DNA of 37,281 bases from a virus. The translations under genes were made by a program, and so were the position numbers. Positions 1-37,281 of the stretch are shown here, one piece after another. The notes under the pieces were generated by a model, which was given only the letters and a program-made list of their open reading frames with translations, ran no database searches and was not told the DNA's origin. Position 1 is the stretch's first letter. Each line of letters starts with the position of its first letter. The stretch lies in the IMG/VR virus record IMGVR_UViG_3300044615_001273, positions 1 to 37,281 of that record. The stretch is one strand, 5' to 3'.

Positions 1-1
1 C

Positions 2-493
2 GTACTGACCACGTGGAGGGCAAACCCCGAAAAGTCGAAGGATATTCCGTGCACGGTGGCCTTCGATTTCAAAATTCGTGGTGACAAGTTGAACCTTCAC
101 GTCTTCATGAGATCTTCTGATGTTTGGCTCGGACTCCCCTACGACGTGTTCAACTTCTCGATGCTGGCGTTTGCCGTGTGTTGCATATTGAACACAAAAC
201 ACATCGTGAACCACATTCGAAACGAAGCGCCTAACAATGAAAGATTGGTGACTCCGGGCGCTCTGTATTTGACGGCCGCGAGCAGCCATCTGTATGAACA
301 AGACTTTGAACCAGCTCAGAAATGTTTGTGGGAACTTGGTCAACTGTCCCCCACAAAGCCAGTCCCGGGGAATTTATGCTTTTCCCCAATGGAGAGACAA
401 GGATTGCCCCACGTTTTGCAATTCTTGAAGTCTCTCAGAGAGTCGTCTAAGGGCGACGACATTCGGTGGTGGGAGAAGTCAGAATGGAAGTGA
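2..493 (+). CDS. Thymidylate synthase family protein, 5' partial
   Basis: The reading frame is open from the window edge, so the N-terminus is missing; 163 codons remain. It contains the family's nucleotide-binding region: the likely catalytic Cys in IPCT (bases 50-52), then MRSSDVWLGLPYDVF. Family members transfer a one-carbon unit from methylene-tetrahydrofolate to a pyrimidine nucleotide. Two details differ from classical ThyA. PCH is PCT, and the Asn of the loop FLGxPFN is Asp here (LPYD). In known dCMP hydroxymethylases Asp occupies this site and favours a cytosine ring. The gene overlaps a dCMP deaminase, whose product is dUMP, which would instead fit a thymidylate synthase or a dUMP hydroxymethylase. 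The family assignment is secure; the substrate is not. Confidence 0.88.
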   Translation, partial: VLTTWRANPEKSKDIPCTVAFDFKIRGDKLNLHVFMRSSDVWLGLPYDVFNFSMLAFAVCCILNTKHIVNHIRNEAPNNERLVTPGALYLTAASSHLYEQDFEPAQKCLWELGQLSPTKPVPGNLCFSPMERQGLPHVLQFLKSLRESSKGDDIRWWEKSEWK

Positions 494-1059
494 GACCGAC
501 ACGGGATCGTTGGGCCATGGACCTGGCAATCACGACTGCGCGCAGAGCCACTTGTTTTAGAAGGCAGGTTGGTTGCGTCCTACTAAACGCTAGAGGCCAC
601 GTAATTGCCACGGGATATAACGGCGTCGCGTCTGGCCAACCGCACTGCAATGAACAGGTAAAGGTGGACATTGGGGACCACCTGAACCAGAAACATTTGG
701 ATTGGTCGGCTGTCCAATACGACGTGTCTCACGACTGCCTTGTGGCTAATGGTCAAAGACTGGGACCAGACGGCTTGTATTTCCCGCACCGCTGTCTTGG
801 AGCCACGTCAAAGTCTGGCACGGACCTTGACTCGTGTCAAGCAATCCACGCCGAGCAAAATGCTCTACTCCAATGTAAGGATGTTCACAGCATCGACACT
901 GCGTATGTGACCGCAAGTCCGTGCATTGCCTGCACCAAACTGCTTCTCAATACAAGTTGTCGGAGGATCATATACAAGGATGAGTACCCCCATCCCGCGG
1001 CCAGAAAATTGTGGATCTCTTCTGGCCGCGATTGGGAACAGTTAGGAGATGGCTCCTAA
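484..1059 (+). CDS. Deoxycytidylate (dCMP) deaminase
   Basis: This 191-residue protein has the zinc cytidine/dCMP deaminase signature: HAEQNA supplies a zinc ligand and the catalytic Glu, and PCIAC supplies the two Cys ligands. The N-terminal part has ATGYNGVASGQPHC, typical of phage and bacterial dCMP deaminases. It should convert dCMP to dUMP, feeding the thymidylate synthase family enzyme upstream. ATG 484 is preferred over GTG 466 because GGGAG lies about 8 bases before it and the ATG overlaps the end of the upstream gene, implying translational coupling. The TAA stop lies inside a perfect hairpin (1041-1060) and meets the convergent 43-residue gene. Confidence 0.92.
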   Translation: MEVRPTRDRWAMDLAITTARRATCFRRQVGCVLLNARGHVIATGYNGVASGQPHCNEQVKVDIGDHLNQKHLDWSAVQYDVSHDCLVANGQRLGPDGLYFPHRCLGATSKSGTDLDSCQAIHAEQNALLQCKDVHSIDTAYVTASPCIACTKLLLNTSCRRIIYKDEYPHPAARKLWISSGRDWEQLGDGS

Positions 1060-1060
1060 C
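1041..1060. other. Perfect hairpin at the convergent gene junction
   Basis: GTTAGGAG (1041-1048) and CTCCTAAC (1053-1060) form an 8-bp stem with a 4-base loop. The stop codons of the plus-strand deaminase and the minus-strand 43-residue gene both lie in it. No U-run follows on either strand, so it is not a classical terminator. It may protect 3' ends or assist termination of the late array. Confidence 0.6.
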
Positions 1061-1187
1061 AATCCTTCCTCTTCGATTTCGGACCGCCAGCCATCATCAA
1101 TTTGTTGGCTGGCATTTTTTTGCCCTTGTCACCGTTCGAGCCTTTTTTGCCGTAGTCGTCGGCATCCTTCATTGGCTTCTTCATCAT
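1056..1187 (-). CDS. 43-residue basic protein at the end of the lysis cassette
   Basis: An uninterrupted frame of 43 codons begins with a double ATG (1187 and 1184), 11 bases after the outer-spanin stop, and ends in TAG at 1058-1056. The product is rich in Lys, Gly and Met (it starts MMKKPMKDADDYGKKG and contains KKMPANKLMMAGG) with no membrane segment. An AGAAG-like sequence precedes the start. The frame exactly fills the space between the spanin gene and the convergent deaminase gene, supporting a real gene. Part of its coding DNA is the plus-strand terminator. Function unknown; a small nucleic-acid-binding or virion protein is possible but not shown. Confidence 0.6.
   Translation of the reverse strand: MMKKPMKDADDYGKKGSNGDKGKKMPANKLMMAGGPKSKRKDC
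1086..1121 (+). terminator. Rho-independent terminator of the nucleotide-metabolism operon
   Basis: GCCAGCC (1086-1092) pairs with GGCTGGC (1107-1113), extended by an A-T pair, and is followed by A and seven T (1115-1121). It lies 27 bases after the deaminase stop on the same strand. On the opposite strand the same DNA encodes part of the 43-residue protein, so the site does two jobs. Confidence 0.85.
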
Positions 1188-1198
1188 CTTCTGGTTCT

Positions 1199-1405
1199 TC
1201 ACTTTTGGGCTCCTTTTTCCCAGTTACACAGGCGGGCGCCTGCTTCATTGTGGGCCAGAATTTGTCTGGCCGTCAGTTCGGTGAAATGGTCCTGGCGACT
1301 CACAATAATGGGACGCCATGGACCACATGCATCAATCCCTCGACCAGTGTTTGAACAGCCGGCCGCTAGGGTCATTATCGCGAGTGACGTTGCGATCAAC
1401 CTCAT
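1199..1405 (-). CDS. Outer-membrane spanin subunit (Rz1-like lipoprotein)
   Basis: From ATG 1405 the product is 68 residues with a lipoprotein signal ending in the lipobox LAAGC (Cys17). The mature part is short and contains GPWRPIIVSRQDHF and TARQILAHNE, a pattern I recognise from small lipoproteins of proteobacterial phages. Spanins bridge the inner and outer membranes and disrupt the outer membrane at lysis. The gene starts inside the inner-spanin gene in another frame and ends beyond it, the usual Rz/Rz1 arrangement. ATG 1414 in the same frame is an alternative start, but AGGAG then lies too close. The role is inferred from lipobox, size and position. Confidence 0.85.
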   Translation of the reverse strand: MRLIATSLAIMTLAAGCSNTGRGIDACGPWRPIIVSRQDHFTELTARQILAHNEAGARLCNWEKGAQK

Positions 1406-1598
1406 CTCTAACATCTCTCCTTTCCAAGCTTTTTTTCGCGTACTCGTGGTCGATCCTGGCGCGGCCCCGGGCATTGCCTCTGACAAAGGCCATAACCAGT
1501 GCCATCCCGATCGTTGCGACCATACCGGCGGCAAGAAAAAGATACCTGGCCATGCGGCTGGATCGAAACAAAGCCCATGCTGTGGATACCCATATCAT
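1332..1598 (-). CDS. Inner-membrane spanin subunit (Rz-like)
   Basis: This 88-residue protein has one N-terminal membrane segment (about residues 17-37, containing YLFLAAGMVATIGMALVM), followed by a charged, coiled-coil-prone periplasmic region (YAKKSLERRDVRDEVDRN) and a C-terminal KHWSRD. That is the layout of an inner-membrane spanin partnering the overlapping Rz1-like lipoprotein. ATG 1598 overlaps the endolysin stop as ATGA, so coupled translation is likely. Met16 is a possible later start but has no ribosome-binding site. Together with the holin and endolysin it completes a Gram-negative lysis cassette. Confidence 0.85.
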   Translation of the reverse strand: MIWVSTAWALFRSSRMARYLFLAAGMVATIGMALVMAFVRGNARGRARIDHEYAKKSLERRDVRDEVDRNVTRDNDPSGRLFKHWSRD

Positions 1599-2284
1599 GG
1601 CGCGTCAGCCTTATGCTTCTGGATGCGCTCCCAGACAAACCAGGATGCCACCAGGACCACGATCAAGGCTGCCAACCAGGGTGCCAGGTCTTTCAGAACG
1701 GACATGGCTGGGACCGCTTTGGCAATGCCCTCTGTCAAAGGCCCAATTCCTTGGACCGCCACACCGGCGGCTCCGACCTTTGCGGCTGTCCTGACGGTTC
1801 CGGTCTGGTATACTGGGACAGGAGGAACGTCGAAGCCGCCAAGTCTGAGACCTTCAACCATGTGATGGTCCGGCCACTTCCAACCGGCCCCATCCTCATA
1901 GTCGGCAATGGCCTTCACCAGAGCCAACATGGTGGCGGCATTTTGGACATTCAAAGGATCGTCCGGGTGGACGCCCATGTCTTTGGCCACTTTTTCAATG
2001 TAGCCGTTGGTGTTTTGCTCGTAGCTTTTCCCGTTTGCAAAACCATTCGGAGGGGCCCAACGGTTCAGAATTTTTCTGAGAGTGTCGAGCCCATACCGCT
2101 CCTTGTAGGTCATGAGCTGGCGAGCCAAGGCTCTAAACCCGAATTCAGGAGTTTTGAACTTGGCAAAACCACCGTCACCTTCGCCTTCCTGCCCCTGCCA
2201 CTTTATGGAAGGAACAAAGCGAATGTTTCCTGGATTGTTGTTCCTCCAGCTCACTGGAGGACGTCTATTTGTTGTTGTCGACAT
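1595..2284 (-). CDS. Endolysin-like peptidoglycan hydrolase with C-terminal membrane anchor
   Basis: The 229-residue protein begins with a conserved phage hydrolase-type region: NNPGNIRF near residues 15-22, then FAKFKTPEFGFRALARQLMTY and a segment with RWAPP and GYIEKV. I recognise this as a domain of phage peptidoglycan-degrading or virion lysis proteins; the exact bond cut is not evident. A hydrophobic segment (LAPWLAALIVVLVASWFVW) near the C-terminus should span the membrane. ATG 2284 is chosen because AAGG lies about 10 bases upstream and the start falls inside the holin gene; ATG 2293 abuts the AAGG. It ends in ATGA overlap with the spanin gene. Position between holin and spanins supports an endolysin role. 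Confidence 0.8.
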   Translation of the reverse strand: MSTTTNRRPPVSWRNNNPGNIRFVPSIKWQGQEGEGDGGFAKFKTPEFGFRALARQLMTYKERYGLDTLRKILNRWAPPNGFANGKSYEQNTNGYIEKVAKDMGVHPDDPLNVQNAATMLALVKAIADYEDGAGWKWPDHHMVEGLRLGGFDVPPVPVYQTGTVRTAAKVGAAGVAVQGIGPLTEGIAKAVPAMSVLKDLAPWLAALIVVLVASWFVWERIQKHKADAP

Positions 2285-2591
2285 TTTTGTCATCCTTTCT
2301 TCTGTTGTGCGGAGGTGGAAACCACCTATCGAATAGTTGATCCAAAATTCTCGGCCCAAGATAGCCAGTTGAAATAGTCATGGCGTGGTGGGCGAAATTC
2401 TGAAGATTTAGAAAATCCGCCAACCCGGACCCAATAATCCCCATCCCAATCGCCACTGGGATTTCCCACAGCAGAGACCAGCCTAGAGGTCTTCTATCGG
2501 CTCGAGCTAGGGTCATGACACGACCTAGGAGTCCGAGGGCTCCCGCTCCAGCCGCTTGAGCAGCTTCACTAGCAAAGAAATTTTCCTGCAT
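2265..2591 (-). CDS. Putative holin
   Basis: This 108-residue protein has two or three hydrophobic segments: about residues 10-28 (weak), 38-60 (LLWEIPVAIGMGIIGSGLA) and 68-86 (AMTISTGYLGPRILDQL). It ends in a highly charged tail rich in Arg, Lys and Asp, as holins commonly do. Holins form inner-membrane lesions that release or activate the endolysin. It is the first gene of the lysis cassette, preceded by GGGGAG six bases before the ATG, and its 3' end overlaps the endolysin start. Size, topology and position support the call; no catalytic or family-defining motif exists for certainty. Confidence 0.75.
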   Translation of the reverse strand: MQENFFASEAAQAAGAGALGLLGRVMTLARADRRPLGWSLLWEIPVAIGMGIIGSGLADFLNLQNFAHHAMTISTGYLGPRILDQLFDRWFPPPHNRRKDDKNVDNNK

Positions 2592-2617
2592 CTCAATCTC
2601 CCCAAAGGTTGTAGGAT

Positions 2618-3865
2618 TTACCAGGCGGCTGAAGAGGCTGGGATCCAGAACGAGGTTCCGTTGATTTTGATCTGAACTCGACTTGTGGCCGAGAAAGCCG
2701 CTGCCGAGGTCGCGGCGGTTACGGCGGTCCCCGCGATGTTCAACCGACCGGTGCCTTTTGGAGTGAGAGTCAGGTCGATGTTGGCATCTGAACCCTGGGC
2801 TGACAAATTTGGCGCAAGAGTTGTGGCGGCACCGGCGACGCTCAAGAAGTTTGCAAGATTGCCACCGATTTCCACCGTCCCAGTGCCTTTAGGCTGGAGT
2901 CTGAGATTGACGTTGGTGTCAGAACCAGCGGCTGCAACAATCGGCGAAAGAGTTGTGGCGGCACCGGCAACTCTTAAGAAGTTTGCAAGATTGTCGCCAA
3001 TTTCCACCGTCCCAGTGCCTTTAGGCTGGAGTCTGAGATTGACGTTGGTGTCAGAACCAGCGGCTGCAACAATCGGAGATATTGTGGCAGCAGCGCCTGA
3101 AATGCGAAGGAAGTTGGCGAGGTGACTTGACAGGTCAACCGAACCAGTTCCCTTACCTTCCAAACGTAAGTTGATATTTGCATCAGAACCTTGAGCAGAG
3201 ACAATTGGGAACGCTGATGCAATGTTGCCGGTCGCTCTGACAAAATTGACAACCGTGCCGGCAGTGTCAGCCACTTCAAACTGGACCCGCGCAACGCTGT
3301 TCTGAGTTGCAAATTGAATTGAACCCGTGCCTCTCGACACGACCGCAATTGGAATGTTGACGCCACCTTGAACGGCAATCTGGACTGGGCTCGATGCCGT
3401 GGACCCCGTCAATCCGATGGAGTTGGTCGCGGACGTCGTATTGATGATGAGAACTTGCTGATTGCCTCCAGTTCTCATAGAGATATTGGACGTGCCCTTT
3501 GACGAAATGTTCAATTGGACGTTGGTGTCAGAGCCGGCCGCTGCAACCGTCACCGGTGAAGACGCGGCAGCTCCAGAGATTTCGACACGGTTTACGGCGT
3601 CCGAGACGCCGAGAAATCTTACCTGCTCAGCCCCAAGTACGACAATACCGAGCGTCCCCAAAATTGGGGTAAAGAGCCCGGAAGTTTGACCACCGACGGC
3701 CAAACCCGGCTGTGCAGGATTTGAACTTACTTGAGACACATCGCCGCCTGCAATCAGGTTGGCAATAATCTCAAGAAATCTCTGCTCCGCCAACGGATAC
3801 CCAGCCCTGTAAGCTGAATTCAATTGGCGAAAAATTTTATCGCGAGTGGTCAAAGTTTCAGACAT
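2618..3865 (-). CDS. Repetitive tail fibre-like structural protein
   Basis: The 415-residue protein has an N-terminal helical region (about 1-45, RDKIFRQLNSAYRAGYPLAEQRFLEIIANLI), then a long run of beta-type repeats. The unit is about 44 residues with the core GSDTNVNLRLQPKGTGTVEI and a trailing LANFLRVAGAATTLSP. Two copies are nearly identical and at least three more are diverged. The C-terminus (VQIKINGTSFWIPASSAAW) resembles the ends of phage fibre proteins. It follows the tailspike gene and precedes the holin, so it is probably a fibre or tail decoration contacting the cell surface. Low-complexity repeats make any specific match uncertain. Confidence 0.7.
   Translation of the reverse strand: MSETLTTRDKIFRQLNSAYRAGYPLAEQRFLEIIANLIAGGDVSQVSSNPAQPGLAVGGQTSGLFTPILGTLGIVVLGAEQVRFLGVSDAVNRVEISGAAASSPVTVAAAGSDTNVQLNISSKGTSNISMRTGGNQQVLIINTTSATNSIGLTGSTASSPVQIAVQGGVNIPIAVVSRGTGSIQFATQNSVARVQFEVADTAGTVVNFVRATGNIASAFPIVSAQGSDANINLRLEGKGTGSVDLSSHLANFLRISGAAATISPIVAAAGSDTNVNLRLQPKGTGTVEIGDNLANFLRVAGAATTLSPIVAAAGSDTNVNLRLQPKGTGTVEIGGNLANFLSVAGAATTLAPNLSAQGSDANIDLTLTPKGTGRLNIAGTAVTAATSAAAFSATSRVQIKINGTSFWIPASSAAW
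2821..3084. repeat. Tandem 132-bp repeat within the fibre gene
   Basis: Two adjacent copies (2821-2952 and 2953-3084) differ at only a few bases and encode the 44-residue unit. More diverged copies flank them. The high DNA identity suggests recent duplication or recombination within the gene. Confidence 0.85.
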
Positions 3866-3896
3866 GGCGCGGTTGATCCTTCCGTTGGTTGCTGGG

Positions 3897-6284
3897 TTAT
3901 ATACGGAGCTTTCGCCCCTGGACGTAGATGGTGCCGATCGTCAGGTCGACAGTACTGCTTGGGTGGAGATTTTCAAAACACACTAAAACGTTGTTTGCCG
4001 TCGTAACTTGTGCCGTGATCCTGATATAACCTATGAGAGAAGTCCCAATCGTGTCTGGAACAAATGTCGCTTCCATAGGGTCCCCAGTTCTAGCGTTGGG
4101 GAAAGTCACCGTTACGAAGTATCTGGACCCTGGAGATAGACTCGGTGGATCCAAACCTTCAACAAAGACTGCACGTTCTTGAGCCCCAAATGGTCTGTTG
4201 GCCCCGTATAGTAGAGGAGGAGATTGAAGAACGTCGCAGTAAAGTCTTAGCGATCTAAGCACAGCTCCTGCCACACCCGCCCTGACCCCAATGACAGCGT
4301 ATTTTGCCGCATTGTTGAGTTGAATTCTCTGCATCCTGTTAAAGTCTGGAACGGTTTGAAGCAGGACGGTGAAGTCGTTATTGTAGATTTCCAAAGGTTG
4401 GTCTAAATTGACATTGCCTTCCCACCACATAGGCGCATGTGGAGGAGGGGTAGGAACGCTAAAATTTCCGACCGTGTTCATGTTCGAAAGTCTGATTGGG
4501 TAATTCTCATTGAGTATGTTCTCAGAAGCATCGTATTGTTGGACGATCAGCCGAAGGTCGTTGCCCTCTGCGGCGACGAAAATTTCCTTACATCTGGACA
4601 CGTCGACAACAAACGCTAAGGCTCTCGCCGTGGTTAACCCGACTCCATCATTAGTCAGTAAGGTGGCTCCAGCGTCTACAAAAGTCAAACCGTTGAAAAC
4701 GCCATTGCTAAGATTTACGATTTGTGAATTTGGGGAACCTGATAGGCACACCAATTTTTCAAACCCTATGGCGCCAGTCAAAGCTTCACCCGAAGCTGAT
4801 TGACTGTTGTCCCTATAGGCAGAAGCTCTCAGATTGGACGCGTCAGCAAACAACCTGGGTGTGACTTCGGCGCCGCTCGACTGGTGGTTTGTGTAAACAG
4901 TAACGCCGCACCTAGTGTTGGCCGGATCGTACAAAACTTGATTACCTTTGAAGCCGTATGTCCCGGTGAATGCCACCCAAAACTGGCAGTCATTTACCTG
5001 ACTGACGGCTTTAGCGACATATTCACTGCAACCTTCCATGCGGATGCCCCAACCGACAATCCCGCGTTCGTCTCCAGCCGTAAACAAAAACGGAATAGCC
5101 TCAATTGTGGCCGGCGTCCCCTGTCTCTGAAGTTCAAATGCTGGCGAGTAGAAAAAGTGGGCATTGTGTCTATCGTATGCTCCAGCGTCAGCGGAAAATC
5201 TTACTCCAAATCTTGAGAGATGTGGGTTTGTGCTAGACCTGCAAGCAAAGTGTCCACCAAAATATCTAATGGCGTTATTCCAGCTTGAGGCTTGAAGCGT
5301 TCTCACGTTGATGCCGTATCTGTTGTCGACAATGCGGCCGAGGAAAATGTTCGAGTCCTCGAAACCTCTACCGTCTCCAACCGTCTCCAATCCAATGGTA
5401 AATCCGTCAATCAGAGGGATTTCAATATGACATGCGTCGCAATTGTAAATTCGAATTCCAACATCTGCCTCATTACTCCAATTGGAAACAGTGGTGCGTT
5501 TTACTCTAAGGGGCCCGTATCTTTTGCTCTGATTGTTGGCGTTGCCATTGGAACCCAAAGTCAGAGCAGCGAAATTTCCAGGGGAGAGGATCACACCATC
5601 CATCCAAAGTCCCGGAGCACCACCAAGAAGCCACGGTCCCTGCGAACAGTAGTAAGTTCTGTCTGGGATGTATGGTATCATTTTGTTGGCGTGTGCGTAA
5701 TTGAAACAGGCTTGGATGGCTGGGTAATCGTCGGTGACGCCATCACCCACTGCTCCCCACCAAAGGATATTAACTCGGCTGGCATCCTTATCCGGATAGC
5801 GGTAGAAACGGTGGCCCGCAGCATCAACAATGATGGCACCGAGATCGTCTGGAGAAGTCGTGTCCGATGGGACGTAGTAGAAAATTCCTTCGCCCCCGTC
5901 TCCAGGAGTGGAATATCCTTTGACAAAGACAGTGAGATACGGAACTACATTTGCACGCAAAGCAGCTATGTTCAACAAGTTGACCGTGGACGTAGACAAG
6001 TCCGCGGCGATACCAGTCAACTTATCCCAAATCGTGTTTCCAAAACGATCTTGCAGAACTTGACGGAGCTGGTCGTAGCTGGTGTGGATTGTCGCCATGC
6101 CAGCAGCGTCAAGAATGATCGGGTTGGTGTTTATGGTCGTCAGACCTGGATCTTGATACGTCGCGACAGGAGTTGACGTGTTTGGGAGGTAGAAAAAGAC
6201 CCTACCACCTGCTAGAGGTCTCCCGTTTCCATCGATAAATTGCTGGCGACCATTTACGACCTGGCCACCTTGATTTCCCGACAT
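3897..6284 (-). CDS. Tailspike protein with beta-helix domain
   Basis: The 795-residue protein opens with a virion-attachment domain of phage tailspikes: GNGRPLAGGRVFFY, then TYQDPGLTTINTNPIILDAA. Around residues 175-195, WWGAVGDGVTDDYPAIQACF is the start signature of the pectate-lyase-3 type right-handed beta-helix, a fold used to bind and cleave host surface polysaccharides. The remainder is a long beta-rich region and a C-terminal domain likely involved in trimerisation or substrate binding. Catalytic residues cannot be assigned by eye. The start has GGAG seven bases upstream. It sits between the ejection proteins and the second fibre, as expected for the receptor-binding end of a short-tailed phage. 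Confidence 0.87.
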   Translation of the reverse strand: MSGNQGGQVVNGRQQFIDGNGRPLAGGRVFFYLPNTSTPVATYQDPGLTTINTNPIILDAAGMATIHTSYDQLRQVLQDRFGNTIWDKLTGIAADLSTSTVNLLNIAALRANVVPYLTVFVKGYSTPGDGGEGIFYYVPSDTTSPDDLGAIIVDAAGHRFYRYPDKDASRVNILWWGAVGDGVTDDYPAIQACFNYAHANKMIPYIPDRTYYCSQGPWLLGGAPGLWMDGVILSPGNFAALTLGSNGNANNQSKRYGPLRVKRTTVSNWSNEADVGIRIYNCDACHIEIPLIDGFTIGLETVGDGRGFEDSNIFLGRIVDNRYGINVRTLQASSWNNAIRYFGGHFACRSSTNPHLSRFGVRFSADAGAYDRHNAHFFYSPAFELQRQGTPATIEAIPFLFTAGDERGIVGWGIRMEGCSEYVAKAVSQVNDCQFWVAFTGTYGFKGNQVLYDPANTRCGVTVYTNHQSSGAEVTPRLFADASNLRASAYRDNSQSASGEALTGAIGFEKLVCLSGSPNSQIVNLSNGVFNGLTFVDAGATLLTNDGVGLTTARALAFVVDVSRCKEIFVAAEGNDLRLIVQQYDASENILNENYPIRLSNMNTVGNFSVPTPPPHAPMWWEGNVNLDQPLEIYNNDFTVLLQTVPDFNRMQRIQLNNAAKYAVIGVRAGVAGAVLRSLRLYCDVLQSPPLLYGANRPFGAQERAVFVEGLDPPSLSPGSRYFVTVTFPNARTGDPMEATFVPDTIGTSLIGYIRITAQVTTANNVLVCFENLHPSSTVDLTIGTIYVQGRKLRI

Positions 6285-6287
6285 AGT

Positions 6288-8777
6288 CTATCTCCGAGGT
6301 GGGAAGATTTCAATGACTTGACCGTTGGGTTCAGGCATGGGCAAAGGTTCATTAGCCCAATCCTGTCTAGCAGCTGAAGACATGGCTGGAACTCCTCCAG
6401 CTTGGAAAAGCCGATTAGCTCCAGCGCCGACCTCATCAATTCCCCTACCGACGGCTCCTGGAATACCTCTGCCCAACAGCATGTCTCTATACACGTCACT
6501 AGCAAGGAGAGCACCAGTTCCGCGTCCAACGGCGGCCGTACCAGCTGTGACCCCGAGACCAGTGGCCAACATTGACGGGTCTAAGAGATAGGCGCCAGTG
6601 TTTGCTATGCCTGCCCCGATAGCTACTCTTTGAGCACTACCAGAATTTGGCATCCTCGGCATGAATTGTGCGCCGATCATTGCCAATTCCCCAAGCTCGT
6701 TTCCACCAGTCCCCTTTCTCAAGAAATCTGGGTACGCTGCACGAATGCGGGTCAACAAGGCGGCTGGATCGATCTGACCGTTTGGAGACTTTTCGATCAT
6801 AGGTTCGACAACATTCACCATCGCTCTCCACTGACTACGAGCTCTGCGAAGAGTGTCAACAAGTTCCGGCGCAGCTGATCTCTCAAGCATATCATCCAAC
6901 GCATCGCGAACCTGTCCCGCAAAATGACGGATGTTCGGATCCGGAGATCTTTGAGCCATAGACAATGGAGTGCCGTATCTGGTAAAAGCTTGGTAGGCTT
7001 CGCCAGACATAGTCCCGGAGGACGTGGCATTTCTCACGTCTTCTAGCTGACGCGCCAGAGCTTTTGCCGACCCGTCTGGCAGTGGCATTCTCAACAACTC
7101 GTCGTCAATTTTTTGCAGAGCGTCTGTGAACTGTTGGTCAGTACGAAGAGTGGTTCTTCTTGCCACATCGCTCATAGTGTTTCCAATTCTGCGTTCAGCA
7201 GCTTGGAGAGTATCTCGAGTGATGGCGTCGGTATTTTCCCCGATCGCTTTTGAGACCGCTCTTGTAAATTGAGACCGTTGTTCAGCGTTTCTCGCAACTT
7301 GCCCGCTTCCAGGAATGTTGTTCAAAGTTTCATCAAGCCACTTGATGAACGGGCTTTCGCTTATTTGACTGCCTCTGACTGGGACGCCCAGAGTTTCTGC
7401 TCTTTGGGCCAACGCCGCAACCTGAGGATTAAGAGACGGAGACAGGAACTGCCTCATGCTATTTGCGCCGGCGGAAATGGCAGGCGCGAGCACCGCATTA
7501 CCTACGGCACCAGCTCCCGTCCCGATTGCCATCTGGGTGCCTGTGTCTTGAGTAGGATCGAGAGTCATGGCTGTGGTTGCCGCACCTTGGGCAGCGCCCG
7601 TAGTCGCTCTAGCACCAAATCTCAAAAACGGATTGGCGGGAGACGTGGTTCCAGCCAGAGCCCGAGCTGCAGGAGCGATGGGGGCCGTCAACGTTGGGGC
7701 AGTGGCACCAACAATGGAGCCGGCTCCACGTATCACAGCTCCTCCAGCTTTGAGAGGACCGAGAACCCCTGCTACCTGGCCGCCAACTCTTCCGGCCAAG
7801 GCCATCCCACTGTCTCCGAAATCTCTCTCGAAATTTCTCCGCTCTTCGAGATTTCCTTCTCTGGTTTGTTGGCCGGAAGTGATCGGAACTCCCGCCCTTT
7901 CCAAAAACCTTCCAAAAGAGCTGTCTTTCAAATATCCGGTCAGTCCAGATTTTTCAGCTTGATTTGAAAGGAATTCAGCAGGCGCGTCAACAACATCGCG
8001 TAGACCACGACCCAACCCAGCCCCAAATCTTTCACCGGCTGAGGTTTGTCTGCGAGGGGGTGGGATTTGACCTGTTGCAGGATCTGGACGTTGAGTTTCG
8101 TTCTGAACCCCGAAAAGGAACTGGCCTATTGGATCATCGGCCATACCATCTGGAATGGCTCTGGGACCCGGCACGGTGGAAGCCTGCGGAGTGTTTTCAG
8201 AAGCCGAAGCTTGACTGATAATTCTAGGGCCTCTGACAGTCGGTGCAACGGCGCTTTCCTGGCCAGCCCCTGACAAAAACATCTCAATCGGATCTTGAGC
8301 AGTCTGACTGGTTTGAGTTTGCCCTGGCTGGGAAGTCGGTTGTGCGTTTCCAACAGGAGCTGCTGGTTGGGTTGGAGTCTGGTTTTCAGCCTGGGGATCA
8401 CGTGGCTGGTTGATTTCGTTGAACCTATTCATCACGTTTTCGAGATAGGCTTGAGTTCTAGGCCCCCAATTTGCCTGCCTTCTTCCGCCGTGGTATTCCA
8501 AAATGGCTTTTGAAGGGTCGCCGTGTCTGTTCAAACTTTCAGCAAGGTGGCGAGCGCCGGCGTCGATAGATTGGGCTGGATCGTATGGATCAGTCACGCC
8601 AAGTCTGCGGGCCGTGTCAGGAATGATTTGCATCAATCCGGCAGCCTTAGACTCTCTGTTGAATGCGCGTGGATTTCCACGACTTTCAATGTGCATGACA
8701 GCTTTGATCAAATTAGGGTCGACGTTGTGGCGCCGAGCCGCTTCTTCAATCAAATCGTTGAAATTGTCGACCGACAT
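6288..8777 (-). CDS. Internal virion protein with lytic transglycosylase domain
   Basis: Residues 5-115 form a soluble lytic transglycosylase (SLT) domain: IKAVMHIESRG with the catalytic Glu31, then AAGLMQIIPDTARRLG. The rest of the 829 residues is a Pro/Gln-rich linker (about 120-250), a hydrophobic Gly/Ala-rich part (about 330-450) and a helical C-terminal half. This layout fits large ejection proteins that enter the cell with the DNA and open the peptidoglycan locally. The start overlaps the previous stop as TAATG. Next to two other ejection-type genes it forms a three-protein ejection set. Confidence 0.87.
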   Translation of the reverse strand: MSVDNFNDLIEEAARRHNVDPNLIKAVMHIESRGNPRAFNRESKAAGLMQIIPDTARRLGVTDPYDPAQSIDAGARHLAESLNRHGDPSKAILEYHGGRRQANWGPRTQAYLENVMNRFNEINQPRDPQAENQTPTQPAAPVGNAQPTSQPGQTQTSQTAQDPIEMFLSGAGQESAVAPTVRGPRIISQASASENTPQASTVPGPRAIPDGMADDPIGQFLFGVQNETQRPDPATGQIPPPRRQTSAGERFGAGLGRGLRDVVDAPAEFLSNQAEKSGLTGYLKDSSFGRFLERAGVPITSGQQTREGNLEERRNFERDFGDSGMALAGRVGGQVAGVLGPLKAGGAVIRGAGSIVGATAPTLTAPIAPAARALAGTTSPANPFLRFGARATTGAAQGAATTAMTLDPTQDTGTQMAIGTGAGAVGNAVLAPAISAGANSMRQFLSPSLNPQVAALAQRAETLGVPVRGSQISESPFIKWLDETLNNIPGSGQVARNAEQRSQFTRAVSKAIGENTDAITRDTLQAAERRIGNTMSDVARRTTLRTDQQFTDALQKIDDELLRMPLPDGSAKALARQLEDVRNATSSGTMSGEAYQAFTRYGTPLSMAQRSPDPNIRHFAGQVRDALDDMLERSAAPELVDTLRRARSQWRAMVNVVEPMIEKSPNGQIDPAALLTRIRAAYPDFLRKGTGGNELGELAMIGAQFMPRMPNSGSAQRVAIGAGIANTGAYLLDPSMLATGLGVTAGTAAVGRGTGALLASDVYRDMLLGRGIPGAVGRGIDEVGAGANRLFQAGGVPAMSSAARQDWANEPLPMPEPNGQVIEIFPPRR

Positions 8778-10450
8778 TATCGACTTCCTCCCTGAGCCCC
8801 AGTTCCTGGAACGCGAACCCAGCCCTTATCGACAGCGGTTCTGAAATTTCTGTTGAAGTCTTCACGCTCGTTTTGAGACATGGCGTTCATCATCTGTCGA
8901 CGGCTTTCCGCGCTCATGTGTATAGCCTGGAAGATCCTCGGATCAAAGCCCTTGTTGAACTCATTCGAGAACTGGGTGTAGGTTTCCGGACCGCGGCCAG
9001 AAGACAACCACTTCTGCCATTCGTCACTCTTCACCCTGATTGCATCTGCGTTACCTTGCAGAAGGGCAATGATGCTCTGGTTACCCATCTTTGAAAGAGT
9101 TTCATTTGGACTTGTTCTCATAGCACTGGCCAACTGCTCGTTAGCTCCAGTCCCTCCAAGAGCTTGGAACTGCTGTTGAGCCAACTGAGTTGAGAGTTTG
9201 ACAAATTCTTCCTGCGCTGCCGTGCCTTCAACCCTGATCTGCATTGTCGGAGGGGCAATTCGGTTATACGCGTTGACCATTTCACGCGTCCAGGCGGCAC
9301 CGGGACCTGTGTTGAATTGAGTCAACATTGTCTTCATATTTCCGAGCGTCGCCAACATCATAGGAACTTGACCGGCTTCTCTGGACAAATCCATACTCAA
9401 TTCTGCAGAACGTTGCGCCACAACTTCAGACGCTCCGGCAGCTCCAAGAGGGGGTCCAGCAGGAGCGGCGGAAGGAGTCGGTCTTTCAGTTGGAGGACTT
9501 GAAGCTCCAGGCACTTGTCCAGGTCTTGGAGAGCCCGGATACCTCCCATCCCCCATTCCAGGTCTTCCTCCTGGCTGTTGAGTCGGCATTGGTGGACGCG
9601 GTGCCCCTGTGCCCGGAGGAGTTCCCTGGCCGGGAGCGGTGCCCGTGGCAGGGGCCCCTTCTCCTCCCACCATTGGAGCAATTTCCTGGCGAGGGACGAA
9701 TTCCATTTGACGAGTATTCGGATTGTAGCGTTGGACGAGATTGTTCCGAGCGTCCGGACCAGGCTCGTTTGTGACCGACTGCCCAGCCGCATTGGGATTT
9801 GTAAGAGGGTTTGTGTCGACAAACCTTGTGGCGGCTCCAGTTTGGACGCCAGTAGGATTGGGCAGAAATCTTTGAATTTGCTGCAGACCCTGGTCCGTAG
9901 ATGCCATTTGTTGAAGAAGCCACTGGCGCACCCCCGCAGGATTTGTCGGGAGGTTGGCAAGAGTAGCAGCGGCCACCGTCGCTGAGAATGGCCGTTCATT
10001 TTCAGGAAGGGCCAACAATTCACCGACTGCCGAAACCACATCTTGTCTGGTCACGTTGGGGTTTGCCAACAATCCCTGAATAGATTGGCGCATATTGTTG
10101 AGTCGAGCCATACCAAGGAGAGCTTGAGTTTGTTGAACTTGCAGATTGCCCTGTTCCAATGCTTTGGCTTGGGCAAGAGCTTGTGGAGCCAAAAATCCCG
10201 CCATCGGATTATTGGCAATTTCGGCCTTGAAAGCTTCCTGATTGATCTGACCAGTCTGCGGGTCCATAGAATTTTGCAACGCTCTACCGATAGTCTGTTG
10301 AGCGTTGAAAGTCTCGTCCTCTCTCCGAAATCTGTTGATGGAATTCGCCATGTCAACAGTTTGCGAAAATTGACTGAATGGATTGGTGTTCCCCGCGGGA
10401 GCTGTGGGCTTAAACCCAAGAGCGATGGAGGGATCGAGTCCGCCTGACAT
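8777..10450 (-). CDS. Putative ejection (internal virion) protein
   Basis: This 557-residue protein has a Gln/Asn-rich helical N-terminal part (FNAQQTIGRALQNSMDPQTG), a disordered middle with many Pro, Gly and Thr (about residues 265-345) and a helical C-terminal part. I see no enzymatic motif. Its position between the DNA-transfer-like gene and the SLT-domain gene, and its coupling to the latter by TAATG, suggest an injected protein comparable in role to the second ejection protein of P22-like or T7-like phages. AGGAG lies 9 bases before the ATG. Function is inferred from context and composition. Confidence 0.6.
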   Translation of the reverse strand: MSGGLDPSIALGFKPTAPAGNTNPFSQFSQTVDMANSINRFRREDETFNAQQTIGRALQNSMDPQTGQINQEAFKAEIANNPMAGFLAPQALAQAKALEQGNLQVQQTQALLGMARLNNMRQSIQGLLANPNVTRQDVVSAVGELLALPENERPFSATVAAATLANLPTNPAGVRQWLLQQMASTDQGLQQIQRFLPNPTGVQTGAATRFVDTNPLTNPNAAGQSVTNEPGPDARNNLVQRYNPNTRQMEFVPRQEIAPMVGGEGAPATGTAPGQGTPPGTGAPRPPMPTQQPGGRPGMGDGRYPGSPRPGQVPGASSPPTERPTPSAAPAGPPLGAAGASEVVAQRSAELSMDLSREAGQVPMMLATLGNMKTMLTQFNTGPGAAWTREMVNAYNRIAPPTMQIRVEGTAAQEEFVKLSTQLAQQQFQALGGTGANEQLASAMRTSPNETLSKMGNQSIIALLQGNADAIRVKSDEWQKWLSSGRGPETYTQFSNEFNKGFDPRIFQAIHMSAESRRQMMNAMSQNEREDFNRNFRTAVDKGWVRVPGTGAQGGSR

Positions 10451-10462
10451 GTGACAAATCTC

Positions 10463-11311
10463 CTATCGAGCTTGTTGCTGCGTGTTAGACCCGGGTTGTG
10501 GCGCCGTATTAACGGGACCAGACCCTCCGGGTCTCGACCCGTACCTATTGAGTAGTTGGTTCATAATCAAGGCGTTCGAAACGCCGCTGAACGCAGTGTT
10601 AAGGCCACCGGCATACGCATTCGCCACACCAATTGTGCCCGCGGCATTTGCGTTAGCTGCCCCGGTGAGATTTTGACCAATCTGACCAGAAAGTATGGTC
10701 CCAGCGTTTGCCTGCGTGGCAACTGCCCCTTGACCAACTTGCGTGACACCCATGATCCTGTTATACATATTTGTGAGACCGGTCTGGTCAGCGTTGAAAC
10801 CAGTTTCAAAGTTTCTGACGTGGCCTTCCAATCCCGCCATGTATTCTGCCAGATTGTTCTGCACCTGGCTGTTGTAAGTGTTCTCGGCGAGGCCGGTCAC
10901 ATAGCTGGCGGCTCCAGCAGCTTGAGCCCCTGAGCCAGCAAGACCAGACGCTGTGTTGGTATTTGTGACAGCCCGCAAACCCTCGTTTCTTACAAATTGA
11001 TAACCAGGAGTTTGGGCGACGTTGTCAGCATTGACGCCTGTGAATTCCCTGTAGGGGGTGTAGGTCAGGCCCCGACTATCCAACGCTCCGGAGTCCAAAA
11101 GTTCACGCATTCTTTCTGCGCCAGCATTGCCGAGGCTAACATACGGAGAAAGGTCTTGCCTGTTCTGTTGGTAAATTGCCGTCTGGGCTGCTGTAGCCTC
11201 ACGCGTAGCATTTGCTTGAGTTCGCGCCGCGTCTCTCGCAGCGTTGCCCCCTATTATTGCTGTCGCGCCACCTACTACGGCAGCTCCAACGGCGATGGCT
11301 GAAAATGCCAT
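10463..11311 (-). CDS. Putative DNA transfer (ejection) protein
   Basis: The 282-residue protein starts with a hydrophobic Gly/Ala-rich segment (AIAVGAAVVGGATAIIGG), followed by Ala/Gln-rich helices and DLSPYVSLGNAGAERMRELL. It ends in a Gly/Pro/Gln-rich tail. Short-tailed phage DNA-transfer proteins often have this profile: a membrane-active N-terminus and an Ala/Asn-rich low-complexity body. AGGGAG precedes the ATG by about 8 bases. It is the first of three successive genes of ejection type. No specific motif proves the assignment. Confidence 0.65.
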   Translation of the reverse strand: MAFSAIAVGAAVVGGATAIIGGNAARDAARTQANATREATAAQTAIYQQNRQDLSPYVSLGNAGAERMRELLDSGALDSRGLTYTPYREFTGVNADNVAQTPGYQFVRNEGLRAVTNTNTASGLAGSGAQAAGAASYVTGLAENTYNSQVQNNLAEYMAGLEGHVRNFETGFNADQTGLTNMYNRIMGVTQVGQGAVATQANAGTILSGQIGQNLTGAANANAAGTIGVANAYAGGLNTAFSGVSNALIMNQLLNRYGSRPGGSGPVNTAPQPGSNTQQQAR

Positions 11312-11323
11312 AGTGCTAACTCC

Positions 11324-11776
11324 CTAGAGATGTTTCACGAAGAGATATTCGTGCGCCGAATAGCCAAGACGCTCAAATACCGGCCGCTTGTTTATTTCAG
11401 GACGGGTCTTGCTGTGATAGGTCACAGAATTGACGCCCAATTCCTTCAAAGCTTTTTCAGCAGCTTTGAACATTTTCATGGCGGCCGGCCCTTTGCGAAA
11501 TTCCTTCTTGAGGAAATGCGCATCATCGGACGCCATTAGCATATAGCGGTAATGGAGAGGGCGATAGATAAGATGGATGATGTATCCCACCAACCGCCCG
11601 TCAGCACGAGCCGTCAACGCAAAAATCATGTTCTGCTTCTCGAGCTCAAAGTACTGATCCCAGTGCACGTCGAGGGGACGCGTCTCTGGCTCCGACGTGA
11701 CTTCGCGCCAATGTTCAAAAATCAAGTCCTTCAATTCTTGAACAATGTCACTGAATTTTTCGACCGCAAAGATCAT
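11324..11776 (-). CDS. GNAT-like acetyltransferase of the tail operon
   Basis: From ATG 11776 the product is 150 residues. The pattern is that of GNAT N-acetyltransferases: a beta strand with ALTARADGRLVGYIIHLI, a region with AMKMFKAAEKALKELG in the acetyl-CoA-binding position, and a C-terminal RPVFERLGYSAHEYLFVK like the family's terminal FYxxxGF segment. The acceptor is unknown. ATG 11776 is preferred to TTG 11788: it has GGAG seven bases upstream and overlaps the oxygenase stop as ATGA. Placement among structural genes suggests modification of a virion or host component, or virion cargo. Confidence 0.7.
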   Translation of the reverse strand: MIFAVEKFSDIVQELKDLIFEHWREVTSEPETRPLDVHWDQYFELEKQNMIFALTARADGRLVGYIIHLIYRPLHYRYMLMASDDAHFLKKEFRKGPAAMKMFKAAEKALKELGVNSVTYHSKTRPEINKRPVFERLGYSAHEYLFVKHL

Positions 11777-12327
11777 TGGGGTCTCCAACAGTCAAAGATG
11801 ATGTGGATCCTACCACTCTCTCCATCATTTTTTGCACTGTGTTCGACGGTCTTATCATACCACCACACGGTGCCCTCGGGCATGTTAATCTCCTCGTCGC
11901 CGATTTTTGAGACGGCTTTATCATTCGTCTCAATCGGATAGTGAAAACGCTCGGTCTGTTCAGCATACTGGCCTTCGTCTCTGTGCGACTTAATCGAACC
12001 TCCAGCACGAAGATCGACGATCAAAACTCTCGCAAGAGGCATACCAACAACGTGTTGAAGAGCGGTCAAAACGGCGTCGAACCTTCGATCAAGCTGCAAA
12101 GCTGGCCAATTCACCACGCGCGTGTCATTTTGCGCATCTCTCAGTGATTTGAAGGGCCACGGCGGAGCTCGCAAATATATGGACTTCGTGTCCACATGAG
12201 GAGACCCTTCGTGGTTTTCCCGAATGTCGACCAATCCGAACTCATCAAAATGTTCACGAACGAGAGTTTTGGCGACGTCCAAAATCTCGCCGCCCAAGTC
12301 GGCCAGCTTGATGTGATGATTTGTCAT
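11773..12327 (-). CDS. Aspartyl/asparaginyl beta-hydroxylase-like 2-oxoglutarate oxygenase
   Basis: The 184-residue protein has the iron-binding layout of 2-oxoglutarate/Fe(II) oxygenases, closest to the aspartyl/asparaginyl hydroxylase group. SHRDEG carries the H-x-D pair, EHSAKN the distal His, and GRIHIIFD an Arg suited to hold 2-oxoglutarate. RFHYPIETN and MPEGTVWWYDKT are typical of the beta-barrel core. Such enzymes hydroxylate protein side chains; the substrate here is unknown. It overlaps the 111-residue gene before it and the GNAT gene after it, each by 4 bases, so the three are probably translated together. Confidence 0.78.
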   Translation of the reverse strand: MTNHHIKLADLGGEILDVAKTLVREHFDEFGLVDIRENHEGSPHVDTKSIYLRAPPWPFKSLRDAQNDTRVVNWPALQLDRRFDAVLTALQHVVGMPLARVLIVDLRAGGSIKSHRDEGQYAEQTERFHYPIETNDKAVSKIGDEEINMPEGTVWWYDKTVEHSAKNDGESGRIHIIFDCWRPQ

Positions 12328-12659
12328 AGCGTAAACCCGCTCATCGTCACGTTGACTTGGTTTGCTGTATCGGCAAGAGCAAAGATGGCGTCACCCCCAT
12401 TCAGGATCATGTTGGCCAATTCGACAGCCACGTAGGCTTGCCCGGGAGACAGTCGAAAAGAACTGATGACCCTGTTGCCAATGGCCGCTGAACCGAGGTT
12501 CGGAACTCTATGAACGGTGATGGTTCTGGGCGACGTATCGGTGTTTGTAAAGACGGCTCTTTTGATCAAGGTTTGACCTTGAACGGGCGTCGTATAAATG
12601 GCGGCAGCTGTAGATCCAAGTTGGGTCGATGCCGTCAAAGCTGCGGGTACGATTGCCAT
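12324..12659 (-). CDS. Small virion protein, beta-rich
   Basis: This 111-residue protein is short and beta-rich: QTLIKRAVFTNTDTSPRTIT, then RLSPGQAYVAVELANMIL and VNVTMSGFTL. Such small proteins are common in the tail regions of phages. The pattern suggests a compact beta sandwich, possibly a tail or head decoration protein. A strong AAGGAGG lies nine bases before the ATG, so it is probably made in quantity. I recognise no specific family. Confidence 0.55.
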   Translation of the reverse strand: MAIVPAALTASTQLGSTAAAIYTTPVQGQTLIKRAVFTNTDTSPRTITVHRVPNLGSAAIGNRVISSFRLSPGQAYVAVELANMILNGGDAIFALADTANQVNVTMSGFTL

Positions 12660-12673
12660 GTTTACTATCCTCC

Positions 12674-13678
12674 TTAAGGGACGCCAAAACCAAAAACTGG
12701 AATTCCGGCCGACGCGATTGAAACATCTGTCAAACTTGACGACGTCAAGTCCGGCATATTGTTTGCATACGCGTCAGTGAAAGATTGACCAGAAATTTGA
12801 TTGGTTGCGCCATTGTTGACAGAATTAGCATCAGACGATCCACCAACTCTCGACGACATGAGGGCAGACGTTCCGACTATGTTTGTGCAAACTGGGAGGG
12901 TGCCTGTAAATTTCACCCCGACCCAATACCAACCTCTTCTTAGGGTGGTTGCAGTAATCGAAAAGGCCTTCATCCCCGTGGTGGCCGTGGACACTCCAGC
13001 ATTGTCAACGACGATCGGAGTCCCCGTCGGTTTGCCGTTTCTGTTGGACCAAATTCCAGCCTTCGCCGAACTGCCGGCCCCAGCCGTCACCACTCTTAGG
13101 AAAAGCGACGAGATTTGGACGTCTTCGGCAATGAAAAACGGATATAGGTAAATGGTATCAACTGCGCCAATCGCGCCAGTCGCTCCAACGTTCCCGTCCC
13201 ATATCGAGTAAAATCTTCCAGGAACGTAGCCAGGATGGTTGGCAAATTGGACAGACTCACTACCATCTTCCAAGATCATGGCTAGAGCTTTCAGATTAGC
13301 CTCGTCTAGAGAGGCATCATCTGACTCTGCAACCATTGAAAAAGATTGTAAAGCAACCTCGTCCAAAAGAAGATGACTTTCATCGCCGGCCATCGCTTCG
13401 GACTTCAAAGATACCTGATCTAAATCGACAGAACCTTCATCGTCAGAAAGAACTATTCCATTCAGAAGAGTTTCAGGAAAGAGGTCAGGCTGGTCTTCTC
13501 CATCATACACCGTGGAACTGACTTGAAACTCATTGATGTTGGAGCCTTCTGCTGAACCCGTTCTGTTCCACAGCGACACAAAAAACTGCAACCACGGTTG
13601 AGACAACATCCCAGTCCGAGGGTCTACAACGGGCATATTGTGGAAGGGGAAGCCCTGTGGGTTTATGCTGCCGCTCAT
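12674..13678 (-). CDS. Virion-associated protein with acidic repeats
   Basis: From ATG 13678 the product is 334 residues. The N-terminus contains MPVVDPRTGMLSQPWLQFF, resembling a segment seen at the start of many phage structural proteins. Residues about 65-140 hold three or four acidic repeats of about 20 residues, each like LSDDEGSVDLDQVSLKSEAM. The C-terminal half is beta-rich (GWYWVGVKFTGTLP), suggesting a receptor- or carbohydrate-binding fold. The start overlaps the gp10-like stop as ATGA and is preferred to an in-frame Met three codons earlier. Probably a tail or fibre-related protein; exact role unknown. Confidence 0.6.
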   Translation of the reverse strand: MSGSINPQGFPFHNMPVVDPRTGMLSQPWLQFFVSLWNRTGSAEGSNINEFQVSSTVYDGEDQPDLFPETLLNGIVLSDDEGSVDLDQVSLKSEAMAGDESHLLLDEVALQSFSMVAESDDASLDEANLKALAMILEDGSESVQFANHPGYVPGRFYSIWDGNVGATGAIGAVDTIYLYPFFIAEDVQISSLFLRVVTAGAGSSAKAGIWSNRNGKPTGTPIVVDNAGVSTATTGMKAFSITATTLRRGWYWVGVKFTGTLPVCTNIVGTSALMSSRVGGSSDANSVNNGATNQISGQSFTDAYANNMPDLTSSSLTDVSIASAGIPVFGFGVP

Positions 13679-15099
13679 GTGTCGCACACCGTATAATCAA
13701 CGTAGGCTCCATTGAGGGCGGTACGATACGGCTGAGACCACGAGAGTTCAAACACCCGATCTCTGGCCTGACCCAATCGTCTCCACTGGACGGACGTGAG
13801 AAACTGACCTGTCAAACCTACCGTCTGTTGAACTGGCGTGCCGAAGGTTTGACCCCTTGTGTCACTCCACCTCAGGGAAACAACTGGAGAAGTCAGACCG
13901 ACAAGCGCCGTGCCGACTTCCATATCGGCAACAAATTGGTTGTAGATCACTCTTTTGGCTTCGGCCCCCAAATGTGGAAATGAACGCAGCCTCAAAATAG
14001 CGCTACCGTCGTCGGTATACGTTTGGTCGTTCATTTCATACAGTCGGCCGTTTTGAAAATCGCCCACGACGTGCTTATTGTAGGCATATGAATAGCAATT
14101 CGATCTATGCCTGTGGAGAACACCAAAGTTGTCCATCCAAGCTCTTTCGTGCCAGAGGTTTTCAAGACCGTCATAGACCCAAGTCTTGTTGGCCGTTGGA
14201 AAGATCAAAACATAGAAGGAGTGACCGGAACTCTGATAAGTGTATCCAATTGCGTCGTCAACTTCAGCGTAGGTTGCCCACTCAGCTTCCAAGGCGTAAG
14301 TTGAAATCTTCATCGGTTCGTAACCGGCGGTTCTGACTGCGACTGCCCTGCCTCTATCATTTTTGCTCAACCATATCAGGGAAACGCCATCAATTGCCAC
14401 CGAATGTGGGGCGCACACCCCATGTTCAACAAACGTGCCGGGCAAAGATTGGAACGGAAAATTTTGGTTGCCAGCGTTATACCACACCTCGGAAGTTTTT
14501 TCCCCGAGGAGCCAGAGTTCCCGGTGCTTGACTGCAACTGCTTTCAACACGTCAGGCGCGGCCGTTTTTTGGGCAAAATACAAAGCATTGAAAATTGTGG
14601 TGTCGGACTCCGTCGAGTAGAATTGCTTAGTATTGGGGCGGTTGAACAAAAGAAAGGTGTCCAAATAGGCGACGGTCGTCGCTCCGTAAAAGGCGGGACT
14701 TGTAATTTGAGAAAATGCATTTGAGTTAATGTCGACAAGATAGCCGTGTATTGACCCGTCTACAATTACCATGAACGCCGAATTGTCACGCATTTTTACC
14801 GGGGTCGTCCCGTTAAGAATTGCGAGTGTTCCAATTTCAGTCATGACCCAAGAACTGTTCACAAAGTAGACTTTGTGTCCCACAACGGCATAAAGCTTCC
14901 CGTTGGAAGCTGTATATAGTCCACGAACTGGGGCAGAATTTGGAGCTGTGGCCAATGCGACAAGCCCAGGAGTAGTGTAGTGCGTGAACTCGGCGGCAGC
15001 GTCTTCGGGGTTCTTTTCCGGAAACAGGTTCACGCAACGCTGAGCATTTGCAATAAGGCTTCTCGCCGTATATGCTCCGCCTTTAAGAGGGATCTTCAT
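13675..15099 (-). CDS. P22 gp10-like tail accessory (packaged DNA stabilisation) protein
   Basis: The 474-residue protein begins MKIPLKGGAYTARS, then AQRCVNLFPEKNPEDA and FTHYTTPGLVAL, a start I recognise from the phage stabilisation or gp10-type tail hub family. The body contains repeated beta-propeller-like strands, for example GLYTASNGKLYAVVGHKVY and ELWLLGEKTSEVWY. In P22 the protein closes the portal channel after packaging and carries the tail needle and tailspikes. It follows the gp4-like gene, as in P22. GGGGGAA lies about 7 bases before the ATG. Confidence 0.85.
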   Translation of the reverse strand: MKIPLKGGAYTARSLIANAQRCVNLFPEKNPEDAAAEFTHYTTPGLVALATAPNSAPVRGLYTASNGKLYAVVGHKVYFVNSSWVMTEIGTLAILNGTTPVKMRDNSAFMVIVDGSIHGYLVDINSNAFSQITSPAFYGATTVAYLDTFLLFNRPNTKQFYSTESDTTIFNALYFAQKTAAPDVLKAVAVKHRELWLLGEKTSEVWYNAGNQNFPFQSLPGTFVEHGVCAPHSVAIDGVSLIWLSKNDRGRAVAVRTAGYEPMKISTYALEAEWATYAEVDDAIGYTYQSSGHSFYVLIFPTANKTWVYDGLENLWHERAWMDNFGVLHRHRSNCYSYAYNKHVVGDFQNGRLYEMNDQTYTDDGSAILRLRSFPHLGAEAKRVIYNQFVADMEVGTALVGLTSPVVSLRWSDTRGQTFGTPVQQTVGLTGQFLTSVQWRRLGQARDRVFELSWSQPYRTALNGAYVDYTVCDT

Positions 15100-15114
15100 G
15101 TGGCCGTTCCCCCA

Positions 15115-16101
15115 TCAGTAAACATCATCGGAGATGATATTATACAACCCTATCCGACCGAGTTCCGGGGCAATCTGCAATCTCTTAATCTGGGCATTCG
15201 CACTGCGAATGACGTTGAGAGCGTCTGCAGCAAAACCAGCGACGACATCAACTTGAGGGGTTGGCAGCCCGTAGGCTGCCCTCAACCTGATTGCCAAATT
15301 GTAATGAAGTGCCGCCATATATTCTGGAGGCAGAATGATGTTCTGAGATGTTGACGTGAATTCTGGAAGTTGCTCTTTGACAATGAGGTGGAGTTCTTGG
15401 CCTATCGTAGGGGACGGATACGGCCACACCTTTCCAACTGGATACGCGCTGTCATAGAAAATGTGACTGGTTGTGCCCGACATTCCCTTCTGCCTAAAGA
15501 GCGCGTAATCTTCCCTGCTGTCAATGATCTGGAGAGTGACGTCAGTGGCGTTCGGCGGAACGTCGCCTGGCGCAAGAGCGGGAACTGCCGGAGTGAACGA
15601 CATTGCTGGAGCAGTCGTGTAAATCACCTGAATGGCGTCGCCCTGGGTTACAGCAATTGGAGAAGTGGCTACTTGCCACGACGGATTGCCGTTGATGTAT
15701 GAGACGAACAATCCCGTCACTGTTCCTCCGCCGACCAGGACGTTCCCATTCGACGGTGCTATAAAAACGAATGGTGAGCCCGTAGGCACTATGCTTTGGG
15801 GAGGGTTGGTCAGAATGGACGGGCCGAAATTAAAGCGCACGTATGCGGCATGCAGTTTGTCGGGCCGGCTAGCAAGGTTGAAGTCACCACCCGGCCCCAC
15901 AGTATAGGATTGGGCGCCGGTGCTGACTTTTGCAACGTCAACAAGGTGCCAAATCAACCAACGCTTGCGAGCCCACGTCGACACCATCCAATTGAGTCGT
16001 TGGAATGAGTCGTTCACATCCTCAGTCAGAGGAGTCTGTCCGATACCAATGGCTCCTGCGTCTTTCAACGCAAGTTGGATGATGTCGAGTGGTGTAGGCA
16101 T
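15115..16101 (-). CDS. P22 gp4-like tail accessory factor, enlarged
   Basis: The N-terminal 60 residues (ALKDAGAIGIGQTPLTEDVN, then RLNWMVSTWARKRWLIWHL) match the helical adaptor that binds under the portal in P22-like phages. The C-terminal part (LPPEYMAALHYNLAIRLRAAYG) resumes that helical pattern. P22 gp4 has about 166 residues; this protein has 328. The extra length is a central beta-rich section (about residues 65-225, including VLVGGGTVTGLFVSYINGNP), which may decorate the neck. The gene lies between the coat-associated and gp10-like genes, consistent with virion order. Confidence 0.8.
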   Translation of the reverse strand: MPTPLDIIQLALKDAGAIGIGQTPLTEDVNDSFQRLNWMVSTWARKRWLIWHLVDVAKVSTGAQSYTVGPGGDFNLASRPDKLHAAYVRFNFGPSILTNPPQSIVPTGSPFVFIAPSNGNVLVGGGTVTGLFVSYINGNPSWQVATSPIAVTQGDAIQVIYTTAPAMSFTPAVPALAPGDVPPNATDVTLQIIDSREDYALFRQKGMSGTTSHIFYDSAYPVGKVWPYPSPTIGQELHLIVKEQLPEFTSTSQNIILPPEYMAALHYNLAIRLRAAYGLPTPQVDVVAGFAADALNVIRSANAQIKRLQIAPELGRIGLYNIISDDVY

Positions 16102-16107
16102 GGAGCC

Positions 16108-16380
16108 TTACTCTTCTTCGGCTGCTTGTCTACGAGAACGTCTGGTCGAACCGCGGCGACGACCCTGACCCTGACGCTGGTCGGCACCACCTTCTTCCAC
16201 ATCAACGGTGTGCACCGCAGCTTCTCCAGCCGATTTGCCGGTTACAATCAGCTCTTCGTCGTGGTTTTGAACGACGACCCGCTCTCCGGCCTCATTTGTC
16301 ACCCACTTCGGATATTCCTGAAATTGATATTCAGGAAACTTCATGTTGGCGAAAATTATCGATCCAGCTTGTTGTGACAT
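16108..16380 (-). CDS. Small basic-tailed protein next to the coat gene
   Basis: This 90-residue protein has an N-terminal part with SIIFANMKFPEYQFQEYPKW and a C-terminal stretch very rich in Arg, Gly and Gln (QRQGQGRRRGSTRRSRRQ) ending in acidic residues. The Arg-rich tail could bind DNA or RNA. GAGGAG lies seven bases before the ATG. It directly follows the coat-protein terminator, a position often held by small hypothetical virion proteins in P22-like genomes. Function unknown. Confidence 0.6.
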   Translation of the reverse strand: MSQQAGSIIFANMKFPEYQFQEYPKWVTNEAGERVVVQNHDEELIVTGKSAGEAAVHTVDVEEGGADQRQGQGRRRGSTRRSRRQAAEEE

Positions 16381-16408
16381 ACTCGCACTCCTCAGACTAG
16401 GGTTTCAG

Positions 16409-16433
16409 AAAAGAGCGGGGAAGAATTCCCCGC
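16409..16433 (-). terminator. Intrinsic terminator after the coat protein gene
   Basis: On the minus strand an 8-bp stem, GCGGGGAA and TTCCCCGC, with a 3-base loop is followed by TCTTTT. It lies 22 bases after the coat stop and before the 90-residue gene. Partial termination here would raise coat transcript levels over distal genes. Confidence 0.8.
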
Positions 16434-16454
16434 CCTGTAGAAAGGCCGACAATC

Positions 16455-17669
16455 TTACAGAATGTCAGCCACCACGCACGCCCATTCCGGACGAACCCAG
16501 AGATAGCCGTACAGGATATCGAGACGCGTGATGAACTGGTCATTGCCGACATTGTAGGCAGTGACCATGCGCATCGACACACCATCGAAGCTTTCACGAG
16601 CAGCTTCGTGAACACCCCTCGGCAGTTCCAAATCGGCGCTGGCCATGGTTACCGCTTCAGGGCAATAGACAAACGATTTCCGGTACGTGACGTTCACATT
16701 GGAAACCTGGTTCACTGCGGCGCCATTGGCAGGAGACGCTGTGACGGTTTGGAACTGCACAGGGTTGCCGAGGACCGCTGGAACAAGGGCGGGATAGACT
16801 GGAATGGACGTTGCACCGGCAGGAACGTTGGCGGTCACGGCAAACTGGCGCAGCTGGCCGGTGGACTGCTTCGTGATCCTGTTGACGGCAAAGACGCCAG
16901 GGATTGTGATGATGTCACCAGCAAGTAGAGTGCCCGGAAGGGCGTTGACGACAAGATTTTGACCAGTTTGACCGGCGCCGTTGATGGTGGCACCGGCACC
17001 CAGGCTGCCAGTCGTATGCTTGATGACGGTCTGGTCCTTCATCCAATCAAAGCCGAGAGCCTGTTGCATCTGGCCGGTGGAGTATTGACGGCTGATTGCA
17101 CCGGACGGATTGAAAAGACCGGCCAATGAAGCAAGCACACGGGCTTCAGTGAACGGGTCGTTGATCACCTTTCTGCTGCCGACTGGAGCAGAATTGATGT
17201 CGAGAAGAGCGCCAGCATTCAAGAAGGTGGAGGCGATCGGGGTCAAGATGTTGTTGGAACCGTCCACATTGGCGACAAAGTTGCAAATGCCGCCTTCAAC
17301 GCCGCCCATCACGTCAGCGGCAACGGCGCCGGCAACGTTGTTCACGGCCGGAGCAAGAACGCGTCTCGAGTAATCGTCCAACGACATGGTTCTGTCAACA
17401 GAGGAAAACGCCACGTCGACACCCTTCTGAGTGGCAAGCACCAACGTGGTGCTGGGCTCAACGGTGTCTTGGATCTGCGCGGCCGGGCCAGAACGAACGA
17501 CGTAGTCATTCGGCAGGCGGATACGGAGACTCGTGCCGATCTTCGCGCCGGTGTTGGCAAACGAGTCGTCGTACTGCGTATCGATATTTTGGAGGAAGGC
17601 ATTTGTGTTCTTCCAGAGTCTCACAGCTTCGCGAGTGATCTGGTTGATAGTGAGCATCGAGTTAGCCAT
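16455..17669 (-). CDS. Major capsid protein, P22 coat type
   Basis: The 404-residue protein has the pattern of the P22 coat family: MLTINQITREAVRLWKNTN at the N-terminus, then IGTSLRIRLPNDYVVRSGP and VDVAFSSVDRTMSLDDYSRR. Further on are a region like the P22 inserted domain and a C-terminal SMRMVTAYNVGNDQFITRLD. P22 coat has 430 residues. AGGAG lies 7 bases before the ATG. The gene follows the scaffold, is preceded by a structured 200-base leader and followed by a strong terminator, as expected for a very highly expressed gene. Confidence 0.9.
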   Translation of the reverse strand: MANSMLTINQITREAVRLWKNTNAFLQNIDTQYDDSFANTGAKIGTSLRIRLPNDYVVRSGPAAQIQDTVEPSTTLVLATQKGVDVAFSSVDRTMSLDDYSRRVLAPAVNNVAGAVAADVMGGVEGGICNFVANVDGSNNILTPIASTFLNAGALLDINSAPVGSRKVINDPFTEARVLASLAGLFNPSGAISRQYSTGQMQQALGFDWMKDQTVIKHTTGSLGAGATINGAGQTGQNLVVNALPGTLLAGDIITIPGVFAVNRITKQSTGQLRQFAVTANVPAGATSIPVYPALVPAVLGNPVQFQTVTASPANGAAVNQVSNVNVTYRKSFVYCPEAVTMASADLELPRGVHEAARESFDGVSMRMVTAYNVGNDQFITRLDILYGYLWVRPEWACVVADIL

Positions 17670-17871
17670 CTTTGGGCTCCTGTTCCAATGGTTGATCTCA
17701 AGGTCCGAAGACCGTTTTGGGTTGTTGGTGCGAAACCAGTTGAAAGATCTTTTGCATTCACCTGGGGTCGCTTGGTGCCCGAGACCAAGCCTTTTGAAGC
17801 AGGCAGGGCGCAGACTATAACCGGTCTGCGAGCGGCTTTACGCTAACCTTGGAGGTCGTATTGCCTCAAAC
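17670..17871 (-). other. Structured leader between scaffold and coat genes
   Basis: The 202-base gap holds two stem-loops. CGCAGAC and GTCTGCG (17809-17830) enclose 8 bases, and GCTTGGT and ACCAAGC (17770-17790) enclose 7. Neither is followed by a U-run on the minus strand. I see no convincing promoter or gene. The structures may stabilise or process the coat mRNA and help uncouple coat from scaffold expression. Confidence 0.5.
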
Positions 17872-18672
17872 TCAGGCCTGTTTCTTTTGAAGTTGCTTTT
17901 CGCGCCAGGCCATCCACTCAGATGTGGACATTTTTTCAGGGTCGGCTTCGGCTGTGGTTGAGCCTTTGACAGGTTTGATAGGCGCTGGCGCCTTCGAAAC
18001 CGGTGCCGGTTTTGGCGGCTGACTGACTCTGGCCGCCACCTTGGCCACTTCCACCCCCATTTTCACCGGGCTCATTCTCATAATTTTGAAAGCGAGATCC
18101 CGATCCTTCGCCAACTCATAGAGAACTTTTGGACCCTCTCCGGTTTCAATAGCGGCTTCGATAAACGCCGGAGTGAGGCCGCCAATGTCCTTATAGTTAG
18201 TGAGAACATCGTCAAAATCGTTATACAACGTTTTTCCGGTGTCGTACACAATATTGCACGCATTATTAAAGGCATCGGCGCGAATTCTTTCGTCCGCTTT
18301 CTGCTCGGCCAGGCGCTCGATTTCGGCCTTTGTGAGGTCCTTCGGCGTCTCTTCCTGGGGTGGTGTTTCACCACGGCCTTCACGATAGATGGCCAACTGG
18401 GCCTCAAGTTCCTTGGCCCTTGCAGAAGCCGCTTCTGCCTCACGTCTGGCATCCCACTTATCTTTTGTGAGAGTGTCAATTCTGGTCTGGAACCAGGGTT
18501 TCTCCTTCTTCCCCTCCTTTCCTTCAGATTTACTTTCGCCTTCCTCGCCACTTGAAGCCTGTTGCTCCTTCCCACCTTCAGACTCACCAGTCTCCTCAGT
18601 GACTTCGGAGGTGACAGGAATAGCGTCGTCACCGGGGGTCGTTGTTTGAGTTTCTTCAGAAGTACCGCTCAT
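17872..18672 (-). CDS. Capsid scaffolding protein
   Basis: From ATG 18672 the product is 266 residues. It starts with a disordered acidic stretch rich in Glu, Ser and Thr (about 1-60), followed by a coiled coil (DARREAEAASARAKELEAQL), a helical middle (NACNIVYDTGKTLYNDFDDV) and a Pro/Lys-rich section before a basic C-terminal helix (MSTSEWMAWREKQLQKKQ). A long helical protein with a charged C-terminal helix, directly before the coat gene, is the scaffold pattern. GGAGA lies close before the chosen ATG; in-frame ATGs at 18681 and 18687 have no better site. Confidence 0.83.
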   Translation of the reverse strand: MSGTSEETQTTTPGDDAIPVTSEVTEETGESEGGKEQQASSGEEGESKSEGKEGKKEKPWFQTRIDTLTKDKWDARREAEAASARAKELEAQLAIYREGRGETPPQEETPKDLTKAEIERLAEQKADERIRADAFNNACNIVYDTGKTLYNDFDDVLTNYKDIGGLTPAFIEAAIETGEGPKVLYELAKDRDLAFKIMRMSPVKMGVEVAKVAARVSQPPKPAPVSKAPAPIKPVKGSTTAEADPEKMSTSEWMAWREKQLQKKQA

Positions 18673-18747
18673 GTTCTCCATCCTCATGGATAATTGTGCC
18701 CGGTGTGTTGGATCGCCGGTAATCCCCTGCCCACTATGGGCGAAGCT

Positions 18748-19056
18748 CTATTGGAGGTTGATCACTCTACTGCGAACACCTCGACCTTGTTGGAGGCTCT
18801 TATCCAAAAGGAGAGCCTCGAAGATGATTTCCTTCTGCTGTTCTTCAACAGTTTTCGAACTCAACATCTGGGCCAACACTTGGCGAGCCTGTTCAATCAA
18901 ACTCCCGTAGGTCTTTTCCACAAAGACCTGTTGGCTTCTGTTCAATTCATACCAAGCATTGTTCTTGGCCAATTCTTCATACACCGCTGCGGCCATGCCT
19001 TTAGCGGTATCAGCCACCATCTTGTGGCAATGAATTTGACGTGCGCGACGGCTCAT
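18748..19056 (-). CDS. Small conserved-type virion protein of the head operon
   Basis: This 102-residue helical protein contains MAAAVYEELAKNNAWYELN, then FVEKTYGSLIEQARQVLAQM and EIIFEALLLDKSLQ. I recognise the general pattern of small helical proteins found near portal and scaffold genes in phages of this type, but no named function. AAAGGAGA overlapping the end of the third ADP-ribosyltransferase-like gene serves as its ribosome-binding site. It may be an assembly factor. Confidence 0.6.
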   Translation of the reverse strand: MSRRARQIHCHKMVADTAKGMAAAVYEELAKNNAWYELNRSQQVFVEKTYGSLIEQARQVLAQMLSSKTVEEQQKEIIFEALLLDKSLQQGRGVRSRVINLQ

Positions 19057-19061
19057 GATCT

Positions 19062-20333
19062 CTATTCTCCTTTGAATGGGTCGTGTTCGACCGATTTTAG
19101 ATGGACGCCTGGACCGTAGTCCTTGATCTTGTCCCCCTTGATGTCGTATTGGGCCAAGGCTTTGATAAAGTCTGGATGGAAAATGACGTAGTTGTAGGTC
19201 TTTTTCTCCCTCTTCACGGACAATCTATTACGATTTTCAGTAGCCCATTTAATCAACGCATCATCCTTATCCGCGTAAAAAGTGTCTCTCATTTTTCTAT
19301 ATCCGGCCGCCGACCTGCGCACGCCTTCAATGGCCTTGTCTATGTCGCCACCGTGCCGTTCTACAAATTGGGCCAGCGCCACTACGTTTTTTCTCTCGTC
19401 ACCCTCCTCCATATTTACCCAGGGTGAACTATCAAGAAGAAGTTCTGGCCTCGAATGTCTTGAACTTCCATCTTCATACCTAATCCCGTGGATGCCGGCA
19501 TTGTAAAGAGCTTCGGACGCCGCAAAGTCAGACCTATTGTTCCTCACCAACTGTTTGTAGACCGTTTCTCCAGATTGGGGGGCGTCGCGCCATTCTTCAG
19601 CTGCGGCAGGATCGCTGAAAGCCTTTAGAATTTTTTCCATAGCTTCTGGATGGTGGTCGACCAAAGAATTGTCCCAATCTAACATGGTCTCAGGCGTCAA
19701 GTGGACTGCGACTCGATATGAGTAGGGGCCCTCGGACTCATTTGAAACATAGGGTGTCGTATATTGTAGAACTTTACTCCACAGTTCTGCGGAGTCCTCC
19801 CTCAAGAATTTATCTCTCGCTTCAATATCCTCAGGTCGTGAATTTTGATCTGTATAATGTTCCCCTTCAATCTTATACCTTAAAAAAGCACCAAAACCTT
19901 CTGTCAAATTTTGGGGAGCTTCATACAATGTGTCGCTATGGGCCTCATTGTAAACGTTGATAAATTCGTGCAAATTATCTAGAAGATGGGGACTACGATT
20001 AAGACTTGAAAGGTCGAGCAATTTCAAATAGCGGTCGTAGTCTTGGGTCTTTGCCTTATGTAATTCTTGAAGGTTTACGCCATTAAAACGCAAGTTTGGG
20101 GCTCCACGATTACCAACCACTGCCGGATGTTTTGAGAATTCTTCCATATAACTTGATGTGCCAGGACCAGACACTGCAGGAGACTCTGCCACGTAGGCAG
20201 CTCCACGCCCAAAAGATGCGGCGCCTTGGCCTTTGCCAGACACTTCACTCATTGCACCAAACTTCCCCTCTGGAATGTCGAAGGGCGAAGCGTGCCACGC
20301 CATTAGAGCGTTGCCAAATCTCTTATCGCTCAT
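19062..20333 (-). CDS. ADP-ribosyltransferase-like protein, paralogue C
   Basis: The 423-residue protein starts with AWHASPFDIPEGKFG (His14) and GQGAASFGRGAAYVAES, matching the first strands of ADP-ribosyltransferase domains found in phage polyvalent proteins (WHGSP...YGxGLYFA). YRVAVHLTPETMLDWDNSL, the segment NAGIHGIRYEDGSSR, and NYVIFHPDFIKALAQY follow in the family's order. His and Tyr of an H-Y-type NAD site are visible; a third catalytic residue cannot be assigned. It ends in VHLKSVEHDPFKGE. It overlaps paralogue B by 4 bases (ATGA). No lineage-typical target is apparent. Confidence 0.72.
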   Translation of the reverse strand: MSDKRFGNALMAWHASPFDIPEGKFGAMSEVSGKGQGAASFGRGAAYVAESPAVSGPGTSSYMEEFSKHPAVVGNRGAPNLRFNGVNLQELHKAKTQDYDRYLKLLDLSSLNRSPHLLDNLHEFINVYNEAHSDTLYEAPQNLTEGFGAFLRYKIEGEHYTDQNSRPEDIEARDKFLREDSAELWSKVLQYTTPYVSNESEGPYSYRVAVHLTPETMLDWDNSLVDHHPEAMEKILKAFSDPAAAEEWRDAPQSGETVYKQLVRNNRSDFAASEALYNAGIHGIRYEDGSSRHSRPELLLDSSPWVNMEEGDERKNVVALAQFVERHGGDIDKAIEGVRRSAAGYRKMRDTFYADKDDALIKWATENRNRLSVKREKKTYNYVIFHPDFIKALAQYDIKGDKIKDYGPGVHLKSVEHDPFKGE

Positions 20334-21760
20334 TGGCCGCTATCCTTAAACGGGTCGTGATCAACTGGATGGAGGTGGACACCAGAACCGTAGTCCTTGA
20401 GCTTCTCGCCTTTGATATTGTATTGGGCGATTGTCTTAATGAATTTTGGGTCAAGAACGACGTAGTTGTAAGTCAAATTCTTGGGCTTTTCTGGGACCGG
20501 TTTCAAAGGCGGTAAGGTTTTGGTGACCTTCTTGACCTCAATGTGGTTTTGATTTTCTGCGATCCAGTTTAAGAACTTGGCGTATTGTGCAACTTCTTCA
20601 GGCTTTTTATCATAGCCGCGAAGCAAATCAGTGATATGACTAATGACGCCTTGAATTGACGGCTGGGGTTTTCTGTCAAATACATTGTCCGATAGGAAAA
20701 GAGTTCTAGTTATTTCGTCCAAAACTTTTGGATTGGCGACCTTCTTTTCGGCACCTTCTCTGGGGGCAAGTCCGACAACTTCTTCAATATATCTCGGCTT
20801 GCTCAACTCAAGGTCTTTTTTGTAATCAACCCACCTCCCCCGACTATCGCCATCCAAATATCTGATTGCCCTAATTCCAGCTTTGTGCAAACCTTCAGAG
20901 GCGTCGAACTTCAAATCGTGTTCCGGAATGGTCCCTTTCAACGAGTACCCCGAAGCATGGAGCCTTTGAAGGGCTGAATAGACCTCTTCTCCCGATTTTC
21001 CGGACAAACCGTCAAAAGGGTGAGTCTCCTGCTTTGCGTCCTCAATAACGTTGGAAAAAGCTGACTTAATTTTTTCAAGAGCTTTCGGGTGGTGGTCCTC
21101 TAATGCGTTATCCCAATCCAACATGTTGTGAGGAGACAAGTCTAGAGCCACTTCGTATGAGTATGGGCCACCTGAGGGGTCTTGTCCGAAAAATTTCAAC
21201 TTCTTTTTTGCAAGTTCTAATCCACTTCTGACCATTCTAGCGTGGTCAGGCGTGTAATTGTTATCGTCGACGGGTGGCCCCGCCTCCATAGCCATATACT
21301 TTGCAAAATTTTCATCTCCCAAGTCATCGAGATCTCTTTCTATTTGGGTTAAAGCATTATCGTACATGTGCCGATTAAACTTGCTAAGACGATTTGAGAT
21401 CCAATTAAAACCAGCTTCTCTTTGATCAAACGCTGTGTCATACTCTTCACTCATGGCTCTGGCGCTTGACAAATCGTGAAAACTATCATCAAGTGGTTCC
21501 CATTCACCATCAATGTTGATGTGCCATCTTTTTTGAGTTTTTCTAACGGCTTGATGTTGAGAAAACTCTTTCATGTAGACTGACTCCCCAGGCCCTGACA
21601 AAGCCGGAGACTGGGCCACGTAGGCTGCCCCTCTTCCGTAAGCTGCCGCGCCCTGGCCGGTGCCTGAAGACGCCCGCATAGGAGCAAACTGCCCTTCGGG
21701 GATGTCGAAAGGGGATGCGTGCCACGCCGTCAGAGTTTTGCGAAAGTCACTACCGCTCAT
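20330..21760 (-). CDS. ADP-ribosyltransferase-like protein, paralogue B
   Basis: This 476-residue paralogue has AWHASPFDIPEGQFAPM (His14), GQGAAAYGRGAAYVAQSPAL, YSYEVALDLSPHNMLDWDNA, GEEVYSALQRL, AGIRAIRYLDGDSRG and YNYVVLDPKFIKTIAQYNI. It ends in VHLHPVDHDPF plus seven residues. It differs from its neighbours mainly in the region after residue 70, which is longer and helix-rich (HDLSSARAMSEEYDTAFDQR). The DNA encoding its C-terminus overlaps the start of paralogue C. Likely role: modification of a host protein or nucleic acid after entry, or interference with host defence; both are inference. Confidence 0.72.
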   Translation of the reverse strand: MSGSDFRKTLTAWHASPFDIPEGQFAPMRASSGTGQGAAAYGRGAAYVAQSPALSGPGESVYMKEFSQHQAVRKTQKRWHINIDGEWEPLDDSFHDLSSARAMSEEYDTAFDQREAGFNWISNRLSKFNRHMYDNALTQIERDLDDLGDENFAKYMAMEAGPPVDDNNYTPDHARMVRSGLELAKKKLKFFGQDPSGGPYSYEVALDLSPHNMLDWDNALEDHHPKALEKIKSAFSNVIEDAKQETHPFDGLSGKSGEEVYSALQRLHASGYSLKGTIPEHDLKFDASEGLHKAGIRAIRYLDGDSRGRWVDYKKDLELSKPRYIEEVVGLAPREGAEKKVANPKVLDEITRTLFLSDNVFDRKPQPSIQGVISHITDLLRGYDKKPEEVAQYAKFLNWIAENQNHIEVKKVTKTLPPLKPVPEKPKNLTYNYVVLDPKFIKTIAQYNIKGEKLKDYGSGVHLHPVDHDPFKDSGQ

Positions 21761-23097
21761 TTGCCTTCGTCCTTAAACGGATCGTGCTCAACAGATTTCA
21801 GGTGGACACCCGGCCCAAAGTCTTTCACCTTATCGCCCTTGATATTATATTGAGATAATGCTTCTACAAAATCCGGGTGGAAAATGACATAGTTGTAGCT
21901 GGCTGACGGGCGGTAAGTAGAAAACTTCGATGCCTCATTTTTCAATAAATCTCTAGCTTCGGATAAGACATCGGAGTCGAATTCCCAATGAATTGGAAGA
22001 GGACGATTGCTTTCAAATACCTTTTTCAATTGGTCAAAATTCATTGAACCATGCGTGATCTGTCTATGAACTTTCGCAATAAGGTTCAGGGACTCATATT
22101 TGGGCTCGACTTTGTCTGATTTTGCAAGTTCATTTAGATATTTCCCTATTGGCTTATCGTTGTATTTGAGTTCAGGAGGAATTTGTCTGCTCAAACCATC
22201 TAAATACCGGATCCCGTGGATCCCAGCATTGTAAAGAGCTTCGGACGCGGCAATACCAATATCTACTCCACCTTTGTCAAAGTGTCTCATCAAGTCGTGG
22301 TAAAAATCCTGTCCACTCTTATTAGGATTTGTGAAACCTCGAGACGATTTATCCTCCTCATAGGCTTTGCGGTCTTCTTCGTCCATTTGAGAAAGGTCGT
22401 AATCGCTTAGAGTTTCAGTTCCTTCCATCATGTGTTGCAACGGGGCTAACTTCTTCTGAGCCTGCTCATGATGATCTCCCAAGACACTATCCCAATCGAG
22501 CATCGTCTCAGGCGTTAAGTGGACGGCCACTTGATATGAGTATGGACCACTATTTTTGGGAGATGTGTGGTGTTTCTCGATGAATGCTTTGGCTTCTTTC
22601 GCTGCTGCAATCAGAAACTGGGCGTCCTCTCCATGAGTTGTATAATCATCCGGTTCTGCGATCAACTGATCCGCATCACGATTGACCTGATCTTTAAGAC
22701 TTTTGGCGCCGGAACCTCCGTGCAAAGCGTGGGCGTAGGTCGCCTCTGAAATCAACTCAAAGGCGCGGGTTGACAAGGTGTTGAAAGGATGCGGAAGATT
22801 TGCCGTAGAAAACCCCCTCCAGTTATTAGGAGTCATGTCATCCTGGATCTGGGCCATGCTGAAACCACCGACCTTCTCGCCAACAGCTGCTGGATGCTTT
22901 GCAAATTCCTCCATATATTCTGATCGACCGGGACCTGACACGGAACGAGACTCAGCGACGTATGCCGCACCTTTCCCGTAGGACGAAGCTCCTTGCCCGG
23001 TCCCAACAGTCTTCTTCATTTCACCAAACTTGTCGAAATCATACGGCGACGCATGCCACGCCATTATGGGAGCAAGTTTGTTGGAAGATCCAGACAC
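21757..23097 (-). CDS. ADP-ribosyltransferase-like protein, paralogue A
   Basis: The 446-residue protein begins with GTG, with GGGAG seven bases upstream. It has AWHASPYDFDKFGEM (His15), GQGASSYGKGAAYVAES (Tyr46), YSYQVAVHLTPETMLDWDSV, GQDFYHDLMRHF, NAGIHGIRYLDGLSR and YNYVIFHPDFVEALSQYNI. WHASPxDFDKF is closest to the polyvalent-protein ART signature. It ends in VHLKSVEHDPFKDEGK. It is the first of the three tandem paralogues and follows an unknown 203-residue protein by 2 bases. The ART fold is well supported by motif order; activity is unproven. Confidence 0.75.
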   Translation of the reverse strand: MSGSSNKLAPIMAWHASPYDFDKFGEMKKTVGTGQGASSYGKGAAYVAESRSVSGPGRSEYMEEFAKHPAAVGEKVGGFSMAQIQDDMTPNNWRGFSTANLPHPFNTLSTRAFELISEATYAHALHGGSGAKSLKDQVNRDADQLIAEPDDYTTHGEDAQFLIAAAKEAKAFIEKHHTSPKNSGPYSYQVAVHLTPETMLDWDSVLGDHHEQAQKKLAPLQHMMEGTETLSDYDLSQMDEEDRKAYEEDKSSRGFTNPNKSGQDFYHDLMRHFDKGGVDIGIAASEALYNAGIHGIRYLDGLSRQIPPELKYNDKPIGKYLNELAKSDKVEPKYESLNLIAKVHRQITHGSMNFDQLKKVFESNRPLPIHWEFDSDVLSEARDLLKNEASKFSTYRPSASYNYVIFHPDFVEALSQYNIKGDKVKDFGPGVHLKSVEHDPFKDEGK

Positions 23098-23099
23098 GG

Positions 23100-23711
23100 T
23101 TAGACTCCCACCAACTTCAAGAATGTCTTAATGGCTGCGTTGCCAGCAATCGTCTTGGAAGCAGTAGGGTGCTTCAGCATCTCATTCAAATACTCCTTGT
23201 TCATCACAAGGTATTTAGTCGTCTTCCCCACGTCTGGGTAGTCCATGACCAGGCCGCCATCCTTTTGGACTTGGGGGCGCACGCCTCCAAAGACCTTGTC
23301 AGGCACCGTCGGTATGATGGCTTTGATCAGCGTGGGTCCGCCGAAGTGGAGGTGTGGCACAATCATGCCACGCTTCTTGGCCATGGCAGCCAACGGTGAA
23401 GACACGGCACCCCAAATCGGTCCGCCTTCTGCTTGAAGGCTGTCAACACCTTTGATGATGGATCTCGGATCGCCGGCAACTCCAACCATCTTCTTCATGC
23501 CAGACTGCTGAGGTCTGACTGCTATGAAGCCGTCAGTGTCACCATGGAACTCCCAATTCTGAGCCCGATTATCAAACTTCGGCCGTTCCCAAGATGATCC
23601 AGTTTCCTTCTTGTAGGAAGCTTGGAACTGATCGAAGAGCTTGTTCTTACCCTGCTCGTCTAGATCAGAGTATCCGAACTTCTTGATGATCTGGTTCTGG
23701 GATCCTGACAT
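23100..23711 (-). CDS. Unknown protein of the cargo-like island
   Basis: The 203-residue protein contains FQASYKKETGSSWERPKFDN, then FHGDTDGFIAVRPQQSGMKK and VGVAGDPRSIIKGVDSLQ, and a region with GPIWGAVSSPLAAMAKKRGM. The sequence is reminiscent of an acetyltransferase-like alpha/beta fold (a strand with IAVRPQQSGMKKMVGVAG, then a helix), but the acetyl-CoA P-loop is not recognisable. I do not assign a function. AAAAGG lies 9 bases before the ATG. It lies between a GNAT enzyme and the ADP-ribosyltransferase-like array, so it may be part of the same delivered set. Confidence 0.55.
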   Translation of the reverse strand: MSGSQNQIIKKFGYSDLDEQGKNKLFDQFQASYKKETGSSWERPKFDNRAQNWEFHGDTDGFIAVRPQQSGMKKMVGVAGDPRSIIKGVDSLQAEGGPIWGAVSSPLAAMAKKRGMIVPHLHFGGPTLIKAIIPTVPDKVFGGVRPQVQKDGGLVMDYPDVGKTTKYLVMNKEYLNEMLKHPTASKTIAGNAAIKTFLKLVGV

Positions 23712-23714
23712 TGT

Positions 23715-24344
23715 TCAAACGCCTTTTGAAGGTTCCACAACTTGGAGATACTTGCCAGGCCTGTCTGGGTTTGGGATATACCAATTGCCGTCAGCTGCTT
23801 GGCGCAGACCGTCGATCAACGGGTGTTCCTTCTCCTCAGTCTCAGGTTTCCACGTTTCACCAGGCCCCATACCACTCGGATCGAACTGCATGACAGGATC
23901 ATTCTCGTACTCATTCCTCTGAGTGAAGCCCATCCGCTCATAAAACGGAATAGCTTCTTCGGTGGAATGGAGGTGGATGATCTTGTCTGTCTTTGTGGCA
24001 TGTTGCATGGCTTGTTCGAGAAGCATCTTGCCAACGCCCGGGTGGATGGACCCGAGATGATGCACTTCAACGTGGTCTTCTGACGTACCCTTCGAGGAGC
24101 CGTAAGCTATTGCTCCAACTGGCATTCCATTGTGCATCGCAAGAAAGCGGTTAGGATAGGCCGAGAACATGGCCATCTCCATCTGATCGAGAGCGCCTCG
24201 GTAATTCCCATCGGTGCTTTGACTCGCCATTCGTCTCATAGTGTCGACCAACTCTTCTCGACCACTTCTGGTCTTCGGAGCTTTGACCAACTGAGGAGCA
24301 AAGGGATCGTGATCAACCGGTCTGGTTTTGATGTTGCCTGACAT
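23715..24344 (-). CDS. GNAT N-acetyltransferase with portal-like C-terminal tag
   Basis: From ATG 24344 the product is 209 residues. The core is a GNAT domain: FLAMHNGMPVGAIAYGSS, then VEVHHLGSIHPGVGKMLLEQ (the acetyl-CoA loop region) and HSTEEAIPFYERMGFTQRN. The N-terminus carries RPVDHDPFAP, the motif found at the C-termini of the three ADP-ribosyltransferase-like proteins. The C-terminus (LIDGLRQAADGNWYIP, then NPDRPGKYLQV) matches the portal C-terminus. It directly follows the portal stop, and ATG 24344 is preferred over an upstream TTG/GTG-type start inside the portal gene. The acceptor is unknown; virion cargo is plausible. Confidence 0.78.
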   Translation of the reverse strand: MSGNIKTRPVDHDPFAPQLVKAPKTRSGREELVDTMRRMASQSTDGNYRGALDQMEMAMFSAYPNRFLAMHNGMPVGAIAYGSSKGTSEDHVEVHHLGSIHPGVGKMLLEQAMQHATKTDKIIHLHSTEEAIPFYERMGFTQRNEYENDPVMQFDPSGMGPGETWKPETEEKEHPLIDGLRQAADGNWYIPNPDRPGKYLQVVEPSKGV

Positions 24345-24345
24345 A

Positions 24346-26763
24346 TCACGTCGTCCCCAAGACTTCGAGGTATTTGCCCGGACGCTCAGGGTCGGGCAGG
24401 TAGAATTTACCATCGGGTGCACGCCTCATCCCTTCGATGGGTGTGTCATCCGGCGATGGTTGTATGTCTCGCGGCGTGGCTTCACCAGGATTGCCCATGG
24501 GTTGTGCCAGTGAGTTCGGTTGATCGATGCCTTGGTCAGGCGGTGCCATGTTCTGGTATCCTTGTATGAGGTCAGGTATATTACTACCTTCGTCGCCCAA
24601 TGTATCTAACAAAACTTTCCTGACAGCGTCAGCCATGGCGGCGGGATCGGCGGCTCTGGCCAACGCCTTGTCAACAAGGTCGATCATGGTCTGCATCCGG
24701 TCGGTTTCAGCCTTGAAGGTGTCAACGGCCACTTTTTCCTGACTGACTTTGGTTTCACCGGTCTTATCGGCCAGAGCTTGCAACGCAGCTGCCAAGCTTT
24801 GTTTCAACCCTTCGACCTGTTCCATCAGGATCTGGGTCTCAGGATCAGGTCCTTCGCCCAACGCCTGCTTCGGAACCATCCTCTTCAGTCGCTCCGCAGC
24901 CTCGTCGGCCATGGGGAAGTCACCAGCCTTCATGAGAATATCGCCGATGATCTGCACCAACTCAGGACGGTTGGAAATGATCTGAGTGAATGAGTTGAAA
25001 GCTTCTTGGCGCCTGGTTGCGTAGTTCGGACCCACGTCAGATTGAACTTCGTATCTCCCGACGTTTGGATTGAGTATCTGGGTGATGGCCACCTGCTTAT
25101 CAGTTTCACGTTGAGAGGGCTTCTTGCTTTCAGCCAGAGCTTGCTGCTGGGTTGGGTCGATCTGAATTTGACTCTCAGTCCCATCCTCTCCCAGGGTTCT
25201 GATCATTCTCGGCGTGTCATAGATCTTCGGGATCAAGTCAATCAGGATCTTGCCAGTGAACCTGATGGCAATAGCAAGGTTGTCAATGTAGTGGAATGTC
25301 GCCTTGTTGCCAGTGCGCTGACGTTCCTGGATGGCTATGCCCGTCTTCTCATCACCCTGCTCTCCAAGCGTGGGCTCATACTGACCGGAGACCGCCATCA
25401 TTTCAGAGCTTGAGATCTGGAGACCAGTGATGTATGCTTGAGGCATAGACACAGGCTCTTGACGCTTCGGTGGTTGTAGCGGCCTCCCCTGGTCATCGTA
25501 GGCATTGTAGGGCAGGACCGAATAGTTGATCTGATTGGCGTTGCCGTATTGGTTCTCGAAGCCCTCAATTGACTCGGCAGATGCAATGTATGGTGTCTTG
25601 GACTGGAGGGCAACGTTCTCGACGGCCGACGAACTCCAATAGTTGTAAACACGTTGAGGGTCTTTCAACGCCCTCACGTGGCCCTTGCGATCAAGCTCTT
25701 TGTCAATGATGGTCTCTTCACCAATCACTCGAACGATCGGGATGTATTTCCCAGGCCAAATCTTGGTCTCGAGAACCATGGAGCCAACGATCAAGAACCA
25801 CTCAACGTCGTATGTTGAAGCCATCCTCGTCCGTGTCATAGGGTCGTTCTTGACCATGTCGACGATCTCAGGACTCAGGTCCGAGGCCTTGACAACCTTC
25901 CTTTCGTTGGTCGATGGGTCGACAAATGATATTAGTTCCTCTTCACGTTCCAAGCGTCTGAAGTATTCGGCGCGACGCACGTGCTTATCATCAACCCAGT
26001 CGTTGCCCTCATCGAGACCCGTATTGCTGCGACCAACCTTGCCCTTCAGGTTCGGATAGGATCGGTTGAACTCATCGACTGGCATATCTTGGAAGATGAA
26101 TGCGTAAGAGGCATCTGACCCGTCAACCTCATTGATGTCGGGGTCGATGTAGACTGAGAACGGGTCACGGACCCTTCGAATGAAGATCTCCTGGTCAAAT
26201 GAGTCATCAGCCACGTAGTCGGTGACCACGCGCCAGTAGCCGATGCCCATTTTGACCTGGCTCTCAGTGGCTGAGTCGTAGGCACTGGAAGCATTCGAGT
26301 GGTATTCAATGCTGCGAACGATGCTCTCAAGCACCTGTGCCGCCTGATACGTGGCACCGCCGCCCGTCGCTTTGATCTTGATGGTCGGCTTGTTCTGCTT
26401 GGCGTCGTTGATGATCATCAAGCAGTGTTGTCTGGTCTTGTTGATAGTCAGCGCAGGTCTCTTATCGACCTCTCTGGCCTTGCGAACATCGTTCGGCCAT
26501 TGAAAGCCGTTCTCACTGTCAGCTTCAACGAACTTCAAGTCCTCGAGGTTTCTCTTTCGAGTCAGTGCTTCCCACGCAGCACAGAGTTTGAACCTCTCCT
26601 TGGCTTCTTCGAGGATCTTATCGCCTTGGCGCTTTGGAACCTTCTTCGTAGCCTGAGGATCTTCCTCTTGTGAGAGGTCTTCAGGCTTCTGAGGTTCGAG
26701 AATGGGGAGGAACTGTTCAGGATCCAGACCATCGCCCTGCGGAACTTCGATATAGCCACTCAT
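24346..26763 (-). CDS. Portal protein, P22 type
   Basis: The 805-residue protein has the P22 portal pattern: FQWPNDVRKAREVDKRPALT, then INKTRQHCLMIINDAKQNKP, VKMGIGYWRVVTDYV, RDPFSVYIDPDINEVDGSDA and SGQYEPTLGEQGDEKTGIAI. A helical C-terminal barrel-like region (about 620-740) and a Pro/Asp-rich tail follow; the P22 portal has 725 residues. The last 30 residues end with DPERPGKYLEVLGTT, a module shared with the next gene. The start at 26763 has AAGGAG nine bases upstream; the frame is open further but lacks a better start. It forms the dodecameric DNA entry ring. Confidence 0.9.
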   Translation of the reverse strand: MSGYIEVPQGDGLDPEQFLPILEPQKPEDLSQEEDPQATKKVPKRQGDKILEEAKERFKLCAAWEALTRKRNLEDLKFVEADSENGFQWPNDVRKAREVDKRPALTINKTRQHCLMIINDAKQNKPTIKIKATGGGATYQAAQVLESIVRSIEYHSNASSAYDSATESQVKMGIGYWRVVTDYVADDSFDQEIFIRRVRDPFSVYIDPDINEVDGSDASYAFIFQDMPVDEFNRSYPNLKGKVGRSNTGLDEGNDWVDDKHVRRAEYFRRLEREEELISFVDPSTNERKVVKASDLSPEIVDMVKNDPMTRTRMASTYDVEWFLIVGSMVLETKIWPGKYIPIVRVIGEETIIDKELDRKGHVRALKDPQRVYNYWSSSAVENVALQSKTPYIASAESIEGFENQYGNANQINYSVLPYNAYDDQGRPLQPPKRQEPVSMPQAYITGLQISSSEMMAVSGQYEPTLGEQGDEKTGIAIQERQRTGNKATFHYIDNLAIAIRFTGKILIDLIPKIYDTPRMIRTLGEDGTESQIQIDPTQQQALAESKKPSQRETDKQVAITQILNPNVGRYEVQSDVGPNYATRRQEAFNSFTQIISNRPELVQIIGDILMKAGDFPMADEAAERLKRMVPKQALGEGPDPETQILMEQVEGLKQSLAAALQALADKTGETKVSQEKVAVDTFKAETDRMQTMIDLVDKALARAADPAAMADAVRKVLLDTLGDEGSNIPDLIQGYQNMAPPDQGIDQPNSLAQPMGNPGEATPRDIQPSPDDTPIEGMRRAPDGKFYLPDPERPGKYLEVLGTT

Positions 26764-26776
26764 TTGGACGGCTCCT

Positions 26777-28057
26777 TCATGACGACAACCACGCACCGCC
26801 GGTCATAGGCAGTTCAACGTTGATGGTCTTCTGTTGTTTCAGACCTTTCGGCTTGGCCTCTTTGAGACCAACCGCCAGGTAGCGGAATGCATCGGCACCA
26901 TGGGAGGCCCAATTGTGCAGCGGTTCTTTGCTGAATTGGCCGGTGACTTCGTCGACCTTGTATTGATAGTGGCTCAGACACTGCCAACCGTCTTGAGTGT
27001 TCTGCTCATCAAAGACGCAAGAAGGAAATATGGTGCGAGCCGCATTGATGCCGTCTTCGATGCTGATGTTCGGGACAATCTGCACCTTGAAGCCAGCGGC
27101 GACCATCTGACCCTCGATTGAAAGAGGATGCATGATGGTCTTCGATCTAGCGTCATGAGGTAGGTAGTGAGTATCATACACATAGGGCTTCGTCTGAAGG
27201 GTCTTCATGTAGTGACCAATAGACTGAAGGTTGTTTGAGTAATAGTCAATGATGCGACGTTCATAGCCAACAAGCTGGGCAAACCAGATGGCCGTGTGAT
27301 CCGACCTGCCAAGGTCCCAGAACGTGAACACTGGTTTGCTAGGATCATATGGAACCCGTGTTCTACGCTTCTCCTCGAGCACAGCGCGAAGCTCTTTGGC
27401 GTAGATGGCGCCGGTCAGAGTCTGAGAACACTTGCCTTCCCAAACGTGGAGCCAAGCATCCGGGTCCTTGGCCTTCAGCGTCTCCATCTCTACACGAAGC
27501 ACCTCAGGGAACCAAGGGTTGTCTCTCCAAGAGATCTCCGACACTACCGCATTTGGAGGGGGATCCTTGACAAACCTAACGTAGGTCTCATCAGTCTCAA
27601 GCTCAGGGTTGAAACTAACCCAAATCTCAGAGCCGTCCTTTCTGATCGTGGGGATCAAAACTTCCCAGCTGCGTTTTGATACGTTCACAGCTTCTTCGAC
27701 CCAGACGATGTCGACGCCTTCAAACGATTTAAGTGAGTTGATATTCTTTCTCAAACCAGCAAAAACAAATTCAGAGCCATTGTTGCCTATGATCTTGGTC
27801 TCTTGAACATCATAAAATGCCGAAAGGCCGAGCGCCACGATTTGTTGTGAGAGAAGTTGGTGGACCGACTCTGCGATTGAGTTTTGAAACTCACGGGCGC
27901 AGAGTATTCTCAATGGTTTTGACGCCGCTAGAACCAACAGCGCTCTAGCAATTCCCCAGGACTTGGCGCCTCCGCGCCCGCCGTGGAGAACCTTGTATCT
28001 CTTCGGCTTGAAGAGAAGTTGGAGCTTCTCTGGAAACTGGGCTTTAGCCTGTGTCAC
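26777..28057 (-). CDS. terL: Terminase large subunit
   Basis: The 426-residue protein has the ATPase site [11 protein letters not shown] (Walker A, about residues 25-35), VDIVWVEEA (Walker B with catalytic Glu) and [16 protein letters not shown]. The C-terminal nuclease region includes [14 protein letters not shown] (first metal Asp), HDARSKT and [12 protein letters not shown]. It packages DNA into the prohead through the portal, encoded next. Translation starts at GTG 28057, overlapping the TerS stop as GTGA. The length is typical of the PBSX-type terminase group. Confidence 0.93.
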
Positions 28058-28380
28058 GGACTAGGCTTTCCACCTGTTGGGACGAAGACGACCGAGATCC
28101 CGGTTGGAAGCTCATCGCCGTTGGAACCTGCGTGATTGATCTGTTGGGCAGGACGACCGTCCATTCTATCGGCGATTTCCTTGATTGCCCAAGCATCTCC
28201 GTTGATGGCGGCGACTGCTAACTTCTCAGCAATCACATTCAATCGCACCTTGCCTTTGTGTTCGCCGGAGTCAATGGCTCTGTGGATCGCGACCCTCAAA
28301 GCATCGGCAAACGGTCGGTCTGCATTCCTTGGCTTCGAGTCTTTGCTGCCCAGGGGTCTTCCGGCTTTACCATTTGCCAT
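28054..28380 (-). CDS. terS: Terminase small subunit
   Basis: This 108-residue protein contains [20 protein letters not shown], then [30 protein letters not shown] and [12 protein letters not shown] recognise this as a small protein commonly encoded just before TerL in phages, with an N-terminal basic region and helices suited to DNA recognition. It overlaps terL by 4 bases. The TerS assignment rests mainly on position, size and that recurring pattern. Confidence 0.72.
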
Positions 28381-28406
28381 TTTTGAAATCCCTATCTTGT
28401 TGGACT

Positions 28407-28637
28407 TTATTTCTTTTTCAACTCACCGATGGCCTTGTTGAGAGAACTTGAAGGCGCTCTTGAGGCGCCTCCAGAAGACTTTGGTTTCAGACCAGCGATG
28501 GAAAGATCAGGACGCTTGTCAGTGAAGACTTCACGACACTCGAAACCTTTTGAAGATGTATATGTCTCTTTCGAAACGATATAACCATTCTCAATCTGAC
28601 GAACCCTTATGGACTCGACATTTTCACGTTTCGGCAT
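28407..28637 (-). CDS. Small protein before the terminase genes
   Basis: From ATG 28637 (preceded by GGGGA) the product is 76 residues, with a basic N-terminal part and RVRQIENGYIVSKETYTSSK forming a likely beta hairpin. The C-terminal half is Ser/Lys-rich and probably flexible. No domain is recognised. It lies between the 408-residue structural gene and terS on the same strand. Confidence 0.55.
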   Translation of the reverse strand: MPKRENVESIRVRQIENGYIVSKETYTSSKGFECREVFTDKRPDLSIAGLKPKSSGGASRAPSSSLNKAIGELKKK

Positions 28638-28685
28638 CGTAATTCCCCTGACTCGCGGCATGATCTTTCCAATGCGTTTGATCTT

Positions 28686-29912
28686 TTACAGTTCGGCAGA
28701 AGCCACGATCAACCCGGCGCCACCGTTGCCTTCAAGGAGAACGGCTTGACCAGCAGTATTGGTGGCGCCGCCCGTGAGGTTTCCGCAGTTTCTGGTGGAC
28801 GCAGCTGCGGCGAGCGTGACGGCAGCCGGTGTGCCGGCAACGTTGATGCGGAACGTCCCAGCGGTCGGGATCGTCATCGTTGGAGCCGCACGCATTGGCG
28901 GATACAACGGAATGGCGATCTTCTGGGCCGCTGCACCAGTCGCCAAACCAGGAGCAACGGCAACGGCGGCAGCCGGTTCCGGGAAGGATTGGCAATAGCG
29001 ACGGCACAACAGGTCTTCCACGGCCGCCTTTCTGAATTCGAAAGGAGACGGGAAGGGGAAAGCCGCGGCAACCGGTTCGAGTTGAAGTCCGAGGACCTCG
29101 AAGAAGTCGTTGGCGCCGGCGGTACCGACAGGCACGTAGGAAAGCAACACGCCGATCTGATTGGCATCCGCAGGAATGAGAGCCGTCAGATAGTGGCGCA
29201 CATAAGATGTGGTCAACTGGACATTGTTTGCGTTTGTCAAAATGACCGCAGCTTCAGTGCCAGAAGGATTGCCGGCAGCACCGCCGCCGATATTTCTGAC
29301 GCCGTTCGAAGGAACCGCAAGCTGACGGTTCGAGTAACCGGTCCACGTGCCCGCAACAGCGTTCGCCGCAGATTGATCAGTGCCCGTGCCGGTAACCACT
29401 CGAACGTTGAGGAGATTACCCAACGCAGAGAAGTTTGCACCCGCTCTCGCCCAGAAAGAAAAGGCAACGCGGCGACCCTGATATGGAGCAGAATGGGCAG
29501 ACTCAAGCACCTGGCCGAGGTAGATTTCATTCAAATCGGCGTTCGACGCCGCACGACCAAATCTCAGAGCTTGAGTGAAACGATTTCCAAGAGAGGAGAG
29601 CGCGCCCGCAGCGACAGCCTGTCTTGAAACGCTGATGCTTGAACCAGCGGCGCCAACAGCGAAGAACCGGTCAGCTGTGTAAACTGGAGTGTTGGTAATG
29701 CCGGTGAAAGAAGTCCCTCGCGCCCAAGGATTTGTGGCAAAGTCGCCACCCATCAACATATTTTTGAGATCGACGCCAAGGCAGCCGGCAACCTGCATTG
29801 CCGACATGAGACCAGCATCAACAACCTGCACTGGGCCAGTGGTATCAAAGAGACCAACTTCTTCACCAGTTGCAAACTCAATTCCAGGGTAACCCTGAAG
29901 CATTCCTGTCAT
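28686..29912 (-). CDS. Beta-rich structural protein, first gene of the late array
   Basis: The 408-residue protein contains NMLMGGDFATNPWARGTSFTG followed by a jelly-roll-like pattern (YTADRFFAVGAAGSSISVSR, RVAFSFWARAGAN and FEVLGLQLEPVA). That pattern resembles carbohydrate-binding domains used in phage tail fibres and head decorations. The Ala-rich C-terminal part has repeated short strands. GGAG lies nine bases before the ATG. It precedes the terminase genes and faces the divergent control region. A virion surface protein is the likely role; its site on the particle is unknown. Confidence 0.68.
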   Translation of the reverse strand: MTGMLQGYPGIEFATGEEVGLFDTTGPVQVVDAGLMSAMQVAGCLGVDLKNMLMGGDFATNPWARGTSFTGITNTPVYTADRFFAVGAAGSSISVSRQAVAAGALSSLGNRFTQALRFGRAASNADLNEIYLGQVLESAHSAPYQGRRVAFSFWARAGANFSALGNLLNVRVVTGTGTDQSAANAVAGTWTGYSNRQLAVPSNGVRNIGGGAAGNPSGTEAAVILTNANNVQLTTSYVRHYLTALIPADANQIGVLLSYVPVGTAGANDFFEVLGLQLEPVAAAFPFPSPFEFRKAAVEDLLCRRYCQSFPEPAAAVAVAPGLATGAAAQKIAIPLYPPMRAAPTMTIPTAGTFRINVAGTPAAVTLAAAASTRNCGNLTGGATNTAGQAVLLEGNGGAGLIVASAEL

Positions 29913-29959
29913 GTGTGTGACACTCCTCTATGGTTGGTGGGTGGAGGCTCAATGGCCTA

Positions 29960-29983
29960 AACTCGCCGACCATCGGACGAGTT
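29960..29983 (-). promoter_or_regulatory. Hairpin in the late leader
   Basis: On the minus strand AACTCG pairs with CGAGTT and CCGA with TCGG around a 3-base loop with one bulged base. It lies about 50 bases before the first late gene and would sit in its untranslated leader if transcription starts near 30011. Confidence 0.55.
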
Positions 29984-30017
29984 CTATTCAGGTTCCATGC
30001 AATATGCAACCCGGCAC

Positions 30018-30026
30018 CTTATAGCA
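30018..30026 (-). promoter_or_regulatory. Candidate late promoter (extended -10)
   Basis: The minus strand reads TGCTATAAG, an extended -10 element (TGnTATAAG). No good -35 is seen at the usual spacing, as is common for extended -10 promoters or promoters needing an activator. It would start a leader of about 100 bases for the structural array. Confidence 0.4.
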
Positions 30027-30289
30027 TGCAAAAAATATCAATAACACAAGAAAATTTGCGGTGGCCGGAGCAATAAATGCGGCACCATGGAGGGGGAACA
30101 AAAATGAGTCGATTTCAAAAGCTCAAAAGTTCACATAATACAATACACAATCTTCTTATCTTCTTCTATGTAAGAAATAATTAGATAAGTAGATAATAAT
30201 AGAAAAGAGGAAATAACTAAATAAGATAGGGGTATAGAGATAAGGGGTCGCCGTATTCCGGATCTGTATCAGAGCGCTATAACCCACTG

Positions 30290-30318
30290 TTTACAGAATT
30301 TTCGAAGTAGCGTATAGG
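30290..30318 (+). promoter_or_regulatory. Early promoter P1
   Basis: TTTACA (30290-30295) and TATAGG (30313-30318) are separated by 17 bases. The -35 lies in the shared element TGTTTACA. Transcription would start near 30325, just before the first early gene. Confidence 0.65.
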
Positions 30319-30354
30319 CAAATTTCCCTTTAATTTCATGGAGTTGTGGACATC

Positions 30355-30858
30355 ATGACCGTGCATCGTGGACTCAAACTGAAGGAGAAAATGCGACTCC
30401 GAATTTTGATGGATCGCTCACGTGTAAAACTTGAGAAGGTCACACCCGCTCTTTATGACGTTGTCGAAGCTGTCCAAGAGCTTTTGAAAGAGCTCGAACA
30501 CTACACACAAATCGGATACGAAACCGAAAAACCCAAGTATGAACGCAACAAGGAAGTCTTCAAAGTTGCCAATCACACGACCGGAATAGTCGGAGAAGTC
30601 CACGGTTGGGAGGATCTGGCAAAGCTGACAGGTCTCGGCAAACCGACTCTGATTGTCTATTTTTCCAGGTCTCTGGACAAATCATCAATCACAAGAACTG
30701 TCAGGGGCGACGTCTGTACGATTTTTAGGTCGAGCAAAGTCGACGAATTGATAAGCGAATTTCCTACTTCAAAGGAGACTCTTGCTGTCAACCACGCCGA
30801 AAAACCAAAGAAGAAATACAGAACACCGCTCCCAAAAGGCGCTGGCAGCGAGGAATAA
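30355..30858 (+). CDS. Early protein with NUMOD1-like DNA-binding segment
   Basis: The 167-residue protein has an N-terminal basic helical part and a middle segment VFKVANHTTGIVGEVHGWED, followed by LAKLTGLGKPTLIVYF, in the pattern of NUMOD1-type helix-turn-helix units (strand, 'tGe.v.ef.s...Aa..lgis...i'). The C-terminus is Lys/Pro-rich. As the first gene after P1 it may be an early regulator or a DNA-binding accessory factor. The start is uncertain: GTG 30346, ATG 30355 and ATG 30391 (with AAGGAG close upstream) are all in frame. The domain assignment is weak. Confidence 0.65.
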   Translation: MTVHRGLKLKEKMRLRILMDRSRVKLEKVTPALYDVVEAVQELLKELEHYTQIGYETEKPKYERNKEVFKVANHTTGIVGEVHGWEDLAKLTGLGKPTLIVYFSRSLDKSSITRTVRGDVCTIFRSSKVDELISEFPTSKETLAVNHAEKPKKKYRTPLPKGAGSEE

Positions 30859-30865
30859 AAAGTTG

Positions 30866-30893
30866 TTTACAGTTCGGCAAAAACCGCGATACA
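30866..30893 (+). promoter_or_regulatory. Early promoter P2
   Basis: TTTACA (30866-30871) and GATACA (30888-30893) are 16 bases apart. TGTTTACA is the same -35 block as in P1, P3 and P4. The start point would be near 30900, ahead of the 50-residue gene and the primase-helicase. Confidence 0.5.
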
Positions 30894-30925
30894 GTCTGGC
30901 TCGGTCGCCCTTACCGCGTGATCGG

Positions 30926-31078
30926 ATGTGTGATGGGTATTCTCCTGCCTTACGCACTCTGTCAGACACTCCTCAGCAAGGTGGCGGTTCGGGCGGCCAC
31001 CCCGTTCAGAAAGCTGAGGTTCTGAATTGGAAGGCTGTTGCTGAGGCAGCTCAACTATTGTCTGACAGGAAAATGTAA
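30926..31078 (+). CDS. 50-residue protein coupled to the primase-helicase
   Basis: ATG 30926 opens a 50-codon frame whose TAA overlaps the next ATG as TAATG, a common coupling arrangement here. The product is Gly/Ser-rich in the middle (QQGGGSGG) with a helical end (NWKAVAEAAQLLSDRK). The ribosome-binding site is weak. It begins shortly after P2 and has no recognisable domain. Confidence 0.5.
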   Translation: MCDGYSPALRTLSDTPQQGGGSGGHPVQKAEVLNWKAVAEAAQLLSDRKM

Positions 31079-33192
31079 TGGGGAAAAGTTCTTCAAAATC
31101 AACGCAACCCAAGATGCCTCGCAAATCTGGCGAGACCATGGAACTTGGCTTGGCAAAGCTTGCATCGTCAGGATTGACTACCGAGGATGCGCAGCATCTG
31201 GGTATGCACTTCTTAGACCCGATAGAGACGCAGTCTCTTCACAAGAATTTCAAACCAGTGCCGAGTCTCAAAATTCCATACTTCGACCCATTTGATCCGC
31301 AGAAGCCTTTGACCGGCTGGCCGAAGTGGCCACAATTTTATAGGCTGAGGTATCTCAAAACTCCTTCGGATTTTGCGAGCCTCGCCAACAAAAAACCCCC
31401 GAGGTATGTTCAAGAGCCCGACTCAGGAGTCTGCTCGTATTTTCCCCATTTGCCAAACATCAATTGGAAAGAAATACTGAACGACACTTGGCAACCTCTC
31501 ATCATTACAGAAGGCGAATTCAAAGCTGCCAAGGCTTGTAAGGAAGGGTTCCCTACAATAGGGCTTGGTGGAGTTTACAACTTCAAAAGTGCCAAGTTGG
31601 GAATTTCATTCCTACAAGAACTCGAAAGAGTGAATTGGATCAAGCGGTACGTCTACATCGCCTACGACTCAGACTTCAGGTCCAATCCAATGGTGTGTTC
31701 GGCCTTGAATGAATTAGCCGAAGAGTTACGGCAACGAGGAGCAATTCCAAATCTTGTGCCTTTGCCGGATGTGGTCGAGAATGCGAAAACAGGACTAGAC
31801 GACTTTCTTATAGCGAGGCCTGCAGACGAGCTAGGTTCACTGATGCGAGATGGGTCGTACCCGCTGACTCTGGCACAGAGTCTTTGGCGGTTGAATGATC
31901 AAGTGACCTACGTCTATAATCCTGGTCTCGTCATTATGCATGAGACAGGTCAGAAGATTTCCCCATCGCAATTCAAAGACCACGCATTCTCGACGGCCGA
32001 TTACGTCGAACAGGTCGTCAAGGACAATGGCAACATTTCGCTAAGGCCTGCGTCAGCAGCGCAAGCATGGTTGAAGTGGCCGATGCGAAGAGAGGTTGGA
32101 AAACTGACCTATGCTCCTGGAAGAGATCAAGTAATCCCGACAGGTTCAGTCATGACTTCCATGTATAATACGTGGCCAGGCTGGGGAGTTGAACCGAAGA
32201 AGGGAGACGTGGCCCCATTCTTACGGTTGATCGATCATTTGTTCACAGGTGCAGACCCGGAGGCAAAAAAATGGTTCATAAATTGGTGTGCCTACCCGTT
32301 ACAATTTCCAGGAACAAAGATGTTCTCGTCCGCAGCTATTCATGGCATCAAACACGGGACGGGCAAGTCTCTCATTGGCTACTCGCTTGGTCGTATCTAT
32401 GGGCGCAACTTCACAGAGATCAAGCAGACAGACCTTCACGCAGGGTTTAACGAGTGGGCTGAGAACAAACAGTTTGTGTTGGGTGACGACGTCACAGGAT
32501 CAGACAGAAGAGCTGATGCCGACATGCTGAAGAAGTTGATAACTCAGCGCGAGTTAAGACTCAATCCGAAATATGTTCCAAGCTACGTGGTGCCTGATTG
32601 CATCAACTATTTGTGGACATCGAACCAGCCTGATGCGTTCTTTCTTGAAGACGACGATCGACGTTTCTTCATCCATGAAGTTATGGTGGGCCCACTCTCG
32701 GAAGAGTTCTATGTCGACTACGATATATGGTTGGACACAGGGGGTTCGGCGGCAATTTTCCACTATCTTTTGAACATAGACACAAGCGATTTCAACCCAG
32801 CGGCACCAGCCATGCGCACAGCTGCTAAAGACAGAATGACAGCTGACGTGCGTTCCGATCTTGGAAGCTGGGTCCGTATGTTGATCCAAAATCCTGACGC
32901 GGTTCTTCGGATTGGCGACATTCCCATGAAGGGTGATCTCTTTACAAATCGCCAACTGTTGAAGATCTACGACCCAGAGCAGAGAACAAGGACCACCGCA
33001 AACGGTCTAGGCAGAGAGTTGCGTAGAGCCGGTGTGCCACAAGTCTTAGACGGAAAGCCGATCAAAACCGAAGACGGTCAAGATAGGTTTTACGTTCTGA
33101 GGAATAGGGAGAAATGGGTCAAGGCAACTTTTGACCAAGTTCGTACCTATCTTGCCGAGGATACAAAACCAAAGAGAAGGAAGAAATTCTGA
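31078..33192 (+). CDS. Primase-helicase (TOPRIM-like plus superfamily 3-type ATPase)
   Basis: The 704-residue protein has a TOPRIM-like domain (about residues 130-260): PLIITEGEFKAAKACKEGFP with the conserved Glu, then YVYIAYDSDFRSNP with the DxD metal pair, and GLDDFLIARP, as in DUF3854. The second half (about 400-560) is a DUF5906-type helicase domain with Walker A GIKHGTGKS, KQFVLGDDVTGSDR and YLWTSNQPDAFFLEDDDRRF. Together these should prime and unwind DNA at phage replication forks. The ATG overlaps the stop of the 50-residue gene. No separate helicase or polymerase is in the window, so its partners lie outside. Confidence 0.88.
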   Translation: MGKSSSKSTQPKMPRKSGETMELGLAKLASSGLTTEDAQHLGMHFLDPIETQSLHKNFKPVPSLKIPYFDPFDPQKPLTGWPKWPQFYRLRYLKTPSDFASLANKKPPRYVQEPDSGVCSYFPHLPNINWKEILNDTWQPLIITEGEFKAAKACKEGFPTIGLGGVYNFKSAKLGISFLQELERVNWIKRYVYIAYDSDFRSNPMVCSALNELAEELRQRGAIPNLVPLPDVVENAKTGLDDFLIARPADELGSLMRDGSYPLTLAQSLWRLNDQVTYVYNPGLVIMHETGQKISPSQFKDHAFSTADYVEQVVKDNGNISLRPASAAQAWLKWPMRREVGKLTYAPGRDQVIPTGSVMTSMYNTWPGWGVEPKKGDVAPFLRLIDHLFTGADPEAKKWFINWCAYPLQFPGTKMFSSAAIHGIKHGTGKSLIGYSLGRIYGRNFTEIKQTDLHAGFNEWAENKQFVLGDDVTGSDRRADADMLKKLITQRELRLNPKYVPSYVVPDCINYLWTSNQPDAFFLEDDDRRFFIHEVMVGPLSEEFYVDYDIWLDTGGSAAIFHYLLNIDTSDFNPAAPAMRTAAKDRMTADVRSDLGSWVRMLIQNPDAVLRIGDIPMKGDLFTNRQLLKIYDPEQRTRTTANGLGRELRRAGVPQVLDGKPIKTEDGQDRFYVLRNREKWVKATFDQVRTYLAEDTKPKRRKKF

Positions 33193-33260
33193 TGCTTGGG
33201 GAATTGCTGATATTCTTGGCTATCGTTTACATCCTTTTTGGAGGGAGAAAAAATGGCTAG
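33192..33260 (+). CDS. 22-residue membrane peptide
   Basis: ATG 33192 overlaps the primase stop (TGATG), and 22 codons later TAG overlaps the next gene's start region. The product is almost entirely one hydrophobic segment followed by GGRK; ELLIFLAIVYILFGGRK resembles the N-terminal helix and FG hinge of TatA-like proteins, without the amphipathic helix. Exact fit between coupled genes supports translation. Function unknown. Confidence 0.5.
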   Translation: MLGELLIFLAIVYILFGGRKNG

Positions 33261-33708
33261 CATGGACAACCCGATGCCCGACAGGCAATACTGTTGGCCG
33301 AAGCAGATTATTTCCGAACTCAGTGATGAAGAGAAGAAAATCATCGTTGATGGCGGCGCAGCATCGCCCGAGCTTCTCAAAAATCTGGAAGCTTTGGGCT
33401 TGGTTATGAACACGCCGAAGTTCTGGTGGTTGACACAACTCGGCGACTTCGTGAAGGATCTGATCGTGAACAAACGTGAAATGACCACGACCGAGGCAGA
33501 AGCCTATAGAGCGGGGCTGAAGGATGGCAAGGCTTTGGCAATCAAAGCTGTGGACGAAGAGCCTGAATTGCCTGGTGACCCACCAGAGAAGACACTGAAG
33601 GCCATCCTCGAAAACCCTGCGGTCGCTTTGCGTGGGACCGTGATTGCGACAAAGCGTCATATCAGACAGCGGATCGAAATGATCCAAACGGATGACGGCG
33701 TCCCATGA
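33253..33708 (+). CDS. Early protein of unknown function
   Basis: From ATG 33253, with GGAGGGAG about five bases upstream, the product is 151 residues. It contains IISELSDEEKKIIVDGGAAS, a helical region with ALGLVMNTPKFWWLTQLGDF that may be a winged-helix-like fold, and a C-terminal basic helix (RHIRQRIEMIQ). No enzyme motif is visible. The start overlaps the 22-residue membrane peptide gene, and the end overlaps the next gene as ATGA. Confidence 0.65.
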   Translation: MASMDNPMPDRQYCWPKQIISELSDEEKKIIVDGGAASPELLKNLEALGLVMNTPKFWWLTQLGDFVKDLIVNKREMTTTEAEAYRAGLKDGKALAIKAVDEEPELPGDPPEKTLKAILENPAVALRGTVIATKRHIRQRIEMIQTDDGVP

Positions 33709-33914
33709 ACCAAATTCTCTTCGAACTGAAGCCTGCGATCAAAGTCGTTTACACTGATGCTGAAGGCACTGTTGCAACTCGAACGATCATGCCGAGAGGG
33801 ATGTGGTTCGGGAGAATTTCATCGCACGCCGAAGAAGAGTGGTTGATAAGAGCGTTTGCTCTTGACACGAACAAGGTGGAAATTTTCTCTTTGAAAAATA
33901 TGACGCCTTGTTAA
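33705..33914 (+). CDS. Small WYL-like domain protein
   Basis: The 69-residue protein reads IKVVYTDAEGTVATRTIMPR, then WFGRISSHAEEEWLIRAFAL and VEIFSLKNM. This is the strand order of WYL-type ligand-binding units (Y-x-D-x-x-G, R-x-I-x-P, a short strand and a final F-x-L-x-x-I). Stand-alone small WYL-like proteins occur in phages, but their ligands are unknown. It overlaps the previous gene by 4 bases and precedes promoter P3. Confidence 0.6.
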   Translation: MNQILFELKPAIKVVYTDAEGTVATRTIMPRGMWFGRISSHAEEEWLIRAFALDTNKVEIFSLKNMTPC

Positions 33915-33915
33915 C

Positions 33916-33928
33916 TGCGATCATCGCA
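33916..33928. promoter_or_regulatory. Palindrome upstream of P3
   Basis: TGCGAT and ATCGCA flank one central base, forming a perfect 13-base inverted repeat that ends 9 bases before the P3 -35. The position suits a regulator-binding site, or a weak hairpin in the transcript from upstream. Confidence 0.4.
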
Positions 33929-33937
33929 AGTTTACTG

Positions 33938-33967
33938 TTTACAGTCAGCGCGAGACCGCTTTAGAAT
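33938..33967 (+). promoter_or_regulatory. Early promoter P3
   Basis: TTTACA (33938-33943) and TAGAAT (33962-33967) are 18 bases apart; the -35 lies in TGTTTACA. The TAGAAT -10 is one base from consensus. It lies in a 137-base gap and precedes the operon of small early genes from 34052. Confidence 0.65.
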
Positions 33968-34051
33968 AGCCTTGCTGAGGGGTAGTCTGACAAGGAAGTG
34001 ACGAACCTCAGATTTATGTTCGTTTTCAACCATCTCAAGGAGATAATCCAA

Positions 34052-34300
34052 ATGGCGAGAGCCAGTAAGCTACTCAGTGATCCTGCGATTGCTGAGCTCG
34101 TTGCATCTGAAGTCGCGAAGGCTTTGGCGGCGCGGGACAAGTCTGATAAGGCCGCACGTCGTGGCCTGATCAAGTCAATGCGTGAGACGACGAAGGCTCA
34201 TGCGGGTGATGCCAAACAGGCCGGCAACAAAGACGCCGTTGGTCGCCTTCAAGGTCTTGGCGGTGATCTTCTCGGACTTCTGGGAGGTGACGATCAATGA
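34052..34300 (+). CDS. Small helical early protein
   Basis: From ATG 34052, with AAGGAG nine bases upstream, the product is 82 residues. It is helical and basic (IAELVASEVAKALAARDKSD, then AARRGLIKSMRE) and ends in a Gly/Leu-rich tail (GGDLLGLLGGDDQ). No domain is recognised. It is the first gene after P3 and overlaps the next gene as ATGA. Confidence 0.65.
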   Translation: MARASKLLSDPAIAELVASEVAKALAARDKSDKAARRGLIKSMRETTKAHAGDAKQAGNKDAVGRLQGLGGDLLGLLGGDDQ

Positions 34301-34584
34301 AGGCATATCAAGTAATCTGCCAGGGCCACACATCTTTTGCCGGGTCGCAGTCAGACGCAAAGGCCATGCGCGATGAGCTTCTCGAAGGCGCGGGCATCAA
34401 TCCGCGTTCGAAAGCGGCCAAGGAGGCGGCCTCTGTTGAGGAGGTCGATATTCCCACGGACAAGGCGGGCCTTCTCGACTGGATCAACAACGACTTGATC
34501 CCGAACGTTCTCGAACTCTCTTCTTCTCAGGAGGACGACGAAGATCCTGAAGAAGACGAGGATGAAGACGAGGGTGAAGAATGA
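34297..34584 (+). CDS. Small protein with acidic tail
   Basis: The 95-residue protein starts MKAYQVICQGHTSFAGSQSD, has a helical middle, and ends in about 20 residues of nearly pure Asp and Glu (DDEDPEEDEDEDEGEE). An acidic tail of this kind can mimic nucleic acid or bind basic proteins, but no such role is shown. It overlaps both flanking genes by 4 bases. Confidence 0.65.
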   Translation: MKAYQVICQGHTSFAGSQSDAKAMRDELLEGAGINPRSKAAKEAASVEEVDIPTDKAGLLDWINNDLIPNVLELSSSQEDDEDPEEDEDEDEGEE

Positions 34585-34904
34585 ACACGACAAGGATCGG
34601 AGGAACCGACCATGTCGACGTGCTGGTGGACTCCCGGAGCAATCCGGGATCCACTATCGCCTTCCTCCACCAGAGGACGCATCTTGATCCAAGAGCGTTC
34701 CTTGCGCAAAGCCTTGCAAGTGCGATGATGTCGACGGCTGATGTGGCTCTCTATCCTGGCTACGTGGCTACGAAAGCTTGCGACACGGCAGAGGCTCTGT
34801 TTAAGGAATTCGAAACCAGAGGCTGGTTGATTAAAATGCCCAGCTTCAAGGAACTTGAATTCATCGGCCAACAAGCGGAGGACATACCAGATGGGACAAA
34901 TTGA
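34581..34904 (+). CDS. Early protein of unknown function
   Basis: This 107-residue protein contains VDVLVDSRSNPGSTIAFLHQ, then LASAMMSTADVALYPGYVAT and CDTAEALFKEFETRGWLIKM. It looks like a compact alpha/beta protein without recognisable catalytic residues. It starts in an ATGA overlap and overlaps the DUF3310 gene by 14 bases. Confidence 0.6.
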   Translation: MNTTRIGGTDHVDVLVDSRSNPGSTIAFLHQRTHLDPRAFLAQSLASAMMSTADVALYPGYVATKACDTAEALFKEFETRGWLIKMPSFKELEFIGQQAEDIPDGTN

Positions 34905-35265
34905 AGACCAGCACGACCTGTTTCCCAATGGGGAAAATTTGCTGCCTGATGACGCATTCCTCGGCGGAGCAGATTTGTCGGGCGACATTCTTGGTGAAGT
35001 CGACACCAATCCTCCTGATCTGGTGAACCATCCGCCACACTACACGGCGTCGGACAACGGCATTGAGTGCATCGATGCAATCAGAGCAGCGTTGGGCCGT
35101 GAACAGTTCATTGGGTTCCTTCGTGGTCAGGTGATCAAGTATCAGTGGCGACTGATGTTGAAGGCCAATCCGGTCGAGGATAACCTCAAGTCAATTTGGT
35201 ACGCCAACAAATTGGCAGCAGTCCTTCTCGAACAGCCGAAGGTTCTCAAAGAGAAAAGAAGCTGA
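34891..35265 (+). CDS. DUF3310 protein
   Basis: From ATG 34891, with CGGAGGA eight bases upstream, the product is 124 residues. Residues about 45-112 carry the DUF3310 pattern: VNHPPHYTASDNGIECIDAI, then IGFLRGQVIKYQWRLMLK and NLKSIWYANKLAAVLL. These proteins are widespread among phages and thought to be nucleotide-related or regulatory, but the function is not established. The N-terminal 40 residues are acidic and probably flexible. Confidence 0.85.
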   Translation: MGQIEDQHDLFPNGENLLPDDAFLGGADLSGDILGEVDTNPPDLVNHPPHYTASDNGIECIDAIRAALGREQFIGFLRGQVIKYQWRLMLKANPVEDNLKSIWYANKLAAVLLEQPKVLKEKRS

Positions 35266-35267
35266 CT

Positions 35268-35609
35268 GTGGGTAAGCTCAAAGAAATTGCCAACGCTCCC
35301 CCAACCGAAAAAGAAATCAGGGAGCTTTGGCAAAAACATTGGAACCAAGTCTGGCACGCTGAAGGATTTCAACAAGGCCGCGTATGGTATCTCGCACTCT
35401 TTAGAGATCTACCATTCAAAGTAGAAGACTCGGACCTTCCATTGGACGACATAACAGCGGCCCACAGGATAGGCTTTTCTCTACGAAGGTATGAGTTTGC
35501 CGAACTCAGCAAATATGGCAGAGGCTACGACAGGATAAGAGTCACCGAGGTCAAGGGCAACGACGTTGTGGTTGAACAAGTGAGAGAAAATTTGGGAAAG
35601 TTCAAATGA
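35268..35609 (+). CDS. Early protein of unknown function
   Basis: Translation probably starts at GTG 35268, two bases after the previous stop, giving 113 residues. The protein contains TEKEIRELWQKHWNQVWHAE and FSLRRYEFAELSKYGRGYDR. It is rich in Trp, Tyr and charged residues and has no recognised domain. It overlaps the DnaJ-like gene as ATGA. Confidence 0.6.
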   Translation: MGKLKEIANAPPTEKEIRELWQKHWNQVWHAEGFQQGRVWYLALFRDLPFKVEDSDLPLDDITAAHRIGFSLRRYEFAELSKYGRGYDRIRVTEVKGNDVVVEQVRENLGKFK

Positions 35610-35884
35610 AGAAATCCCCGTTTGAAATTTTAGGTCTTCCAGAAACTGCCTCTTCGGAAGAAGTCAGGAGTGCTTGGTTGTCACTTGCCAAGATCCACCA
35701 TCCAGATATGGGTGGAACTTCCGAAGAGTTTTCAAAGATCGCAACGGCTTTCAGAGATGCGTTGAGATTGTCTGGTGAAAAGCAGTGCTTCCAATGTGGA
35801 GGAAAAGGGTGGGTCGGAGTTCACAACGGGTTCTCCTCACTAAAGATGGTCTGTCAATTGTGCTGGGGAAGCGGTAAGGCCTAA
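35606..35884 (+). CDS. Minimal DnaJ-like co-chaperone
   Basis: This 92-residue protein starts with a J-domain: FEILGLPETASSEEVRSAWL, then KIHHPDMGG, including the HPD motif that stimulates DnaK ATPase. It continues with CFQCGGKGW and CQLCWGSG, one CxxCxGxG pair, which is half of the DnaJ zinc-finger region. Full DnaJ has four such motifs plus client-binding domains. It may recruit host DnaK to a phage replication or assembly step, as host DnaJ does for lambda. Confidence 0.85.
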   Translation: MKKSPFEILGLPETASSEEVRSAWLSLAKIHHPDMGGTSEEFSKIATAFRDALRLSGEKQCFQCGGKGWVGVHNGFSSLKMVCQLCWGSGKA

Positions 35885-35901
35885 ATTTTTTTCAAAAAAT
35901 T
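35884..35901. other. AT-only palindrome before P4
   Basis: AATTTTTT and AAAAAATT flank TC, immediately after the DnaJ-like stop. As RNA it would be a weak hairpin; as DNA it would be a bent A-tract and could act as an UP element for P4, 12 bases downstream. Confidence 0.4.
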
Positions 35902-35912
35902 GAAAATAGTTG

Positions 35913-35941
35913 TTTACATGCTCCTAGGAGTTTGGTATCAT
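35913..35941 (+). promoter_or_regulatory. Early promoter P4
   Basis: TTTACA (35913-35918) and TATCAT (35936-35941) are 17 bases apart, with TGTTTACA at the -35. The spacer contains the perfect palindrome CTCCTAGGAG (35921-35930), a plausible operator. It drives the 139-residue gene and probably the tRNA. Confidence 0.68.
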
Positions 35942-35977
35942 CATTTTATCAACAACCCCTGCTGAGGAGATTGAAAG

Positions 35978-36397
35978 ATGCGTACCTTCACCAACCAACA
36001 GATCGAAAACCTGACCGAAGCCCAAATCGAGCTGATGAGCGGCGCCGAACTGGCCTCTGTCTATAACGTCCTTGCCCAAAAGCTTGGCATCGGCACGATT
36101 AAGAAGTTTACCGATCGTCCGACCGGCATCAAGCGCGTCCTCGCGATCGTTGCCACCGCCAAGGCCGCGGCTGCGAAGAAGGCTGCCAAGCCTGTCAAGT
36201 CTGCCGCAAAGGCCGATCGCAAGGTTTCCGTGTCTGGCAGGATCCAAGCTTTGATCTCTGCTGGCAAGACCAATGCCGAGATCTGGGATGACGTCAAGGT
36301 CCAGTTCAACATGGACGACTCCAAGAAGTATTACCCCGCTTGGAACCGTTCCATGATGGTTCGCAAGGGTCTCATTGCCAAGTCGGTGGCCGCGTAA
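35978..36397 (+). CDS. Lys/Ala-rich early protein
   Basis: The 139-residue protein has an N-terminal helical part (QQIENLTEAQIELMSGAELA), a basic Lys/Ala-rich linker (about 60-85) and a C-terminal part, SGRIQALISAGKTNAEIWDD, then YYPAWNRSMMVRKGLI, reminiscent of small phage DNA-associated proteins with a helix-turn-helix-like end. Codon choice looks more GC-rich (many GCC, AAG, ATC) than in neighbouring early genes, which may reflect high expression. It follows P4 directly, with GAGGAG upstream of its ATG. Function unknown. Confidence 0.65.
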   Translation: MRTFTNQQIENLTEAQIELMSGAELASVYNVLAQKLGIGTIKKFTDRPTGIKRVLAIVATAKAAAAKKAAKPVKSAAKADRKVSVSGRIQALISAGKTNAEIWDDVKVQFNMDDSKKYYPAWNRSMMVRKGLIAKSVAA

Positions 36398-36398
36398 T

Positions 36399-36554
36399 AT
36401 GACGCGGAATGAGATGGTCAGTTGGCTTAAAGCCCACGGGTGGCAAGCCAACTGGGATCAAGTGTCGGAAGATGAACTTCGGCGCTGGATTGAAGTTGAA
36501 CACGAGAGGAAGGCTGACTTCCTCATCGAGTGGCAGGAGATAGGGCGCCTTTAG
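36399..36554 (+). CDS. 51-residue protein overlapping the tRNA
   Basis: ATG 36399 is two bases after the previous stop and opens 51 codons, ending at TAG 36552-36554. The product contains MVSWLKAHGWQANWD and WIEVEHERKADFLIEW, a plausible helical protein. The last three sense codons and the stop lie inside the tRNA acceptor and D-arm. No clear ribosome-binding site is seen, so translation would rely on coupling. Confidence 0.5.
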   Translation: MTRNEMVSWLKAHGWQANWDQVSEDELRRWIEVEHERKADFLIEWQEIGRL

Positions 36555-36621
36555 CTCAGTTGGATAGAGCAACAGCCTTCTAAGCTGTGGGTCGGTGGTT
36601 CGAGTCCACCAAGGCGCGCCA
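36545..36621 (+). tRNA. tRNA-Arg (anticodon UCU)
   Basis: The acceptor GCGCCTT pairs with AAGGCGC, the D-arm GCTC with GAGC, the anticodon stem ACAGC with GCTGT around CTTCTAA (anticodon TCT), and the T-arm GGTGG with CCACC around TTCGAGT. Discriminator G and encoded CCA follow. It reads AGA, and possibly AGG, codons, which are frequent in the phage genes but often rare in GC-rich hosts. Confidence 0.95.
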
Positions 36622-36629
36622 ATTTCAAA

Positions 36630-36662
36630 CTCGGCAGCATTAGAAGTATCTAAGCTGCCGAG
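36630..36662 (+). terminator. Strong hairpin after the tRNA
   Basis: CTCGGCAGC pairs with GCTGCCGAG (9 bp). After one bulged A, TTAGA pairs with TCTAA (5 bp) around AGTA. No U-run follows, so it may act as a processing or 3'-protecting element rather than a classical terminator. Confidence 0.5.
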
Positions 36663-36712
36663 ACCATGTTAATATCGATTTTCCAACAGCCAGAAAAGAG
36701 GAGATATGGCTC

Positions 36713-37111
36713 ATGGCTTTCAAACTGACAAAGGCGGAGATCAAACGCCGTGATGAACTAGCCGCCAGTTTAGAGTTGGCGGGCGCAGCCCTTTCCAAGG
36801 GCATCGAGACATTCAATGAGGAAATGTCGAAATTGTTTGGCCTCCATGTCCAGGCCAACGAGGTGAAATATAACGAGGCTCTCGCCGAAGCTCAGGAGTT
36901 TCGTGACGAAGTGGTAGGCCGCCTTGAAGATGAGGCAGCCGACAAGTCGGAGCGCTGGCAGGAAAGTGACGCAGGTCAAGTTGCCGAAGAATTCATCAAC
37001 GAATGGCGGGATCTGAGTTTGGATGATGTTTGCATTGAAGAGCCCGACGTTCTTGACGCGCCCGACCTGGAACATCACATCGTTCTGACCGACGCTTCTG
37101 AGTCGCGGTGA
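36713..37111 (+). CDS. Acidic coiled-coil early protein
   Basis: The 132-residue protein is helical: LTKAEIKRRDELAASLELAG, then IETFNEEMSKLFGLHVQANE and YNEALAEAQEFRDEVVGRLE. The C-terminal third is acidic (DDVCIEEPDVLDAPDLEHH). It is probably coiled-coil forming, with no recognised domain. GGAG lies 10 bases before ATG 36713; an earlier ATG at 36705 is out of frame and stops quickly. Confidence 0.65.
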   Translation: MAFKLTKAEIKRRDELAASLELAGAALSKGIETFNEEMSKLFGLHVQANEVKYNEALAEAQEFRDEVVGRLEDEAADKSERWQESDAGQVAEEFINEWRDLSLDDVCIEEPDVLDAPDLEHHIVLTDASESR

Positions 37112-37115
37112 CGGT

Positions 37116-37281
37116 ATGCAAACCTTCCTACCTTTCGCCAGCTTCACAGCTTCAGCCGAAGTGCTGGACTATAAAAGGCTGGGGAAGCAGAGGGTCGAGG
37201 CTCTGCAAATCATCAACGTCCTCCGCGGGCGGCAAAAGACAAATGGGTGGCGAAGCCATCCGGCTGTTCTGATGTGGGCTG
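37116..37281 (+). CDS. Pyrimidine-dimer glycosylase-like protein, 3' partial
   Basis: ATG 37116 opens a frame that runs off the window after 55 codons. It begins MQTFLPFASFTASAEVLDYK, then RLGKQRVEALQIINVL and WRSHPAVLMW. I recognise this start from small proteins annotated as pyrimidine-dimer DNA glycosylase-like (MSMEG_6728 type). If so, it may act in DNA repair, but the catalytic part is not in view. Confidence 0.7.
   Translation, partial: MQTFLPFASFTASAEVLDYKRLGKQRVEALQIINVLRGRQKTNGWRSHPAVLMWA

What the first reader, a model, noticed from the sequence alone, without database searches (positions are those of the whole stretch)
19062..23097. Three tandem, diverged ADP-ribosyltransferase-like paralogues inside the head operon
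Each protein opens with AWHASP and a GQGA..[YF]G.GAAYVA block. Each then has the MLDWD segment, an AGI..IRY.DG.SR block and a final YNYV segment, the motif order of ADP-ribosyltransferases known from phage polyvalent proteins. Three stand-alone copies overlapping by 4 bases between portal and scaffold is unusual. Divergence in their central regions suggests different targets or evasion of recognition. A delivered set of host-modifying toxins or counter-defence enzymes is a reasonable hypothesis.
Basis: partly seen in the sequence, partly recalled or inferred. Interest (0 to 1): 0.78.

Follow-up and report, generated by a model that had tools for sequence, protein, structure and literature searches.

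The report
Tagged enzyme cargo beside phage portals
The three genes encode ADP-ribosyltransferase-family enzymes in a phage head operon, and each ends in a seven-residue tag (PV[DE]HDPF) that also marks many unrelated enzymes encoded next to a virion protein with its own matching C-terminal peptide, which looks like a previously undescribed two-part code for loading enzymes into phage particles.

Summary
Three tandem paralogues (423, 476 and 446 aa) overlap by 4 bp between a P22-type portal and its scaffold. They are divergent members of the ART-PolyVal/Tox-ART-HYD2 family: HHalign 99.9%, with H, Y and D invariant in 43 homologues. No solved ART structure matched. Related phages carry 3 to 5 such ARTs in the same slot. 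Between closely related phages, inserts flanking the catalytic core are swapped wholesale while core and C-terminus stay constant.

The larger result goes beyond the finding. All three ARTs end in a tag, [PS]V[DE]HDPF. The same tag sits at the N- or C-terminus of unrelated proteins (lysozymes, GNATs, metallopeptidases, DNases with SUKH immunity genes) encoded just downstream of a virion protein that ends in GARxAPDGxWYxPDPxRPGKYLxV. Selecting loci by the tag finds the tail upstream (64/82; permuted-tag control 0/10). Selecting by the tail finds the tag in the next genes (27/33). The only named phage found with the tail, Pam5, has two tags in the next gene. Tail and tag are gained and lost together on the portal tree.

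Best reading: tail and tag are a docking pair that loads enzyme cargo into short-tailed phage particles. Binding and virion content are unproven.

The parts
21757..23097 (-). ART-A, 446 aa, catalytic triad H15 Y46 D300
20330..21760 (-). ART-B, 476 aa, catalytic triad H14 Y47 D303
19062..20333 (-). ART-C, 423 aa, catalytic triad H14 Y47 D288; AlphaFold pLDDT 82
21775..21795 (-). C-terminal tag SVEHDPF of ART-A
20348..20368 (-). C-terminal tag PVDHDPF of ART-B
19074..19094 (-). C-terminal tag SVEHDPF of ART-C
21898..22185 (-). ART-A insert 2, replaced in L009 (14% identity in an otherwise 91-98% identical protein)
21170..21553 (-). ART-B insert 1, diverged in L009 (45% identity against 83-98% elsewhere)
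19197..19457 (-). ART-C insert 2, replaced in L008 and L009 (16% identity against 76-100% elsewhere)
23715..24344 (-). GNAT acetyltransferase (PF13508 E 4e-7); likely start ATG at 24344, not the listed GTG at 24422
24300..24320 (-). N-terminal tag PVDHDPF of the GNAT
23739..23804 (-). C-terminal tail RQAADGNWYIPNPDRPGKYLQV of the GNAT
24346..26796 (-). P22-type portal
   Evidence: PF16510 E 4.9e-160, phrog_156 E 6e-116
24361..24426 (-). C-terminal tail RRAPDGKFYLPDPERPGKYLEV of the portal
23100..23711 (-). 203-aa protein of unknown function, no tag, conserved in L008, L009, L010 and L037
18748..19056 (-). 102-aa gene conserved between slot and scaffold, no tag
17872..18687 (-). scaffold
   Evidence: phrog_8865 E 7e-30

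Best explanation
The three proteins are catalytically intact ADP-ribosyltransferases of the ART-PolyVal (HYD2) family, made together with the head proteins, loaded into the particle and injected with the DNA to modify host or defence proteins. Shown: family, invariant triad, cassette replacement of inserts, and a tag-tail association. Inferred: loading works by the C-terminal tag [PS]V[DE]HDPF docking on the C-terminal tail of the portal (GARxAPDGxxYxPDPxRPGKYLxV) or on the same tail of the GNAT. In P22 the portal C-terminus forms a barrel inside the head, so a portal dodecamer would offer about twelve docking peptides, and any enzyme that gains the tag becomes cargo. The swapped inserts probably set target choice or escape host recognition.
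For: Family: HHalign 99.9%, E 6e-34; H, Y, D invariant in 43; viral ART-PolyVal model matches at E about 1e-9. Tag confined to the slot: 13 hits in 152 slot ORFs, 0 in 1,304 others in 77 loci fetched after the pattern was fixed; 720 permutations average 0.07. Tag-selected loci: C-terminal tail within 3 genes upstream in 64/82, permuted control 0/10. Tail-selected loci: tag in the next 3 genes in 27/33. Pam5, found by the tail alone, has two tags in the next gene. Tail and tag change together: Fisher p 7e-13, 7 independent contrasts, 6.8 concordant on average, none opposite. Pairs lacking both: L016, L046, ppBeUSDA76-2, phiGT1. Tag on 24 BLASTP-unrelated groups with ARTs, hydrolases and nucleases. 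Protein-level conservation: 90 DNA 21-mers in 109 tags. Cassette swaps. P22 ejection proteins lie near the portal barrel (PMC8402733).
Against: No binding, packaging or enzyme activity was tested. Foldseek found no solved ART, and Pfam PF18760 does not match the window proteins themselves. In P22, scaffold and not portal recruits ejection proteins. In Pam5 the tail is on a lysozyme-domain protein, not the portal, so docking need not be at the portal. The 203-aa slot protein has no tag, one L010 ART (5476-6699) has only a degenerate one, and phiGT1 has an untagged ART in the slot, so position alone may be enough. With portal-selected rows only, the tree contrasts are concordant but too few for significance.
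Confidence: 0.6

Rival explanations
1. Tag and tail do not bind each other. Both are bound by a third partner such as scaffold or coat, so each is an independent signal that sends a protein to the head interior.
For: P22 ejection proteins need scaffold and not portal for incorporation (PMC8402733). The tail is not restricted to portals, and the window GNAT carries both peptides.
Against: Tail and tag lie in adjacent genes across three portal PHROGs and are lost together; two independent signals would not need to be.
Confidence: 0.2
2. Tag and tail are processing or linker sites, for example cut by a phage peptidase such as the metallopeptidase domains found in some slot proteins, not docking elements.
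For: The tag sits between domains in some large slot proteins, and DUF6782/HExxH metallopeptidase domains occur in the slot.
Against: In most proteins the tag is within 45 aa of an end, so cutting would release only a short peptide, and the window slot contains no recognised peptidase.
Confidence: 0.1
3. The ARTs act inside the producing cell late in infection, or are non-catalytic head proteins, and are not injected.
For: No virion proteomics exists for this phage, and head-operon genes are expressed late.
Against: Invariant H-Y-D triad, insert replacement typical of conflict proteins, shared tag with peptidoglycan hydrolases and with nucleases that have immunity genes, and the general pattern of head-operon ARTs reported by Iyer et al. 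2022 (PMC9503650).
Confidence: 0.1
4. The peptides are by-products of DNA-level recombination joints used to shuffle slot genes.
For: Slot cargo is highly mosaic.
Against: Synonymous codons vary freely: 90 distinct 21-mers in 109 tags.
Confidence: 0.03

Closest known systems
ART-PolyVal (PF18760) / Tox-ART-HYD2 clade ARTs of phage polyvalent proteins (Iyer et al. 2017, PMC5512222)
   Same: H-Y-D triad, motif order, sequence profile, head-operon context
   Different: Stand-alone, tandem, with long swapped inserts and a C-terminal tag; outside the Pfam model's reach
MuF polymorphic toxins of temperate phages (Jamet et al. 2017, PMC5576092)
   Same: Cargo encoded immediately downstream of the portal; variable toxic domains; immunity genes in some (here L179); ARTs among them
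   Different: No MuF domain; the shared element is a seven-residue tag paired with a tail on the neighbouring virion protein
T4 capsid targeting sequence and T4 Alt
   Same: Short terminal peptide shared by different internal proteins; Alt is a head-packaged, injected ART
   Different: T4 signal is N-terminal and, from general knowledge, cleaved by the prohead protease; here the sequence differs, N- or C-terminal position is allowed and a partner peptide exists
P22 ejection proteins gp7, gp16, gp20
   Same: P22-like particle; internal proteins near the portal barrel
   Different: Encoded elsewhere in the operon; incorporation does not need portal; no such tag reported

Membership tests
ART-PolyVal / Tox-ART-HYD2 | H in strand 1, Y in strand 2, D in strand 5 | tested here: met
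   Invariant in 43 domains, present in ART-A, B and C; strands placed by the AlphaFold model
ART-PolyVal / Tox-ART-HYD2 | Profile homology to family members | tested here: met
   HHalign 99.9%, E 6e-34 to nine canonical members
ART-PolyVal / Tox-ART-HYD2 | Match to Pfam PF18760 at its curated cut-off | tested here: not met
   No match for the window proteins; homologues match below the cut-off. Read as divergence, since the profile comparison is met
ART-PolyVal / Tox-ART-HYD2 | ART fold seen in solved structures | tested here: inconclusive
   Foldseek PDB: no ART match; viral ART-PolyVal models match
ART-PolyVal / Tox-ART-HYD2 | NAD-dependent ADP-ribosyl transfer | not testable with these tools
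   Needs biochemistry
Polyvalent protein | Two to fifteen domains in one polypeptide | tested here: not met
   One recognisable domain per protein
MuF polymorphic toxin | MuF domain | tested here: not met
   No MuF family among Pfam matches of the slot or tagged proteins
MuF polymorphic toxin | Gene immediately downstream of the portal | tested here: met
   Tagged gene next to the tail-bearing virion protein in most loci
T4 capsid targeting sequence | Terminal peptide that is sufficient for packaging | not testable with these tools
   Needs fusion experiments
T4 capsid targeting sequence | N-terminal position only | tested here: not met
   53 N-terminal, 16 C-terminal, 11 both, 9 internal
T4 capsid targeting sequence | Cleaved by the prohead protease after assembly | not tested
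   Terminal cleavage needs virion proteomics

The most novel reading that the evidence does not exclude
Short-tailed phages of several portal families share a two-peptide cargo code: a C-terminal GARxAPDGxxYxPDPxRPGKYLxV tail on portal or ejection-region proteins binds PV[DE]HDPF tags on otherwise unrelated enzymes (ARTs, GNATs, peptidoglycan hydrolases, peptidases, DNases with immunity genes). The particle's protein payload can then be changed by gaining or losing a seven-residue tag.
Probability: 0.55. Interest if true: 0.9.

Novelty: new variant of a known kind. Interest (0 to 1): 0.8.

Why it matters
How phages select non-structural enzymes for their heads is understood in very few systems, mainly T4. 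A short portable tag with a matching peptide on the portal would make virion cargo predictable from sequence, turn many anonymous phage genes into candidate injected effectors, and give a direct test of which enzymes phages deliver at infection. No paper holding either peptide was found in a 5.39-million-paper open library, which lacks most subscription journals. For the ARTs themselves, cassette swapping around a fixed catalytic core makes target choice and evasion testable.

Tried and rejected
First AlphaFold run on 12 close sequences: pLDDT 66, no useful Foldseek match; replaced by a 43-sequence alignment. PDB sequence search with two ART profiles: nothing relevant. PADLOC: no meaningful match. 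Genome collection scan: only distant polyvalent ARTs, no named host for the trio. Phage tblastn with ART-A: none. Named phages with P22-like portals (PAE2, phiAX1, ctNMl277, DSL-LC05): no tag and no tail. T4-type RNA ligases with an internal PVEHDPF (L132, L156) are treated as chance. DNA-level recombination joint rejected on codon diversity. Discordant tail/tag calls were inspected: regex misses (L010 and L203 tails; L059 and L070 tags), variant tags (L065, L081-L083) or truncated loci; L028 has a disrupted slot and L131 a frameshifted tail.

Full report
Setting. The window is a complete 37,281-base IMG/VR viral contig. Its head operon, on the minus strand, is TerL (PF04466), P22-type portal (PF16510, E 4.9e-160), GNAT, a 203-aa unknown, three paralogues, a 102-aa gene, scaffold (phrog_8865) and P22 coat (PF11651).

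What the three proteins are. None matches Pfam or NCBIfam, and PADLOC gives nothing meaningful; ART-C alone has a weak PHROG match (phrog_873, E 8e-5). Close relatives (L008, L009, L010, L037) led to more canonical homologues, some of which match ART-PolyVal PF18760, below its curated cut-off where inspected. A profile of twelve slot ARTs aligns to nine canonical polyvalent-protein ARTs at 99.9% probability, E 6e-34. In 43 ART domains H14, Y47 and D288 are invariant. They fit the strand-1 H, strand-2 Y and strand-5 D that Iyer et al. 2017 give for this clade (PMC5512222). AlphaFold on that alignment gives pLDDT 82 and pTM 0.70, and Foldseek matches viral ART-PolyVal models at E about 1e-9. No solved ART was matched, so the fold rests on homology and prediction, and catalysis is untested.

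The tandem set is recurrent. Three copies occur in L008, L009 and L037, and five (one of 157 aa) in L010. L016, with a portal 69% identical to the window's, has only the 100-aa gene between portal and scaffold.

Cassette replacement. Against L008 and L009 the N-core is 91-100% identical and the C-core plus tag 96-100%. Insert 2, between the catalytic D strand and YNYV, falls to 14% (ART-A vs L009) and 16% (ART-C vs both), and insert 1 of ART-B to 45% vs L009. Whole segments have been exchanged around a fixed core. That suits target choice or evasion, but which of the two is inference.

The tag. All three ARTs end in [PS]V[DE]HDPF, and the GNAT carries PVDHDPF near its N-terminus. In the first relatives examined, unrelated slot proteins such as a phage lysozyme (PF18013, E 1.6e-20) end in PVDYDPY, PVEYDPW or PVDHNPF. 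The regular expression was fixed on those loci and tested on 77 loci fetched afterwards by portal similarity: 13 hits in 152 slot ORFs, 0 in 1,304 other ORFs. Of 720 permutations of the same elements the next best has 5 slot hits. The tag is in frame in 94, within 45 aa of an end in 84, and repeated within one protein in 16. The same-composition control PF[DE]HDPV gave 29 loci, 10 in frame and none repeated. Consensus: [DS]-L-[VI]-P-V-[DE]-H-D-P-F-A. With tags masked, 89 non-redundant tagged proteins fall into 24 BLASTP groups; 53 have the tag only at the N-terminus, 16 only at the C-terminus, 11 at both. Recognised domains include ART-PolyVal, Hydrolase_2, WHH/colicin DNase, LPD23, DUF6782, DUF4329 and DUF7178. 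Two tagged proteins in L179 are each followed by a SUKH immunity gene (PF09346, E about 1e-22); one of them is a WHH/colicin-type nuclease. Codons vary freely (90 DNA 21-mers in 109 tags), so what is conserved is the peptide.

The tail. The portal and the GNAT of the window both end in R.A.DG.[FW]Y.P[DN]P.RPGKYL.V. In tag-selected loci a C-terminal tail lies within three genes upstream in 64 of 82 (52 immediately upstream); in the permuted control 0 of 10. The tail-bearing portals belong to PHROGs 156, 1216 and 12082. A reciprocal scan for the tail alone gave 58 loci, 38 of them new. Of these, 37 have it in an ORF, always at the C-terminus. Of 33 with a downstream ORF held, 27 have a tag in the next three genes, 26 in the very next; one of the six misses has the variant PIDTDPF, and most others look like fragments at a locus border or mis-called frames. 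A tblastn of the tail against 50,697 phage records found one, Pseudanabaena phage Pam5, where the tail ends a lysozyme-domain protein (gp12) and the next gene (gp13) starts MANLVPVDYDPFAAPAQAGGAPKLVPVDHDPFA. This was in effect a blind prediction.

Joint gain and loss. In portal-selected loci tail and tag are associated with Fisher p 7e-13 before correcting regex misses. On the portal tree seven supported independent contrasts exist; the tag follows the tail in 6.8 on average and never goes the other way (some tail and tag states were corrected by eye, and with the uncorrected tag states the figure is 6.1). With portal-selected rows only there are five contrasts, 4.1 concordant, none opposite, too few for significance. 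Four instructive cases lack both: L016; L046, whose LPD23-like slot protein lacks the tag that its homologue in L042 has; ppBeUSDA76-2, whose portal is 70% identical to that of L179; and phiGT1, which has an ART in the slot.

Mechanism. P22 portal has a C-terminal barrel inside the head, and ejection proteins lie near it (PMC8402733). A tail at the portal C-terminus is therefore well placed to hold internal cargo. I propose that tags dock on tails during assembly and that cargo leaves with the DNA. Steps shown: family, triad, inserts, tag, tail and their coupling. Steps inferred: binding, packaging, injection, activity. In P22 itself scaffold, not portal, recruits ejection proteins, so a third-partner model remains the main rival.

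Novelty. The ARTs are new members of a known family. The tag-tail pair is, as far as the searched library shows, undescribed. It works like T4 capsid targeting and MuF-linked delivery, but it lacks the MuF domain and the N-terminal-only position that mark those systems.

Noticed in passing
L179:3678-6850 (-): Two N-terminally tagged proteins, each followed by its own SUKH (SMI1/KNR4) gene, downstream of a tail-bearing portal; one is a WHH/colicin-type nuclease. Looks like a phage-borne polymorphic toxin-immunity pair without a MuF domain.
   Followed up: partly
L010:2608-9284: Five ART genes in one post-portal slot, from a 157-aa form matching PF18760 to a 490-aa form; one (5476-6699) has only a degenerate tag.
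   Followed up: partly
window 23100-23711: 203-aa protein without family match, conserved in the ART-bearing relatives and always just before the ARTs; it has no tag.
   Followed up: no
L023:8092-10500 and L024:7578-9986: Portals that carry two copies of the C-terminal tail.
   Followed up: no
L131:2783-4405: Portal whose tail breaks off after VPGARK and reads as an unrelated sequence, probably a frameshift, upstream of a tagged ORF.
   Followed up: no
L271 (OP596614.1, record 19585-21243): The portal gene of Bradyrhizobium phage ppBeUSDA76-2 is not annotated in the record although it is 70% identical to the L179 portal.
   Followed up: no
window 11324-11788 and 11773-12327: A second GNAT (PF00583, weak) and an Asp/Asn beta-hydroxylase (PF05118, E 1e-15) in the tail module.
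   Followed up: no
window 36545-36621 and 466-1059: A tRNA-Arg(TCT) gene and a dCMP deaminase (PF00383) near the contig ends.
   Followed up: no
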